Assembly (NCBI GenBank): GCA_019636475.1 | Contig: JAHBXN010000003.1 | Coordinates: forward strand, 372,001-436,000 | DNA from: Phycisphaerae bacterium | GTDB taxonomy: Bacteria > Planctomycetota > Phycisphaerae > UBA1845 > UTPLA1 | DNA length: 64,000 nt | Direction of reading: 5' to 3' | In this document: in pieces, positions 1 to 64,000 of the stretch | Position numbering within the stretch: the stretch's first letter is position 1 | How the letters are laid out: each line of letters opens with the position of its first letter | Position numbers and translations under genes: made by a program | Notes under the pieces: model-generated | Databases searched by the model: none | The model's input: only the letters and a program-made list of their open reading frames with translations | Told to the model about the DNA's origin: nothing

Positions 1-1814
1 AAGGCCGTTGGAACCAGACCGGGATTTCGCGCGCCGTGGTACCGTTGATTGTCGCCGCTTTGGCAGTAGCGTTCATGGCGCCATCGGTCCATGCCGCGGA
101 GATGACGGTCGGAGTATCCACGAACGAATGTTCGCTTGAAGAAACGATCACGATTCAGGTTTCGGTCATCAACCCAACCCAGGCATCCACGCCGATTCCC
201 GACAACACACCGGACTTTCAGATTCGACTGTCACCCGGAATGGCGAACCCCGCGCGATCAAGCAACGTGACCATCATCAATGGCCAGATGGATTCGACGG
301 TCACGTACTTGTACACCTTTGAGGCCCGACCGCTTCGCGCGGGTCGATTGATGCTGCCCTCCTTCAAGCTCAATGACGCCGGCACGACACTTCAGACCGA
401 ACCGATCGCGGTTTCGGTCACCAAGCGCGCGAGTAACGCGGCGGACGCTGTTTTCTGTAAGATCGTCGTCCCGCGGCCGACAGCCTACATCGGTGAACCG
501 GTCAGCGTGAAGCTCGAAGTCTATGTGCGGCAGTATCAGCAGGAAGGGATACAGCCTTTCAATGCGCAGATGTCGTTAAATCTATCCCGATTCAATGTGT
601 CGCGATTCGGGGTCTTCACCGATGCACTGTCGAACTCCCCGAACTATCGAACAGTCAAACTACGTGACGAGCGCGGCATCCTCACTGATCACTTCGTGTT
701 CTCGTGGGAAACCACCATTTACCCAAGCAAGATCGGTCCATTCGATTTCGGAGACATATTGATCGGATGGTCTTATCCGACGTGGCTTCGGCGGGGATTC
801 ATGACCCTTGAACACGGACGGCCTGAGCGGCAGTTCCGCTTGCGGCCCACTATCCCGCCGTTCGAGATCAAGCCGCTACCCACAGATGGCCGCCCCGCCG
901 ACTTCAACGGTGCAATTGGACGATTCAATTTCACGACCACGGCCACGCCGGTCTCTGTTCCAGTCGGTGATCCGATTACCTTGACGATGACCGTTCGGGG
1001 CAGCGCCGCACTCGATCGAATCAGTCCCCCGCTGCTGGATCGAGTCGACGCGTTGACTGATCGATTCGAATTGTCCGGAGAAGCGCTGACCGGTGAGATG
1101 ACACAGGCATCCAAGTCATTCATCCAGACAATTCGCGCGCTGCGGACAGGCGTCACGGAAATCCCATCGCTACCGTTCAGCTACTTTGATCCGGAATCCG
1201 GCGCCTACGGTACCGCCTGGAGCGCCGCGATCCCGATTTCGGTTCGGCCCGCGGAGCGCGTCGCAATGCCTGACGGCGCAGCCGGCGGTAGCGCGCCGAC
1301 CATGACGCCACTCTCGGAAACCGCTTCCGGGCTGCGGGCAAACTACTCGAATCTTGATGGGCTGCTCGCTGACCAGTCCGGGCGCATCGGTGTCTTGCCG
1401 CTGGCGTTCGCCGCCGGAATGCCCGTGATCTACCTCGGGGCGCTCGTGATGGTTCGAAGATCGGATCGATATCGTTTGGATGCGGCGCTCGCACGACGTC
1501 GATCAGCACGCTCGAATGCATTCCGGTGTCTTGCGCGCGCTAAGAGCGATTCGAGTTCCGAGAAGGTCGCTCACGCTCTGATAAATTACATCGCTGATCG
1601 CATCAATCTTCCGGGCGCGGGATTAACACGCGTCGAGGCTGTCGATCAGCTCAAAACACGACTTGTCGAGAGCGAATTGATAACCGAAGCCGATCTTCTG
1701 CTTGAAGAACTGGAGATGATACGTTACGCAGGCGGGGTCACGAAGTCCGCGGCAAATGCCGCTGATCGGGCGCAACGCCTGATCGACGCACTGGAGAGAA
1801 TTGATCTGACATGA
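1..1814 (+). CDS. batD: BatD-like (oxygen-tolerance family) membrane protein, 5' end possibly outside window
   Basis: BatD-family protein of the Bat (Bacteroides aerotolerance) type, probably exported and anchored by one C-terminal membrane segment. A GTG at 36 would give 592 residues starting with a hydrophobic signal (cleavage near VHA-AE). The same frame stays open to the window edge and the residues before the GTG (ending ISRA) contain an arginine, which a signal peptide needs, so the true start may lie upstream. A second frame from base 1 stops at 48 and could be the end of an overlapping upstream gene. Beta-rich repeated domains fill roughly residues 25-440; a membrane segment lies near 450-472, followed by a cytoplasmic helical tail. 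The stop overlaps the next ATG (ATGA, 1811-1814), so the two are coupled. In other genomes BatD sits with MoxR and von Willebrand proteins, which would be upstream. The precise role of the family is not known. Confidence 0.8.
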   Translation, partial: GRWNQTGISRAVVPLIVAALAVAFMAPSVHAAEMTVGVSTNECSLEETITIQVSVINPTQASTPIPDNTPDFQIRLSPGMANPARSSNVTIINGQMDSTVTYLYTFEARPLRAGRLMLPSFKLNDAGTTLQTEPIAVSVTKRASNAADAVFCKIVVPRPTAYIGEPVSVKLEVYVRQYQQEGIQPFNAQMSLNLSRFNVSRFGVFTDALSNSPNYRTVKLRDERGILTDHFVFSWETTIYPSKIGPFDFGDILIGWSYPTWLRRGFMTLEHGRPERQFRLRPTIPPFEIKPLPTDGRPADFNGAIGRFNFTTTATPVSVPVGDPITLTMTVRGSAALDRISPPLLDRVDALTDRFELSGEALTGEMTQASKSFIQTIRALRTGVTEIPSLPFSYFDPESGAYGTAWSAAIPISVRPAERVAMPDGAAGGSAPTMTPLSETASGLRANYSNLDGLLADQSGRIGVLPLAFAAGMPVIYLGALVMVRRSDRYRLDAALARRRSARSNAFRCLARAKSDSSSEKVAHALINYIADRINLPGAGLTRVEAVDQLKTRLVESELITEADLLLEELEMIRYAGGVTKSAANAADRAQRLIDALERIDLT

Positions 1815-2662
1815 TACATCTTCTGGCCTGCGTCATCTCGTTTTTCGCATTTTTCGAGCCGGCGAAGCCGTCGGTCGGCGCGCCGGATTCAACGATTGCC
1901 GCCGTGGGACTGGATCGCCGCGCGATGCTCCAGGACGCATTGAGGATGTTCGATCAGGCACTCACCTTCAAGGATCCTCATGGCGAAGATGCACGGAAGC
2001 TGTTTCAAGCCGCGTTGAACAGCTTCCTCTCAGTCGAACAATCGGGCATCAGAAACGGTCGACTCTACTTCAACATCGCTAATACCTACATGCGACTGAA
2101 CGATCTTGGACAAGCCATCGTTAACTATCGACGTGCGCTGCGGCTCGTGCCCGGCGACCCGGATGTTCGACGAAATCTTGCCTATGCTCGCAGCCTTTGC
2201 GAAGTACACATCGAGCCCCGTGCGACCACGGCGGTTCTTCAGACGCTGCTGTTCTGGCACCACGACACCTCACCGAAGGCGAGATCCAGTGTCGCATTTG
2301 CGGCATATACCCTTTTCTGGGTCTTGATGCTACTGATGCTGCGACCCCGCCGACGCGTGCCCGCGATGATCGCGACAACTGTCGTGATGGGACTGATCGC
2401 GGTCGCGGCGGGAATCAGTGCGGTCGTCGACGCGGGTGCCACGGGGCAGATGACGGAGGGCGTCGTGACGGCGAACGCCGCAACAATGCGCGCCGGCAAC
2501 GGCGAAGCCTATGACCCGATGCTTGATCATCAGCTTCCGCCGGGAGTCGAGTTTCGAATTCTGGAGTCGCTCCCCAGCGGCACGGGCGAATACTGGCATC
2601 ACGTCGAATTGCCGGACGGCAAGGACGGCTGGCTCCGCGCGGATCAGACTACCATAATCTAA
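1811..2662 (+). CDS. TPR-SH3 membrane protein, BatE-like
   Basis: 283 residues. An N-terminal hydrophobic segment (1-16) is followed by TPR helices (about 75-130, with the pattern YFNIANTYMRLND and AIVNYRRALRL), two adjacent membrane segments (about 158-178 and 184-207) and a bacterial SH3-like domain (about 215-280, ending DGWLRAD). This order matches the BatE-type partner that follows BatD in Bat operons. TPRs normally hold protein partners and SH3b domains bind peptide or cell wall; which face which side of the membrane cannot be settled here. The start overlaps the batD stop by ATGA, indicating translational coupling. Confidence 0.8.
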   Translation: MIHLLACVISFFAFFEPAKPSVGAPDSTIAAVGLDRRAMLQDALRMFDQALTFKDPHGEDARKLFQAALNSFLSVEQSGIRNGRLYFNIANTYMRLNDLGQAIVNYRRALRLVPGDPDVRRNLAYARSLCEVHIEPRATTAVLQTLLFWHHDTSPKARSSVAFAAYTLFWVLMLLMLRPRRRVPAMIATTVVMGLIAVAAGISAVVDAGATGQMTEGVVTANAATMRAGNGEAYDPMLDHQLPPGVEFRILESLPSGTGEYWHHVELPDGKDGWLRADQTTII

Positions 2663-2785
2663 TCCGGCTCGATCACCTTGATCGATCGTTGCGGTCCGCC
2701 GGGTTGATGCAGCCCGAGGGACATCGACGTGTGCGTTGAAGAACGGCTTAAACGAGCCGGTGCCGCCAATTGAGCTGGAATCCGG

Positions 2786-3451
2786 TTGAATGTGCTCATT
2801 GGAATGACACTCGTCGGTCTGAATGCGGGCTGTAAATCCAAGCAGCGCGACTTCGATCTATTGAGCAAATGGATGACCGGCACTTGCTCAAGCTCCGAGC
2901 AGCATCAAGTCGATCCCGAGAACTACTTCGAAATCCGACTGCACATCTCGCGCATCTGGCCCGAACGACGCGATGGGCGATGGTTCTATGTCGAGCAGGC
3001 GATGACAGCAAGTGCCGATCGACCCTATCGACAGCGAATCTACAGACTCACCATGGGCAGGAATGCGACGTTTGAAAGCGATATCCACGAGTTGCCAGGC
3101 GATCCACTGCAATATGCCGGAGCGTGGCGCTCGCCGGCGCTGCTCGATGGGCTCTCCGTCGATGCCCCGATCCCGCGTCCGGGACGCAAAGTTGTCCTGA
3201 AGCGCACGCCCGAAGGTGCCTTCCGCGGAAGCACCATCGACGACGGATGCAAGTCTGATTTTCGCGGTGCCGCTTATGTCACCTCGAAGGCAGTCATCTT
3301 GGCGGACCGCCTGGTCGCCTGGGACCGCGGTTACGACGCCGAAGGCAAACAGACCTGGGCGCGACCCATGGTGGATACGTTTTCAAACGGCAGCCCGCCG
3401 CGAAATAGCCCAAGCGATCTCGAGAACCGGCAGACAAATCGGGGAACCTGA
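2786..3451 (+). CDS. CpcT/CpeT-family (DUF1001) putative lipoprotein
   Basis: 221 residues matching the CpcT/CpeT chromophore-lyase fold family. Family hallmarks seen are LSKWMTG near the N-terminus, FEIRLHISRIWP, WFYVEQAM, PYRQRIYRLT, a GC(K/D)-type turn at DDGCKSDFRGAAYVTS, and WDRGYDAEGKQTW. In cyanobacteria such proteins attach phycocyanobilin to phycobiliproteins; no phycobiliprotein is expected here, so the substrate is unknown and may be another hydrophobic ligand. The first residues end in LNAGC, a plausible lipobox, but the signal is short and lacks positive charge. The TTG at 2786 follows an in-frame stop; GTG 2792 and ATG 2804 are alternatives. It stands alone between the Bat genes and catalase. 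Confidence 0.8.
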   Translation: MNVLIGMTLVGLNAGCKSKQRDFDLLSKWMTGTCSSSEQHQVDPENYFEIRLHISRIWPERRDGRWFYVEQAMTASADRPYRQRIYRLTMGRNATFESDIHELPGDPLQYAGAWRSPALLDGLSVDAPIPRPGRKVVLKRTPEGAFRGSTIDDGCKSDFRGAAYVTSKAVILADRLVAWDRGYDAEGKQTWARPMVDTFSNGSPPRNSPSDLENRQTNRGT

Positions 3452-3706
3452 CCGGTGAAGTCCGATTATCGCCGCTGACAGGCCCTCTGTCCTGCTCTCC
3501 AACTATGCGAGCGACCACGATGCCGCCGCCTATTCGCCAATCTATACTCCTCCAATAGGTTGCCAGTCCGTGACGATCGGCGTCTCAGACGACCTCTTCG
3601 CGGCACCTCGAATGCAACTCAGTCATAAGCGGACACGTCAGACGAACGGTCCTGGCACATACATTATTCATGTCGAACAGACCTGTAACTTTGGAGAATC
3701 TGAATC

Positions 3707-5194
3707 ATGGCAAAGAAACCCCCAACCCTAACCACCAATGACGGCGCGCCGATCGGCGAGCAACAGGCGCTGACGGCCGGCCCGCGTGGGCCGTTGCTCA
3801 TGCAGGATGTACAACTGCTCGAACAAATGCAGCATTTCAATCGCGAACGCATCCCCGAGCGCGTTGTGCACGCCAAAGGCTCCGGCGCATACGGAACCTT
3901 CACCGTCACCCACGACGTTACCAAATACACCAAAGCAGCGTTCCTGAACAAGGTGAACAAGAAAACGGAAATGTTCGCTCGATTCAGTACTGTCGCGGGC
4001 GAACGCGGCGCGGCCGACGCCGAACGCGACGTGCGAGGATTCGCGCTTAAGTTCTACACCGAGGAAGGCAATTGGGACATGACCGGCAACAACACGCCGG
4101 TGTTCTTCGTTCGCGATCCGTACAAGTTTCAGATGTTCATTCATACGCAAAAGCGGGACCCGAAGACCAACATGCGGTGCATGGATATGCAGTGGGACTT
4201 CTGGTCGCTGTGTCCGGAATCGCTGCATCAGGTAACGATTCTGTTCAGCGACCGCGGCATCCCCGCGGGATATCGATTCATGAACGGATACGGCAGCCAT
4301 ACCTATTCGCTCATCAACGGAAAGAACGAACGCATCTGGTGCAAGTTTCACTTCAAGTCCCAACAGGGCATCAAGAACTACATGGATGATGAGGCGGCGG
4401 CGATCATCGGTCACGACAGGGAATCCCACCAGCGCGATCTGTTCGAGGCCATTGAGCGCGGCGAATTTCCGAAATGGAAGATGTATATTCAAGTCATGAC
4501 GCAGGGACAGGCCGAGAAGTTTCGCTGGAATCCGTTCGACCTGACCAAGGTCTGGCCGCACAGTGAATACCCGCTGATGGAGGTCGGTGTGTTCGAGCTG
4601 AACAGGAATCCGGAGAACTACTTTGCGGAGGTGGAACAGTCGGCATTCAATCCCAGCTCGCTCGTCCCAGGAATCGGCGCCAGCCCCGACAAGATGCTTC
4701 AGGCCCGGCTCATGAGCTATGCCGATACCCATCTTCACCGCATCGGAGTGAACTACCGTGAACTGCCGGTGAACAAGCCTCGCTGTCCCGTCAACAACTA
4801 CATGCGTGACGGTGCCATGTCTTCGGCACAAAACTTTGGCGGGCGTCCGAATTACTGGCCGAACAGCCGAGAAGGCTCGCCGATGCCGAGCGCGCAATTC
4901 AAGGATCCTGCCTGGCAACTCGGTGAGGTTGTCGTCGATCGATTCGACTCGACGAAGGACCACGACGATTTCACTCAGGTCGGAAATCTGTATCGCCTGT
5001 TTGACGACGCCCATCGCGATCGCTTGACGACGCGCATCGCCGGCGTTCTGCGACAGGCCCGTCTGGAGGTACAGGAACGACAGCTTCCGCACTTCTTCGC
5101 GGCCGACCCGGACTACGGACGCCGTGTCGCGGAGAAACTGGGGCTGGCTGCGAAGAAGTACTCGGGCGCCCAACCGGCGGTGACAAGATCCTGA
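3707..5194 (+). CDS. katA: Heme catalase (clade 3 type, small subunit)
   Basis: 495 residues; breaks down hydrogen peroxide to water and oxygen. Typical motifs are visible: FNRERIPERVVHAKG with the distal histidine, the distal asparagine in GNNTPVFFVRDP, and the proximal heme-ligand tyrosine in RLMSYADTHLHRIG. Length is right for a small-subunit catalase, and there is no C-terminal flavodoxin-like domain. The start has TTGGAGAA about 11 bases upstream. No signal peptide, so cytoplasmic. The C-terminus is slightly longer than the core and Ala/Gln-rich. A hairpin at 5278-5309 probably ends the transcript. No OxyR or PerR gene is adjacent, and I could not pick out a confident regulator site. Confidence 0.97.
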   Translation: MAKKPPTLTTNDGAPIGEQQALTAGPRGPLLMQDVQLLEQMQHFNRERIPERVVHAKGSGAYGTFTVTHDVTKYTKAAFLNKVNKKTEMFARFSTVAGERGAADAERDVRGFALKFYTEEGNWDMTGNNTPVFFVRDPYKFQMFIHTQKRDPKTNMRCMDMQWDFWSLCPESLHQVTILFSDRGIPAGYRFMNGYGSHTYSLINGKNERIWCKFHFKSQQGIKNYMDDEAAAIIGHDRESHQRDLFEAIERGEFPKWKMYIQVMTQGQAEKFRWNPFDLTKVWPHSEYPLMEVGVFELNRNPENYFAEVEQSAFNPSSLVPGIGASPDKMLQARLMSYADTHLHRIGVNYRELPVNKPRCPVNNYMRDGAMSSAQNFGGRPNYWPNSREGSPMPSAQFKDPAWQLGEVVVDRFDSTKDHDDFTQVGNLYRLFDDAHRDRLTTRIAGVLRQARLEVQERQLPHFFAADPDYGRRVAEKLGLAAKKYSGAQPAVTRS

Positions 5195-5277
5195 TTCGCC
5201 AAGCGCAAAGTTACTATGAAGCCGGGTTCGTGAATCATCAACCGCGCTCATGCCATGTGTCCACGCTGCGATCAAAC

Positions 5278-5315
5278 GAAGGCCTGCGGTTGGCGCGCCG
5301 CGGGCCTTCTTCCTG
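5278..5315 (+). terminator. Probable terminator after katA
   Basis: A 12-bp stem (5278-5289 with 5298-5309, one G-T pair) and an 8-base loop, followed by TTCCT. It lies 83 bases after the catalase stop, with only a short T run, so it could be partly Rho-dependent. It also argues against the upstream start of the next open frame, which would run through it. Confidence 0.55.
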
Positions 5316-5471
5316 TCCGGTGACGAAGCGTTAAAAACGCCGAGTGGTGCCGCCGTTTCTTCATACGGACCGGTGGTATTCCATCAAGATGGGCCGTACA
5401 ATACAGGTGTATTGGTCGTTGGTCGTTTACGCTGGTCGCTCGCCATCCCAAATCGGTCGAAGAGGTGCCCC

Positions 5472-6044
5472 TTGACGACTCAATCCACAACTGACGGAAC
5501 CAATCAGCCTTCCATTCCCGATTCGAATAATCCTCGAGACCCCGTCGCACGATCCGTTCGCCCGCTGTCCGGCCCGTTTGGGCTGCTCATCTCGATCGCG
5601 TTACTCAGCAGCGCGGGCTATCTGGCCTGGCGCACTTTCTCGAATCCTCCGCAGGAAGCGCCCGACACGGTCCCCGTCATGTACATCTGCAGCGAGACGG
5701 GCAAGACCTTCGCGCATGTGCGCCGATCTGGCGAGCCATCGCCCGTTCTCTCACCCTTTTCGAAGAAGAACACCGGTTACCCTGCCGAAAAGTGCTATTG
5801 GACCAAGGACGGGAAGATAAAGGACACTCCGACCTACGTTCTCCTCAACGAACAGGCCGGTAAGCCGGGGCCGACCAAGTGCCCCGATTGCGGCCGCTTG
5901 GTCGTGCCACACAATCCGCGGCCGCGCCGCTCGGACGGGGGTAAAATCCTGGTCCCGAGTTCGAGTCCCGGCGACCGCGGGATGGAGAGCATTCCCGCCG
6001 ACAGCTCCGAGGGCGCATCTCAGAACCCATCAAAACCTGAATAA
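5472..6044 (+). CDS. Small membrane-anchored protein with C-terminal zinc-ribbon-like CPDC motif
   Basis: 190 residues from a TTG start chosen because GAGGTG lies 6 bases upstream; the open frame extends upstream to 5250 but there crosses the katA terminator. A Ser/Pro-rich cytoplasmic N-terminus (about 38 residues) precedes one membrane segment (about 40-58), then an extracytoplasmic domain with VMYICSETGKTF and, near 138-142, KCPDCGRLV. The first cysteine and the later CPDC could together bind metal. The tail is Pro/Ser/Gly-rich. I recognise no family beyond its resemblance to small planctomycetal envelope proteins, and make no functional call. Confidence 0.7.
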   Translation: MTTQSTTDGTNQPSIPDSNNPRDPVARSVRPLSGPFGLLISIALLSSAGYLAWRTFSNPPQEAPDTVPVMYICSETGKTFAHVRRSGEPSPVLSPFSKKNTGYPAEKCYWTKDGKIKDTPTYVLLNEQAGKPGPTKCPDCGRLVVPHNPRPRRSDGGKILVPSSSPGDRGMESIPADSSEGASQNPSKPE

Positions 6045-6110
6045 CCGCTAACCAGAACCGGATCGATCGACACCGCTGAGAGGATTTTCGCGGGAGATTC
6101 GTCTAATTCC

Positions 6111-6137
6111 AGCGGAGTCCCACGGGGGACTCCCCGC
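6111..6137. terminator. Inverted repeat after the 5472-6044 gene
   Basis: AGCGGAGTCCC and its near-complement (GGGACT then CCCCGCT, a two-base bulge) around a 4-base loop. It has no T run, so it may be a weak or Rho-assisted terminator. It separates the small membrane protein gene from the ABC transporter promoter. Confidence 0.35.
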
Positions 6138-6183
6138 TATCTGCGAGCTTCGTCACGACTTCGTCACGAGGGTCAAGACAGGG

Positions 6184-6212
6184 TTGACGAACAATGCGGG
6201 TTGTATTAGATA
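6184..6212 (+). promoter_or_regulatory. Candidate sigma-70 promoter of the Gld-like ABC operon
   Basis: TTGACG (6184-6189), 17-base spacer, TAGATA (6207-6212). The start of transcription would fall near 6219, giving a 5' leader of about 130 bases before the ATPase gene at 6351. The -35 is near perfect, the -10 only moderate. Confidence 0.45.
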
Positions 6213-6350
6213 CTGCGAAGTTCGATTGTAAGTGTATTGCTGGCTACAGCTTGCGGTCCAAAACACGCCTCCGGGATGGGCCGGGTGACGGATTCGCCGT
6301 CATGACTGGGAACGCCATAGTACTTTGGAAGGCATTGTCGAGATTCGACC

Positions 6351-7319
6351 ATGATCAAAGTGAAGAATCTCACCAAGATGTATGGTGACCGCCGGGCGGT
6401 CAACAACATTTCATTTCACATTGAAGAGGGCGAGATCGTCGGCTTCCTCGGGCCAAACGGCGCTGGGAAAACGACGACCCTGCGCATTCTGACGTGCTAC
6501 ATGCCGGCCACACACGGCACCGCGTCGGTCGCGGGATTCGATGTTTTCCGGAATTCGATGGAGGTCCGCCGTGTCATCGGCTATCTGCCCGAGAGCACGC
6601 CGCTCGATGTACAGATGCGCGTACGCGAATACCTTAACTTCCGCGGGAAGATTCGCGGAATGGACCGAGCCTCGCGCGACGCAGGCATTCGGCGGGTAGC
6701 GGACCTTTGCTGGCTTGGCGATTTTATCAATCGACCGATCCACCAGCTTTCGAAAGGCATGAAGCAGCGCGTGGGACTCGCCGACGCCCTGCTGCACGAT
6801 CCGAAGGTGCTCATTCTGGACGAACCGACTGTCGGCCTCGACCCGACCCAGATCCGCGAGACGCGCAATCTGATTCACGAACTCGCCAAGCGGCATACCG
6901 TCCTGCTCTCGAGTCACATTCTCCCGGAAGTTGAAGCCACCTGCGAACGAACGATCATCATCGCAGGAGGCTCGATTGTCGCATCCGGCTCGCCCGAAGA
7001 ACTGAAGGCCCGAATTCGGGAGGGATCGCGTCTGATTGCCGAAATTGCCGGGAGGCCCGACGAACTCGAGCCGGCGATCTCGAAAATTCGCGGCGTCAAG
7101 AAGGTGGACTGCACCACCGAGAATGCCTGGAGCCGGTTAATGGTGGAAACCAGCAAAGACGCCGACCCCCGTGAAGATATCTTCAAACTGGCGCGTGAGA
7201 AAAACTGGAGCCTCCGCGAGCTGCGCCTCGAGCAAGGCAGCCTCGAGGAATTCTTCGTACGAATCACGGCCGAACAAATGTCCAAGCAGCGTCCAAGCAA
7301 TCGGGAGGTGCATGAATGA
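6351..7319 (+). CDS. ABC transporter ATP-binding protein, GldA-like
   Basis: 322-residue ATPase with all expected motifs: Walker A GPNGAGKTT (about 37-45), signature LSKGMKQR, Walker B LILDEPTVGLDP, and switch histidine in SSH. A C-terminal extension of about 90 residues follows the nucleotide-binding domain, as in GldA and drug-export ATPases. It heads an operon with an ABC-2 permease and a GldG-like protein. In Bacteroidetes GldA/F/G form a transporter needed in some species for gliding; planctomycetes generally carry the set without gliding, so the cargo is unknown. The stop overlaps the permease start by ATGA. Confidence 0.92.
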   Translation: MIKVKNLTKMYGDRRAVNNISFHIEEGEIVGFLGPNGAGKTTTLRILTCYMPATHGTASVAGFDVFRNSMEVRRVIGYLPESTPLDVQMRVREYLNFRGKIRGMDRASRDAGIRRVADLCWLGDFINRPIHQLSKGMKQRVGLADALLHDPKVLILDEPTVGLDPTQIRETRNLIHELAKRHTVLLSSHILPEVEATCERTIIIAGGSIVASGSPEELKARIREGSRLIAEIAGRPDELEPAISKIRGVKKVDCTTENAWSRLMVETSKDADPREDIFKLAREKNWSLRELRLEQGSLEEFFVRITAEQMSKQRPSNREVHE

Positions 7320-8035
7320 TCGCTCGTGTGGTCGCACTGACCCAGCGAGAATTATCGGCGACATTTCTCTCGCCGGTTGCCTACATTGTCGCCACGGTCT
7401 TCCTCGTGGCTTCAGGCTACCTGTTCATGTCCAACACGCTGATCGACGGCGGCGAGGCTTCGATGCGTTTCATGCTCGACAGCATGGCCTGGCTGCTCAT
7501 CTTCGCCATTCCCATGTTGACGATGCGACTCATCGCAGACGAATTCGCGACCGGCACGATTGAAACACTCATGACAGCGCCGATCAGCGACGTGGAAGTC
7601 GTACTCGGAAAGTTTCTCGGCGTATTTGCCTTCTATCTCACCCTGCTCGCGTCGACAGTCGTTCACGTCTGGTTGTTGTCACGTTACGGCCAGCAGGATG
7701 TCATCGCCCTGCTCTATGGCTATCTTGGCATGATCCTGCTGGGCGCGATGTACATTTCCGTCGGACTTCTGGCAAGTGCGGTGACCCGATACCAGCTTGT
7801 CGCCGCGATTGTCGGAACGGCCGTTTTAGCGCTGCTGACGATTCTGATTGACACCTTCGCGTCGCTGGAGGGCGGCCAGTGGAGGCTCGTACTGAGCCAT
7901 GTGAACGTGCTGTTCCATTTCCAGAATTTCAGCAAAGGCATATTTGACACGAAGGATCTCGTGTTTTTCATCACTGGCACCGGGCTTTTCCTATTCCTCA
8001 CGGTCAAGGTATTGGAGTCGCGTCGATGGCGGTGA
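7316..8035 (+). CDS. ABC-2 type permease, GldF-like
   Basis: 239 residues with six predicted membrane segments (near 20-40, 57-75, 100-125, 135-160, 165-185, 210-230). It begins with the cytoplasmic helix found in ABC-2 permeases (VALTQRELSATFLSPVAYIV) and contains DEFATGTIETLMTAPIS, a motif region shared by GldF and related subunits. It pairs with the ATPase before it (ATGA overlap) and overlaps the next gene by 10 bases, so the three are made together. Confidence 0.9.
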   Translation: MIARVVALTQRELSATFLSPVAYIVATVFLVASGYLFMSNTLIDGGEASMRFMLDSMAWLLIFAIPMLTMRLIADEFATGTIETLMTAPISDVEVVLGKFLGVFAFYLTLLASTVVHVWLLSRYGQQDVIALLYGYLGMILLGAMYISVGLLASAVTRYQLVAAIVGTAVLALLTILIDTFASLEGGQWRLVLSHVNVLFHFQNFSKGIFDTKDLVFFITGTGLFLFLTVKVLESRRWR

Positions 8036-10719
8036 ATTCGAGCATAACCCCGAGTGAATCGGACAGGACGGGCCGGCCTCTGGCGATCGGCGCCAACGTC
8101 GCGCTGAGCGTGGTCCTAGCGGTCGCGCTGGTCGTCGTCCTGAACTGGCTGGCCACGATGCGGTCGGTTCGCAAGGACATTGCGACGATCGGAAACCTCG
8201 GCGTCAGCGAACGAACCAAGAAGATTGTCGCGGAAACACCGGGTGATATTTCCATTTCGGTCGTCTATGCGCCGGATCCGAGGAACAAAAGCCAGCAGAA
8301 TTACATCGAACGCCTGATGGACTACTGCGGCGACCTGGCGTCGCTTTCTGATAAAATCAAGGTGACGCACGTCTCGTCAGCGCGACAGCGCGAGGAACTT
8401 GCCGCAAAACTCAACAAGACGCTGGGCGGTGAAGCCGATCAGCACAAGGCCGCTCTGGCCGACTTCAGGACTTTTCGCACACAACTTGAGGTCGAACTGG
8501 CCCGTATCGCGGCTCAGACGGATTCGATCCTCGGACAGGAAACCTGGCTCAGCGATTTCCCGCTCTTCGCACAGATCGTTCTGAACCTCCGCGATATTGC
8601 GAAGGACCTGGACGAAGCGGCTGTTGACATTGAAGCCCTCACGCCCGAAGGCGGAATTCCGAAATTCGCCGAAGCGACCGAGCGTGCCAAAACCGCTGTG
8701 ACCGAAGTGCAGAAAACGCTTGAAGCCGTATCAAAGCTGTCGAATGAGCTGGCTCGCCTCGCCGACAACGTCGCGCGGGCGGATTCGGCCAGCGTGAAAA
8801 TGCTCCGCGAAGCGGCAGACTCGGCAAAATCTCAGATCGATTCGCTCCGGCTGACCGTTGGCGCTCCGAACGATCCCTTTCCGGATGATGTCGGTGCGAC
8901 ACTTAAGCGCTATGCCGATGCCGGGCAGCAGGTCGGCGCAACGCTTGAAGGCATCGTAAAGAACATCGATGCCCTGGCCAAGCAGTTTCCGATGGTTCGG
9001 CAGCACAGCCGCTGGTCCGCCCGAGTCCAGAACGGGCCGATTGTCATGCAAATGGAAGTGGCCGACATTCTGTCCGACATTCGCGGCGGACTTTCGAAAA
9101 CCCGGCTACAGCTTCTGGGAATCATCGACTCGAAGGACCCGGATCAGATGTCGCAGGCACTGAGAGTCATTCGATCCGAAACCGTTCGCCTCGACCAAAG
9201 CGCGTCGGCATGTCAGCGTCTCTTGACGGAACTGGCGGATCGGCTGGCGACGTTGGACGATGGGTCCGCCGAATTCCTGAGGGCCGCCCGCGACGGAGGG
9301 CTCTTCAAGGAACAGACAGAATTCGCCGCCAAGCTCGTTGAGAAACTATCGGCCCTGCCGGAACTGAAGCTGGGAAATGTCGCGGGCAAACTGGTCGAAG
9401 ACAACAATGTAATCGTACAGGTCAATCAGAAGCTCCGCGTCCTTGAGTTTGACGCCGTGTGGCCCGCTCGCGAGACCATTCCAGGTTCCGGATCGGATGA
9501 TCGCGACGTCGCGCGCACGTTCAACGGCGATGCGGCCGTCTCTTCGGCATTGCTGGCCTTGCGCACTGACAAGCCGATCGCGGCGGTGACATTCGTCTCC
9601 TTCGAGCCCCCTCCACCCCAGCAGCGGAATCCGTTCATGCCGCCACCTCCGCAAAGTGCGGTACCGACGGCCGAATTGAGTGAACTGCGTTCGCGGCTCG
9701 ATGCCGCAAATTTCCGAATCTACGATTGGAATCTCGCCACGACACCGGAGCGACCGGAGATTGAAGCGGGCCTGAACGATCTGCTGATCGTCCTTCCGCC
9801 TGCGCCGCCTGCGATGCCCAATCCTTTCGCTCCTCAGACCGAAGAACCCCGATTTGGCGATGAGCAACTGGAACAGATTCGAAAGGCGCTTGACGCGGGT
9901 GCGCGGGCGCTGTTCGTCGGCGCATGGGAAGTCATTCCCGCGGGCATGTTCGAACGCAGCTACAAAACGCCGCAATTCGGATACAACCCGCTGCTGGAAT
10001 CTGACTGGGGCATGACGCTGGACACCTCAAAGCGGATCCTGTCGATCGAGGTTGACAACCAGACGCCCGACGGCTTCTTCGTCGGAGTTCGAAAATTCAG
10101 CTACATGCCGATCACCGGCTTCACGGATCATCCCGTTGCCGCACCACAGATCGGCACGCGCTTCCTCGTGACCGATTGTGTCCGGATTGACCGCGCCAAG
10201 ACGCCGCCCGCCGGTGTCAGGAGCGACGTGTTGATCGAGGTCCCGCGGCGAGAGGACTATATCGCGGTCTCGATCGAGCAACTCATCGATATCGTGAATC
10301 AGATCAATACGTCGCGCGACCGCGGTGTCGTGCGGATGTCGCAAGCCACCGAGCGTGGTCCGTTTGACCTGATGGTGGCCGCGACCCGCGCGGCCGCCGG
10401 CGAAAAACCCGAAAGCCGGGTCGCGCTGCTGGCCTTTGGTGCGAGCCTCCGCGATCGATATGTCAAATCGTCGATTCTGGCCGACACCGAACGCGCGAGG
10501 TTCGAGTCACCACCCAAGGAATCTCTCGACCTGGTGGTCAATACCATGTACTGGCTCAACGGCACCGAGAACTTCATCGGTCGCGGCCCTGTTCCTGTGC
10601 CGAGAATTCGTGCAATCTCGGAACAAGAACTGGCATTCGCTCGCGTATTCGTGTGGCTGATCTGGCCGGCAGTGGTATTCGCTTCCGGATTCGTCATCTG
10701 GATGTTCCGGCGGCGATGA
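8026..10719 (+). CDS. GldG-like ABC transporter auxiliary protein with large coiled-coil insert
   Basis: 897 residues, well above the roughly 500-600 usual for GldG. Membrane segments at about 23-44 and near the C-terminus (about 873-892) flank a periplasmic or external body. The segment from about 100 to 470 is rich in Ala, Glu, Lys and Leu with heptad-like spacing and no homology I recognise, probably long coiled coils. Two proline-rich stretches (near 527-543 and 588-605) link it to an ABC_transp_aux-type domain. The protein overlaps the permease gene by 10 bases. It presumably couples the exporter to substrate or wall; the substrate is unknown. Confidence 0.85.
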   Translation: MAVNSSITPSESDRTGRPLAIGANVALSVVLAVALVVVLNWLATMRSVRKDIATIGNLGVSERTKKIVAETPGDISISVVYAPDPRNKSQQNYIERLMDYCGDLASLSDKIKVTHVSSARQREELAAKLNKTLGGEADQHKAALADFRTFRTQLEVELARIAAQTDSILGQETWLSDFPLFAQIVLNLRDIAKDLDEAAVDIEALTPEGGIPKFAEATERAKTAVTEVQKTLEAVSKLSNELARLADNVARADSASVKMLREAADSAKSQIDSLRLTVGAPNDPFPDDVGATLKRYADAGQQVGATLEGIVKNIDALAKQFPMVRQHSRWSARVQNGPIVMQMEVADILSDIRGGLSKTRLQLLGIIDSKDPDQMSQALRVIRSETVRLDQSASACQRLLTELADRLATLDDGSAEFLRAARDGGLFKEQTEFAAKLVEKLSALPELKLGNVAGKLVEDNNVIVQVNQKLRVLEFDAVWPARETIPGSGSDDRDVARTFNGDAAVSSALLALRTDKPIAAVTFVSFEPPPPQQRNPFMPPPPQSAVPTAELSELRSRLDAANFRIYDWNLATTPERPEIEAGLNDLLIVLPPAPPAMPNPFAPQTEEPRFGDEQLEQIRKALDAGARALFVGAWEVIPAGMFERSYKTPQFGYNPLLESDWGMTLDTSKRILSIEVDNQTPDGFFVGVRKFSYMPITGFTDHPVAAPQIGTRFLVTDCVRIDRAKTPPAGVRSDVLIEVPRREDYIAVSIEQLIDIVNQINTSRDRGVVRMSQATERGPFDLMVAATRAAAGEKPESRVALLAFGASLRDRYVKSSILADTERARFESPPKESLDLVVNTMYWLNGTENFIGRGPVPVPRIRAISEQELAFARVFVWLIWPAVVFASGFVIWMFRRR

Positions 10720-10899
10720 AGGTCAAAAGTGGACGAACTGACGGAAACTGGAGGCGCAGGTGCGCTCGTCGTGATGGCGATGAAATCAATTGGAACATGT
10801 CGGCGCAGGAAGAACCGGTGAAGCGAAACGCGATACGGCCGCACGCCACTCGCCGCAATCACCGACAGATTCGCACCTGTCTGTTATGAAAGAAACGCG

Positions 10900-13164
10900 A
10901 TGAATCCGAAAACGACAATCGTTCTTGTGATTGCATTGCTGCTCGCCGTTGTCGGCGTCTGGTTCAGCATGCCATCAAAGGAAGCGGTCGACGAAACATT
11001 GGATCTCTCGCCGAAGCCTCTCCTGGGCTTCGCGGTGGACGATGTGACCGGGTACGAGTTCAAGCAGGGTGATGAGCCGACATGCATCTTCGTTCGCGAT
11101 GGCGAACGATGGCGCATGACCGCCCCCACGACCGCCGTCGCGGAGAATTTCACCATCAACGACGACCTCACGAAGATCGTGGGACTCAAGTATGAACAGG
11201 CGTACCAGGCATCTGACCCTGATCGACCCTCCGACGAAATTACCTCCCTTGTTCGGCCGCTCCGCGTCATCAAGCTCACGCGCAAGAACGGAAAGTCCGT
11301 GGTCGTGCGTGTCGGCGCCGCGCAGAAGCTTTCACGAAAAACCTACGCCCAGATCGAGGGCGACCAAACCATCTACGCCGTCACCGGTGATATCAACTCC
11401 GAACTCCGCCGAAAACTGTCGGACTACCGCGGTAAGCGCCTATCCGAATTCAAGATAGGAGACGCTGTTCGGATTGACATCAGCGGCTCGGAGAATTGCC
11501 GACTGGTGAAGGCGGATTCCGGTTGGATGCTCGAAGATCCCGTCCGGGCACGCGCGGATCTTCAATCCGTAAACAAGGTTCTTAATGCGATCGCCAACAT
11601 GAACGCCCTGCAATTCGTCGAAGACCAGCCCCGATCGTTGAGGCCCTACGGCCTTGAAAGCCCACGACTGATCGTGCGCGTCACCACGGAACAGAAGACG
11701 CCAAAGCCCGCGCCGGAGTTTGAAGGGCCGACCACCCAGCCGATGCCGGTCGAGTATGATGTCGAGACCAGGGCGATTGAAGTCGCGTTCGGCGGCGCTG
11801 CCGAAAACCGCGTTTTCGCGAAGCTGAATGAGCCCGCGTCGAGTGCAGTTTTCCAGGTCAATGAGACCCTGCTCAAGGATGCCGGTCCGACCGCAAATGA
11901 CCTTCGCGATAAACGACTTGCAATGGCGCAGTTCGACCGCGCGAGCACGATCAAGCTCACAATGGGCGGCGAATCCGTCCAATTGGTGCGTACGGGCGGC
12001 ACGTGGACCATCGCAGGAGATGATGGTAATTCGGCGCCGGCTGAGTTCGCCGCAGTCGACGAGTTGATCAAGACGCTGCGTGATACCAGGGTGCTCGGCT
12101 TTGAGGCGACGGAATTGCCGGAATACGGGCTCGCGAATCCCAGCGTCACGATTGAACTCACAATCGAGGGAGATCTATCGCCAATCAGCCTGGCCCTGGG
12201 CAGCGAGACCCCAAGCAGAACCGGCGTCTATTTGAAGAATCTCACCGACCAGTTCATTGCAGTGATTCCGAGTGCGGCCGCCGAGAAACTGCGGCGGCGC
12301 CCCGTCACGTTTCGGACGCGGGAGATCATCTCGTTCGATTCGTCCAATGTCATTCGGCTGGATGTGATCCGCCCGAACGAAACGCTCATCGCGGAAAAGA
12401 CGAACGGCACGTGGTCCCTGACCGCGCCGGTTTCGGGACGAGCCGAATTAGGCAACGTCACCAGAATCCTCGCCGATCTTTCCGCATTGCGCGGCCGTAG
12501 CGTCGTCGCGCTGGCGAACGAAGCGGCGAACTACGGGCTGACGGATACCGCAACGAAGGCCGTCATCCACCTTCAGCCGCCGACTCCATCGACCCAGCCG
12601 ACCGACGCGCTGGAGCCACAGCCAATCGTCGAAACAGTTCGAGTCGCCCGTCATGCGGGTCTGATCTACGCCATGCGCGAAGGCGGCGCAACGATCTGCG
12701 AGATCGACGCACTGGTCGCCAACAACCTCGACGCGGAACTACTCGATACAAACGTTTTCGTGATCGAACCGGCGAAAATTCGGAAGCTTGCGTTCGAGGG
12801 TGGGGCGCCATTCACGTTTGAATTCAACGGAGACGCATGGAAACTGGTCGGCGAAGCTACGTTCGCCGTCGATGCGAACAAAGTGACCCCGGTCCTGGCG
12901 ACGTTGCGCGACTTGAAAGCGAGCCGATACGTGAAGTACTCGGACGCCGAGCTTGCCCAGTACGGACTGGACGCGCCGGAACTGACGATTCGCGTCACGG
13001 ACGACACCGATCATGTGTCGAACCTCATGATTTCACCGCGTGGCCCCGCCGATGGTGGCCGCTATGCGATGTCTTCTATCGCTCCCAATCGGGTCTTCGT
13101 GATTAATGCGGAAGATATCGCCAAATTGATAGTGAAAGTGACTGATTTCCAGCGAGCATCCTGA
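10900..13164 (+). CDS. DUF4340 repeat protein, membrane-anchored
   Basis: 754 residues. One N-terminal membrane segment (about 5-24) anchors an external chain of DUF4340-type units. The signature Y-G-L occurs four times at roughly residues 250, 409, 545 and 688, so the repeat length is about 136-159. DUF4340 genes usually follow GldG-like genes, as here, 180 bases downstream. Function of the family is not established; the arrangement suggests an extended periplasmic rod working with the transporter. Confidence 0.85.
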   Translation: MNPKTTIVLVIALLLAVVGVWFSMPSKEAVDETLDLSPKPLLGFAVDDVTGYEFKQGDEPTCIFVRDGERWRMTAPTTAVAENFTINDDLTKIVGLKYEQAYQASDPDRPSDEITSLVRPLRVIKLTRKNGKSVVVRVGAAQKLSRKTYAQIEGDQTIYAVTGDINSELRRKLSDYRGKRLSEFKIGDAVRIDISGSENCRLVKADSGWMLEDPVRARADLQSVNKVLNAIANMNALQFVEDQPRSLRPYGLESPRLIVRVTTEQKTPKPAPEFEGPTTQPMPVEYDVETRAIEVAFGGAAENRVFAKLNEPASSAVFQVNETLLKDAGPTANDLRDKRLAMAQFDRASTIKLTMGGESVQLVRTGGTWTIAGDDGNSAPAEFAAVDELIKTLRDTRVLGFEATELPEYGLANPSVTIELTIEGDLSPISLALGSETPSRTGVYLKNLTDQFIAVIPSAAAEKLRRRPVTFRTREIISFDSSNVIRLDVIRPNETLIAEKTNGTWSLTAPVSGRAELGNVTRILADLSALRGRSVVALANEAANYGLTDTATKAVIHLQPPTPSTQPTDALEPQPIVETVRVARHAGLIYAMREGGATICEIDALVANNLDAELLDTNVFVIEPAKIRKLAFEGGAPFTFEFNGDAWKLVGEATFAVDANKVTPVLATLRDLKASRYVKYSDAELAQYGLDAPELTIRVTDDTDHVSNLMISPRGPADGGRYAMSSIAPNRVFVINAEDIAKLIVKVTDFQRAS

Positions 13165-13196
13165 GCCTGGCCTCGGCCCGATACAAAAGGAACAAC

Positions 13197-13976
13197 ATGC
13201 ACATCGAAAGCGGGCCCAAGACAGAGCGTCTTGTCCGGAACGGATTGTTTTTTCTGATGGTGGCGGGCTTCGGCGCGGCCTTTCTTTACGACGGATACAA
13301 AGGCTATGAAAAAGCCAACTTCGAAGAACACCTGAAGGCGATCGATCCGCAGGATCGCGACGCGGCATCCCGTGCCGTCGTCTATTCAAGGATCAATTCC
13401 AGCCGCGAAAAAGAGATCAGCCAGGAAATCACGACCATCACAAGCAAGCTGAGCGCATCCGCTCAGCGTGATGCAATGATCGCGGCGTTCGGAGGGCCGC
13501 CGTCCTTCGAATCATCCGATGAAATCTATTACTTCGGCCCGGACTATCGAATCAAATTCACTGTGCGAGGCGGCATGCTGTATGAGCCCGTCGGCAAGAC
13601 CACCGGTCACAAAATGACCGATCTCATTTCGCAACGGATCATCGGGTGGGTGCTTGCGGCGGTCGGCGTCGTCACGAGCGTATTCCTGATTCGCATCATG
13701 CTTACACATTGCCGCGTTGATGACACCGGCATGACATACCGCTTCGTCGGTCATGTGAAATGGGAAGACATGAAATCGCTCGAGTCCACGCGATTTATCA
13801 AGAAAGGCTGGGTCGACCTTGTCTGGGCCGACGGCGGCGCGGAACGGCGCGTTCGTCTGGATGAATACCACCTCAAACGCTTTCCCGAAATCATCGCTGC
13901 AATTTGCAAAAAGAAGGGATTCGACGATCCCGTCGCCAAGGAACAGGCCATGAAGGCCGCAAAAGCGATTGAATAA
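13197..13976 (+). CDS. Conserved two-helix membrane protein of unknown function
   Basis: 259 residues with membrane segments near 17-35 and 145-166. Between them lies a charged helical region; after the second is a compact C-terminal domain (about 170-240, with MTYRFVGHVKWEDMKSLE) that reads like a PH-type or similar beta-rich domain. AAAGGAAC upstream of the ATG gives a good ribosome site. It is the last gene of the Gld-like operon and may assist it. I recognise no named family. Confidence 0.75.
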   Translation: MHIESGPKTERLVRNGLFFLMVAGFGAAFLYDGYKGYEKANFEEHLKAIDPQDRDAASRAVVYSRINSSREKEISQEITTITSKLSASAQRDAMIAAFGGPPSFESSDEIYYFGPDYRIKFTVRGGMLYEPVGKTTGHKMTDLISQRIIGWVLAAVGVVTSVFLIRIMLTHCRVDDTGMTYRFVGHVKWEDMKSLESTRFIKKGWVDLVWADGGAERRVRLDEYHLKRFPEIIAAICKKKGFDDPVAKEQAMKAAKAIE

Positions 13977-14005
13977 TCGGGCACGGTGGTAAGCGCCGCT
14001 GGAAT

Positions 14006-14566
14006 TCAATCCAGTCGAATCGGCCTGATTTGCTGCGGAGCTCGGGGAAGCGCGGGCGCCCTTGAATGCGATCCGCCTGGCACCGCGGGCGCAGGCGGCA
14101 GGCTCCGCTCCGATACGGCGCCTTCGTGTGTTTCCGAGCCCGGCCTGGCAGGCGATGTCACTTTTGAACCGGCGCTGCGCTGGCCCGTTGGCGGCAGCAT
14201 CTCGATCCGCCCTTGAATCACGCCGCCGTCGCGAACGACCAGTTTTCCGGCGCGAACATCTCCATAAATCCGCCCGGTCGAATCGACCTCCAGGCACTCA
14301 TTCGCAAAAACCGAGCCGTTGACCTTTCCGCGAATCGTAACATTGTTGGCGGTGATCTCGACGTTTAACTGGGCCGGCGCCTCAACCAGAATATCTCCGC
14401 AGGTCGCGAGCGTCCGCCCGGGATGCGCACCGACAATTCGCAAACTCTCCAGCGTCGCCCTCTTTTGGCAGTGCGGGCAAAAGACGGATAAGGCCTTCGC
14501 CGCGACGCGCATCATTCCGCGACAGTGGCAGCAGCGGACAATCTTGGTTGTCGCGGGATCGCTCAT
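14006..14566 (-). CDS. Bactofilin-family protein with N-terminal zinc ribbon
   Basis: 186 residues. A treble-clef-like ribbon with two CxxC pairs (CCHC near 12-15, CPHC near 30-33) is followed by a right-handed beta-helix of the DUF583 type (about 40-125, with NVTIRGKVNGSVFA, EVDSTGRIYGDV and DGGVIQGRI). Bactofilins polymerise without nucleotides into cytoskeletal filaments. The core here is short and the tail Pro/Arg/Ser-rich. GAGGAG just upstream of ATG supports the start. It is convergent with the operon before it. The ribbon could bind nucleic acid or a partner; this is inference. Confidence 0.85.
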   Translation of the reverse strand: MSDPATTKIVRCCHCRGMMRVAAKALSVFCPHCQKRATLESLRIVGAHPGRTLATCGDILVEAPAQLNVEITANNVTIRGKVNGSVFANECLEVDSTGRIYGDVRAGKLVVRDGGVIQGRIEMLPPTGQRSAGSKVTSPARPGSETHEGAVSERSLPPAPAVPGGSHSRAPALPRAPQQIRPIRLD

Positions 14567-15025
14567 CAGCTCCTCATGCGAGTGGGCAAAGTATTATCCC
14601 GATTTTCGCGCCGATTCCAACGGTACAATCATGGATCGGCCTGTAAATCTTCGCACCACGGATCGCGCGGCCGGCAGTGCCGGCGTCAAAACGAGGTCCC
14701 AACGAACCGAAACCGGGCATACCCGGATATGCTGGCGGAGGATTCCTCGAACTCGAAGGGGTCCAGGCTCGTTGTATAGGGAGGGATAAGTCAGATGATT
14801 CGAAGGATGTGCGGCGTCCTTTCCGCAATGTGGAACTCACCCTGTGAGAATGGTTCATATCGTGTGGGTAATTTGCGCAAAGTCTGTTCAAGCTTAATGA
14901 AACGACGCCGAGCGAGAGACCAGATTAGGTAAATGTTCGATTGCAGTGACGAGCAATTCACAACTCTAACTCTCGCCACCTTAGGGCGTTACGACGACCA
15001 AATCCGTCCAATCAGTGCGATTTCG
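14567..15025. other. Intergenic stretch between bactofilin and folC
   Basis: About 460 bases without a confident gene. It holds one short open frame with a strong ribosome site (14795-14932, listed separately). No hairpin with a T run was seen. Confidence 0.5.
14795..14932 (+). CDS. Possible 45-residue basic microprotein
   Basis: ATG at 14795 is preceded at 8 bases by GGGAGGG, one of the best ribosome sites in the window. The 45-residue product has three cysteines (near 6, 17, 31) and a strongly basic tail (KRRRARDQIR). No family recognised. The frame could be chance; the ribosome site is the only support. Confidence 0.3.
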   Translation: MIRRMCGVLSAMWNSPCENGSYRVGNLRKVCSSLMKRRRARDQIR

Positions 15026-15055
15026 TTGACAATCGCCGCCCCGCTCGTTTAGGAT
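15026..15055 (+). promoter_or_regulatory. Candidate promoter of folC placing the start next to the ATG
   Basis: A perfect TTGACA (15026-15031), 18-base spacer, TAGGAT (15050-15055). The first transcribed base would be near 15062, only about three bases before the ATG at 15065, so the message would be nearly leaderless. The AGGA in the -10 would then not be transcribed. Confidence 0.5.
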
Positions 15056-15064
15056 ATTCTTCAT

Positions 15065-16663
15065 ATGGCAAAGTCAAGCTCACCCAGTTCGCGGACGGGA
15101 CGCAAGTCCAAGAAGGTGGATGCACCCGCTCGAAAGGGACGATCCCCGAAAGCCAGTCAGCAAACCAGGGCCAATAAATTGCCCGCCAAATCTTCACGAA
15201 CGCGGGCGCAGGCCGCCACGGTCCTGAAAGCGCCTCGCCCCAACCGAGCCGCCCTAAAGCGAGCCTCGTTGTGCGAAGCGGCGCTGGGCCTCAAGCCGAT
15301 CAAGACCTACCAGTCTGCATTGGACTTCCTCGCGCTGCAGGTCAATTACGAGCGTCGGCCGCCGAAGCGGCAAGCGCGCGGCGCTTTCACGCTCGCCAGA
15401 ATGAGCCGACTCCTGAAGGACCTTGGCCACCCTGAACAGAAATTCAAGAGTGTTCACATCGCCGGGACCAAAGGTAAAGGCTCGACGGCCGCAATGCTTT
15501 CTCAAATGCTGGCGAACAACGGCTTTAAGGTCGGCGTGTACACATCGCCACACATTGTGGATTTGCGCGAGCGCATCGCAATCAACGACGAACTGATCCC
15601 CAAGCAGACGCTGACCAAGCTGATCGCAAAAGTCGCGGAGATTTCGCGAGAATACCCGCAGAGCGATCGCCCCACTTTCTTCGAAATCCTGACCGCGATT
15701 GCATTTCTCCATTTTGCCGAGGAGCAGGTGGATGTCGCCGTACTCGAAGTCGGTCTTGGCGGGCGATTCGATGCGACGAATCTTGTCAAGCCCGAAGTGT
15801 GCGGCATTGTCAATATCAGTCTGGATCACATGGCGCAGCTGGGTGACACCGTCGAGCAGATCGCCGAAGAGAAGGCCGGCATTTTCAAGCCCGACATCCC
15901 CGTGGTTGCCGCGCCTCAGCCCTCCGGCGTGAAGAAGGTGCTTAAGCGCGTGGCGGAGCAGGTTGGTGCCAAGCTCTACTTTGCCGGCGATGAGATTCGG
16001 TTCAGCTACCGCTTTGAGGCGTCCCGTGGAGGGCCGCAGGCGCGCATTTGCGTGACCACACCGACCAGTCACTTCGATCATCTGCTTGTGCCCCTGGTGG
16101 GTGAACATCAGGCGATCAATTGCGGTGTGGCGCTCGGCATGCTCGATCAACTGAAGAACCGCGGCTTCAAAATCGACGATGAGCGTGCGATCAGCGGACT
16201 CTCGCGGGTCAGACTTCAGGGCCGCATGGAAATGCTCTGTGACCAGCCGCGCGTGCTTGGTGACGGCGCGCACAACGCCGCCAGCATTGAAGCATTGATG
16301 CGTGCCATCGGCCAGAATGTCCCGTACGACAGCATGGTCGTCATCTTCGGCTGTTGTTCAGACAAGGACATTGACGGCATGCTGCGCCAAATTCAGCTCG
16401 GCGCCGACAAGATCATCTTCACGCCGATCAAGTCGCCCCGCTCCGCGGACCCCGCTGATCTCGCTGCCAAGTTCGCGGAAGTGTCGGGTCGCATGGCACA
16501 GGTGTCGCAGAGTCTTGAGGAAGCGCTCGAAATTGCTGAGAAGGCCATCACCCGGGAAGACCTGATCTGCATTACCGGTTCGTTCTATCTCGTGAGTCAG
16601 GCGAAAGCGATTTTCGAAACTCATCCTCATCGCGCGATGTCCATGATTGTTCAGACTGCGTAG
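15065..16663 (+). CDS. folC: Folylpolyglutamate synthase / dihydrofolate synthase with basic N-terminal extension
   Basis: 532 residues; adds glutamate to folates using ATP. The P-loop GTKGKGS lies at 134-140, whereas FolC normally has it near residue 45-50, so about 85 residues are extra. That extension is rich in Lys, Arg, Ser and Ala (SSRTGRKSKK, KASQQTRANK) and probably disordered. Later motifs include HIVDLRERI, EVGLGGRFDATN, DGAHN and ITGSFYLVSQA. The length beyond the extension is normal. The promoter suggests a nearly leaderless message. The 3' end overlaps the convergent gene by 92 bases. Confidence 0.93.
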   Translation: MAKSSSPSSRTGRKSKKVDAPARKGRSPKASQQTRANKLPAKSSRTRAQAATVLKAPRPNRAALKRASLCEAALGLKPIKTYQSALDFLALQVNYERRPPKRQARGAFTLARMSRLLKDLGHPEQKFKSVHIAGTKGKGSTAAMLSQMLANNGFKVGVYTSPHIVDLRERIAINDELIPKQTLTKLIAKVAEISREYPQSDRPTFFEILTAIAFLHFAEEQVDVAVLEVGLGGRFDATNLVKPEVCGIVNISLDHMAQLGDTVEQIAEEKAGIFKPDIPVVAAPQPSGVKKVLKRVAEQVGAKLYFAGDEIRFSYRFEASRGGPQARICVTTPTSHFDHLLVPLVGEHQAINCGVALGMLDQLKNRGFKIDDERAISGLSRVRLQGRMEMLCDQPRVLGDGAHNAASIEALMRAIGQNVPYDSMVVIFGCCSDKDIDGMLRQIQLGADKIIFTPIKSPRSADPADLAAKFAEVSGRMAQVSQSLEEALEIAEKAITREDLICITGSFYLVSQAKAIFETHPHRAMSMIVQTA

Positions 16664-17210
16664 GCGGATTCGCGCGCATCTGTTCATTCGACACCCCGGC
16701 CAGCAGGAACATCACCGTCCACCCCAGGGCGCCCAATGCGCCAAGGGCGATACGCCCGAATGCCGGGGCAATAAAGATCGAAAATCCCAGATACACCCAG
16801 AAAACCAGGCCCATCGCCGCCGTCAGGATCATCGGCAGTCGGCCGGTTCGCAGGCGGTCGTGCTGCATTCCGAATCCGACTCCAATGAGCAGCAGGCCCC
16901 CCACAAATGTCGAGACGACGACGGCCGTGGCCCACAGGTCGGGCGCCGGCGCATTTCGAAGAGCCTCCGGCGAGACATCTGCCAGCTGCGTGACGGGCAG
17001 ACGATCCTGCCAACAGTTCGCAGGCCACCAGCAGCACATCATCGATGCAAGAATGAATCCGACCGATTGATAAACGAAGCCCGTGGCATGGGCGAAAGCG
17101 CGTGGAGAAGGTGCAGGATTGTCGTCACGAGCCGGCTTGTGCGCGAACCCTTCGGCGCCGCCAGTGGGTGATACGCGAGAAGGATCATGATCGGCAGACG
17201 GGTCGGTCAT
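16572..17210 (-). CDS. Hypothetical four-helix membrane protein
   Basis: 212 residues. A disordered polar N-terminus of about 40 residues precedes four hydrophobic segments (near 44-62, 92-113, 127-147, 152-170) and a charged C-terminal tail. GGGAAGA lies just upstream of the ATG. The final 92 bases overlap the folC 3' end on the other strand. No family recognised. The overlap means its tail codons are constrained by folC. Confidence 0.6.
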   Translation of the reverse strand: MTDPSADHDPSRVSPTGGAEGFAHKPARDDNPAPSPRAFAHATGFVYQSVGFILASMMCCWWPANCWQDRLPVTQLADVSPEALRNAPAPDLWATAVVVSTFVGGLLLIGVGFGMQHDRLRTGRLPMILTAAMGLVFWVYLGFSIFIAPAFGRIALGALGALGWTVMFLLAGVSNEQMRANPPTQSEQSWTSRDEDEFRKSLSPDSRDRTNR

Positions 17211-17333
17211 TCTTCCCGGAAGATAACCGGGCTCGGTAGTCCTCGTCGACGGGCATAGGGCGAAATCATGCCGCCGAAATTCAGTCCCCTTCCGCAGCGA
17301 CGCGGCCGCAATGGCCGGGCCGCCGCCGGCAGG

Positions 17334-18443
17334 CTACCTTACGCGATGGATCAGAGATTGCGCCGTGGTCTTGATGCCGCGTATTCGACTTGAGAGCGCT
17401 TCTCGGTTTGGTGCGTATTCCATCGCCGTGTCCATGCCAACCAGCTCGCGACGGACAATGTCCGCCAGCGACGTGGTAAATGACATCATCCCCTCGTTCT
17501 CGCTACCGTCAATGAGCGCGGGCAGGTCCTGATCCTGTTCCTTGCGGATCAGATCCTTGCAGGTTGCGTTGTTCAGAAGGACTTCGGTCGCCGGGATGCG
17601 TGCTCCATCCTCGGCACCGGGGAGCAAACGCTGCGCGCAAATGGCTCGCAGTGAATTCGACAACGAACTGCGGACAAACTCATGCTCCTGCCGCGGAAAA
17701 AACTCCAGAACGCGGGCGAATGCCTGCATCGCATCGGCCGTATGAAGGGTGCCGAAAACCAGGTGCCCCGTCTCCGCGGCCTGCAGCGCGGCCGTCATGG
17801 TGAACTTATCGCGCATCTCGCCGACAAAGATCACGTCAGGGTCTTGTCGAACAATGTACTTCAAACCCTCGCCATAGGTCGGAATGTCGATACCTATCTC
17901 TCGTTGCGAGATGATCGACTTCTTCGGCCTGAAGAGATACTCGATGGGATCCTCGATCGTGACAATATTCTCATGCCGCGTGGTGTTGATCTGTTCGATC
18001 ATGGCGGCAAGCGTCGTGCTCTTCCCGGAGCCGGTCACTCCCGAAATTATGATAATGCCCTCGCCGGTCTCGGCGATGACTTTCTCGTAAATCGGCGGGA
18101 GGTGCAGCTGTTCATACGAGGGGATTGTCGGATTGACTCGGCGGATCGCGGCATTCATGACGCCACCGGCGCGAAAGATGTTTACGCGGAAACGCTCGCC
18201 TTCGGACAGGTGCGTCGCGAAGTCGAGATCGCCGTTTTCCTCGTAAAAAGCCCGCCGCGCCGCGGGAATGATCGGCTCAAGGCACTTTGCAATCTCCTCT
18301 CCGGACATCGCGGGCAGACTCACGCTTCTCAGGATTCCGCCCACTCGATAAACCGGCGGCAGCCCGGCTTTCAGATGCAGGTCGGACGCTCCATGCGTCT
18401 TCATCGCCGTCAAAAGCGCCGTCGCAGTGATCTTGTCTGACAT
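17334..18443 (-). CDS. pilT: PilT-family twitching motility / secretion ATPase
   Basis: 369 residues from ATG 18443, chosen because GGAAAGG precedes it; the open frame continues upstream but gives an atypical N-terminus. Motifs match retraction ATPases: Walker A GVTGSGKSTT, the Asp box region IVTIEDPIEYLF, Walker B VGEMRD, His box HLVFGTLHTAD. It would hydrolyse ATP to retract type IV pili. The usual GGVI-type segment before LLP reads RAICAQRLLP. No other pil gene is nearby, so its pilus genes would be elsewhere. Confidence 0.9.
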   Translation of the reverse strand: MSDKITATALLTAMKTHGASDLHLKAGLPPVYRVGGILRSVSLPAMSGEEIAKCLEPIIPAARRAFYEENGDLDFATHLSEGERFRVNIFRAGGVMNAAIRRVNPTIPSYEQLHLPPIYEKVIAETGEGIIIISGVTGSGKSTTLAAMIEQINTTRHENIVTIEDPIEYLFRPKKSIISQREIGIDIPTYGEGLKYIVRQDPDVIFVGEMRDKFTMTAALQAAETGHLVFGTLHTADAMQAFARVLEFFPRQEHEFVRSSLSNSLRAICAQRLLPGAEDGARIPATEVLLNNATCKDLIRKEQDQDLPALIDGSENEGMMSFTTSLADIVRRELVGMDTAMEYAPNREALSSRIRGIKTTAQSLIHRVR

Positions 18444-18728
18444 GGCTCGCCTTTCCAAATCAACGTCACATTCGCGCACGCCCGAAGTGCGGGAGCATGA
18501 TTCTTCTGCAATATCATGATACCCTATCGCCTTGGCAGCCGACAACGAAATCTCTCGAATCGGCCGCATATCGCAGCGATACCATTCAAGAGACTTCCGA
18601 GTATCGCAGGCTGACCGGCCCGGTAAGTGCGGATGGCCGATTCGACGTACGAGGCGTCACACGAGGGAGGTCTACGCGACATGTCCTCGGCATCCTCTTA
18701 GACTGGTGGGCGATTCGCGAGCGGCAAA

Positions 18729-19673
18729 ATGGCAAGGACGTTCTATTACTGGGATACGACATGCCTTGAGCATGACACGGGGCGACACGTCGAGTGCATC
18801 GACCGCGCTCGACGCCTTGAGCCGAGCCTCCTTCAGCGCACCGTGCCGAAGCTCGATCCCCAGCCCATCATCGAACACGACGCTGTCGAGTGGATCTGCA
18901 AGCTGCACGTCAGAGACTACCACGACTGGGTTCGCCAGCGGTGCGAAACCCAGGCTGAACGGTCACTGCTTGACCACGGCGACACCGTTGTAAGCCCTCG
19001 CAGTTATGCGGCTGCCATCGCTGCCATCAACGCGGCACTGACTGCCGGCGATGCAGTCGCCTCCGGCCGGTCATCGAGCGCGTTCTGCGCGGTGCGGCCG
19101 CCGGGTCACCACGCCCTGCCGGATGAAGCGATGGGATTCTGCCTTTTCGGAACGATCTCGATTCTGGCTCGGTATCTGCAACTTCAGCACGGCGTGGGTC
19201 GCGTGGCAATCGTGGATTGGGATGTTCATCACGGCAACGGAACGCAGCATTTTTTCTACGAAGACCCGAGTGTGTTTTTTGTGTCACTGCATCAGCACCC
19301 GCTCTGGCCGGGTAGCGGCAGAGCCAGCGAGCGCGGCGACGGGCCCGGCGAGGGTTTTACGCTCAACGTACCGATTCCCCCTTTCTCGCCCGAGACGGAA
19401 TACCTCTCAGCCTTCGAGACGAAGGTGCTTCCGGCCCTCGATGCATTCCAACCTGAGTTTCTGCTCATCTCGGCCGGTTTTGATGCACACGTCGCAGATC
19501 CGCTCGCCAGTCTGCAATTGACGGAGGCGAGCTTCGGACAGTTGACGCGATGGCTTCGGCAATTGGCCGGTCAACACTGCGGAGGGCGGATTATCAGTTG
19601 CCTCGAAGGCGGCTACGACCTCGATGCGCTGGAAGCCTCGGTTGCAGCACACGTTAGCGCACTGATGGAATGA
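18729..19673 (+). CDS. Histone-deacetylase-superfamily (AcuC/acetylpolyamine) hydrolase
   Basis: 314 residues, zinc-dependent deacetylase fold. Catalytic histidines in RPPGHHA (about 127-128), zinc ligands D165 and H167 in DWDVHHGNGT, the third zinc aspartate D252 in SAGFDAH, and the catalytic-tyrosine region EGGYD near 294 are all present, so it should be active. Substrate is uncertain: acetylated lysine or acetylpolyamine are the common options, and the location beside arginine/ornithine genes makes a polyamine plausible but not shown. Ribosome site is weak. It is divergent from pilT and 108 bases before arcA. Confidence 0.9.
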   Translation: MARTFYYWDTTCLEHDTGRHVECIDRARRLEPSLLQRTVPKLDPQPIIEHDAVEWICKLHVRDYHDWVRQRCETQAERSLLDHGDTVVSPRSYAAAIAAINAALTAGDAVASGRSSSAFCAVRPPGHHALPDEAMGFCLFGTISILARYLQLQHGVGRVAIVDWDVHHGNGTQHFFYEDPSVFFVSLHQHPLWPGSGRASERGDGPGEGFTLNVPIPPFSPETEYLSAFETKVLPALDAFQPEFLLISAGFDAHVADPLASLQLTEASFGQLTRWLRQLAGQHCGGRIISCLEGGYDLDALEASVAAHVSALME

Positions 19674-19781
19674 CCTGTGCCAGGCGCGCGACGGTGCGCG
19701 AAGCGGCATCTGGACCGAAACACACGCAGCCGCTATCATAACCCGCTATTCGACATACTCTTACGGAAGGCTGGTTGAAAC

Positions 19782-20999
19782 GTGCAGTTCAGAATCGTCA
19801 ACGAATATGATCCGCTCGAAGCCGTTCTGGTGCATCGCCCCGGGGCGGAAATTGACCGACTGACTCACGAAAACATGAAGCGCTACCTGTTTGAGGACAT
19901 CCCCTTCCTGACAGGAATGCAGGAGGAACACGACGAATTCGTGGGCGAAATGCAGGATCGAGATATCAAAGTATGCTATCTCGAGAAGATGCTGCGCGAC
20001 GTCCTGATCCAAGGTCCGGCCAAGGCGCGGCTGATCGAACAAGTCTGCATCAACAACCAGGCGCCGGCGATCGTGCCCGACCTTCTCGACGAACGCCGCG
20101 TTTCGAACGAAGCGCTCGTTCGCATTCTTTTTGCCGGACTGACCAACGGCGAGTACTACGAGTTGACCGGTCGACCGCCGCTCAAAGACGTGACGAAAAA
20201 CATCTTCATACTGCCGCCGATTCCAAATTCCTACTTCTCACGCGATCCGGCCGTCGTCGTGGGTCGTTGCGCGATCAGTTGCAAAATGCACTATACCGAG
20301 CGCGTCCGCGAGACGATTCTTGTGCGTGCGGTGCTGGAAAACCACCCTGAGTTCGCCCACCACCAGATACTCTACGGTGCATCCACAAGCCCGATCGAGG
20401 ATCGCCCGTTTACCATCGAGGGCGGAGATGTCATCGTCATCAATGAAGAATCCCTGCTCATCGGGGTAAGCGAGCGTACGCGGTCAGAGACGGTGAAAGT
20501 CTTCGCTCGCAAGGCGTTTTCGGGCGGTCAGATCCGGCGCGTCTATGAGATTCCCATCCCGTCCGAACGTTCATTTATGCATCTTGACACCGTCTTCACG
20601 ATTGTGAATCGCGGCGTCGTCGTCTGGTATCCCGGCGTGATGGAGCGCATCTCACAAATCGAGAAGTTGACGACGGACGGAAGCGGCGGGCTTGTCAGCG
20701 TTCAGGAGACGCGAACCCTCAGCGCAATTCTCAGCGACGAATTCGGAACCGAGTTGAAGGTGATTCCATCCGGCGGCGGAGATGAGCACTTCGCCACGCG
20801 GGAACAACGTACGGACGGGACCAACATCCTCGCGATCGCACCCGGTGTCGCTTGCACCTACCGACGGAATCAACGCACCATCGCGGCAATGGAGAAAGCC
20901 GGCATCGAGTGTATTTCCATTCCCGGATCGGAACTGGTCCGCGGCCTCGGTGGACCGCGCTGCATGACCATGCCGCTTCGTCGCGGCGCTCGTGACTGA
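19782..20999 (+). CDS. arcA: Arginine deiminase
   Basis: 405 residues; hydrolyses L-arginine to citrulline and ammonia. Family features: FSRDPA, FTIEGGDVIVI, the MHLDTVFTI motif with the catalytic histidine and aspartate, and the nucleophile C394 in RGLGGPRCMTM. The start is GTG at 19782 with GGAAGG 11 bases upstream. It begins the arginine-degradation set here: ornithine carbamoyltransferase and ornithine aminotransferase follow on the other strand. No carbamate kinase is present in the window. Confidence 0.95.
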   Translation: MQFRIVNEYDPLEAVLVHRPGAEIDRLTHENMKRYLFEDIPFLTGMQEEHDEFVGEMQDRDIKVCYLEKMLRDVLIQGPAKARLIEQVCINNQAPAIVPDLLDERRVSNEALVRILFAGLTNGEYYELTGRPPLKDVTKNIFILPPIPNSYFSRDPAVVVGRCAISCKMHYTERVRETILVRAVLENHPEFAHHQILYGASTSPIEDRPFTIEGGDVIVINEESLLIGVSERTRSETVKVFARKAFSGGQIRRVYEIPIPSERSFMHLDTVFTIVNRGVVVWYPGVMERISQIEKLTTDGSGGLVSVQETRTLSAILSDEFGTELKVIPSGGGDEHFATREQRTDGTNILAIAPGVACTYRRNQRTIAAMEKAGIECISIPGSELVRGLGGPRCMTMPLRRGARD

Positions 21000-21314
21000 G
21001 ATCGCGTCGCAGACTCGACCGGCCAGTACAGATCGTCCAGACGACCAAATCGCTCCAAACCGCACAAACGAGCGCCGGCGCGCCGGACGATTATCCGACG
21101 TCGGCTGACAGCCCCTGTCGCGTCTGCGTTTGCGCGCAGCGTCCTATCATACTCAGGGGCATTGAAATGAGGTGACCAGGCGCCATCCCGCGCGGCACCG
21201 GTGATGCCAATTTCTACTCGCAGCCAGTCAGTTCTTTTTCTTCACGGAGGCCGGCGGCGCGACCAGTCGCCGGATGCTCGACACGATCGCATGGATGCGA
21301 AAAGAGGCGCAGCC
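21000..21314. other. Intergenic stretch between arcA and a small lipoprotein gene
   Basis: 315 bases; no gene, tRNA or T-tailed hairpin seen. An AAAGAGG ribosome site at its end serves the next gene. Confidence 0.5.
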
Positions 21315-21656
21315 ATGTATCGCCACGGAGTGACATCCCCGTCGCTTTATTTCGCCATCGTTTTGACGGCCGCGGCGTTGCTCATTGCGACGCTGGTTGG
21401 CTGTCGCTGCGAGGAGCGGTGGGAACCTGTCACCCTCGGTGCACCGGCGTTGCTGTTTGATGACCCGATGACTGTCCCGCTGGCATCGACGGAGATTGGC
21501 CGCAATCAGTGGCCCTCGGTCACGGGACCGCTCGAAAGCATCGAAGAGACCTACTACTACCAGTACACCCGTGATTATCAGGGCAACGCATTTCAAGAAC
21601 GGAATGCCCCGATCCGTGTGTTCAGCACGGTTCGCCGAGGTTCACAAGTCCGCTGA
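21315..21656 (+). CDS. Hypothetical small lipoprotein
   Basis: 113 residues from ATG 21315, preferred over the longer frame because of a GAGG site 8 bases upstream and a proper signal sequence. A hydrophobic segment (about 12-29) ends TLVGC, a plausible lipobox. The mature part is short with EETYYYQYTRDYQG, suggesting a beta-rich domain of unknown role. It lies between arcA and argF on the opposite strand to argF. No family recognised. Confidence 0.6.
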   Translation: MYRHGVTSPSLYFAIVLTAAALLIATLVGCRCEERWEPVTLGAPALLFDDPMTVPLASTEIGRNQWPSVTGPLESIEETYYYQYTRDYQGNAFQERNAPIRVFSTVRRGSQVR

Positions 21657-21712
21657 CATCACCGCCAATCGGCGGATAAATCATCACCAGAACGACCAAT
21701 CAGGCGGCCGGA

Positions 21713-22648
21713 TCAGGCCGCGCCGGCAAGCAGAAGCATGAGCGCCTTTTGCGCGTGCAGCCGGTTCTCTGCTTCATCGAAGATCGCAGCGTTCTTTGTG
21801 CGGGAAATGTCGTACGTGATCTCGTCGCCGTAGTGTGCCGGCAGACAGTGCAGCACGACGCAATCCGGATTTGCCATCTTGAGCACATTCATATTCAACT
21901 GATAGGGCACGAAATGGGCATGCCGTCGCTGTGCATCGGCCTCCTGGCCCATGCTGGCCCAGACGTCTGTGTAGAGCACGTCCGCGCCTTTCGCGCCGTC
22001 TTCGACACTGTGGGTCGTCCGGGCGCTACCGCCGGTCATGGCCGCGATGTCCGCGGCTTTCCTGACGACATCCGCATTCGGCTCAAAGTCCTTCGGCGTC
22101 ACGATATTGACATGCATTCCCGCCAAGGCGCCGCCGAATAGGATTGAATGGGCCACATTGTTGCCGTCGCCAAGGTACGTGAACTTTAAACCCTTCAGCT
22201 TGCCCCGCCGCTCGGCAATGGTCTGAAGGTCGGCGAGAATCTGGCACGGGTGCGAAAAGTCCGACAGACCATTGATCACAGGCACGGTGGAATGTTTCGC
22301 AAGATCCTCGACGATGTCATGGCCGAAGGTTCGAGCCATGATCATGTTGCACATTCGCGAAAGGACAATCGCGATATCCTCGGTCGTCTCCCGCTTTCCG
22401 ATGCTGATGTCGGATGGCCCAAGATAAATTGCATGGCCGCCCATCTGCGTCATGCCGGCTTCAAACGAAACGCGCGTTCTGAGCGATGGCTTCTGGAAGA
22501 TCATGGCCAAGGTCTTCCCGGTCAGTCGGGTGGCATACTCCTCGGGGTGCTTTTTCACCTTCGCCGCTGTATCAAGAATCAGTTGCAATTCATCGGGGGA
22601 GAGATGGGCGAGCGAGACCAGGCTCCTGCCCTTGAGGGATTGACTCAT
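21713..22648 (-). CDS. argF: Ornithine carbamoyltransferase
   Basis: 311 residues. Reversible transfer of carbamoyl between ornithine and citrulline. Carbamoyl-phosphate loop KPSLRTRVSF, HPCQ, and the ornithine/catalytic loop HCLPAHYGDE are visible. The second residue of the usual S-T-R-T-R loop is Leu here, as in many family members. HCLPAHYG replaces the more common HCLPAHRG. It could act anabolically (argF) or in arginine breakdown (arcB); the company of arcA and rocD favours breakdown. No carbamate kinase follows it. Confidence 0.94.
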   Translation of the reverse strand: MSQSLKGRSLVSLAHLSPDELQLILDTAAKVKKHPEEYATRLTGKTLAMIFQKPSLRTRVSFEAGMTQMGGHAIYLGPSDISIGKRETTEDIAIVLSRMCNMIMARTFGHDIVEDLAKHSTVPVINGLSDFSHPCQILADLQTIAERRGKLKGLKFTYLGDGNNVAHSILFGGALAGMHVNIVTPKDFEPNADVVRKAADIAAMTGGSARTTHSVEDGAKGADVLYTDVWASMGQEADAQRRHAHFVPYQLNMNVLKMANPDCVVLHCLPAHYGDEITYDISRTKNAAIFDEAENRLHAQKALMLLLAGAA

Positions 22649-22813
22649 GGAAAGTGGCTCCTGCCTGTTTCAATCAAAGCTGAACGCTCAATATCGCCAG
22701 CGACACGACGTCGTGAACATGGGGATGTCCATCGCGGGGTATGCTACGGGACGCTCGATAGAATTCAAGAATCGACGGCCGGTCACTTTCTGCTTGAGCA
22801 ACGATCACGCGAT

Positions 22814-24145
22814 TCATCTGAATCGCGGATTCGAGCGAATGATCTCCGTCAGCCGGTCAACGCCGGACCCGGCCAGTTCGTACTCAACGCGCACATGCGG
22901 CTTGTTGATCTGAATGAGCTTCCCAAGATCGATCGGTGTGCCGATTGCCACGATATCGCAGTCGGCCGCGCTTATGGTCGCTTCCAGATCGGCGATTTGT
23001 GCCGCACCGTATCCCATCGCCGGCAGAATCTCTTCCATATGAGGGTATTTCTCATACGTTGCCTTGATTGACCCCCTCGCCGACGGACGTGGATCAACGA
23101 TGGCGGCGGCGCCGAATTCGCGGGCCGCCACATAAGCTGCGCCGTACCGCATCTCGCCGTGAGTCAACGTCGGTCCGTCTTCGACTACAAGGACACGACG
23201 CCCGCGAAGACGCTCACCATCCCGGCAGATGATCGCCGAATCCGCGCGAATCACGGTGGCTTTGGGGTTCATGGCGGCAGCGTTGAGTTCCACCGTCTTC
23301 ACGTCTGACGGCCGCGCCGTGTTAACCTTGTTGATAACAATGACATCAGCCATCCGAAAATTGGTCTCCCCGGGATAGTAGCCGGCTTCGTGTCCGGGCC
23401 GGTGCGGATCGGTCACGGTAATGAGCAGATCTGACTTGAAGAACGGCGTGTCGTTGTTGCCGCCGTCCCACAGAATCACATCCGCCTCAGCCTCCGCAGC
23501 CGCAAGAATCCGGTGGTAATCCACTCCGGCAAAGAGGAGGTTCCCGTTTTGTATGTGGAGTTCATACTCCTCGCGTTCCTCAATGGTGCAATCGTATTTG
23601 TCCATGTCAGCAAGCGTGGCGAAGCGCTGGCACGCCTGCTTTGCCAGGTCGCCATAAGGCATTGGATGGCGTACAACGGCAATGCGCTTTCCGGCACTCT
23701 TCAGTGCCGAGGCTACGCAACGCGTCGTCTGGCTTTTTCCGCAGCCGGTGCGTACGGCGCAGACTGCAATGACCGGTTTCTTCGACGGCAACATTGTAGG
23801 CCGCGTGCCCAGCAGTTCGAAACTCGCGCCGGCGGCATTGATCCGAGATGCCATGTGCATCACATATGAATGCGGCACATCCGAATAGCTGAACACCGCA
23901 AGGTCGATACCGTGTCGGGTGATAAGCGATTCCAACTCGGCTTCAGGTCGAATCGCGATCCCATCGGGATAAAGCGGCCCCGCCAGCCCAGGCGGATAAC
24001 GCCGATCCTCAATGTTCGGAATCTGCGTTGCGGTAAACGCAACCACCCGGAATCGGCTGTCATCGCGATAGCAGCAGTTGAAGTTGTGAAAATCTCGTCC
24101 GGCGGCCCCCAGGATCAGAACGGAAATCGGCTTGCGTTCGGCCAT
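22814..24145 (-). CDS. COG2403 GTPase / cyclic 2,3-diphosphoglycerate synthetase-like protein
   Basis: 443 residues from ATG 24145 with AAGGAG seven bases upstream. An N-terminal Rossmann-like domain (LILGAAGRDFHNF) precedes a P-loop domain with VRTGCGKSQTTR (about 138-149), VILWDGGNNDTPF and VVINKVN, the last resembling a G4 motif. The closest named activity in this family is archaeal cyclic 2,3-diphosphoglycerate synthetase, an ATP-driven phosphoanhydride-forming enzyme; bacterial members have no settled role. It lies 165 bases downstream of argF's start on the same strand, between argF and rocD, so a link to arginine metabolism is possible. Confidence 0.85.
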   Translation of the reverse strand: MAERKPISVLILGAAGRDFHNFNCCYRDDSRFRVVAFTATQIPNIEDRRYPPGLAGPLYPDGIAIRPEAELESLITRHGIDLAVFSYSDVPHSYVMHMASRINAAGASFELLGTRPTMLPSKKPVIAVCAVRTGCGKSQTTRCVASALKSAGKRIAVVRHPMPYGDLAKQACQRFATLADMDKYDCTIEEREEYELHIQNGNLLFAGVDYHRILAAAEAEADVILWDGGNNDTPFFKSDLLITVTDPHRPGHEAGYYPGETNFRMADVIVINKVNTARPSDVKTVELNAAAMNPKATVIRADSAIICRDGERLRGRRVLVVEDGPTLTHGEMRYGAAYVAAREFGAAAIVDPRPSARGSIKATYEKYPHMEEILPAMGYGAAQIADLEATISAADCDIVAIGTPIDLGKLIQINKPHVRVEYELAGSGVDRLTEIIRSNPRFR

Positions 24146-24233
24146 GTTGCGCTCCTTGAACGGCGTGTTCGGACACAACGAATTTGCGTAAATTCCCGTG
24201 CAAGTTGCGTGCGAAATGGGGCGAGAATTCCAT

Positions 24234-24262
24234 TTGCCTCGCCTGAGTTTGTGTTGTATTTT
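24234..24262 (+). promoter_or_regulatory. Candidate promoter of a free-standing RNA
   Basis: TTGCCT (24234-24239), 17-base spacer, TATTTT (24257-24262). The predicted first base is near 24269, exactly where the structured RNA's closing helix starts. Confidence 0.45.
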
Positions 24263-24268
24263 CTAAAT

Positions 24269-24414
24269 AGCCGAAGCGACACAGCCCGTGCCAAATACCC
24301 GGCCGTGCGACTGAGAAAGGCCGGGGGCGTCAGGCGAAGAGCACAGCTCTTCTGATCCGGCCTGCCGGAGCGCCAACGTTCGCAAGGGGCGTTCTCGCTT
24401 CGGCCTTTTTTTTT
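24269..24414 (+). ncRNA. Candidate structured RNA, about 146 nt, with its own terminator
   Basis: Bases 24270-24279 and 24395-24404 form a perfect 10-bp closing helix, followed directly by C and nine T. Inside are four local hairpins: 24298-24304/24319-24325 (7 bp), 24336-24342/24346-24352 (7 bp plus an outer 3 bp across a bulge), 24356-24360/24365-24369 (5 bp) and 24370-24374/24388-24392 (5 bp with one G-U). A promoter ends just upstream. There is no + strand gene after the terminator: it faces the 3' end of rocD. It does not match tRNA, tmRNA, SRP or RNase P RNA as I know them. A minus-strand terminator is unlikely because the T run is only on the + side. Family unknown. Confidence 0.55.
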
Positions 24415-24506
24415 GCGCAACAAGTCCGGCGCTGCGCCGGGAGCCAGCGCCGCGCGGCCGCAATTCACGCATTTCGTATTAACCGCTGTAAGAAAGGGCG
24501 GATCTC

Positions 24507-25745
24507 TCACTGAGCCTGAGCGGAAAGCAAAACCGGCCCAATCCGCTCCATTGCCCAATCAATATCGCTCTGCTCAATGATGAGGGGCGGCGCGAATCGA
24601 ATCACGTCCTCATGCGCATCCTTGCAAAGAATGCCGTCGGCCATGAACTTTTCGCAGAACCAGCGGGCCTTCGGGAAATTCGACTTGATCTGGACGCCGA
24701 TCAGCAACCCACGCCCACGGACCTCGGCCACTGCCGGCGCGCCGACCGCCTGGAGCTTGCTCTTGAAATAGGTGCCCAGTTCCTTGGCCCTCTTCTCAAG
24801 CCCATCGTTCCTAATCATGTCGATCGCGACCCGGGCCACTGCGCAGGCGAGCGGATTTCCGCCAAAAGTGGAGCCATGATCGCCCGGTGAAAACACACTC
24901 ATGATCTCGCGCGACGATACAACCGCCGAAATCGGCACAATGCCGCCGCCGAGCGCCTTACCGAGGCACATCGCATCCGGCCTCGCATCTGCACCGTCAT
25001 GCTGCCAGGCGAAACGATCGCCAGTGCGGCACAAACCGGTCTGTATTTCGTCCGCGATGAAGAGAATGTTGTGCTTCGTGCAGATCTCTCGCACTTTCCT
25101 GATATAGCCATCAGGCGGCACAAGGATCCCGCTCTCGGCCTGAATCGGCTCGACAAGGAACGCAGCAGTGTGCTTGGTGATGGCTTTCTCAAGCGCAACG
25201 GCATCGCCAAACGGCACGAGCGGAAATCCCGGCGTGAATGGACCGAAGCCATCCCGATACTGTGCGTCCGTGCTGAAACTGACAATCGTCGTTGTGCGGC
25301 CGTGAAAGTTGCCTCGGGCGCAGATAATCTCCGCCTTATCGGCTTCGATTCCCCTTTTCTTGTAACCCCACTTGCGGGCCATCTTAACCGCAGTCTCAAC
25401 AGCTTCGGCTCCGCTGTTCATCGGGAGCACCGCCTCGTAGCCGGTCAGTTCGCAAAGCTCCTTGCAGAATGGCCCGAGTTGGTCGTTGTGGAACGCCCGC
25501 GACGTCAAGGTGACCTTGTTCAGCTGCTTCGTGGCAGCCGCGATGAGTCGGTCGTTTGAGTAGCCGAAGTTGAGTGCGGAATACGCCGCGAGCATGTCGA
25601 GATACCTGTTCCCGTCGACGTCCGTCACCCAGCACCCTTCGCCGGACTCGACGATGATGGGAAGCGGGTGATAGTTGTGAGCGCTGTAAGCATCGACAAC
25701 CTTGAGGTGTTCGCAGGTCTTTGAGTCTGTAGTTGCCGTCGACAT
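24507..25745 (-). CDS. rocD: Ornithine aminotransferase
   Basis: 412 residues from ATG 25745; the longer frame adds a poor N-terminus. A PLP-dependent class III transaminase that converts ornithine and 2-oxoglutarate to glutamate 5-semialdehyde and glutamate. Motifs: NSGAEAVETAVKMARKW, DEIQTGLCRTG, and the PLP lysine in CLGKALGGG. It takes the ornithine made by arcA and argF toward glutamate or proline. A structured RNA gene lies just beyond its 3' end on the opposite strand. No signal peptide. Confidence 0.93.
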   Translation of the reverse strand: MSTATTDSKTCEHLKVVDAYSAHNYHPLPIIVESGEGCWVTDVDGNRYLDMLAAYSALNFGYSNDRLIAAATKQLNKVTLTSRAFHNDQLGPFCKELCELTGYEAVLPMNSGAEAVETAVKMARKWGYKKRGIEADKAEIICARGNFHGRTTTIVSFSTDAQYRDGFGPFTPGFPLVPFGDAVALEKAITKHTAAFLVEPIQAESGILVPPDGYIRKVREICTKHNILFIADEIQTGLCRTGDRFAWQHDGADARPDAMCLGKALGGGIVPISAVVSSREIMSVFSPGDHGSTFGGNPLACAVARVAIDMIRNDGLEKRAKELGTYFKSKLQAVGAPAVAEVRGRGLLIGVQIKSNFPKARWFCEKFMADGILCKDAHEDVIRFAPPLIIEQSDIDWAMERIGPVLLSAQAQ

Positions 25746-25853
25746 GTCAGGTATCTCATTTCGGGTTAGGGTGTTTTTTGACAAAACATCGCGATCGCCG
25801 ACTAGCCTGCCGAGGCGGCAGCCACGCCGACGCATTCAACGTCGCGGATATTA

Positions 25854-26009
<156 letters not shown>

Positions 26010-26069
26010 TTATTTTCCGGGCGCGGAACAGGAAAGGCCCGGGACCGGAGCCGCACGAGCAAATCTGAC

Positions 26070-26432
26070 ATGTCTGAGAACACACCGGTCACGCAGATTC
26101 TTCCGCACGACGATGTCCTGCTGATTCTGGTTACGCGCCGAATTCTTGACGACCTGTCAACCGAGGAACTTGTCGACACGGTCCATACTCAGGCCGGCAG
26201 CCGGCCGAGAGTGCCGATTGTCCTGGACATGAGTCGCGTGAAATTCGCTCCAAGTGTCGCGCTTGGTTCTCTGGTTCACCTTAGCAAGAGCTTTCGCCTG
26301 GAAGGCCGGCGCGTGGCGCTCATCGGTGTCGATCATCGCGTTCGCGGAACGATTCGCGTCACCCAGCTCGATAAGGTGCTTGAGATTCACGATACCGTGG
26401 CCCAGTTGCTTAGTTCACCGCCAAAGCAATAG
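26070..26432 (+). CDS. STAS-domain anti-anti-sigma factor-like protein
   Basis: 120 residues from the internal ATG 26070; the longer frame would run back through the tRNA. A single STAS fold: beta-strand VLLILV, then IVLDMSRVKFAPSVALGSLV, where the serine after AP corresponds to the phosphorylation site of SpoIIAA-type proteins, and RVALIGV. Such proteins release a sigma factor from its anti-sigma kinase. No partner kinase or RsbU-type phosphatase is adjacent. No strong ribosome site is visible near the start. Confidence 0.8.
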   Translation: MSENTPVTQILPHDDVLLILVTRRILDDLSTEELVDTVHTQAGSRPRVPIVLDMSRVKFAPSVALGSLVHLSKSFRLEGRRVALIGVDHRVRGTIRVTQLDKVLEIHDTVAQLLSSPPKQ

Positions 26433-26758
26433 CGACATCGCGTTGTCACAAAACGCAGGCCTGCGATCGGCCTCCGGGGGGCCGACTGAACCGCCTAAGC
26501 GATTGAGATTACACGTCAGAAAACTCCGGGTCTTCCCCTCCTCGCGCGTTCGATGGTGTGCGCGCCTGACAAACACTTCGCGGCGCTATACAGCCGGCGA
26601 ATCAGCGTCCGATACTGCCCCGCATTACCGGCTGATTGATTGTGCCAAAGTCGATCCTCGCACGAAACTCCGGGGCATGCTGCGTAAGATCGAATGTGAG
26701 CGCGGCCTGCATGTGTGGACACAGGCCTTCGAGTGGCATGCAAAGTGAGATCGAGACC
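26433..26758. other. Intergenic stretch after the STAS gene
   Basis: 326 bases. A GC-rich hairpin lies near 26468-26486 (TCGGCC and GGCCGA, no T run), which may end the STAS transcript. No other feature supported. Confidence 0.4.
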
Positions 26759-26902
26759 ATGACCCAGTTCACGCTCGGTATTCTGGCATTCTTTGTCAAT
26801 ATCCTGTCACAGGCCGTCGGGTCGTTTTTTGAGTTCGTAATCAATCCCCTTCTTACATTCGCAGTTGACGGATTCATCAGTTCGGGCACCGGCACTCTTT
26901 GA
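26759..26902 (+). CDS. Possible 47-residue hydrophobic microprotein
   Basis: ATG at 26759, weak GAGA upstream. The product has one hydrophobic span with phenylalanines (TLGILAFFVNILSQAVGSFF). It would be a one-pass membrane peptide. No known family; could be chance, because no neighbour or strong ribosome site supports it. Confidence 0.3.
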   Translation: MTQFTLGILAFFVNILSQAVGSFFEFVINPLLTFAVDGFISSGTGTL

Positions 26903-27150
26903 AACGAATTCGCCGACCGATATTGAATGACGCGTCTGCCCCACCGGCTCCTTCCATCGGCAGGTCCACATAATTCCCGAAAATCCCCTCGACAGGGCTG
27001 AGGCACTGGCAAACCGCGCGTCCGCGAACCGGTTGCACTCTCTCTCACCCAAATCGTAGATTTTCAGCAGCGAACCCATCTTGAACGGTCGCGCGCCTCG
27101 GACGCCGACCCGCGGTTCCGCCATTGGCCAAATAGTTAGTTTCCGGTCGC

Positions 27151-29208
27151 ATGAAGCCAGACATGCGACTCTCCGCTCGTACGTCCCTGCGGCGTGTCCG
27201 AGCACCCAGCGTTCCGAGGGGGCCTGCCGTGCGATCTCTCATTCTCATCACCGCCTGTCTACTGAGTTCATACGCGGCGACGACTCTCGCCGAGGAGTTT
27301 CCGAATCAACATCACCTGCCTTTCCGTACCGTGCAGCCATCCGGAGCGATCATCACGCTCACCTATCAGGGAGACGAGCACTTCAACTGGTACGAAGATC
27401 CGAATGGCTATACGGTCGTTGATTCGCGCGGCGCGTTTCGATATGCAACGCTCGACGCCGACGGCCTTCTCGCTCCCACCGAGCACCTCGTCGGTGAAGT
27501 CAATCCGATGGAAATCGGGCTTGTCCCGGCCATTTTGCCCTCGACCAAAGCCATTTCACGCCAGCGCGAGAAATCTCGCGAACGTCAGGCAGCACGCGGC
27601 GTCCCCTTGAATGATCGAATCCCCCAAGGCGCTACACTGATCGAAGGCTGCATCCTCTTGCCGCAGTCGGCCGCCAGCGAAAACGCCGAGGACCCCGGCG
27701 GCAATGTGCAGCGCGGCGTAAGCACGACCACGCGGCACTGGACCAACGGCGAAGTGTATTACACTTTCGATACGGCCGTCGGATCGACCGAGCGATCGGC
27801 CATGCTGGAAGCCATGCGATCCTGGGAGGCCGTCGCGGATATCCGATTCATTCAGCGTACGAATCAATCGAACTACATTTACATCTTCAGCGGCACAGGC
27901 AATTGGTCCTATGTCGGGATGATCGGCGGTCGCCAGGACCTGTCAATCTACAACTGGGACTACAAGTACATCATGATGCATGAACTGGCCCACGCGCTCG
28001 GCGTCTGGCACGAACAATCGCGCGCCGATCGTGATTCATATATTCAGGTCAACCTTGGAAACGTCCAATCGGGAATGGAAAGCAATTTTGACATTCAGAA
28101 TGGCGCGCAACTGCATGGCGACTACAACTTCGACTCCATTATGCACTACGGACAATGCGCCTTCGCCAACTGCACCTGCTCCAGCAGTTGCCGAACCATC
28201 TCCTGCCTTCCGGCTTATTCAGAATGGCAGGCCCAGATCGGCCAAAAGACCCATCTCTCCGTCGGCGACGCTGAGAACATGGCCTTCCTTTACGGCAGCG
28301 CCGCCACTGTTTCCGGCATGGCGCAAATGACGAATCCCTCGACAGACGGCTCATTGATTACTGGCGGAAATATCACCTTTGAGTGGACGACAGGCTCGCT
28401 CGTTCAGGAATATCGACTCACCGTTGGCAGTTCAGCCGGAGGCACGAATTATCACAACATCACAGGGCAGATGACCAACGCAAGCGTCAGCGGATTGCCA
28501 ATCGAAGGCGGAAACGTGTACGTTCGGCTGTATTCCAAGATTGATGGAACATGGTACTTCAACAGTTATATCTACATCACGGACCTGTGTCCGCTCGGGC
28601 CCGATGCCAACGACGCGGACGGCGACGGTGTGCCCGACGCATGTGACAAGTGCCCCGGATTCAATGACGCCATTGACTCAGACGGCGACAGCATCCCGGA
28701 TGCCTGCGATCAATGTCCGGGCGAAGACGATCTCGCCGATCTTGATAACGACGGCATCCCGGACGCATGTGATATCTGCCCGCAAGGCGCGAACAACCTC
28801 GACGCAGATAATGACGGCATTCCCGATGCCTGCGATCCATGTCCGACGATCAACAATTCTCTTGATTCGGATAATGACGGCGTCACAAACTGTCTTGACG
28901 AATGTCCGAACGATCCGGACAAAACGCAGGAGGGAATCTGCGGGTGCGGCGTTGCGGACATCGACTCCGACGATGACGGCACGCCGGATTGCAACGACGG
29001 CTGCCCATTCGATTCAACAAAGCTGTCGCCCGGCGAAGATGGATGCAATGCGACCGAGCCGATCACCGGCGGCGGATTGCTCGGACAGGGTCCGGGCGGC
29101 GTTGCCGGCGGAGGCTTCTGCGGCGCCGGCGCATCCGCCGCGGCCATGCTTTCGGTGGGACTGTTGCTAATTCCGACCCGATCGACTCGACGAAGACGAG
29201 GCCGATGA
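27151..29208 (+). CDS. Secreted astacin-type metalloprotease with thrombospondin-3 repeats and C-terminal sorting tail
   Basis: 685 residues. A signal sequence (hydrophobic run near 27-43, TTLAEE) follows a long Arg-rich start; ATG 27163 or later may be real. A prodomain-like region contains DEHFNWYEDPNGYTVV. The catalytic domain carries H277-E278-x-x-H281-x-x-G284-x-x-H287-E and the Met-turn M331-H-Y333, diagnostic for astacins. After it come a beta domain and several Ca2+-binding DxDxDG(I/V)PDACD repeats (about 485-640). The tail has Gly-Cys-Gly, a hydrophobic stretch and RRRRGR, like a sorting signal. It would be a surface protease; no inhibitor gene adjacent. Confidence 0.88.
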   Translation: MKPDMRLSARTSLRRVRAPSVPRGPAVRSLILITACLLSSYAATTLAEEFPNQHHLPFRTVQPSGAIITLTYQGDEHFNWYEDPNGYTVVDSRGAFRYATLDADGLLAPTEHLVGEVNPMEIGLVPAILPSTKAISRQREKSRERQAARGVPLNDRIPQGATLIEGCILLPQSAASENAEDPGGNVQRGVSTTTRHWTNGEVYYTFDTAVGSTERSAMLEAMRSWEAVADIRFIQRTNQSNYIYIFSGTGNWSYVGMIGGRQDLSIYNWDYKYIMMHELAHALGVWHEQSRADRDSYIQVNLGNVQSGMESNFDIQNGAQLHGDYNFDSIMHYGQCAFANCTCSSSCRTISCLPAYSEWQAQIGQKTHLSVGDAENMAFLYGSAATVSGMAQMTNPSTDGSLITGGNITFEWTTGSLVQEYRLTVGSSAGGTNYHNITGQMTNASVSGLPIEGGNVYVRLYSKIDGTWYFNSYIYITDLCPLGPDANDADGDGVPDACDKCPGFNDAIDSDGDSIPDACDQCPGEDDLADLDNDGIPDACDICPQGANNLDADNDGIPDACDPCPTINNSLDSDNDGVTNCLDECPNDPDKTQEGICGCGVADIDSDDDGTPDCNDGCPFDSTKLSPGEDGCNATEPITGGGLLGQGPGGVAGGGFCGAGASAAAMLSVGLLLIPTRSTRRRRGR

Positions 29209-29263
29209 ACGCCGGAATAACTCGACGCGCCTGGACAGGCCGCCCGGTCGCGGCGACGGACAG

Positions 29264-30622
29264 TTAACCCTCGTTCGGAATGCCGTTCCTGATCACATCC
29301 CGCATGGCATCGACGAAGATGTCCAGCTCCGCGCGCGTCGTGTAGGTATTCGGCGTGACGCGAATTCCGGTGAAGTCCTCGTGGACGATCGGGGTCGTCA
29401 GAATCTTGTGCTTTTCCCAAAGGTGGGCGAAGAGCTTCTGCGAATCGATCCCTACGATCTCGACAGTCGCAATCGCGCAGGAGTGAGCGGGCGACAAATT
29501 CGTGTAAATTCGAATCCGATCTGAGCCCTTGAGCCGATCCACCCAGTAATCGCGAAGGAATCGCAGGCGGGCTTCCTTGCGCGCGGGACCGATTCCCTCG
29601 AAGAATGTCACTGCCTCCGCAATGGCCATACGCGGGGCGCTCGGATGCGTGCCGATTTCTTCAAACTTCCGAATGTCATCCGACTTTGGATCGGCCGGTG
29701 CCGTCAGCGGCCACAAGTCCTTGATCCGTTCGCGTCGGACATAAAGAAAGCCCGTCCCGATCGGCGCACTCAACCATTTATGCAGGCTGGTGGCATAGAA
29801 GTCCGCGCCAAGATCGCGGCCGTTGAAGACAAAATGTGCAAAGGCATGGGCGCCGTCCACAATTGCCAGGATGCCGCGCTCCCGAGCCAGCGCGCAGATG
29901 CGCTGAACGGGCAGAATCTCCCCAGTGACGTTGACGATATGCGACACAAGAATCACACGTGTACGGGAGGTGATGTGCTTCGCGAACAGGTCGACGATCG
30001 CATCGTCCGAATCAACCGGCACGGGGAGCTTTAGTTGAACAAGCCGGATGCGATCACGAAGTTCGCGCTGGCGAATGGTCTGAATCATGCGCGGATAGTC
30101 ATGATTCGTCGTGAGAAACTCGTCGCCGGGCTTCATATCAATGCCGTTGAGACAGATCTGGAGGCTCTCGCTGGCGTTACGCGTAATGGCCATCTCACCC
30201 GGATCGCAGCCAAAAACGCGGGCCAGGCGGGTTCGGACCAGTTCGATCTGCGGATCCTGCATGGTCCAGAGCTGTCGCGGAGGACAGTTGTTCGTGATTG
30301 CCAATTGCCGTACGAGTGCGTCATGGACAAATCGAGGCGACGGAGCGACACCGCCATTGTTCAGATTAATCATCGAGCGGTCCACGTCGTACGCCTGTTC
30401 GATGTGGGACCAGTAGGATTCGCCCGCACCGCGCCCGCCTTCGCCCGGGCCGGCGACCGGAAAATCGTCTCCCGCCAGTTCGCGCGGCGTACGCCCTGCG
30501 GCGACGGCATTCGCACGGGCAAGACAATCAGGCCAATCGTCTCGAAGCGAGATGCCGACGAACGCAGTGGCCGCTGCGGCCGTTTGCTTCAAGAAATCAC
30601 GACGCATTGGGGCGCGAGCCAT
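29264..30622 (-). CDS. Tat-exported class V aminotransferase (isopenicillin-N-epimerase/cysteine-desulfurase-like)
   Basis: 452 residues from ATG 30622, which has GGAGG eight bases upstream. A twin-arginine signal (MRRDFLKQTAAAATAFVGIS) starts at about residue 6. The rest is a PLP fold-type I enzyme: GGVAPSPRFVHDAL, an Asp in IVDGAHAFAHF, and the PLP lysine in SLHKWLSAP. Substrate is unknown; epimerase, desulfurase and amino-acid lyase activities all occur in this family. It is the last gene of a three-gene run with a flippase and glycosyltransferase. Export of a folded PLP enzyme is uncommon but Tat handles cofactor-loaded proteins. Confidence 0.85.
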   Translation of the reverse strand: MARAPMRRDFLKQTAAAATAFVGISLRDDWPDCLARANAVAAGRTPRELAGDDFPVAGPGEGGRGAGESYWSHIEQAYDVDRSMINLNNGGVAPSPRFVHDALVRQLAITNNCPPRQLWTMQDPQIELVRTRLARVFGCDPGEMAITRNASESLQICLNGIDMKPGDEFLTTNHDYPRMIQTIRQRELRDRIRLVQLKLPVPVDSDDAIVDLFAKHITSRTRVILVSHIVNVTGEILPVQRICALARERGILAIVDGAHAFAHFVFNGRDLGADFYATSLHKWLSAPIGTGFLYVRRERIKDLWPLTAPADPKSDDIRKFEEIGTHPSAPRMAIAEAVTFFEGIGPARKEARLRFLRDYWVDRLKGSDRIRIYTNLSPAHSCAIATVEIVGIDSQKLFAHLWEKHKILTTPIVHEDFTGIRVTPNTYTTRAELDIFVDAMRDVIRNGIPNEG

Positions 30623-30695
30623 GAAACGAACCTCCAATTGGTATCCTACGCGACGAACAGGGACCGCGGCAGAGCGAGCGAGTGCAATGATCGGA

Positions 30696-32138
30696 TCACC
30701 GGCGGGGTTTGCTGGCCCGTTCCAACAGATCGGCCAATGCCCTCGCTTGAGACGATCGCATGAAAGGCGACAAATCGACGTCCGCCTCCGGCCGTAACGT
30801 TCCGGCGCGGTGTGAACGAACCAATTCAAGCAGGTTGGACTCGATGCCGGCGTGGTCATTGGGACTGACGATCCGGCCGAGTCTAAGCCGTCTCAGTAAT
30901 GCCGAGACGGCGCCATCCGGCGTCAATGCGAAAATCGGCCTCCGAGCCGCGACATACTCGTATACCTTCGTCGCGATGCAATACTGATCCGAAATCTCGG
31001 ATCCGATCAGCAGCAGAACATCACTGTTACACATGGTCCGCGTCACTTCATTTCGGGGTACCGGCGATGCCAACTCAACCATCCGGTCCAGCCGGTACTC
31101 GTCGACAGCCGCAGCGACGTAAGGCGGCGCGTGGCCGACTATTCGGATCCGCAGCGCGTTTTCGTCGATCCTGCCCTGATCGAGAAGCGAACGTATCGCC
31201 TGAAAGAGCGGAACCGGCGATCGGCTGGAGTAGATCGTTCCGAAATACGCCAGAACGACCGGCGCGGCTGGATCGGACGCAGCGCGGACATGGTCTGTCG
31301 GAGGTAACTCGCTGTCGTCGATGCCGTTGGGAATGACCACGAACTTGTCAGCCGGCAGATCCGTATTGCGATCAATCATGCGCTGACGTGCCTCATCGGT
31401 CGTGAGGACAACAAATCGTGCGGCGGCGATCGCGCGCCGCTCCCACCGCTCATGCATTCGACGATGCCGCGGTCCTGTCACATTCAGCTCGATGTTATCA
31501 AACCACGGATCGCGGAAATCAGCAATCCACGGCAGGCCGGTCAATAGATGCAGGTAGTATGCGGCGATATGAGTCGAATACGGCGGTGAACTGGAGTAGA
31601 GCACATCGCACTGACGAGCCGGGCGTCGCCCGCGCAGCACCGCCATCGGTATCCAAGGCCAGATATTATCCGGGATGTTTCGCAGAAAGGTGTACAGATT
31701 CGATTCTCTCGCCGCGCTCGCGAGACCGACGCCGCTGGGCGAAGTGTTCGACTCGACCAGCGGTCTTCGACGGCGAAACAGCCCGGCCAGTCGACGCACA
31801 AGCTTCAATACCGATCGAATACCGCTCGCCGGGGCAAGACATCGCGCGTAGTGAATCCGCAGCGTCGCCGGCAATTCCGAAATGAGCGATTGATCAACTG
31901 ATTCCTGCGGCTCGCGCGGCGGGTAGGCCAGCACGTCGGCAGACCAGCCCAGCCGGTCCAGATACTTCACGAACTTCGTCGATCGAACGACACCCACCAT
32001 CGAATGCGGGGGGAAAATCGCCGTGACCATGAAAATTCGACCGCGCGGCGAACCCGGCCGAATCGTTCGCTCCGGCTCGTGAAGGCTTCTGTCCGCAACG
32101 GCGGAACTCATTTCCAGTGGCGACGGCGAATTCGACAA
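30696..32138 (-). CDS. GT4-family glycosyltransferase
   Basis: 480 residues starting at TTG 32138, with GGAGGG five bases upstream and the flippase stop just before. N-terminal Rossmann features (MVTAIFPPHSMVGVVRSTKFVKYL) match GT4 enzymes, as do NGIDDSELPP, VLAYFGTIYSSR, the acidic motif region near SEISDQYCIATKVYEYVAARRPI. It would transfer a sugar from a nucleotide-sugar donor onto a lipid-linked glycan in the cytoplasm. Donor and acceptor are unknown. Works with the neighbouring flippase. Confidence 0.87.
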   Translation of the reverse strand: MSNSPSPLEMSSAVADRSLHEPERTIRPGSPRGRIFMVTAIFPPHSMVGVVRSTKFVKYLDRLGWSADVLAYPPREPQESVDQSLISELPATLRIHYARCLAPASGIRSVLKLVRRLAGLFRRRRPLVESNTSPSGVGLASAARESNLYTFLRNIPDNIWPWIPMAVLRGRRPARQCDVLYSSSPPYSTHIAAYYLHLLTGLPWIADFRDPWFDNIELNVTGPRHRRMHERWERRAIAAARFVVLTTDEARQRMIDRNTDLPADKFVVIPNGIDDSELPPTDHVRAASDPAAPVVLAYFGTIYSSRSPVPLFQAIRSLLDQGRIDENALRIRIVGHAPPYVAAAVDEYRLDRMVELASPVPRNEVTRTMCNSDVLLLIGSEISDQYCIATKVYEYVAARRPIFALTPDGAVSALLRRLRLGRIVSPNDHAGIESNLLELVRSHRAGTLRPEADVDLSPFMRSSQARALADLLERASKPRR

Positions 32139-32139
32139 A

Positions 32140-33675
32140 TCAACCCTCCCGGTCTTCCGGCGGACGCCGCTTGAAACGCCCCACGATCAAGCGGATCGGG
32201 CTTAACGCCAGTCGGCGTTCATCATCGGTCAGGAACCGAGCGTACCACATCAGCGCCACCAGCAGGACTCCGAAGGCAACGCCTCGGATCGCCAGCTTAG
32301 CCGCCAGAACAAACGATGTCTTCGCGCCCTCCAGTTCCGGCGTCGGAATAAAGAGGCTGACACAGGCCGCGATCAGAGACAACGACAGAATACGAAGGAG
32401 TTCATCCCATCGCATGATATCTCGCGGCCGCATATTCGTGATGCGACAGACGCGCCGGAGCAACAACGCCGCCATCGCGAGCGTCGCCACAACCGTACCA
32501 ATGCTCGGTGCAAGGAACGACAGCAGCGACCGCTGACCTGCGTAGATCAACAGCGTTGCAACGGCGGCATTCAGCATTAGACAATAGACCGAATAGAAGG
32601 CTATCGGCTTCGTATCACCCGCCGCGCGCATCAGCGTCGCATAGAGCGCGACGCGGATCGGCAGGAGCATAAGAAATATCACAAACGGCCATGCCGCCAT
32701 GGCGTATTTCGGGCCATACAGCAGGACGATGAAGTCGCCCGGGATTGTCGCAAAGAACGCGAATGTCGGAATGATCACCATGCTGCATTTTCGAGCGGCT
32801 TCCTGCCAGATGAAGACGGCCTCTCGCAACTTCTGCTCGTGCATGAGCGAGACGAGATTCGGCATGATCGCGGCCGTCACGCTGCTCGTGACGATTCCAA
32901 TGATCGGCAGCTCCATCGCGCCAACTGAGTAAATGCCGTAGATCACTTCATCACGGTAGTAGAGCGAGATAAGAAACTTGTCGAACTCGCGATTCAATAC
33001 GCCAACGAGGCCGGTCATGAACAACGGCAGACAGTACCCCAGTTGGCCGCGGATCAGAACCCAGTCCGGCTTCAGCGGCGCCGGAAGAGTGAAGCGGAAC
33101 ATATCGGCGACGGCGATGAGCGTCGTGACCGCCCCTACGCCGACCATGGACCACGCCACGTTTTCAAGCGACGCCCCGAGCCCAAAGGCGATCAGCACCG
33201 CCAGAACCCGTCCGACCGTCGAGGCGAGACTGATTACCGAAGATCGAAGTGCTCGGTCGGTGCTCAACAGGTACGCCGGTACGAGTGCGAGTAGCCGTTC
33301 GGATAAAGGGAACAACGACAGGATTTTCACCGGCGCTGAGATTGCAGGATTCTGAAAGGATTCGGCGATCAGATCCGCCCCGAAAAACATGACCGCGGAA
33401 CTGACTGCCGACACCACGAAGCTCAAGCCGACCGACTGCAAGAGAAGCAACCGGTGCCGGTCGGACCCTAGTTTCGGGACGTAGTAATAAAGACTGGCCT
33501 CAAACTGAATGGCGAGCAGAGCCGTGGCCGAAGAGAGCACCAGCATCATCTGCCGGTACGTTCCAAACAGAGTCTGGTCGATCATCCGCACGAGGCAGAT
33601 GCTCAGCGCGATCGTAGAAGCCTGCGAAAGGCCCTGGCTGAACATGATAATGAAACTACGGGTGCGGATTCGCAT
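32140..33675 (-). CDS. Polysaccharide/oligosaccharide flippase, Wzx-type
   Basis: 511 residues with about 12-14 hydrophobic segments spread over the length, as in the MATE/Wzx superfamily (for example RSFIIMFSQGLSQASTIALSICLVRM and TGLVGVLNREFDKFLISLYY). It likely flips lipid-linked sugars across the inner membrane. The next gene (glycosyltransferase) starts one base after its stop, so they are coupled. There is no polymerase gene here, so this is only part of a surface-glycan system. Confidence 0.85.
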   Translation of the reverse strand: MRIRTRSFIIMFSQGLSQASTIALSICLVRMIDQTLFGTYRQMMLVLSSATALLAIQFEASLYYYVPKLGSDRHRLLLLQSVGLSFVVSAVSSAVMFFGADLIAESFQNPAISAPVKILSLFPLSERLLALVPAYLLSTDRALRSSVISLASTVGRVLAVLIAFGLGASLENVAWSMVGVGAVTTLIAVADMFRFTLPAPLKPDWVLIRGQLGYCLPLFMTGLVGVLNREFDKFLISLYYRDEVIYGIYSVGAMELPIIGIVTSSVTAAIMPNLVSLMHEQKLREAVFIWQEAARKCSMVIIPTFAFFATIPGDFIVLLYGPKYAMAAWPFVIFLMLLPIRVALYATLMRAAGDTKPIAFYSVYCLMLNAAVATLLIYAGQRSLLSFLAPSIGTVVATLAMAALLLRRVCRITNMRPRDIMRWDELLRILSLSLIAACVSLFIPTPELEGAKTSFVLAAKLAIRGVAFGVLLVALMWYARFLTDDERRLALSPIRLIVGRFKRRPPEDREG

Positions 33676-33914
33676 GGTGTGATCGCAATGCTCCGACGCG
33701 CGGGAGGCGGGATCAGTAAACGAGCACCGATATTACAGCTTTACTCCCGGCGGTGCATTGTGAGTTCATCGGATGAAACAGGACGGGCTGGCGATCCCCC
33801 CGCTCGACAATTAGCGGACGAATGCCCAATTCAAAATCAGCACCCAGCCGAGCGCGATACGCGGCCCGCGGCCTCAATTTGGCAGAATTTCAATAGATGG
33901 GAAAGGCGCCGAGC

Positions 33915-34394
33915 TCAAGTGCGCCGCAGCCGCGAGGTCTCGACTTCGCCGCGATCGACAATTCCCTTTGCGGCATCGACGAATACCCGGTCGGCGGCGA
34001 TGGCATGATCGGTACGGAGGCGCGAAATGAGCTGGCCCAGCGTGCGAGCCTGCAACTCCGTGACTCTGGCCTGTGCGTCCGGACAGGTCAGAAGAATATG
34101 AACCGTTTTCGGGGACGACTGTTCGTATTGCCCGGCCTTCCAGGCATAGCTCTGATAAAGCTGGCCCGCTTCATCGATCCGATAATGAAAAAAGCCTCGG
34201 GCTGCCGCACGACTCTCGGCGCGAACTGCGATCTGACTCCATTGGCGTCCCGATGCGGCCGTGCTTCGGAGCGGCGTGACCGGAGCAAACTGCCCGAGCC
34301 AGAACAGAAGCATGGTCCCGCCGGTCATTGCAAAGACGAGTACAGCCAAAGTCCGGTAGTGACGATATTTGTGTCGAACGGCATGAGCCGACAT
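33915..34394 (-). CDS. Hypothetical single-pass membrane protein
   Basis: 159 residues. One membrane segment (about 16-33) followed by a small extracytoplasmic domain. The final part (about 95-150, TVHILLTCPDAQARVTELQARTLGQLISRL) has a helix spacing like the end of peptidoglycan-recognition amidases, but no active site residues are present, so this is weak. It is not related to the flippase upstream as far as I can tell. No ribosome site is clear. Confidence 0.5.
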   Translation of the reverse strand: MSAHAVRHKYRHYRTLAVLVFAMTGGTMLLFWLGQFAPVTPLRSTAASGRQWSQIAVRAESRAAARGFFHYRIDEAGQLYQSYAWKAGQYEQSSPKTVHILLTCPDAQARVTELQARTLGQLISRLRTDHAIAADRVFVDAAKGIVDRGEVETSRLRRT

Positions 34395-35003
34395 GTTGAC
34401 CCGCCCGGAAAAGAGCCCCTCTCGGGTGCTCTCGCATTGAAGCTAACTCACACTAAAAACGTATCGGCGAAACACGCCGTTTCTGATCGCAATTTTCGGA
34501 AAAAAGTGCAGCGACGGGAATTCGCCGGGAGTCGTTGAATTTCCTTCGCCCTTCGAGACAAATCCCCGCATTCATCCAAGAGACTACGACTGAAACTCGC
34601 TCCGCGGACCCATCCGTAGCAGTCAGCGCGGCACCCACTCAATGCACAACCTGGGCCGCCGGATGGCCGAGCCATGAAACCCGATGCACAATCACGGTGA
34701 GACCCGGCCTTGCGGCGGAAAGTGTTAATTCGACTGCTGCGTATGCAGTCAAGCGCGATCGCCGTGCGGCGTGCGCGGGGGGAGTGAGGTCGATCCGTCA
34801 GATTTTGGTGTTCAGTGCCATCCATGGCTCGCGGCGATTATATCAGCGAATCCGCTGACTCCAAGTGAAAAATCGCCCATTTCACTCGCGCGCCGTAACG
34901 AGAATCAATGCGGCGCTGCTCGCCACAATTCGTGCGCTCGCATCGATGGGTCGAATCGAATAAACTGACGTTGAATGGATTCGGCGGAAGGAGGCAATTG
35001 AGA
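34395..35003. other. Intergenic stretch before the ACT protein gene
   Basis: About 610 bases; only frames with poor composition and no ribosome site. No T-tailed hairpin or tRNA seen. The last bases hold GGAAGGAGG, the ribosome site of the next gene. Confidence 0.5.
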
Positions 35004-35534
35004 ATGTCATTTGCAATCAAAAAGGCCACGATCTGGAAGATCGAAACGCCAAACACGCCGGGCGCGATGGCATCGACCCTCGGACCGCTCGCGGAAAGCG
35101 GCGTGAATCTCGATCTGGTCATGGGCTACACGAATGCGGAGAAGACGCTCGCCTCTGTCGAGGTCTATCCGATTGCCGGCGGCAAGTCTCAGACCTCGGC
35201 TCGAACCGCGGGGTTCTCCAAGGCGGACTTTCCATGTGTCGTCATCAGCGGAAAAAACCAGCCGGGAATCGGTCGCCGAATCGCCGCCGCACTGGCCGAC
35301 GCCGGAGTCAGCATCAATTTCTTCGTGGCTCAGGCGGCCGGTCCCAACTATGTCGGATTGTTCAGCTTCGAAGCCCAGTCCGAGGCCGATCTGGCTGTCA
35401 GAATCCTGAACTCCGAGCTCAAGAAGCCGGAATCGAAAAGCGGCAGCCGTGGCCTGTCCGCGGGGTCTCGCAAGACCAACGGAGGCGGGAAACGCCTCCG
35501 CCGCGCAAACAGTCTAAATCAAAAGGGAAAGTGA
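35004..35534 (+). CDS. Tandem ACT-domain protein
   Basis: 176 residues from ATG 35004 with GGAAGGAGG about nine bases upstream. Two ACT folds, about 8-65 (WKIETPNTPGAMASTLGPLAESGVNLDLVMGYT) and 75-135 (VVISGKNQPGIGRRIAAALADAGVSINFF), then a Lys/Arg/Ser-rich tail. ACT domains bind amino acids to regulate enzymes; here no enzyme domain follows, so it may act in trans. It lies 16 bases before a DUF1573 lipoprotein gene. Confidence 0.8.
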   Translation: MSFAIKKATIWKIETPNTPGAMASTLGPLAESGVNLDLVMGYTNAEKTLASVEVYPIAGGKSQTSARTAGFSKADFPCVVISGKNQPGIGRRIAAALADAGVSINFFVAQAAGPNYVGLFSFEAQSEADLAVRILNSELKKPESKSGSRGLSAGSRKTNGGGKRLRRANSLNQKGK

Positions 35535-35550
35535 CAAACGAGGTTTTTTC

Positions 35551-36873
35551 ATGAATTCCAAGCGGGTCATTATTGTCCTCCTGGCGGGGGGTTTTGCCAT
35601 CTCCGCGTGCGATTCCAAATCGTCGGACAGCACACCCACCAAATCCAGCACCGGATCCAGCCCGACGGCGCAGCCCGCACCGAAAAACACCAGCCCCACA
35701 TCAGCCGAGCCGGCCCCAGCAAACCCTCAGCCTGCTCAACCAACGACCGCGCAGCCCGCGAATCTCCCGCAGCCTGCGGCACAGTCCGGTCCCCGCGCGT
35801 CCACGCCGGAAACGCACTATGACTTCGGCATCGTGTGGACCGGGCGAACCATCATTCATCCTTTCAACATCCGGAATGACGGAGAACAGCCCCTCCGCCT
35901 GACCAAGCCCCACGCCTATTGCAGTTGTTCCACGGCCGATGCCTACTCCGAAGTGATCAACCCCGGCGAAGTCGGCCAGGTACAGTACCGGCTCAATCTC
36001 CTGAACAAATCCGGCCCGGTGAACGAATGGCTGGAGACTCAGACGAACGACCCCGCGCGGCCAGTTCTTCGATTCGAGATGACCGGTTTCGCCCGAGTGA
36101 TCTGCGAACTCAAGGTCACCGAAGATATTCGGCTTCTGGATGGATCGATTCCCGTCGAGAAGGCATCCGAGGTGGAGAATGCTCGTGGTGACTTCGGCCG
36201 CGTAACGACGAACCAGAATCTCCGGCGCATCATCCGCATGACCAACGCCTCCGGCGTCCCGCTCCAGCTCGAACTTCAGCCCATCCGGGCCGCGTCGGTC
36301 AGCGGCGATGGCGCGACAGCCATGAGCGTTCAACCCATGTTCGACGCCGTCCTGAATCCGGTGGAGGAGGGGGAGGTCTACGATCTAACGGTCGTCGGCA
36401 AGCCGCCCTTCCATTTCGGATACAACACGACCTCGTTGCAGTTCAAAACCGGAATCGCCGACTATCCCGTCTATACCGTTAACGTCTATGCCTTTTGTCC
36501 GCCGAGATTGGAGATCTCTCCGACCAAGATCGTCTTCAACCAGCAGGCCAGCAACAGACAACGGAAGATCACGATTCGCAACAACGGAAACACACCCCTC
36601 AAGGTCACGAGCGTCGCAACGACCGACCCGCGCATCCGTGTGACGTTGTTGGCGCCTGATCCGACGAAACCCAATGAGCTCGAAGTCGAAGTGTTGATTC
36701 CAAACGATCCGAGCTATCTGCCGCCCACCTATGGCGAGATCATCCGAATCGAAACGACGGATGAAGAGCGCCCGGTAATTGATACCTATGTCCTGCCCGA
36801 TCTGAGAGCGCCCGCGACCGATCGACCCGCGGACAAGCCGCTCCAGTTCACGCCGGGAACGATGCTCCAGTAA
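35551..36873 (+). CDS. DUF1573 lipoprotein
   Basis: 440 residues. Signal with lipobox ISAC (cysteine near 20), then about 65 residues rich in Pro, Ala, Ser, Gln and Thr, a flexible tether. Ig-like DUF1573/ASPM-type domains follow (HYDFGIVWTGRTIIHPFNIRNDG, NPGEVGQVQYRLNLLNKSGP). Cysteines in YCSCSTAD recur in the family. Common in planctomycetes and bacteroidetes; role unknown, probably envelope. GAGG lies upstream. Probably cotranscribed with the ACT gene. Confidence 0.85.
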   Translation: MNSKRVIIVLLAGGFAISACDSKSSDSTPTKSSTGSSPTAQPAPKNTSPTSAEPAPANPQPAQPTTAQPANLPQPAAQSGPRASTPETHYDFGIVWTGRTIIHPFNIRNDGEQPLRLTKPHAYCSCSTADAYSEVINPGEVGQVQYRLNLLNKSGPVNEWLETQTNDPARPVLRFEMTGFARVICELKVTEDIRLLDGSIPVEKASEVENARGDFGRVTTNQNLRRIIRMTNASGVPLQLELQPIRAASVSGDGATAMSVQPMFDAVLNPVEEGEVYDLTVVGKPPFHFGYNTTSLQFKTGIADYPVYTVNVYAFCPPRLEISPTKIVFNQQASNRQRKITIRNNGNTPLKVTSVATTDPRIRVTLLAPDPTKPNELEVEVLIPNDPSYLPPTYGEIIRIETTDEERPVIDTYVLPDLRAPATDRPADKPLQFTPGTMLQ

Positions 36874-36948
36874 CTCGCTCTCAAGGGTGGATCAATTCAC
36901 GCGGTCCGGCGCCGGCATGTCATGCCGCACGGCTCAAGTCGCGGTTCG

Positions 36949-39834
36949 TCATCGGCGAGCAGCCTGCAGCGATCTCCAGATCGTATCACGCGCGAATTCC
37001 GAGAAGTGGACGGGCATTGCAGGGCGCACGCCGAGGTCATCCCTGCGAAACTCGGGAACGGCTCCCTGCCGGGCTGAAACCCTCGCCGTTCGGGCCGTAT
37101 CGCGAAATCCACCGCCGCGAATCGCGCGATTCCCGCCCCATCCCATGCCGGATTGCCGCCGCCCGTCATAGTCCTCAAACCTTGACTCATAACTGCCGAA
37201 CGCGTCGAAAGTCCATTCCGCGACGTTGCCAAGCACATCGTGCAGCCCATAGCCGTTCGGAGGATATTGCCCGATGCGAGACACCCGACCGAGGCTCACC
37301 ACGCCGCTCGTCGTGCTGCGAGAGATGTTTCCGATTGCCGGCACGACCGCGCTTTCATCACCGGTCCACCACGGCGACCGCGTCCCGGCACGAGCGGCGA
37401 ATTCCCATTGCGCTTCGGTCGGCAGCATCAGACCGGCGTCCCACAGCACGGACTCGCATTCATTCCACGAAATCTGTTCCGCCGGCCGGGGCGACCCGCC
37501 AACGGAGTCCGCATCCGAGACCATCGAACGCGAGTCAGCCGCCAACAGTAACGAGCGGTGCACGCTCGTCAGTCTGACCCACTGATCCACCGTCACCTCG
37601 TACTTCGAAATGAAATATGGCAGTAATCGAACGGTCTGCACGGGTGACTCATTCGCTTCAGCCATCGGGTCCCCAGATACCGAACCACCGAAGTGCGATG
37701 CGCCAGGTTCGTTTACCTCGGCTCCCGATCGACTCGCTCCCATTTCGAACTCGCCCCCGGGGATCAACACGAGAACAATCCCCGAATCCGGAGTGATCTG
37801 CAGACAGCCGTCCGGATTGCGAATCGGAATCTCGCCGGAGTAAAGGTGGCAAAACTCCCAAAGCCCGCTGCGCGGGTCGCGGCCGATCGGAACCAGCCCG
37901 ATCTGAGTATCGAACCATGATCGATCGGCTCCGTCGAACGCCTCGGTAATCCTGGCATACTGCGGACATTCCGTCGGATTCGTGATGGATCGAATCGCCT
38001 CCTGCCAGTCGTCCCAATGTGCGCCAAGTGTCAATTCTTCGGCACACGCGGCGAATTCGTAGCGTTTCCTGACCAGCGTCGCCACGCCGATTGTGGGATT
38101 GAAGAATTCCTCGAGGCCGCTCTCCAGCAGGATCAGCGCGTCATGCTGCAACTGGTCCGCCATGTCTCGGAAAACGCAGACATGGCCGGTCGAAACCAGC
38201 TTCGACAACCGCGCCTCTTGTCGTTCGAGATCCGCGACGCGATCGCGAAGCGCACTGAGGGCGTCATTGCTGTCCGAATCGGACGCGGCCCGCCCCCCGG
38301 CCCGATCCACCAATTGAATCGCTCTCAGTTGTTCCTGCGCCGCGAATAGCTCACTTCGAAGTTCTCGCAACTCGCGGACATGCCGAAGAACAATGCGGTC
38401 GTAGTCCCGTTTCAGGTTGACGGACTCGGTGCGGTCATGAAGTCGTCGAAGTGCGATGCGGCACTTCTCCAGGAGCGTCTCATTTGTTCCGTCCGCCGAC
38501 AGGGAACCGGACCCGCCGGACCTGGAATCGCGCTCGCCACGGCGGGCGGCGGATGAATCCGTCGGCCGCTGGCTATTGACGGAAATATAGAACCAGTTCG
38601 CGGGCGCAAGCGGCGCGGCTCGTGCCAGCCATCCCGACATCTTCGAGGCATTCTCCGGAATCGGCGGGCCGAGGTTTCCCGCCTCGGACGCCAATGACTC
38701 GAGCTGGCCCGCGCCGGCCAGCATGCGAATTTCCTCCACGCGTTGATAGTATTGTCGAAAACCCCATACCGCGGCGATCAATGCGACAAGCAGGATCGTG
38801 AAGACTGTCACCACTGACGCCACCAGCGCTCGATTTCGCCGCGTGAACTTCGCAATCCGGTAGAGCGCTCCGGGCGCACGCGCCCGAATCGGTTCGTTGT
38901 TCAGAAAACGCCGAATGTCCGCGGCAAATTCGGCGCAGGACTGGTATCGCCGTGCTCGATCCTTCTCAAGCGCTTTATGTATGATCGTTTCGATATCGCC
39001 GCGAAACTGGCGATTGACCAGACTCAGCCGCGTTGGTTCCTCTTCAACAATCGCTCGAAAGGCATCCGGAATGGAGCGTCGCGACAAATCGATCGGATCG
39101 CGCCCGGTCAGCATGCGATAGCCCAGCACCCCCAGGGCGTACACGTCCGATCGGGCGTCGAGCGATTCGATATTGCCGCGCACCTGCTCCGGGCTCATGT
39201 AGGCCGGCGTGCCGACCCACTTTCGGGCATCCGTTCGCATCGTCACCGCGGCAAGGTCCGAATCCGTGACCCGGGCAACGCCAAAGTCCAGCACTTTCGG
39301 CTGTCCGGTCGAATCGACGAGGATGTTGCTCGGCTTCAGATCGCGATGAATCACGTTGTTGAGATGGGCGTGCTCGACGCCGTCGCAGACTTTTGCAAGC
39401 AGTTCCAGCCGTGCATCAGGCGTCAGGACGTTCTCAACGCAGAAATCGGTCAGCGGTAGGCCGTCGACCAGTTCCATCGCGAAGAAAGGCTGCATGCCGG
39501 AATTGATCTCGGCGATGCCCGCTTCATAGATATGAGCGATGGCGATGTGATGAAGACGCCCGAGAACGAGCGCCTCCTTCTCGAATCGGCGCACCATGTC
39601 GGAGCTGATCAGACCCGACCGCAAAACCTTGAGCGCAACGATGCGCTGGGTGAGCGGCTGCTCCGCCTCGTAAACGAAACCCATGCCGCCGCGCCCCAGC
39701 TCACGAAGAATTCGGTATTCGCCGATGCGCTCGGGGGTCTTGACTGTGCGCGCATCGGCCGCCTCAACCTGCAGACGCGCCGCATCAATGAGAAGGTCGT
39801 CTGGATTGTTTGAGGGAACGTGCGGAGCCATCAT
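36949..39834 (-). CDS. Ser/Thr protein kinase with membrane span and FGE-sulfatase-like sensor
   Basis: 961 residues. Kinase domain (about 40-310): GRGGMGFVYEAEQ, VALKVL, catalytic loop VIHRDLKPSNIL, DFG. A membrane segment lies near 330-353, then a coiled and disordered region, and a C-terminal formylglycine-enzyme-like domain (about 680-950: VLIPGGEFEMGAS, LPTEAQWEFAARAGT, GNVAEWTFDAF). The domain lacks the reactive cysteine pair of true FGE, so it is probably a binding domain. Kinases of this shape are typical of planctomycetes. It lies just downstream of an ECF sigma gene, which likely controls or is controlled by it. The start lacks a good ribosome site. Confidence 0.92.
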   Translation of the reverse strand: MMAPHVPSNNPDDLLIDAARLQVEAADARTVKTPERIGEYRILRELGRGGMGFVYEAEQPLTQRIVALKVLRSGLISSDMVRRFEKEALVLGRLHHIAIAHIYEAGIAEINSGMQPFFAMELVDGLPLTDFCVENVLTPDARLELLAKVCDGVEHAHLNNVIHRDLKPSNILVDSTGQPKVLDFGVARVTDSDLAAVTMRTDARKWVGTPAYMSPEQVRGNIESLDARSDVYALGVLGYRMLTGRDPIDLSRRSIPDAFRAIVEEEPTRLSLVNRQFRGDIETIIHKALEKDRARRYQSCAEFAADIRRFLNNEPIRARAPGALYRIAKFTRRNRALVASVVTVFTILLVALIAAVWGFRQYYQRVEEIRMLAGAGQLESLASEAGNLGPPIPENASKMSGWLARAAPLAPANWFYISVNSQRPTDSSAARRGERDSRSGGSGSLSADGTNETLLEKCRIALRRLHDRTESVNLKRDYDRIVLRHVRELRELRSELFAAQEQLRAIQLVDRAGGRAASDSDSNDALSALRDRVADLERQEARLSKLVSTGHVCVFRDMADQLQHDALILLESGLEEFFNPTIGVATLVRKRYEFAACAEELTLGAHWDDWQEAIRSITNPTECPQYARITEAFDGADRSWFDTQIGLVPIGRDPRSGLWEFCHLYSGEIPIRNPDGCLQITPDSGIVLVLIPGGEFEMGASRSGAEVNEPGASHFGGSVSGDPMAEANESPVQTVRLLPYFISKYEVTVDQWVRLTSVHRSLLLAADSRSMVSDADSVGGSPRPAEQISWNECESVLWDAGLMLPTEAQWEFAARAGTRSPWWTGDESAVVPAIGNISRSTTSGVVSLGRVSRIGQYPPNGYGLHDVLGNVAEWTFDAFGSYESRFEDYDGRRQSGMGWGGNRAIRGGGFRDTARTARVSARQGAVPEFRRDDLGVRPAMPVHFSEFARDTIWRSLQAARR

Positions 39835-39896
39835 TAAACACGTGCGGGATTATTTGTTTCCTTTCACCGCAGGAAGGGGCGATCCGGCGGCGGACG

Positions 39897-40532
39897 TCAT
39901 CGATAGTACATGATTCGCGAATCCGAACCGAGACGTTCCCGCAATCGACTGACTGCCCGAATTCGCATCAAGTGGACTGCGCCCGGCGACTTGTTCATTC
40001 GGGTCGCGACTTCGGACACGCCCAGACCCTCCAGAAAAATCCAACGAATGATGTTGGACCAATCCGCCGGCAATGCGTTGATTTCGGCTTCAAGTATGTC
40101 GCGAAGCTCTTTGCCCATCGCGTGCCATGACGGCGACGCCATGCCGCCGGTCAGCAGATCATTAAGCCACGCAAGGTCGCCATCGGTGTCGGATGTGGAC
40201 ACCCGGTCGCCGGGCTGTGGCCGTTTGTCCCGCTCCAGCGATTGAATCGCATCGCGCAGGTTGTTTTCAGCGATTCGCCGCAGCCAGCTTCGAAAAGATC
40301 GGGAATCCCCTTTGAAATGAGAAATCTGCAGAAAAGCCTCCATGTAGGTGACCTGCATCACATCGTTCGGTTCGAGGACCGACTGCCACTTCGGGTTGAT
40401 CTCCAGATGCTCCCGAATGGCCGGACCGTGGCGCCGCAGCAATTGCGCGATGGCGTCGCGATCGTCAGCCCGAGCGCGGAGCAATAGTTGTTCGTCGGAG
40501 GACTCAAACTCGCCGCCGGGCGACGTGGACAT
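39897..40532 (-). CDS. ECF-type sigma-70 factor
   Basis: 211 residues. Region 2 (about 28-98: DAIAQLLRRHGPAIREHL, NDVMQVTYMEAFLQI) and region 4 (about 150-205: LPADWSNIIRWIFLEGLGVSEVATRM) are present. An unusually long linker with DTDGDLAW lies between them. It lies 62 bases before the kinase-FGE gene on the same strand. Planctomycetal ECF sigma factors are often controlled by such kinases. Its target promoters are unknown. Confidence 0.88.
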   Translation of the reverse strand: MSTSPGGEFESSDEQLLLRARADDRDAIAQLLRRHGPAIREHLEINPKWQSVLEPNDVMQVTYMEAFLQISHFKGDSRSFRSWLRRIAENNLRDAIQSLERDKRPQPGDRVSTSDTDGDLAWLNDLLTGGMASPSWHAMGKELRDILEAEINALPADWSNIIRWIFLEGLGVSEVATRMNKSPGAVHLMRIRAVSRLRERLGSDSRIMYYR

Positions 40533-40784
40533 GCTTGACGACCGCCTTGTGAATCGATCAACGCTGGAATCCGTCCGCTCGATGCGCCGCGGCTCGCAGA
40601 CATCCCCTGCAAGCCGCTCCGCGCAGCGCCCGGAAGCTCCGCGCCTCGTTCACATTGTATCATCGAACCAAACGTGTGAACGCGAATTCCGCCGTGGCCT
40701 GGATAAAGGTCATCTCCGGCGGGCACGAGTGAATTCGCCGTCTGCCGGTTCGCGCCCCGGGAACAGCGGCGAAATCGGCAGGAT

Positions 40785-42464
40785 TCACTCTCGCTCGGCC
40801 CGGATAAGCAGGACATCCTGAACCGGCTGTTCTCCGTTCAGCGGGACGGCCGCGATGTCATCAACGACATCCATGCCTTCGATAACCCGGGCAAAGACGG
40901 TGAATCCGCCGTTCTGGTTGTCGAGGTTCTGGGAATTGTCTTTCAGATTGACGAAGAACTCGGATGTGGCCGAATTGGGATCGCCGCCAACTTTGGCCAT
41001 GGCGACCGTGGCTCGCAGGTTGCTGCGCGTCGGGCTGAATTCATTGACGATCGGTGGCCGTCGGCCTTCGGGTCGTACCAGACCCGGAAGAAATCCACCA
41101 CCCTGCACGACAAAATCAGGCACAACACGATGGAAAATCGTGCCGTCATAAAAGCCGTCAGTGACATACTGGAGAAAATTGCTGGTGGTAACAGGCGCAT
41201 CATCCACCAATTCGAAGACAATGTCACCCAGCGACGTGGTCAAGCGGACAAGATTTGCCGTGACAACCCGGAATTCACCACTAAGAGAAGCCGTTCCGGT
41301 ATCCGGATTCTCCACGATCACGTCATAATCACCCAGCGTGGCTCGGCTGAGATCAAAATCGACGGTCAACTGCTGGGATGAATCGCGGGTGACGTTGGTC
41401 GCGTCGATCCGAGTCGCGCCGCGCTGAAGCCGCGCCGTGGCTCCCTCGGCAAAATTCGCGCCCATCAATCGCAATCCATTCAAGTTCGTGCCCACTTCGC
41501 CGTATCGCTCTGAAATGGACGTCAATGCGATTTCATCGGAGGTGACCACGACCTGCACGAACACGAAATCCGACTGCCCCTGATCGTCGAAGACATCGAG
41601 GCGAACGAAGTACTCACCCGGTGCGGCAAACGTGTGCGAAACCTGGAGGCCGCCATCGGGTGATTTCACCCCGTCGCCAAAATCCCAATCGTATCGAACG
41701 ATCTCGCCGTCGGGGTCGGTGCTCCGCGAGGCGTTGAACCGCACGAGAAGCGGGTTCACATCGTCGATTTCGAACCGGAATCGGGCCTCAGGCACGCCGT
41801 TAAGGAAAAGCGTCCGCTCCGTGAATGCCCTGCCGCCGCGATCGTCCTTGACTGTCAGCCGCACCGTGTACAGTCCGGCGCGTTCAAACGCATACTCGAC
41901 ATCTGAACCAATCGCCTGACCACCATCGCCAAAATCCCAGCGATATTCAACTATCGAGCCGTCAGGATCGCGGCTCCGCGAGGCGTCGAATCTGCGCGTG
42001 ATGCCGAGAGCGGGCTCTGCCGGTGTGACCTCCTGGACCGAAAATGTCGGAACCGGCAACTGATTCGGGCTTAAAACCGTTACGGGCAATGCGCCCGTTG
42101 CGATCAACTCGGCCGGACGTTGACCGATGACGTCTGCCAGAGAGTACAGCCGTACCGTGACCGTGAAGGTGCCGCTGGCCGAATAGACGTGCGAAATTCG
42201 CTTCCCGCGCTCACGGTCAAGCCCGCGCTTGGCGGAGCCGTCGCCGAACTCCCAACTGATCTCGAAGGCATCCGGATAGGAGCGCAAATCGACTTCAAAC
42301 GTGCGTTCCGCGGCATCTTCGCGCGGCGAGGATGCAATGATGGCCGGCGGCCCGCGCAGCGCATCGATCAACCGCAGGTTCGCACTGGAGTCGCAGGTTC
42401 CGCCCGTCATTCCAAGCGAACCCGTCGCGCAAGTCAGCAAGAAAAGCCAATGAAAACGCTTCAT
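40785..42464 (-). CDS. Secreted PKD-repeat / IPT / cyclophilin fusion protein
   Basis: 559 residues from ATG 42464 (GGAGGGG about 10 bases upstream); the longer frame is rejected because it lacks a signal. A signal peptide and lipobox-like GTC are followed by three PKD domains (SWEFGDGS, YRWDFGDGG, YDWDFGDGV), an IPT/TIG-like region (about 320-400), and a C-terminal cyclophilin domain (LTTSLGDIVFELVDDAP, FYDGTIFHRVVPDFVVQGG). Peptidyl-prolyl isomerase activity is likely, with the FHR arginine seen. It would help fold exported proteins at the surface. The combination is unusual. Confidence 0.85.
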   Translation of the reverse strand: MKRFHWLFLLTCATGSLGMTGGTCDSSANLRLIDALRGPPAIIASSPREDAAERTFEVDLRSYPDAFEISWEFGDGSAKRGLDRERGKRISHVYSASGTFTVTVRLYSLADVIGQRPAELIATGALPVTVLSPNQLPVPTFSVQEVTPAEPALGITRRFDASRSRDPDGSIVEYRWDFGDGGQAIGSDVEYAFERAGLYTVRLTVKDDRGGRAFTERTLFLNGVPEARFRFEIDDVNPLLVRFNASRSTDPDGEIVRYDWDFGDGVKSPDGGLQVSHTFAAPGEYFVRLDVFDDQGQSDFVFVQVVVTSDEIALTSISERYGEVGTNLNGLRLMGANFAEGATARLQRGATRIDATNVTRDSSQQLTVDFDLSRATLGDYDVIVENPDTGTASLSGEFRVVTANLVRLTTSLGDIVFELVDDAPVTTSNFLQYVTDGFYDGTIFHRVVPDFVVQGGGFLPGLVRPEGRRPPIVNEFSPTRSNLRATVAMAKVGGDPNSATSEFFVNLKDNSQNLDNQNGGFTVFARVIEGMDVVDDIAAVPLNGEQPVQDVLLIRAERE

Positions 42465-42813
42465 GACGAAGGTACCCCTCCACCGCCCCGTGCATTGCAA
42501 AATGGCTGGTCGCCGCAACTTGACGGCCCCCACCGCCCAGCGTGTCGAGCCGCAGCCCTTCCGATCATACGCCGACGTCATCGCGCTTTCAGCATTTCTT
42601 GCCGATAACCGGGAAAAGACTGCCGCTTCCGGCCAATGGGGGCGCGACAATCATTTTTCAGGCGGACTGGGCGGGACATCATCACGGAAGTTCGCAGCAG
42701 ACTCGGGCTGAAATGACGGCATGCTCCGATAACCGATGGGCTGTACGGAATCACATGGACTCGTCGGACCGGGGTCTCAAGCGGCCCGATATTCGTGCCG
42801 ATAGAAATGACCG
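42465..42813. other. Intergenic stretch upstream of two + strand hairpins
   Basis: About 350 bases divergent from the cyclophilin gene. I could not find a convincing promoter, gene or repeat in it. Confidence 0.4.
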
Positions 42814-42894
42814 AGGCTGTGGGTCTTCCGCCGATTGGCGGGACAGCCTGGCTTGGAGGGTCCGAGTAACGGCGAGCTCGGACCCTCTTTTTTT
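42814..42894 (+). terminator. Hairpin plus strong intrinsic terminator on the + strand
   Basis: AGGCTGT (42814-42820) pairs with ACAGCCT (42843-42849) around an inner CCGCC/GGCGG helix. Seven bases on, 42856-42866 pairs perfectly with 42877-42887 (11 bp), followed by seven T. No + strand gene precedes it, since the upstream gene points away, so it may end a small unannotated RNA or stop read-through into the PilZ genes. Confidence 0.7.
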
Positions 42895-43002
42895 ATGCGC
42901 GTGATTCCGGCCGATGAATGCCACAAATATGGCACATTTGCCGGTCTCTTACCTGGCGAATAGACGGCCAAGCCACATCAAGTTGGGCAGTGGATGCCGC
43001 GA

Positions 43003-43761
43003 CTACCGCATCGCGCGAACACGTGCGACGAAGTCGGAGAGCTGCTGGATCGTCGCGCGGCCCGGCAATTCGTGCTCGATTCCCGCAAAATGGAAACCCA
43101 GGCCAAGCCGACGCTGCCCGTCCATCACACAATGCCGGTACATGCCGTCCAGCAACAGCGATTCGCCCGGACGTGTCGTGATTTCCACTCCGACGACTTC
43201 GCCTGAAGACAACCGTGGATTCTGATCGGCGCGTGTCTCAATCAGCACGCCGCCCATCGAAATGTTGGCGACCCGCCCCGAACAAACCGGCCACGCCACA
43301 GCGCCTTCCGTCGGTACGCCGCCCTCCCAGATCTTGGCGGCGACAAATGTGTTCTCAGGGACGATCACGCGCTGATAGGCGCGGCGTTGAATGGCCCGGA
43401 CCTGACTGGGCAGTCTCAGAACGACGCCGACGTTCGTTCGACCGTCCGCGTTCTTCTCAGGCTGCGCGGTGACGACATGAGTGAGAAACAGGCACTTCTT
43501 GTGGCCGCGCCGAAATGAGACGCCGACCTGCTCACCCGTCCCGGGAAATCGGTTTTCACCAGATTCAGGGGCATCCTCTTCAATCACAACCTGGATTATT
43601 CCGTTGCCGGCGTCAAATCGACGAAAAACCGACCGCAGACTTACCCAACGGCCTTCCATCGCAAATGAGATATTCGCCTCAACCTGCTTCTCGACGGCCC
43701 AATTCAGAACGGCCGTCTGCGAGTCGGATTCGACTGGAGCTGTCACATGGGTCATGTTCAT
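43003..43761 (-). CDS. PilZ-domain c-di-GMP receptor, YcgR-like
   Basis: 252 residues: an N-terminal PilZN-like beta domain (about 15-120) and a PilZ domain (about 125-245) with the c-di-GMP motifs RRAYQR and NISMGG. It overlaps the gene before it by ATGA, so two PilZ proteins are made from one message. Probably a cytosolic c-di-GMP effector; the target (pilus, flagellum or synthase) cannot be read here, but a pilT gene is in the window. Confidence 0.85.
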   Translation of the reverse strand: MNMTHVTAPVESDSQTAVLNWAVEKQVEANISFAMEGRWVSLRSVFRRFDAGNGIIQVVIEEDAPESGENRFPGTGEQVGVSFRRGHKKCLFLTHVVTAQPEKNADGRTNVGVVLRLPSQVRAIQRRAYQRVIVPENTFVAAKIWEGGVPTEGAVAWPVCSGRVANISMGGVLIETRADQNPRLSSGEVVGVEITTRPGESLLLDGMYRHCVMDGQRRLGLGFHFAGIEHELPGRATIQQLSDFVARVRAMR

Positions 43762-44462
43762 GCCTTTGCAATGAATTCGGCCGTACCAATTCCGTCGGCA
43801 CCGAGTGCCCGACGCAGGTTCGCGATCTTTCGCGCGTCCTTCTCGCTACAGACAAACTGGAGTCCCAGTAAGGTGCATCCTTCACTACCCGGCATCATGT
43901 TCGAAACCGTGGCCGGAAGTTCGATGCGATCAATGCCGGGAAGTTCGAAGGATGTCATCAAACGCTCATGGCGATCAACGTTCATCGCCACCGCATCTTC
44001 GACCCGACAGGCGATCCCATCGGCGCTGATGTTAAGCAGTGCCGCCTGATACTGGTGCGTCCGGCCGTTGCGCGTCCATGACAACGACACCTTGGAGGAC
44101 GGAGCCAGGCTCGCGCGGAAGAATCGTCTGCGTTCCATTACGACCAGTTCGCACGGTCGCTCAAAAGCCAGCGTTTGTGTTTCGCCCCAACGAGGCGAGC
44201 TCGTGATTCGTGTGCGAAACATGAATCGCCGCTCACCATAGATCTGGCCGTCGCAATGCGTGTCGATGACTCGGCGGAGATCAATCGCCGGTCGTCCGGT
44301 CACTTTCATCAGAATGGCCTGAGAGTCCCCGGCGATGACGAAACCGTTGATTGTTGCTCCGCGAAACTCCGGGGACTCGAGAATAACCGGAACCTGCTGC
44401 CGGACAGCCGATTCGAGTGCCTGAGCCGTGGCATCCTGATCAAGTTTGATGGCGTGACGCAT
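43758..44462 (-). CDS. PilZ-domain protein
   Basis: 234 residues from ATG 44462 with GGGAG eight bases upstream (the longer GTG start at 44480 lacks a site). PilZN-like domain about 15-105, PilZ domain with ERRRFFR (arginine motif) and NISADGIAC. The second motif has Ala-Asp-Gly in place of the usual Ser-x-Gly-Gly, so binding may be weaker. Coupled by ATGA to the second PilZ gene. Confidence 0.82.
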   Translation of the reverse strand: MRHAIKLDQDATAQALESAVRQQVPVILESPEFRGATINGFVIAGDSQAILMKVTGRPAIDLRRVIDTHCDGQIYGERRFMFRTRITSSPRWGETQTLAFERPCELVVMERRRFFRASLAPSSKVSLSWTRNGRTHQYQAALLNISADGIACRVEDAVAMNVDRHERLMTSFELPGIDRIELPATVSNMMPGSEGCTLLGLQFVCSEKDARKIANLRRALGADGIGTAEFIAKA

Positions 44463-44590
44463 CGAAGCGCTCCCGATCACCGCATCGGCGCGTGCGATCG
44501 CAATACAGGACAGCGGACCTTCCGCCCGGTGGAACCGCGAGCGTGGCCTTACATGAACTGTATGAAATCTCGGAGATTACGAGAGATTAC

Positions 44591-45937
44591 TTAAGATACG
44601 ACCCGCCCGCCCAGATTCACGACACGCGGAATCTCCTGCGTGGGAAGTCGCACGTCGAGCAGCATCATCTCATCGCTATAGGACGTGTGCAGAATGTGAC
44701 CGTACTGGCTTACATAGGCCAGTAATCGACCGTTTGAACTGGAAGTCTCGATTTGAACTCGTGCGTATCGATGCCGCATGAGTTCGATAACACGCTCGGA
44801 CAACCGGGGAATTCCCTGTCCAGTCTGCGCGGATATCTCGATCGCATCATCAAGCTCATTGCGGAGCAGATGGATCGACGAATCGTCTTGGAGCGCGTCG
44901 ACCTTGTTGAGTACGTTGATTCTCGGAATATCGGAGCATCCAAGCTCCACCAGAACATGTTCAACCGCTCTGACCTGCCCTGCGGCGTCATGACTCGATG
45001 CGTCGATCACGTGCAGCAACAGATCAGAGTGAATTGCCTCCTCAAGCGTGGCCCGAAAGCTCGCCACGAGATGGTGTGGCAAATTCCGCACAAATCCCAC
45101 CGTATCGGAAAGCAGCGAACTTTGCCCGCCGCCGAGGTCCCACCGACGGGTTTTTGTATCGAGAGTGGCGAACAGTTTGTCCTCGACGAGGGTATTCGCC
45201 CCCGTCAACGCATTCATCAGCGTGCTCTTGCCCGCGTTGGTGTAGCCGACAAGGCTGACCGTGAAATGGTCGCTTCGTGACCGAACCTCGCGCAGCTTGC
45301 GATTGTCGATCTGCTGAAGCTGCTCCCGCAGAAAGGTCACGCGCTTCTGGACAAGGCGACGGTCAATTTCGATCTGACGCTCACCAGGGCCGCGCGTACC
45401 GATTCCCCCGACCGCGCCGGCTCCCTGACCACCGCCGGCTCCTGCGATTCGCTCGAGGTGAGTCCACATGCCGCGCAGCCGCGGCGCGGTATACTCCAAC
45501 TGGGCCAACTCAACCTGAAGCCTGGCGGCATGGGTGCGGGCCCGGCTGGCGAAAATATCGAGTATCAACTCAGTCCGATCGATGACCCGTCTCTTGGCAA
45601 TTTTCTCAATCTCGCGGATTTGAGACGGAGCCAGGTCATTATCAAAGATGATGATATCGGCCGACTTGTCCGCAGCGTACAACGCCAGTTCCGCTGCCTT
45701 GCCGCTCCCGATGCATGTAGCGGGGCAGACGGTTGGCCGGCGCTGAACCATTCGACCGACAATCTCAGCGCCGGCGGCCGAGGCCAGGGCGGCAAGTTCA
45801 GACAGCGGATCGTATCGCGTCACGCCTCGATCTTGATCGGGAAGAATCAGTCCGACGAGTACGGCTTTTTCCGCAGCGACGCCGTTAGAGATACGTTTTA
45901 CTTCTTTCAAGTGGCTCCTTGTCGATTCGGAACGCAC
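44591..45937 (-). CDS. hflX: GTPase HflX
   Basis: 448 residues. N-terminal HflX domain with CIGSGKAAELA, the glycine-rich linker GAGGGQGAGAVGGIGTRGPGE, and the GTPase core: G1 GYTNAGKST, G3 DTVGF, G4 NKVD. It binds the 50S subunit and splits stalled ribosomes in other bacteria. The GTG at 45937 has no ribosome site; TTG at 45910 has AAGGAG four bases upstream and may be the real start. The usual upstream hfq is absent. Confidence 0.93.
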   Translation of the reverse strand: MRSESTRSHLKEVKRISNGVAAEKAVLVGLILPDQDRGVTRYDPLSELAALASAAGAEIVGRMVQRRPTVCPATCIGSGKAAELALYAADKSADIIIFDNDLAPSQIREIEKIAKRRVIDRTELILDIFASRARTHAARLQVELAQLEYTAPRLRGMWTHLERIAGAGGGQGAGAVGGIGTRGPGERQIEIDRRLVQKRVTFLREQLQQIDNRKLREVRSRSDHFTVSLVGYTNAGKSTLMNALTGANTLVEDKLFATLDTKTRRWDLGGGQSSLLSDTVGFVRNLPHHLVASFRATLEEAIHSDLLLHVIDASSHDAAGQVRAVEHVLVELGCSDIPRINVLNKVDALQDDSSIHLLRNELDDAIEISAQTGQGIPRLSERVIELMRHRYARVQIETSSSNGRLLAYVSQYGHILHTSYSDEMMLLDVRLPTQEIPRVVNLGGRVVS

Positions 45938-46602
45938 TGCTCGTTTCTTATCCCGCTCACAGAACGCAGCAGAACGGCGGTGGCCGAACCTATCATTCTA
46001 GAAATCATTTGAAGCGACGGTCAAATTCTGTTTGCCACCGCAGTATGTCGCCCCCGCGGAGGAATCGAGCGATGCGGACGGATTCGACTTAATTTCCAAC
46101 CGAATGATGCCGACTAGATTCCCGACGGACTTCGAAATCGAAGTATACCACAAGGCGGCCCCCATTCGGAAGATCGATCATGCTTGAGTTTCACGCAGCC
46201 AGCGATCGGGCAGCTCGATTTGCAATTGAAACCGGCAACATGCCGAACCTGTTCGTCATACACGCGCTTCAGCGATGCGAAGGCTACGAACCGTGCTTCG
46301 GTCGATCAGAGAGCCTCTGCCCTCGATCGCACTGTCGATGGTTCAGCAGTTGCATGTCACTGACCCAGTTCGATCCGGACGCGCGGTCCCGGCGGCTTCC
46401 GAACAATCTGATTTCCGAACCGGAGGAACGATCAGTTCCCCTCAGCGTTCTCGGACTGCCCCACCCGGCATACTCCGGTCGACCGCGGCCCGCGATCCCC
46501 GGCGCGACCCGATCGCCGACGGCGGATGCCGAGGAATCGAAACCTTCCGTTCGCCGACCGCCGACGAGAGGGCTCCCGAATCGTCGCTCCGTACCACGCA
46601 AA
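45938..46602. other. Intergenic stretch between rlmN-like gene and hflX
   Basis: 665 bases. Overlapping open frames on both strands have biased Arg/Pro/Ser/Gly composition and no ribosome site, so I do not call a gene. No T-tailed hairpin seen. Confidence 0.5.
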
Positions 46603-47580
46603 TCAAAACCCCCGGTGGCCAATCCGTAACCCGGTCGCGGTGCCGATCCGAGTGGTCCCCTTTCCTGCGATTTCAGCCGTCCTCCGCCGCAACTCGGCGT
46701 TTCCAAGCTGACCACATGCCCCTGACGCGGCTCGCCCTTTCGTGTTTCGACGAAACGCGAGTTGTCCGGCATTCATCAGCGTCAACTGAAATGCGTCGAC
46801 CGTCTCATCGTCGGGTGTCTCGAATGCCACGCCTTCGACCGCGTTCCAGGGAATGAGATTCACGCAAGTCGGCAGTCCGCTCAAATAGTGCGTTAACTCT
46901 CGAGCGTGCTCAATCTGATCATTCAATCCTTTGATCAATACATACTCGATCAGGACGTGGCCACCGGCGCGGACGGGATAATCGGCGATCGCCTTGCGAA
47001 GTTCCGCCATCGGCTCAAGTTGGTTAATGGGCATGATCTGCGAGCGAACGGCATCATTTGAAGCGTTCAGTGATACGGCCAATCCCAACCGCTTCCACCG
47101 CAACTGTGCCAATCGCCGGATTCCACTGCATTTTCCGACAGTCGAGACAGTGATTCGACGTCTGGCAATCGGATTATGGCGATCTGTGTGGAAAATTTCG
47201 ATTGTTCGAATGACGTTGTCGAGATTGTCCATTGGCTCGCCCATGCCCATAAAGACCACATTCCGGATCGCAGCGTGCAGTTCCAGTCGGGCGGCCGTCG
47301 CCTGGTCAACTATTTCCTCGACCGTGAGATTTCGAATCAGCCCCATGCGGCCGGTCTGGCAGAATGTGCAAGCCCGGGCACAGCCAACCTGCGAACTTAC
47401 ACACAGTGTATTCCAAGTTTTGTCACGAGCGCCCATTGGAATGATGACGCTTTCGGTTTCATAGCCATCCGTTGTGCTCTGACAGAATTTTGTGGTTTGA
47501 CCGTCGACAAGGACTTTAGTGACAGGCCGACGACCCGACGCCACAACCGGGACACTGGGATTGTGAAAGATGGATGACAT
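46603..47580 (-). CDS. rlmN: RlmN/Cfr-family 23S rRNA A2503 methyltransferase, N-terminally short
   Basis: 325 residues from ATG 47580. Radical-SAM cysteines C67, C71 and C74 (CARACTFC) and the catalytic C289 (GACGQL) are present, so methyl transfer is expected. The usual N-terminal helical domain of RlmN, about 60-90 residues, is missing or very divergent; a longer frame exists upstream but does not look like it. A basic Gly-rich tail of about 36 residues follows GACGQL. The start has no clear ribosome site. Could be RlmN or a Cfr-like paralogue; I favour RlmN. Confidence 0.85.
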   Translation of the reverse strand: MSSIFHNPSVPVVASGRRPVTKVLVDGQTTKFCQSTTDGYETESVIIPMGARDKTWNTLCVSSQVGCARACTFCQTGRMGLIRNLTVEEIVDQATAARLELHAAIRNVVFMGMGEPMDNLDNVIRTIEIFHTDRHNPIARRRITVSTVGKCSGIRRLAQLRWKRLGLAVSLNASNDAVRSQIMPINQLEPMAELRKAIADYPVRAGGHVLIEYVLIKGLNDQIEHARELTHYLSGLPTCVNLIPWNAVEGVAFETPDDETVDAFQLTLMNAGQLAFRRNTKGRAASGACGQLGNAELRRRTAEIAGKGTTRIGTATGLRIGHRGF

Positions 47581-48014
47581 TTTGGAGGATTCGAAATTGA
47601 CCACTACGAGTTCGTCTACTAAGATACTCTCCGACGTCTCGGGCTGCGAGCCCGACGGCCGGACCGACTGGAAACCGACCCGACGGCGATGCGTCAAATG
47701 AAGAACTCCTGGCAAAATCGATTGACCCCTGCTCTTGCGTCTGCGATCCCGCCCGGATGCGTAATTCAACTAAGGGTGGCGATCAGGTCACCGCTTGGGA
47801 ACTTCAGTTGTATGAGGTCCCGCCGCGGACTTTCGCATCCCTATCCCTAGACCTATAGAAGCTTGATCTGACTTGGGATGGCGCACGTTGCGGCGGCTGA
47901 GAAATTTTTCTCCGACATGGGCACGGGAACAAATGTAAATAACGCGACGTATCCGAAAACATGTTCCTTCAAGGATGCCTGTGCCCAAAGGCGGTCTCCA
48001 TGTGCAGTCAATGC
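47581..48014. other. Intergenic stretch before tRNA-Cys
   Basis: 434 bases; no gene, repeat or T-tailed hairpin seen. Confidence 0.4.
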
Positions 48015-48043
48015 TTGACGAAAACACCACGAATCGTTAAAAG
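48015..48043 (+). promoter_or_regulatory. Candidate promoter of tRNA-Cys
   Basis: TTGACG (48015-48020), 17-base spacer, TAAAAG (48038-48043). The predicted start near 48050 gives a short leader with a GTTGAA/TTCAAC inverted repeat. Confidence 0.5.
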
Positions 48044-48076
48044 TGTTAGGTCGTTGAACGTTATTTCAACGTCGAC

Positions 48077-48150
48077 GGCCGCGTACCCAAGTGGTTCAAG
48101 GGGACGGATTGCAAATCCGTTATTCGCCGGTTCGAATCCGGCCGCGGCCT
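48077..48150 (+). tRNA. tRNA-Cys (anticodon GCA)
   Basis: 74 bases: acceptor GGCCGCG/CGCGGCC, anticodon stem ACGGA/TCCGT with loop TTGCAAA (anticodon GCA), T-arm GCCGG-TTCGAAT-CCGGC, discriminator T as usual for tRNA-Cys. 3' CCA not encoded. Confidence 0.96.
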
Positions 48151-48359
48151 TGAACCCCTTCTCTTCATCTTGGCTCGAATTGTGCCGGACTCGTCTGAGG
48201 CGATTCGCGGCTTCGTGGGCTTGTATTCTCAATCCTGATTATCGACACCGGAACTTTGCTAGCGGCGCTGAGGATTCCCTCCGGGAGCCAGACGCGATTT
48301 AGGTCTCTCGAATTCCCGTCCGGAACCGGCGGGGGCGAGCTTGATCGAGGATCTGTTCA

Positions 48360-48800
48360 ATGCCTAGGAAGAATCATCCCGCCGGGCGGTCAGCTGATGT
48401 GAAGCTCACGCTGAACTCCATTCCAAATGCCGAGATGGACGTCCTGTCCTGTGTATGGCGCGAAGAACCGGTCACGGCCGCTCGCATCCGCGAAATGATG
48501 AAGAACCTGCGTCCGATGGCCCACGGTTCAGTCGTGACACTCCTGAATCGGCTGGTTAACAAGGGTCTTGTTTCCAAGGAGAAGGGAGCGGTTGGAAAGG
48601 CCTTCGTATTCAAATCCCGAACAAGCCCCGTCCATTTGCATCGACGCCTCGTTCGCGAGATGCTCGATCGCGTCTTCCAGGGTCGGGTCGTCGACATGGT
48701 GTCCACCATCCTTCAGGTTGCCAAGTCGATCGATTCTGAGTTGGTTGAACTGAAAAAACTGATTGGCAGTATGAGGCCTTCCAGGAAATCGCGTCGCTAG
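48360..48800 (+). CDS. BlaI/MecI-family transcriptional repressor
   Basis: 146 residues. Winged-helix region (about 20-85: AEMDVLSCVWREEPVTAARIREMM, VTLLNRLVNKGLVSKEK) of the BlaI/MecI/CopY type, and a helical C-terminal dimer part. An N-terminal Lys/Arg extension precedes it. Planctomycetes often have such repressors beside a BlaR1-like membrane protease; none is visible here, and the target gene is unknown. Confidence 0.82.
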   Translation: MPRKNHPAGRSADVKLTLNSIPNAEMDVLSCVWREEPVTAARIREMMKNLRPMAHGSVVTLLNRLVNKGLVSKEKGAVGKAFVFKSRTSPVHLHRRLVREMLDRVFQGRVVDMVSTILQVAKSIDSELVELKKLIGSMRPSRKSRR

Positions 48801-48885
48801 CCCGACCGGACAATTCAATTCATCTTGAAGATCGCGGAACGCCGGCCATGTCCGCCGATCCTTCGGGGGCTTCGGCTGGCAGAGT

Positions 48886-49620
48886 TTGCCCCCTCGAAGT
48901 ATTCTTTCGTTCATGACAGCCGAGTTGCCTCCCATCACGCAAATGGGATCGCCGATTATCGTCCCCACACGCGAGGGCTATGACCGGTGGGCCGAATTCT
49001 ACGACGTGGACGACAACCCCCTTGTCAAACTCGAGGAACCGGTGGTTCGACGGCTGCATGGGGATCCTCGCGGACTTGATGTGCTGGATGTCGGCTGCGG
49101 CACGGGTCGATGGGCGCACCAACTGGCGGATGCCGGGGCGAGCGTGACCGCCTTTGATTTCTCGCTCGGCATGCTCAGGAAGGCGCGAGAGAAATCGACT
49201 CGCCATCCAATCCGCTTTCTTGTTCACGACGTCGCTCACGATCTTCCGTTTGCTGACAATTCATTTGATCGCGTGAATTGCTGCCTGGTGATTGACCATG
49301 TCGCCGATCTGGAAAGACTGTTTCGGGAAATGGGCCGCGTATGCCGTTCAAGCGGCAGGATCATTGCATCAACGCTGCATCCAGCCATGATGCTCAAGGG
49401 CACCCAAGCGAGGTTTCGCGACCCGACAACCGGTCAGGAAACACGTCCGCGGAGTGAGCCGCATCACATCTCAGACTATGTCATGGCCATCATTCGTTCG
49501 GGCCTTGGACTTGCGCGCATGGAGGAACATGTGGCCGACGAGGCACTCACGGCACGATCGCCGCGCGCGGTGAAATACCTTGGCTGGCCGATGTTGCTGG
49601 TTTTCGAACTCCAGCCCTGA
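48886..49620 (+). CDS. SAM-dependent methyltransferase (Methyltransf_11 type)
   Basis: 244 residues (ATG 48913 is an alternative start). SAM-binding motif I is VLDVGCGTGRW (about 66-76), followed by VTAFDFSLGML and LPFADNSFDRV. Substrate unknown; the closest general type is UbiE/Coq5-like small-molecule methyltransferases. It stands alone between a BlaI-type regulator and a zinc-ribbon membrane protein. Length is normal. Confidence 0.85.
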   Translation: MPPRSILSFMTAELPPITQMGSPIIVPTREGYDRWAEFYDVDDNPLVKLEEPVVRRLHGDPRGLDVLDVGCGTGRWAHQLADAGASVTAFDFSLGMLRKAREKSTRHPIRFLVHDVAHDLPFADNSFDRVNCCLVIDHVADLERLFREMGRVCRSSGRIIASTLHPAMMLKGTQARFRDPTTGQETRPRSEPHHISDYVMAIIRSGLGLARMEEHVADEALTARSPRAVKYLGWPMLLVFELQP

Positions 49621-49787
49621 TTGCAATGACCGATTGGAAGGTTCCAGCCAATTGAAATCGGACCATCGCGCGGAGTTCCGAACCTTGTCGGCCGCCCCGG
49701 TCGTCACGAACACCAGGTGTCTCGACTGTTCCATGGATCAGACTGCACATACAATCGACGCAACAAATGTGACATGAAAGAACGCGC

Positions 49788-50678
49788 ATGATCGATCCGA
49801 ACCACGTGATACTTCAATGTCCGAACGGGCACGAATTGCAGGCTGCAAGGACCGACCTTGATAAGAAACTGGAGTGTCCGGTTTGTAATGTCACCTTCCT
49901 GCCGGTTATTGAGGACACATCCCGATCCGGCGTCCCCGCTCCGCAGCCGCTTCCACTGCTTCCGCGGCCTGACCGACCGGCGTACACGAACTGGATGCTG
50001 GGGTTCTGGATCTGGGTGCCCTCATGGCTGACGTTTTTCGCCCTGCTGAGCGTGCTGTTTCCAAGTCTTGGCGCGTCGGGCGGTGTTTCCAAACTCCCGC
50101 CCTCGGTCTCGATGCTGCTCGGATCGGTGTCATGCCTTTGGCTCGTCTGCATTGCCGTGGTTATCGTGATGCAGTTGATGTGGATCTTCCGGGTACATGT
50201 CGACGCGGAGCGCTTTGGCTATCGCGTCGTCTCACCGGGCCTTGCGTTGGGGCTTTCGCTGATTCCGGTGGTCAATATCATCTGGACAGCGTATGCCTTG
50301 TTGCGCCTCGCGCGCTTCAGCGCGGAGGACTCCGGCAGTTTGCGGGGGGTGAAGTCCGGGGCGTCGATAAACTGGGCCCGCGTCAATCTAATTGCATCAC
50401 TGCTGGTCCTCGCTACATTTTTGACTGCGACATACCTGCTGAATGCGACGATCGAGCAGGCGCGGCTTGAGGCGCTTCAGCAGGGCGTGCAGGACAATAC
50501 GCCAGAAATGACCGCCAAGGTCAAGGAGCTGGCGGGATTCACGCCGGTGGTATTCCTTGCCCCGCTGCTCATCAGCTGCGCCGGAACCGTCGTCTATGCA
50601 TTCGCTGTGAGGCGGGTTGAAGACGCACTCTACGAGCGATTGCGTGACCGCGACAGAAGCCCGCCTCCGCAGACGTGA
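49788..50678 (+). CDS. Zinc-ribbon membrane protein, DUF4328-like
   Basis: 296 residues. N-terminal ribbon with CPNGH and CPVC (about 11-37) then a Pro-rich linker, and about five hydrophobic segments (near 67-85, 110-130, 150-172, 203-221, 247-265). The middle part (GYRVVSPGLALGLSLIPVVNIIWTAYALLRLARF) resembles DUF4328. The ribbon presumably binds zinc or a partner in the cytoplasm. Function unknown. Confidence 0.7.
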   Translation: MIDPNHVILQCPNGHELQAARTDLDKKLECPVCNVTFLPVIEDTSRSGVPAPQPLPLLPRPDRPAYTNWMLGFWIWVPSWLTFFALLSVLFPSLGASGGVSKLPPSVSMLLGSVSCLWLVCIAVVIVMQLMWIFRVHVDAERFGYRVVSPGLALGLSLIPVVNIIWTAYALLRLARFSAEDSGSLRGVKSGASINWARVNLIASLLVLATFLTATYLLNATIEQARLEALQQGVQDNTPEMTAKVKELAGFTPVVFLAPLLISCAGTVVYAFAVRRVEDALYERLRDRDRSPPPQT

Positions 50679-50682
50679 CGAC

Positions 50683-53232
50683 TCAATGCCCGGCTTCGGA
50701 TGTTCGCGGACGGGCCATCGACTCACGCACTTCGGTGGCATCCTGAAGCCGTCCGGCTTGTTCGTAGGCGACGCCGAGACGCTCTGCGGCGTCGTGCGTC
50801 TCGCGGGCTGAATCTCCACGAACGGCACGAAGCCGATCAAGGCTCGATTTCATAAGCTGGATTCCCAGATCAGATTCGCCATCCTCGAACAGCATCGCGC
50901 CAAGCGAACTTTGAAGCGAAGCAGTTCGCCAGTCGTCTGCGGCGTATCGTGCGTCGCCGATCGCCAATGCCTCGTCGAGTGCCGCCCTCGCCTCCTGCCG
51001 ATTCCCCTCGATTCGCAGCAGTTCCGCAAGCAATCCGAGCGAGTCGGCCAGATCGCCCTGTCCGGCATCAAGCACCCCGCGATCCACCGCCTTTCGACGC
51101 AGTTGAAGCGCTTCGATGCAGGTCGTTTTCGCTTCAGACAGCCGACCCATCGCCTTCTGAGTCAGGGCAAGACTGTGCATCGCACGGGCGACAAAGAGAT
51201 GCTCCTCGCCGAGGTTCTTGTCCTCTCGCAAAACCGAGATTGCCAATCGGAAGTATCGTGCTGCCTCGTCATACTCTTCAAGATCAAACAGCAGTTTGCC
51301 ATAGTTGTTGTACGATTTCTGAACGTCCGGATGACCCTCTCCGAGCGCCTCGCGTCGCAGGCGTATGGCTTCAAGATAATAGGTCTTTGCGGATTCGTAT
51401 TTTTTCCCCTGGCGAGCGAGTGCGCCAAGATTGTTGAATGTTTCCGCGGCGTTTCGTTTCGCATCGTTCACGGCCGCGATGGGCGTGTCCTCTCTGGAAA
51501 GCAGTTCGCTCAGGATGGACTCCCGCATGGAAAGCGCGTCGATGTAGCATGCACGCGCCGCATCCAGTTTGCCCTCGGTCTTCAGCACGAGACCAAGGTT
51601 ATTCAGGTTGACTGCGATGTCCTCGTGAGGCGGCCGCTGGAGGTGTCTCGTAATCTCCAGTGCTGCTGAGAACAGTTTCCCGGCTTCGGAGACCTGACCG
51701 GCAAGAAAGCAGTTCTCCCCCAGATCGCGCAAAACCATCGCCGTGTCAGAATTGCGATCACCGCGCAATCGCCGGAAGATATCATTCGCCGCTCGCAAGT
51801 GCCGATCGGCCGCGGGGTAATCTCCGAATCCGCGAAACAGCTTTCCCAGCGTGTGATGCAGCGAGGCGGCGACGAGCGGCTCGTCAACCAGTTCGCGATC
51901 AACCATTCGCTGTGCTTCGCCCAGCGCCTCCAGCACCGTCACGTCGCGACGCCCTCGATTCCACGGATCAGATGTCTCGTAGAAGCGCGTCAGCACTTCA
52001 TTCAGACGCCGAATGCGGCGAGCCTCTCGCACCGCGTCGCTCCACATCCAACCGGCCGCGGTGATCAGCGAAATTACAAGCGCCGAAGCCAATGCGAACG
52101 GCAGTCGATGACGAGCGACAAACTTCTGTAGCTGATAGCTCGCGCTGGCTGGGCGAGCGACAATCGTGTGGCCCGACAGAAACCGCCGGAGATCATCTGA
52201 TAGAGCTGAAACGGCCGCATAACGCCGCGCAGGATCCTTCTCCAGCGCCTTCAAGAGAATGATCGAGACATCGCCGGGGATCGCGCCGTTTATTTTTTTC
52301 GGCGGAGCGGGCGCCTGTTCGCAAATCACCTTTATCGCTGAAAGCAATGATCGATTGCTCACGTCATATGGCAGCCGATCAAGCAGTATCTCATAAAGAA
52401 TCACCCCCAACGCATAAACATCGGTACGCACGTCGATGGAATCGGTCAGCCCCTGTGCCTGCTCAGGGCTCATGTAGGGAACCGTGCCCAACAGGCGCCC
52501 GGTGCCGGTGTCCAGCGTCGCGATGCCGGCCTCGGGCCCGATCGCTCGGGCTAACCCGAAATCCAGAATTTTCGGCCGACCCTCAGGAGTGATCAGAATG
52601 TTGGAAGGCTTCAGATCGCGATGGATGATTCCCCGTTGATGCGCATACGCAATGGCATCGCAAATCGTGCAAAACAGGTCCAGACGGCGACGCAGTCCGG
52701 CGCGGGTGGAGACCCCGCCCGATCCCTCCACCCCGCCCGCACGCATGGCGGTCGAAAGCTCCACCCCCTCGACCAGTTCCATCGCATAAAAGCACTGTCC
52801 GTCCTCCGAGATTCCGGCTTCATAAATCGATGCGATCCCGGGATGATTCAGCCGCGCGAGCGTTTGCACTTCACGTTCGAACATCCGTACGCGCAATTCG
52901 TCGGCATGAACGCCGCCGAGGACAAGCTTCAGCGCGACACGTCGCGCGGGCTGACGTTGCTCCGCTTCGTAAACAACCCCCATTCCACCCTGGCCAATTC
53001 GCCGAATGATGCGATACGCGCCAATGAATTCCGGTTGTCGAATTTCGGTGGCGCGCCGCGGAGATAGGCCGATCTGGTCCAGTTCTCCAAGAATCTCTCG
53101 CATTTCGTCAATTTGCTCGCGGCAGGACGGGCATGAACTCACATGCGCCGCCACCTCGGAACGAACAGCATCGCTTTCGTTTTGTTCGTGGACAAATGCC
53201 CAGAGTCGATCATGTGACATGTCGCAGGACAT
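50683..53232 (-). CDS. Ser/Thr kinase with N-terminal anti-sigma zinc finger and TPR tail
   Basis: 849 residues. N-terminal ZAS-type finger (HVSSCPSC, about 30-37) resembles anti-sigma proteins, then the kinase (about 70-335: GQGGMGVVYEAEQ, VALKLV, IIHRDLKPSNIL, DFGLARA), one membrane segment (about 385-404) and many TPRs (about 440-840). The finger plus the upstream ECF gene suggest the kinase itself holds the sigma factor. Phosphorylation or TPR binding could release it. Start is ATG 53232; an AGGA lies about ten bases upstream. Confidence 0.92.
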   Translation of the reverse strand: MSCDMSHDRLWAFVHEQNESDAVRSEVAAHVSSCPSCREQIDEMREILGELDQIGLSPRRATEIRQPEFIGAYRIIRRIGQGGMGVVYEAEQRQPARRVALKLVLGGVHADELRVRMFEREVQTLARLNHPGIASIYEAGISEDGQCFYAMELVEGVELSTAMRAGGVEGSGGVSTRAGLRRRLDLFCTICDAIAYAHQRGIIHRDLKPSNILITPEGRPKILDFGLARAIGPEAGIATLDTGTGRLLGTVPYMSPEQAQGLTDSIDVRTDVYALGVILYEILLDRLPYDVSNRSLLSAIKVICEQAPAPPKKINGAIPGDVSIILLKALEKDPARRYAAVSALSDDLRRFLSGHTIVARPASASYQLQKFVARHRLPFALASALVISLITAAGWMWSDAVREARRIRRLNEVLTRFYETSDPWNRGRRDVTVLEALGEAQRMVDRELVDEPLVAASLHHTLGKLFRGFGDYPAADRHLRAANDIFRRLRGDRNSDTAMVLRDLGENCFLAGQVSEAGKLFSAALEITRHLQRPPHEDIAVNLNNLGLVLKTEGKLDAARACYIDALSMRESILSELLSREDTPIAAVNDAKRNAAETFNNLGALARQGKKYESAKTYYLEAIRLRREALGEGHPDVQKSYNNYGKLLFDLEEYDEAARYFRLAISVLREDKNLGEEHLFVARAMHSLALTQKAMGRLSEAKTTCIEALQLRRKAVDRGVLDAGQGDLADSLGLLAELLRIEGNRQEARAALDEALAIGDARYAADDWRTASLQSSLGAMLFEDGESDLGIQLMKSSLDRLRAVRGDSARETHDAAERLGVAYEQAGRLQDATEVRESMARPRTSEAGH

Positions 53233-53336
53233 GATTTCATCCTACGAAGGAAGCGCGGGACGGGAAAGCGCCGCGATCCGCGGGCCGCAAAGCACCAAAC
53301 CCCAAAGCAATCGCACAAATGCTTCTGAAAATGCTC

Positions 53337-53903
53337 TCACTCGCTTGAACTGAAACGGGTATGCGACGCCAGCATCTGCCGAAGGTGCTCCGACGCCCGC
53401 ACGAGCCGGCCCTTGATTGTCGCATCTGTCACACCGAGCGCCTCGGCCATCTCTTCGCGAGAGAGACCCTGAAAGTGCTTGAGAATCAACACTTCCCGAT
53501 ACTCCTCAGGCATCGCTCCGATAATCTGGCGGATCAATGCCGCACGTTCCTCCCTCGCAACGCGCGTGTGCGGTCCGGCGGTGTCGCGCGCCGCATCAAA
53601 TCCGCTCTTAAGTGGTCGATTATGCGTCGGACTTCGCTGATGCCGGCGCAGGATGTCCAGGCATCGATTGCGGGCCACCTTGTAAAGCCAGGGCTTCACT
53701 GCACCGGTCGGCGGTTCTTCGGTTGATCCGAGCTTCGCGAAAGTGTCTTGCGCGACATCCTCGCCTAGCGCCTCATCGTCCAGATAAGCCGCGCAAAATC
53801 GACGGATCGCATCCCAGTACCGTTTCGTCAATTGTGACAAGGCGTCGGCGTCGCCACGATGCACGCCTGACACCAGCGCTTCATCTGTCGGGACTGATTC
53901 CAT
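53337..53903 (-). CDS. ECF-type sigma-70 factor
   Basis: 188 residues from ATG 53903; a longer TTG start (53948) is less likely. Region 2 (VAQDTFAKLG, VKPWLYKVARNRCLDILRR) and region 4 (MPEEYREVLILKHFQGLSREEMAEALGVTDATIKGRLVRA) are typical. It is 104 bases upstream of the kinase with the anti-sigma finger, so the pair forms a unit. A metalloprotease and a secreted protein are divergent and could be targets. Confidence 0.9.
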   Translation of the reverse strand: MESVPTDEALVSGVHRGDADALSQLTKRYWDAIRRFCAAYLDDEALGEDVAQDTFAKLGSTEEPPTGAVKPWLYKVARNRCLDILRRHQRSPTHNRPLKSGFDAARDTAGPHTRVAREERAALIRQIIGAMPEEYREVLILKHFQGLSREEMAEALGVTDATIKGRLVRASEHLRQMLASHTRFSSSE

Positions 53904-54200
53904 CTGCTTCGTCCAGAGCGAACACCGGCCCCCGGTTTCCGAGGACAACCCGCCCGAATCTTAATCCGTGATCCCACGCGATGCGGAGAAAAAAATCAAA
54001 TTTCGCGGTCCAGACGGCCTGTCCGATCGTGAAAATTCCTGAGCAGTCCCGTACGACGTACCGAGATCCGAAGTGCATCGGTCCATCCGAACGTCGCTCA
54101 GGCGCGGGGCGAGCCTGTACTCCCCGCCGTGGTTGCATGTGGCCTCACTACAGCTTGCCGAAAACCATTCAGGAACGCAAACCCTTAAGGAGCCCAGATC

Positions 54201-54818
54201 ATGATTCGAAAATTGACCAGTCACTGCATGATTATCGCCCTGTCGTTAATCCCCACGATGGGAGCTCAATGCGCCGGGACGGGCCCCGAAAACCTGGGAC
54301 CGTTCGATCGAGGCACCGGTCCGACCGAATCGGAACTTCCATCCGACGGTCGAGTCGATAGCCCGGCGGACGGGCCCCAGGACGCTCCCCGCGACGGCGA
54401 CGAAGAAAAGCCCGAAACAGTCGACCCACTGGAAAGCCAGACCCGGGAGTTCCTTAACGCAAAAGTCCTGACAGAGATCTCCACGTCAAGCAACTTTGAT
54501 CCGGTCAGTGGTATCGCGTTTATTGATCATTTCCGCAGCGACCTCAAGTTGTGCTCGAACGGCCGGTTCTCGTATCTTGAAGTCAAGGAAACGACCATCG
54601 GATCGAACTTCTCGCGGAACGAATTTGCTGCGTTAGGAAAATGGAGCGTTCGGGTGGAGGCGAACCCCTCTCAGGTCCTGCTTGTCCTGAACGCGGAGCA
54701 GGTCTCCGAGGGCGAGTTGTTCGCGTCCGAATTGCGGATTGAGCAGAACGCGAACGGCGAGACGTTCCTTAACAATACCCGGACTTTTGTGACCGATGGG
54801 GACGACAATTGCGAATAA
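54201..54818 (+). CDS. Secreted hypothetical protein
   Basis: 205 residues with AAGGAG upstream. A signal peptide ends near GAQC (possible lipobox, cysteine near 24). About 55 residues rich in Asp, Gly, Pro and Glu follow (disordered), then a beta-like domain (about 80-200, SRNEFAALGKWSVRV, TFLNNTRTFVTDGD). Two further cysteines (near 119 and 204) may pair. No family recognised. 174 bases before the metalloprotease gene on the same strand. Confidence 0.65.
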   Translation: MIRKLTSHCMIIALSLIPTMGAQCAGTGPENLGPFDRGTGPTESELPSDGRVDSPADGPQDAPRDGDEEKPETVDPLESQTREFLNAKVLTEISTSSNFDPVSGIAFIDHFRSDLKLCSNGRFSYLEVKETTIGSNFSRNEFAALGKWSVRVEANPSQVLLVLNAEQVSEGELFASELRIEQNANGETFLNNTRTFVTDGDDNCE

Positions 54819-54992
54819 TTTCATTCCAAAATGAGAATCCGCAGTCCATCGCGGCGGGAAGTTCGTGACAAGGTTGAGCGTTGGGTTGTTCGGTCGGTCG
54901 CGGGACCGGCAGATCTCTTAGCCCGAGCGTCTGCCATCCCGGACCGGCCGAAACCGAAAAGTTTCGACCGATTTTTAGAGGAGATCACGAAT

Positions 54993-57527
54993 ATGAACAT
55001 GATCCGCCACTTCCGATCATTGAATTCAGTAGCCTGCCTGGCCGGTCTGGCACTGACCGCCCTGCTGCTTTCGTCCACTGCATTCGCATCAGACGGACGA
55101 TTCGATGCCTCACAGGCAACTTTCCATTCATTGACTCGCGAGGAGATGATCGCAAAGAAGGTGGCTGAGGTCACACACGGCGGATCGTGGGCAGTCGCAC
55201 AAGGTGTGGACCATCCGGACGGTCACGCAGGAGATCACCACGACGATTGCGGCCGCTGCGTCACGCTGTCCGGCATGAGCATACTCTTCGATCCTGCGGC
55301 GGATGAGGTCGGCGTCCTGTCCGTGCTTCAGCAACTCCCCGATGAACAGTTTGCCTCATTTCTCCCTCAGGGCAGTCGATGGACCGCCACGGCCACAGAC
55401 GGTGCCGTCGCACAAGGCGAGCGATTGACTCTGACCTATAGCTTCGTGCCGGACGGCACACCGATCACAATCGCCGGCACGGTCGAGAGTGAGCCCAGCT
55501 CTCTTTTCACCCGATTCGATGCAAACTTCCCCGGAGGTCGAGTCGCGTGGAAAGCCAAGTTTGCACAGGCACTGAATCAATGGGGCGAAATTCTCAACAT
55601 CACATACGTCGAAGTCGCCGACGACGGCGCTGCATTCCCGACAAGCGCTGGAGCGCTCGGCCTGAGAGGTGACATCCGCATCGCGATGAGGTCGCTGGGT
55701 GAGCCGCTCGCCGTTAACTTCTTTCCGCAGTTTGGCGGAGACATGGTCCTCGACAGCCTCGACATCGGGCAGTTCGTAAATCCGGTCAACGACTATCTCA
55801 ACCTCCGCAACATCCTCACCCATGAACACGGTCATGGACTCGGGCTGAACCACGTCCTGCCGACCGACAGTACCAAATTGATGGAGCCATTTCTCTCCAC
55901 GGCATATGACGGACCGCAGGAAGATGACATCCGTGGCGCACAGTCACTCTACGGCGACCGCTTCGAAGCGAACAACGTCATCGCAAATAATAGCTTCCTC
56001 GGCGGCCCGCTGACCTCTCCGACAAATGGCGCGCAAGTGCTGACCTTTGACAACATGGCCTTGGAACGCGCGGATTCCGCGGATTTCTACGGGTTCACCG
56101 CGTTCGCCGGCGTGCCGATCGCCATTCGTGTCGATCCGATCGGCACGACCTATCAATTCGCCCCGCAATCGAATCCAAACTTAACGACCACGGTTAACGC
56201 AAAGGCCGTTCGCAATCTCGGCCTGCGACTCTGGAGGCGCGTCTCCGCGCAAACCAACACCTTCCAGTTGTTGGCACAGATCGATTTTAATGGAGCCGGT
56301 GAGGCTGAATACCATCCGCCGATTCCTTACCAGACCGCCGGCTACATGGTCGCGGAGGTCTACTCAATCGACGGTTTCAGCGACTGCCAGCGATACTCAA
56401 TTCGAATCAGTAACGCCGCGCTGACCCCACCTGTGGCGCCCGCTTCGATGAGCGTCTTCAACGTTGCCGCCGGCCAACAGATTTTTGACGGATCGACGCT
56501 TCAATTCGGCAATGCCAATACCGGTGCGAACGTGAATCGAACGCTGACGATCGTGAATGGCGGACCTGGCGCGCTCGATCTGGGCCAGCCAACCTTCGCA
56601 GGTCCGGGTGCGGCGGATTTCGCGTTTAACATGCTGACCAGCACGATCGCACCGGACGGAACGACGACTATCGTCGTCGTGTTCACGCCGTCCGTGGCGG
56701 GTCTGCGGCAGGCTGTCATGACCTTGCCGAATAACGATCCGAATCAGCCGAACTTCAGCTTCATCGTCAGCGGCACCGGTGTGGTTCAACTCATTCCCGA
56801 GATGGAAGTAAGCCTCGTGGGGGCGACGCTTGCCGAGAATGATCTCGTTGAGTTGGATGGTGCGGAAATCGGAACCGCAGCCACGATCAGCCTCGAATTG
56901 CTCAATACGGGTACCGCCACGCTGAATATCTCGAATATCGATTTCACCGGCAATCAGTCCGCCGAATATTCAGCAAGCTTCACACAGGCGACAATCGCAC
57001 CCGGCGCGTCAACAACACTCAGCTTGACCTGCGTACCGGCGGACGAAGGCGATCGAATCACGCTAGCCCGCTTCTTCAGTAACGCTGTACCGAGCCCGTT
57101 CAGACTGGAACTGCGGACACAGGGCCTGGCCGTTGAACCACAAATCACTGACTGCAATGCCAACGGCATTGAGGACGCTCAGGACATCGAGTCCGGTGCG
57201 AGCATGGACTGTGATGCGAACGGCATCCCGGACGAATGCGAAATTGATTCAGACGGGGACGACGTCATTGATGCGTGCGATCTGTGCGCCGATGAGGACG
57301 ATCGCATCGACTTGAATGGCAACGGCGTGCCCGACTGCACTGAGATCGTGAACGACAATCCGGACAACAACAACAACAACAATGGCGACAACGAGAATCA
57401 GAACGCAGGCGGCAACAACGGTCTGTGTGGAATGGGAGCGGGCACGTCGCTGCTCACCTTCATGCTGATGGCCTGCGGCGGAACAGTGTCACAGCGTCGC
57501 CGATACACCGCGAGACGGGTGAAATAA
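54993..57527 (+). CDS. Secreted matrixin-type metalloprotease with choice-of-anchor D repeats and sorting tail
   Basis: 844 residues from ATG 54993, with GAGGAG about 10 bases upstream. Signal peptide (ends near AFAS), a His/Asp-rich stretch (DHPDGHAGDHHDDC), a metzincin domain with H277-E278-x-x-H281-x-x-G284-x-x-H287 and a Met-turn (KLMEP). Two or more Ig-like choice-of-anchor D repeats (about 500-720), calcium-type DCDANGIPDECE repeats (about 735-790), an Asn-rich linker and a LCGMG-hydrophobic-RRR tail. It is a surface or released protease. A prodomain cysteine switch was not identified. Confidence 0.87.
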   Translation: MNMIRHFRSLNSVACLAGLALTALLLSSTAFASDGRFDASQATFHSLTREEMIAKKVAEVTHGGSWAVAQGVDHPDGHAGDHHDDCGRCVTLSGMSILFDPAADEVGVLSVLQQLPDEQFASFLPQGSRWTATATDGAVAQGERLTLTYSFVPDGTPITIAGTVESEPSSLFTRFDANFPGGRVAWKAKFAQALNQWGEILNITYVEVADDGAAFPTSAGALGLRGDIRIAMRSLGEPLAVNFFPQFGGDMVLDSLDIGQFVNPVNDYLNLRNILTHEHGHGLGLNHVLPTDSTKLMEPFLSTAYDGPQEDDIRGAQSLYGDRFEANNVIANNSFLGGPLTSPTNGAQVLTFDNMALERADSADFYGFTAFAGVPIAIRVDPIGTTYQFAPQSNPNLTTTVNAKAVRNLGLRLWRRVSAQTNTFQLLAQIDFNGAGEAEYHPPIPYQTAGYMVAEVYSIDGFSDCQRYSIRISNAALTPPVAPASMSVFNVAAGQQIFDGSTLQFGNANTGANVNRTLTIVNGGPGALDLGQPTFAGPGAADFAFNMLTSTIAPDGTTTIVVVFTPSVAGLRQAVMTLPNNDPNQPNFSFIVSGTGVVQLIPEMEVSLVGATLAENDLVELDGAEIGTAATISLELLNTGTATLNISNIDFTGNQSAEYSASFTQATIAPGASTTLSLTCVPADEGDRITLARFFSNAVPSPFRLELRTQGLAVEPQITDCNANGIEDAQDIESGASMDCDANGIPDECEIDSDGDDVIDACDLCADEDDRIDLNGNGVPDCTEIVNDNPDNNNNNNGDNENQNAGGNNGLCGMGAGTSLLTFMLMACGGTVSQRRRYTARRVK

Positions 57528-57566
57528 TTGCCGACGCACACTCACGAATTCCATCAATCGGCCCAG

Positions 57567-57600
57567 ACGGCCCCGTGCGATTCCGGTCGGACGGGGCCGT
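57567..57600 (+). terminator. Inverted repeat after the metalloprotease gene
   Basis: A 10-bp perfect inverted repeat (ACGGCCCCGT / ACGGGGCCGT) around 14 bases, 40 bases after the stop. It lacks a T run. Confidence 0.45.
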
Positions 57601-57684
57601 GGTCATTCAACGCCCGGCGTGCATAAGAAGGCGTGGACGCGCTGTAGGAACCCGGAGCCGCGGACTTGTATCGCACCGCGCGTG

Positions 57685-57714
57685 AAAAAGCCCGCGACGG
57701 TTCGGTCGCGGGCC
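57685..57714 (-). terminator. Terminator of rpsD
   Basis: Stem GCCCGCGAC/GTCGCGGGC with a 6-base loop and a TTTTT run in the rpsD direction, just after its stop. Confidence 0.8.
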
Positions 57715-57745
57715 TGATCACGATGTAGTCGCGTTGAATGAAAGC

Positions 57746-58357
57746 CTAGCGGCTGTAGTACTCGACGATCAGGTTGTAATCGACATCGAAGGGAATTCGG
57801 CTGTCTTCCAGCGCGGGCATTCGTGCAATGGTCGCTTCGAATTTCGCATCGTCGCGCTGAAGCCAATCGAGCTGAAGATGAAACTCCGCCGTCTCGCTGA
57901 TTTGCTTGACGACGTTCAGGCTCTTCGGCCTCACGGCGATTCGCTGCCCGGGCTGCACAGCATAGGATGGAATGTTCACGCGCTGACCATCCACGGTGAA
58001 GTGCCCGTGTGAAACCATCTGCCGCGCCTGCCAGATCGTTCGCGCCCAGCCCAGACGCCTAATCACGTTATCGAGGCGGGTCTCCAGCATTTCGTGAAGG
58101 ACAACGGGCGTGGTTCGCTTCGACTTGCTCGCTTCTTTCATGTAGCGGCGCATTTGTCCGTCGCGAACGTTGTAATAGCGAGCGAGCCGCTGCTTGGCAA
58201 TGAGGCGCTCGCCGTAAAGGCTTTTGCGCCGACCGGCGCCCAGCCCATGCACGCCGGGCGGATTCTCGCGGCGAAGCCGCATGTGCTTGGGGGTTTCCGC
58301 GATCGGCACGCCGAGGGCGCGGGACAATCGAACTTTCGGACCGTGATACGTTCCCAT
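57746..58357 (-). CDS. rpsD: 30S ribosomal protein S4
   Basis: 203 residues. A primary rRNA-binding protein of the 30S subunit; also a regulator of its own operon in other bacteria. S4 features: GPKVRLSRALGVPIAETPKHM, the S4 RNA-binding domain (ETRLDNVIRRLGWARTIWQARQMVSHGHFTVDG). It lacks the zinc cysteines, so it is the C-minus form. It stands alone, not in an alpha operon with rpsK and rpoA, and ends in its own terminator. Confidence 0.97.
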   Translation of the reverse strand: MGTYHGPKVRLSRALGVPIAETPKHMRLRRENPPGVHGLGAGRRKSLYGERLIAKQRLARYYNVRDGQMRRYMKEASKSKRTTPVVLHEMLETRLDNVIRRLGWARTIWQARQMVSHGHFTVDGQRVNIPSYAVQPGQRIAVRPKSLNVVKQISETAEFHLQLDWLQRDDAKFEATIARMPALEDSRIPFDVDYNLIVEYYSR

Positions 58358-58652
58358 TCTCCGTAGACTCCTGCTTGTCTTTCACACGCCGCAAATCTCA
58401 GGGAAGACACACCCTGCCGACAACCTCGTCGGACAATGCCGTTTGCGGCGGTTCCGCGCCGTCCAGATTTCAATCACAGGCCTGTGGCGTCGGCGCGGTC
58501 CGACAGGCCTGAAACGCGGTTCCCGGCCGGCAGCCGGAAACATTTGGGAGCCCCACAATATAAAGGTTACCTCCCCGCGGAGCAAGCCGATCAGCCTGCC
58601 GCCAATACTCGGCCCGCCGCCGACCACCCCACCAAACCCCCCGAAAGCGGTG

Positions 58653-60218
58653 TTAATTGAGGACATCAAGCGAAAGATTGCCGCGGGAGTGGTTTGATTG
58701 AACCATTGGGCTGCCGTTCGGCCTGCCGCCGTCAACTAGTTCGCCATGAAGCGTGTAGGGGGTCGCCGCGATGACCCGCACGTCCACCATTCGCCCGATC
58801 AATTCGCGCGACCCCGAAAAGACGACAATCTGGTCGCCGGAGGTTCGACCCACAAGCTGCAACGTGCCCGAGCCGGCGCGGGGCCGTTCATCGGCTGCGT
58901 CAACCTCGTCGCCGCGATCCTGTTCCGATTCCTGCCGTTTCATTTCGACCTTGCTCGGCCCTTCGACAAGCACTTCGGCCAAGAGACCCATCATCGCCTG
59001 ATGATTCGCGACGTTGATCTGGGCCTGAAGCGCGAGCATGTCGTTGTTTCTTCGGCGCTTCTCTTCATCGGGGACGTCGTCGGTGAATCGCCCGTCCGCT
59101 GTCGTTCCCGGGCGAGGCGAGTATTTGAAGATAAAACAGTTTTTATAGCGAGCCTTCCGAAGCAGATCCATGCTCATCTGGAAATCTGATTCCGTCTCCC
59201 CGCAGAAGCCGACAATCATGTCCCCTGCGATCGAAATATCCGGCATGAGCTTCCGCGCCCGGTCGATCAGGCTCATGTACTGTTCAACGGTGTAGCCACG
59301 GTTCATCCGCTTTAGCACGTCGTTGCTGCCGCTTTGCGCCGGAACATGCAGGTACTTGCAGATTCGCTCGGACGCGGCCATGACCTCCAGCGACTCATCC
59401 GTGAAATCCCGCGGATAGCTTGTGACAAACCGCAGACGTGGCAGTTGCGGCACTTCGTCATGCACGCGCTTCAACAGTTGAGCAAAGGTGGTCCGCCCTC
59501 GCGGTCCTTCGCCGACATACTCGTAATGATTGACTGTCTGACCCAGGAGCGTCACCTCAACGACACCCGAATCCGCCAGGCGGCGCACTTCATCCACGAT
59601 CTGGCCCGGCGGTCGATGCTGTTCCGGCCCGCGGGTATAGGGCACCACGCAAAACGTGCAATACTTGTTGCAACCGCGCGTGATGCGGACATACGCCTGA
59701 TGGCGCCCGAAGACTTTCGGCGTATCCGGATGGGAGGACAGGCCGAACACGCGACCGGAATCGAGGGCTTCCAGGTCGTCATGACCACCGCCTGATCGAA
59801 TCGGAGTCGACCGCTGTCGCAGACGCCCGGAAAGCGCGACGGCCGGGGATCGAGTCGCTTTAACGTCGTCAATCAGACCCGGAAGTCGGCCCAGCTCGGT
59901 CGGCCCGCAGAGAATGTCGACATGCGGCATTCTCGCAAGCAGGCCGTCGCCGTCCCGCTCAGCCATGCAGCCGATGACAGCGATAATCTGGTCGGCGCTC
60001 CGCTTTCGCGAACCCTTGAGTTGTCCCAGGCGGGAATACACTTTGTCTTCGGCATGCTGCCGGACGGAGCATGTGTTCAGCACGACAATGGATGCCGCAT
60101 TCATGTCACCCGTGATTCGATAGCCCCGCGATAGAAGCGCACCGAGCGCAAGTTCGCTATCAAGGGCGTTCATCTGGCATCCCATCGTCTCAAGATAGAC
60201 CGTTTCGCCGGAGCTCAT
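58653..60218 (-). CDS. miaB: tRNA-2-methylthio-N6-dimethylallyladenosine synthase
   Basis: 521 residues. UPF0004 domain with conserved cysteines (MGCQMN, NTCSVR, GCM), radical-SAM motif GCNKYCTFC, and a TRAM domain. It adds methylthio to i6A37 in tRNAs. The TRAM region has an acidic, polar insertion (about 445-470, ESEQDRGDEVDAADERPR). An about 35-residue insert near residue 120-150 is also extra. ATGA overlap with the gene before it. Confidence 0.94.
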   Translation of the reverse strand: MSSGETVYLETMGCQMNALDSELALGALLSRGYRITGDMNAASIVVLNTCSVRQHAEDKVYSRLGQLKGSRKRSADQIIAVIGCMAERDGDGLLARMPHVDILCGPTELGRLPGLIDDVKATRSPAVALSGRLRQRSTPIRSGGGHDDLEALDSGRVFGLSSHPDTPKVFGRHQAYVRITRGCNKYCTFCVVPYTRGPEQHRPPGQIVDEVRRLADSGVVEVTLLGQTVNHYEYVGEGPRGRTTFAQLLKRVHDEVPQLPRLRFVTSYPRDFTDESLEVMAASERICKYLHVPAQSGSNDVLKRMNRGYTVEQYMSLIDRARKLMPDISIAGDMIVGFCGETESDFQMSMDLLRKARYKNCFIFKYSPRPGTTADGRFTDDVPDEEKRRRNNDMLALQAQINVANHQAMMGLLAEVLVEGPSKVEMKRQESEQDRGDEVDAADERPRAGSGTLQLVGRTSGDQIVVFSGSRELIGRMVDVRVIAATPYTLHGELVDGGRPNGSPMVQSNHSRGNLSLDVLN

Positions 60219-60805
60219 GCTTTCTCGCCCGCGGCATCGAGCACTTCGATGCGCTTTTCCGATTTCCTTCGTATCGCGTCAGATGTCGTTCGGTGCTCAA
60301 TGCACTCGCGGTGAAGTTCCCTCGCCTTGGCGGGGCGGCCGAGCTTCTCATACGCCCGGGCCGCGCGAAACAATGCTGCCCCCACCTGCTCGCTTTCAGG
60401 TGTCAGAATGACAATTCGCATCGAGATCAGGGCTGACTTCGTGTAACGCTTCCGAGCGAACTCCAGTTCCGATTCGACTATCCGCCAGTTGTCTTTTACA
60501 CCGGTGCTTTGGGTCGACTTCATGGCCGCCCGGATCAGTGACTCGGCGGTGTCATAACGACCCTCGCGAATCGCCTGAACGGCCTCGCCGCGGCGCGATG
60601 CCGACGCCGCCGGACCGCCGGATTTGCTCACGTCGCCGCTGATTTTTCCCGGCTGATAGGCGCCAATCGAACCGGTCGGTTCACGGCCTGCAGCACGCGC
60701 ATACTGCATGATCGCAATGCACACCGCAAAAGCCGACAGCAAAACAATCGCTCGAGCTCGCGAATCTCCATGCGATCGAAAATTTCGTATCATCCGGTCA
60801 CGCAC
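60215..60805 (-). CDS. Hypothetical membrane-anchored TPR-like protein
   Basis: 196 residues from GTG 60805 (ATG 60793 alternative). One membrane segment (about 18-36), a polar linker, then helical repeats (about 72-190, GRYDTAESLIRAAM, AALFRAARAYEKLGRPAKARELH) like TPRs. It overlaps miaB by ATGA, so it is coupled to it, though a functional tie is not obvious. Confidence 0.65.
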   Translation of the reverse strand: MRDRMIRNFRSHGDSRARAIVLLSAFAVCIAIMQYARAAGREPTGSIGAYQPGKISGDVSKSGGPAASASRRGEAVQAIREGRYDTAESLIRAAMKSTQSTGVKDNWRIVESELEFARKRYTKSALISMRIVILTPESEQVGAALFRAARAYEKLGRPAKARELHRECIEHRTTSDAIRRKSEKRIEVLDAAGEKA

Positions 60806-60916
60806 GCGGTAAGCCTCAAGCGGGAGGGGTTAGGAAGCTGAACTTTCGATGTCGAGCATCAAGCGGGCGCTGTTTTTCAATGTTTTTTGTCGCCACCGCC
60901 GTCGGGAGCGCGCGGA

Positions 60917-61168
60917 TCAGACACAGACAACTTCTTTCACTTCAGGCACATTGTCGCGCAAAGACTGCTCCACGCCGAGCTTGAGGGTGACGGCGGCCGA
61001 CGGGCAGCCGATGCACGCGCCGTGAAGCCGGACTTTGACCACGCCATCGACGCCAACGTCGATCAACTCGATGTCTCCACCATCACTCTGAACGGCCGGC
61101 CGAAGCTGGCGGATGATGTCCGTCACATCGGCCCTGATGTCGTCAATCGTTCGGGTGGTTTGTGACAT
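60917..61168 (-). CDS. NifU-like Fe-S scaffold (C-terminal domain type)
   Basis: 83 residues from ATG 61168 (GAGGAG seven bases upstream). Single NifU C-terminal domain with LRPAVQSDGGDIELIDV and the CIGCPSA cysteine pair, which holds a [4Fe-4S] cluster for transfer to client proteins. Such stand-alone proteins are common in Gram-negative-like genomes. No Isc or Suf genes nearby. Confidence 0.9.
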   Translation of the reverse strand: MSQTTRTIDDIRADVTDIIRQLRPAVQSDGGDIELIDVGVDGVVKVRLHGACIGCPSAAVTLKLGVEQSLRDNVPEVKEVVCV

Positions 61169-61259
61169 CCGACACTCCTCGGCGGGACGGCCAATGACGC
61201 CCGCAGCCATTCAGCCAGAGTATAGCCGTGAAGAATGGCGCGTCGCAATCATCCGGGGA

Positions 61260-61808
61260 TCAACGACCGAATCCCGGTTCACTTTGTGTCCATGTCCGCT
61301 GTCTCGCCGGCGGATTGCTGGAGAACCCGGCGACGTTCAGTTCACACTTCGGAACAACGGCGATGCAATAGGGACTTGAGGGAACAAGCGGGGCACCTTC
61401 CGGCGGCTGGACGACCGAGGACTCCACGCGGAGTTCGCCCCCCTCCCTGACGACCCGGTCAATTTTTACGCGGTATTGATCGGAAGGGACGCGACCGAGC
61501 GTTATCACAAGCATCATCTCGTGATCAAAGTCAATCGGAATCTGTTCGAGCGGAACCTTCGCGAGGGCCGCCGAGTCCCGAATGACAAGCCGCATCGCGC
61601 GGGTTTCATGCGAATGAACGCGGACCACCTCGCGGAGAATCGGCAGTTCCTCTCCATCCGAAGGCATCTCACTGATCCCGTCGGCGGACTCTATGCAACT
61701 CCAACCCAAGCAGAGCGACGCCACCAGGATGAGCGCGGCGTTTCGTCGCGAGGAACCCTCGCAACCCGCCAAGCCGAAGGACCGATTAGGCTGAGAACGC
61801 TTCCGCAT
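61260..61808 (-). CDS. PrcB-like lipoprotein
   Basis: 182 residues from ATG 61808 (an upstream extension is possible but poor). A lipobox-like LGWSC follows a hydrophobic segment (about 24-36). The C-terminal domain (about 95-165: DFDHEMMLVITLGRVPSDQYRVKIDRVVREGGELRV, then GAPLVPSSPYCIAVVPK) matches the PrcB_C pattern. PrcB helps a protease complex in Treponema; here no dentilisin-like gene is adjacent. Divergent from the MATE gene. Confidence 0.72.
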   Translation of the reverse strand: MRKRSQPNRSFGLAGCEGSSRRNAALILVASLCLGWSCIESADGISEMPSDGEELPILREVVRVHSHETRAMRLVIRDSAALAKVPLEQIPIDFDHEMMLVITLGRVPSDQYRVKIDRVVREGGELRVESSVVQPPEGAPLVPSSPYCIAVVPKCELNVAGFSSNPPARQRTWTQSEPGFGR

Positions 61809-61863
61809 GGGTTCAATGTTAGGCCGGACGCACCGATATTCAAAGGGGGGGCCGACCGCCGCC

Positions 61864-61892
61864 TTGACGTGAGCAACCACGGCCACTAATCT
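61864..61892 (+). promoter_or_regulatory. Candidate promoter of MATE leader
   Basis: TTGACG (61864-61869), 17-base spacer, TAATCT (61887-61892), with a predicted start near 61899. Confidence 0.5.
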
Positions 61893-61904
61893 CCATGCAT
61901 GGAG
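61891..61904. promoter_or_regulatory. 14-bp perfect palindrome overlapping the -10 and start site
   Basis: CTCCATGCATGGAG is its own reverse complement and overlaps the -10 end and the predicted first base, as a repressor operator would. Its second half is also the ribosome site of the upstream ORF. Confidence 0.4.
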
Positions 61905-61912
61905 TTCCGTAC

Positions 61913-62008
61913 ATGAGCCAGTTCAAACCCAACTCTTTGAAGATTGTCGCGAGGACGGCGAGTGTCCTCGACAGCAATCCGACTGCGCGAGGGGTTTCCC
62001 TGGTTTAG
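61913..62008 (+). CDS. Possible 31-residue leader ORF upstream of the MATE gene
   Basis: ATG 61913 with GGAG eight bases upstream; stops with TAG at 62006-62008. It spans the antiterminator strand 61993-61999. If translated, it could couple ribosome movement to termination. The peptide has no run of one amino acid that would suggest classic amino-acid attenuation. Confidence 0.35.
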   Translation: MSQFKPNSLKIVARTASVLDSNPTARGVSLV

Positions 62009-62071
62009 TGTGTCACGGCGACCGACTTGAACACACCAGCCCCGGAAACCACGAGTTTCCGGGGTTTTTTT
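61993..62071 (+). promoter_or_regulatory. Candidate attenuator or riboswitch expression platform before the MATE gene
   Basis: A terminator stem CCCCGGAAAC (62040-62049) / GTTTCCGGGG (62055-62064) is followed by seven T. GGTTTCC at 61993-61999 can instead pair with GGAAACC at 62044-62050, opening the terminator. A further hairpin (62008-62013 with 62031-62036) lies between. Upstream, 61950-61956/61964-61970 forms a 7-bp helix with an outer GATTG/CAATC. The two conformations exclude each other, as expected of attenuators. Confidence 0.6.
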
Positions 62072-62083
62072 GTTTGATAGAAA

Positions 62084-63643
62084 ATGAGAGCCAAGGCGGC
62101 CGGTCGCCGCCCACAGCACCAGAGTCATTCCCTAATGCAAGCTGCATCAACATCCAACGCACCGTTACTCGAGCCGACCCACAGTCGATCCGTGCTGGTC
62201 GCCGACATCCGCACGCTGCTGACACTCGCGATGCCGATCATTGGAATCACATTGTCACGCATGCTCATGGGCTTCGCGGACTTCTACCAGGTCTCGTTCC
62301 TCGGCACCGAGGCCACTGCCGCCATCAGTCCGGCCACGCTCTTTGTCTTCATGGCTCTGTGCCTCGGCATGGGCGTCGTTACCAGCGTTCAGACCTTTGC
62401 CTCTCAAGCGCTGGGTCGAGGTGAACCCCGCGAAGCGAGTGGCTATGCGTGGCAGACGATGTATATCGCCGTGTTCACGATCCCCATCGCATTCGCCATG
62501 ACCCTGATTTCCGATGCGGTCTGGGCGGGAATCGACGCGCCAGCGGCGGTCCGCGCCATGGAGGCCGACTATTGCCGCGTCGCATTCTGGTCCGTGCCTT
62601 TCGGCGTGGCCTGCGCCGGCCTCGAAGGTTTTTTCAACGGCGTTCAGAAGCCGGGGGTGGCCCTGAAGGCCATCATCGCCGCTCTGATCACGAACGTGGT
62701 CGGGAACTACCTGCTCATCTTCGGGAAGTGCGGCTTTCCCGAACTGGGCATTACCGGGGCGGCGATTGCGACCATTTTCGGTTGGGTCGTTCGGCTCGTT
62801 GTACTCGGGTGGGTGTTCTTTTCTGCAGAATTCCGGGACCGGTTTGGAACACGAGCGAACCGCGGACTCGACGGAAATCGGCTGTTATCCACGCTGAAAA
62901 TAGGCGGACCGACTGCGATTCAGTGGGTTCTGGACGTGGGGGCGTGGTTCCTGTTCCTTGCCGTCATCATGCAGGGCTTTGGCACCGCGACGCTGGCAGC
63001 ATCCAACGTGGGCATCCAGTTCATGCATGTTGCGTTCATGCCGGCCATCGGCGTAGGCGTGGCATTGTGTACACTGGTGGGCCACGCAATCGGTGAAGGC
63101 AAGCCGGACGTCGCGATGCGAAAGACGAAGGCCGCATTGATCGTTACCGGCTCTTACATGGGGTTCATCGGCCTGTTCTTTCTGCTGATTCCCCGATTGC
63201 TGATGTCATTGGTGTCGGACGATCAGGCAGTGATCGACGCGGGGGTCGGGATACTGATCTGGGCCGCGCTGTTCCAGGTCTCCGACGCGTTGTGCATCGT
63301 CTATATCAACGCGCTTCGGGGTGCGGGCGATACGAAATGGCCCGCGGTGGTACTTGTTCTTCTTTGCTGGACCGTATTCATGGGCGGGGGCTACGGCATG
63401 GTCCGATTCGTCCCGCAAATGGGCTTACACGGTCCGTGGATGATCTGTACGCTCTACATTACGATTCTGGGCGTTGTTCTCTGGCGGCGATTTGCTCACG
63501 GAGCGTGGCGGCAGATCAGGCTGTTTGAGGCGAAGCCGGAAGCCTCTGGCGCCGTGGCTGCGTCGATCGAAGGTTCGAATTCCGAGGGAGGACTCGCCGC
63601 GATCGACGATCCCTTCGCGGGGAACATCGGAGTCCATTCGTGA
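62084..63643 (+). CDS. MATE-family efflux transporter
   Basis: 519 residues (start uncertain: ATG 62084 or 62135; neither has a good ribosome site). Twelve hydrophobic segments from about residue 42 to 485, with MATE features (ADFYQVSFLG, GLEGFFNGVQKPGVALK, ALRGAGDTKWPAVV). It exports cationic drugs or metabolites using Na+ or H+. Preceded by a probable attenuator. The following GNAT gene starts within its stop (GTGA), so the two are coupled. Confidence 0.9.
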   Translation: MRAKAAGRRPQHQSHSLMQAASTSNAPLLEPTHSRSVLVADIRTLLTLAMPIIGITLSRMLMGFADFYQVSFLGTEATAAISPATLFVFMALCLGMGVVTSVQTFASQALGRGEPREASGYAWQTMYIAVFTIPIAFAMTLISDAVWAGIDAPAAVRAMEADYCRVAFWSVPFGVACAGLEGFFNGVQKPGVALKAIIAALITNVVGNYLLIFGKCGFPELGITGAAIATIFGWVVRLVVLGWVFFSAEFRDRFGTRANRGLDGNRLLSTLKIGGPTAIQWVLDVGAWFLFLAVIMQGFGTATLAASNVGIQFMHVAFMPAIGVGVALCTLVGHAIGEGKPDVAMRKTKAALIVTGSYMGFIGLFFLLIPRLLMSLVSDDQAVIDAGVGILIWAALFQVSDALCIVYINALRGAGDTKWPAVVLVLLCWTVFMGGGYGMVRFVPQMGLHGPWMICTLYITILGVVLWRRFAHGAWRQIRLFEAKPEASGAVAASIEGSNSEGGLAAIDDPFAGNIGVHS

Positions 63644-64000
63644 ACCGACGACAGGTCATTCAAACGCCCCGGCTGTCACTCGTTTGCGGTGACGTCGAAA
63701 TGGCTCGCGCTGCCGCGGAAGGCGATCACGCCGCATTTGCCCTGGCGCTTGATGCTCATGTTCCGCCGGAGTGGCCGCCGGAGATCATGGCTGATGCTCA
63801 AGCACCGTTGGTCCGTCTGATCGACTCCGGAGGCAGTTCGATGAGCGGGCTGGCGTGGTATCTAGTTCTGCGCGAAAAGAAGTCGTTAATCGGCTTCGTC
63901 GGGTTCAAGGGCCCGCCGCGGGATGGCCGACTGGATATTGGATATGCAATCCTGGACGCGCACCACGGGAAGGGCTATGCAGCCGAAGCAGTTCGAGCCC
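63640..64000 (+). CDS. GNAT-family N-acetyltransferase, cut by window end
   Basis: Reads through the window edge; 120 residues are visible. It begins at GTG 63640, which overlaps the MATE stop (GTGA). RimJ/RimL-like start (IQTPRLSLVCGD), strand LIGFVGFKG, DIGYAILDAHHGKGYAAEAVRA with the acetyl-CoA-binding motif. Coupling to the efflux pump suggests it may acetylate a substrate of the pump, which is inference. Confidence 0.85.
   Translation, partial: MNRRQVIQTPRLSLVCGDVEMARAAAEGDHAAFALALDAHVPPEWPPEIMADAQAPLVRLIDSGGSSMSGLAWYLVLREKKSLIGFVGFKGPPRDGRLDIGYAILDAHHGKGYAAEAVRA

Follow-up and report, generated by a model that had tools for sequence, protein, structure and literature searches.

The 64,000-nt stretch of DNA analysed here (hereafter the window) ends in a run of codirectional genes headed by a MATE efflux transporter gene (62084-63643, + strand), whose product matches Pfam MatE (2.1e-39, above the curated cut-off) and TIGR00797 (likewise above cut-off). 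A GNAT acetyltransferase gene (63640-64000, + strand) overlaps the MATE stop codon by 4 nt and continues past the window end. The next gene, some 19 nt further on and already outside the window, is ileS (G000:C3:436210-439788), codirectional with MATE; its product scores 808 bits against the isoleucyl-tRNA synthetase (IleRS) equivalog TIGR00392, above cut-off, followed by the MupB and MupA models. The best PDB matches of this enzyme are 8c8v, then 1ile and cytoplasmic IleRS; it belongs to IleRS type 2, and its nearest counterparts are MupA/MupB-type and eukaryote-like enzymes. The opposite strand carries a NifU-like gene (60917-61210), a neighbor also seen near and upstream of MATE in L299, L301, L303 and L320-L323, and a divergent ORF (61260-61886) with a weak, below-cut-off PrcB_C-like match (0.00044). 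In its longest reading, from a GTG start, the divergent ORF would overlap the MATE promoter, and a more internal start is likelier.

Layout of the leader upstream of MATE

The leader (61864-62071, + strand) comprises a fair promoter, a Shine-Dalgarno sequence, a 31-codon upstream ORF (uORF) and an intrinsic terminator. The first-pass annotation of this DNA overlooked the uORF, and ileS, just beyond the window and in the same direction, was not visible to it. The promoter (61864-61892) consists of TTGACG (61864-61869) and TAATCT (61887-61892) separated by a 17-nt spacer. With 8 of 12 consensus matches it is, on its own, just fair rather than the good promoter initially described, and a consensus scan does not list it; its assignment as a promoter is upheld by the relatives, since TTGAC precedes the uORF in 22 of 29 leaders (2.2 expected). 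A GGAG Shine-Dalgarno sequence (61901-61904), recognized from the sequence, is located 8 nt 5′ of the start of the uORF (61913-62008), which encodes MSQFKPNSLKIVARTASVLDSNPTARGVSLV and is identified by the position of its stop codon in relatives and by codon periodicity.

The uORF stop is separated by 29 nt from the terminator (62038-62071), a stem of 12 pairs closed by a 5-nt loop (62038-62066) and followed by seven T residues (62065-62071), and the T tract is separated by 12 nt from the MATE start codon (62084). The hairpin by itself folds at -20.0 kcal/mol, confirming the terminator that had been placed at 62040-62064 plus seven T. The complete leader is more stable than shuffled sequences (z = -3.2; 1 of 200 shuffles).

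Element 1 (61914-61935), at the uORF start, is the predicted partner of element 2 in MFE folds, which vary with the assumed transcript start. Element 2 (61989-62012) spans the uORF end and stop codon, and its core GGTTTCC (61993-61999) is exactly complementary to element 3, the GGAAACC in the 5′ arm of the terminator (62044-62050); the 2:3 pairing and the terminator are mutually exclusive. A further hairpin, at 61942-61979, is real in the window sequence (-18.9 kcal/mol; z = -3.3 for the uORF interior). It had been suggested to be the sensing part of the leader, a role that we do not retain: because the hairpin lies inside the uORF and is strong in only some relatives, across which the uORF interior folds with a mean z of -0.8, it is not a conserved sensor.

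Conservation and covariation of the antiterminator

MATE orthologs were collected from the same order and class and the DNA upstream of them was inspected; most of the closest named matches are Phycisphaerae. The layout of promoter, 11-44-codon uORF, 22-39 nt gap, terminator and MATE is present at 38 loci in Phycisphaerae-class genomes, a count that holds after curation, includes an imperfect terminator added by eye (L051) and contains a few pairs sharing a genus; the leader of G014 is identical to that of L065. An ATG uORF that is 14-46 codons long and ends 20-38 nt short of the terminator occurs in 26 of 29 leaders, partly chosen for having a uORF, versus 3.3 in dinucleotide shuffles, and a Shine-Dalgarno sequence together with an ATG uORF occurs in 18 of the 29 versus 0.47 expected. 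Codon periodicity in the uORFs (T at 9% of first and 36% of second codon positions) is a separate line of support. The leaders share ancestry and are not fully independent, so the p-values given here overstate independence.

The encoded peptides are mostly unrelated, even inside one genus, and only a few close pairs share a peptide. A homolog search with the window uORF peptide found none, indicating that the peptide is not conserved, and a plain DNA search with the leader matched, in relatives, the terminator alone. An upstream terminator is found at none of 20 MATE paralogs of the same genomes. Strong terminators are rare in the window genome (32 on both strands in the 864 kb scanned, about a fifth of the genome), and within those 864 kb the scan revealed no further convincing leader with uORF and terminator ahead of a gene. 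Many uORFs (L034, L036, L060, L165 and others) contain near their end, 5-16 nt before the stop, a near-perfect Shine-Dalgarno sequence, AAGGAGG, which may cause ribosomes to pause at the stop codon or belong to element 2. In L274 (215-370, + strand), a further short ORF, MSTEGMLVLLALMAVAGVLVLRGRQAVA, precedes a terminator and then a gene; it may encode a small membrane protein or be another leader.

The core pairs between elements 2 and 3 vary by lineage: GGTTTCC/GGAAACC in the window, GCTTCC/GGAAGC in many relatives, CGCCTCCC/GGCAGGCG in G029 and GGAGGCTGTTCC/GGAACGCCTC in G040. Since the register of element 2 slides between lineages, covariation was judged by swap permutations in place of a fixed per-pair count. 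Over 30 non-redundant leaders, the summed duplex energy is -503 kcal/mol when each leader keeps its own pairing versus -419 kcal/mol (s.d. 17.5) when partners are swapped, with none of 20,000 permutations as low; an earlier, smaller swap test had given 45 of 20,000. The signal is limited to the uORF-end segment (z = -4.9); with segments lying 10-60 nt 5′ of it, the 30 leaders do not favor their own pairing. The alternate pairing first noticed as 61993-61999 with 62044-62050, for which a comparison at homologous MATE genes had been proposed as the check, is hence conserved by covariation as well as exactly complementary in the window. At the level of sequence comparison, the antiterminator is under selection, the swap permutations being the main evidence.

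The effect of a translating ribosome was modeled by masking part of the uORF in transcripts cut before the 3′ arm of the terminator. The 2:3 pairing is possible with the masked ribosome either at the start or at a distance from the stop codon of more than about 8 codons. It is abolished with the ribosome at the stop codon because element 2 is then covered, an outcome built into the way the test was set up. When the uORF start is masked, 2:3 pairing rises over the ribosome-free state (p = 0.001). The ribosome-free window transcript folds into the 2:3 or the 1:2 pairing, depending on the transcript start assumed, and folding alone, at equilibrium, favors the terminator.

Isoleucine codons and the downstream ileS gene

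At 26 of the 38 leader loci, that of the window among them, MATE is succeeded by a codirectional ileS gene, which in a few cases encodes the other IleRS type. One MATE ortholog (L297-L320 and the window locus) precedes mostly type 2 IleRS, and type 1 in L313, L317, L100 and L088; the synthetase appears to have been swapped beside a constant MATE partner. In family f8 (L310, L315, L316 and L331), the gene after MATE is not ileS; as judged by eye from its translation, it is a small gene resembling formyltransferases (PurN-like).

The isoleucine content of the uORFs is linked to this gene order. Ile accounts for 89 of 591 uORF residues (15.1%) at the 26 loci with ileS versus 12 of 314 (3.8%) at the 12 loci without it (Fisher 6e-8; rank test 1e-5), and no other residue differs clearly between the two sets. 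The enrichment of Ile triplets is confined to the reading frame (14.9% versus 3.2% and 0.7% in the other frames) and recurs within family f4 (17 of 140 with ileS versus 0 of 62 without, p = 0.002). Most uORF Ile codons lie at least 6 codons before the stop. ATT makes up 54 of 96 uORF Ile codons versus 145 of 856 in the MATE genes of the same loci, where ATC is usual, a preference that could come from absent codon optimization in the leader. Several uORFs at loci without ileS (L055-L057, L162, L186 and L211) contain no Ile but abundant Pro and Thr (about 12% and 10%, respectively, in the whole set without ileS).

As the uORFs of most relatives with ileS are rich in Ile, the likely signal is scarcity of isoleucyl-tRNA, which the leader most likely senses, judging from codon content. 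The window uORF itself carries a single Ile in 31 codons, ATT at codon 11 (61943-61945), which we regard as the putative control codon; the leader of the closest MATE relative, G006, also has one. With a single Ile codon, the window leader is only a putative isoleucyl-tRNA sensor, and its signal could be weaker, different or lost.

The leader is retained on MATE at the 12 loci where ileS lies elsewhere, and of 13 ileS genes inspected, from genomes that for the most part have no MATE-ileS pairing, none had a uORF-plus-terminator leader. The idea that the leader travels with ileS wherever ileS sits was rejected on the latter count. Taken together, these observations imply that ileS is not the sole target and that the device belongs to the MATE locus, where it has adapted to the presence of ileS.

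Probable ribosome-mediated attenuation and its alternatives

The uORF, terminator, covarying antiterminator, gene order and link between Ile codons and ileS, each shown by comparison among relatives, are best explained by a ribosome-mediated transcription attenuator, and we consider it probable that such a device governs a MATE-GNAT-ileS operon, with isoleucyl-tRNA as the likely signal. Transcription would begin near 61899 and a ribosome would translate the 31-codon leader ORF. A ribosome reaching the stop codon would cover element 2, allowing the terminator to form and ending transcription before MATE. A stall that occurs about 8 or more codons ahead of the stop codon would instead leave element 2 free to pair with element 3, preventing terminator formation, and MATE, GNAT and ileS would be transcribed, presumably on one transcript. 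Ribosome stalling is thereby predicted to control read-through; the trigger would be scarce isoleucyl-tRNA, caused by isoleucine starvation or an IleRS inhibitor, and in the window it would have to act through one Ile codon.

Classical attenuation is well known for amino-acid operons and for some synthetase operons. Like attenuators of the trp/his/ilv/pheST type, this leader family combines a terminator with a leader ORF enriched in the relevant amino-acid codons and an antiterminator that overlaps the ORF end and excludes the terminator. Unlike them, it belongs to Planctomycetota and precedes a MATE pump gene with ileS further along; it also persists on MATE in the absence of ileS, where its Ile codons are missing, and the window leader has just one. 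Control of ileS by T-box leaders has been described, in a translational form in Actinobacteria (PMC1262725); Ile T-box leaders likewise place ileS under control of tRNA-Ile charging, whereas here sensing would be by a translated ORF, and the leader gives no T-box match in Rfam. A survey of leader genes that covers Planctomycetes (PMC4833913) contains, in its accessible part, no description of a MATE-ileS attenuator, and a literature search, mostly without subscription papers, found neither one nor any such case in Planctomycetota. The mechanism is known, and its target and bacterial group are apparently undescribed. Under the attenuation model, classical leader-peptide control, with an amino-acid signal that can be tested, would extend to a MATE pump and IleRS in Planctomycetota, the control codons tracking whether the synthetase gene still adjoins. 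Joint regulation of an efflux pump and a tRNA synthetase would also offer a hint as to what the pump exports.

Mupirocin sensitivity is lower in type 2 IleRS enzymes (PMC4861432). This property underlies a rather doubtful extension of the model, in which the operon would serve as inducible protection against naturally occurring inhibitors of IleRS, these being exported via MATE while a less sensitive IleRS type 2 is made. A mupirocin-like compound would leave tRNA-Ile uncharged, the leader ribosome would stall, and MATE and IleRS type 2 would be switched on.

It is possible, though on balance unlikely, that the uORF senses ribosomes stalled by an antibiotic that inhibits translation, in the manner of ABC-F, erm or mef leaders, that MATE removes the drug and that ileS is a passenger. 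The first regulated gene is indeed an efflux pump, the leader remains with MATE where ileS is absent, and early stalling would favor the antiterminator. There are also analogues: in vmlR (PMC9226507) and mef/mel (PMC4335068), a uORF and terminator are likewise reported to precede a resistance or efflux gene. Those systems respond to ribosome-bound drugs, whereas in the present leaders codon content tracks the neighboring synthetase gene, and an Ile excess that is tied to downstream ileS and present in frame only is not predicted by general drug sensing.

We regard as improbable a separate gene for a small protein or small RNA that just happens to end before MATE. Its ORF would have its own Shine-Dalgarno sequence and terminator, but the ORF keeps its place ahead of MATE although even congeneric peptides are unrelated, and the antiterminator covaries. 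Moreover, MATE in the closest relatives starts within a few tens of nt after the terminator, leaving little room for another promoter.

Very unlikely, and the least probable of the alternatives, is a metabolite-binding riboswitch with the terminator as its expression platform. It would account for the terminator/antiterminator pair and, as a new aptamer class, would resemble nothing known. The place of the aptamer is, however, taken by a coding ORF that has codon periodicity and its own Shine-Dalgarno sequence, the interior helix is not conserved and the leader gives no Rfam match above gathering. The initial description of the leader as attenuator- or riboswitch-like is accordingly narrowed to its first half, since the ORF looks translated and a conserved aptamer-like structure was not observed. 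Sub-threshold Rfam matches in the leader (NsiR1 and others) lie far under their gathering scores and were taken as chance.
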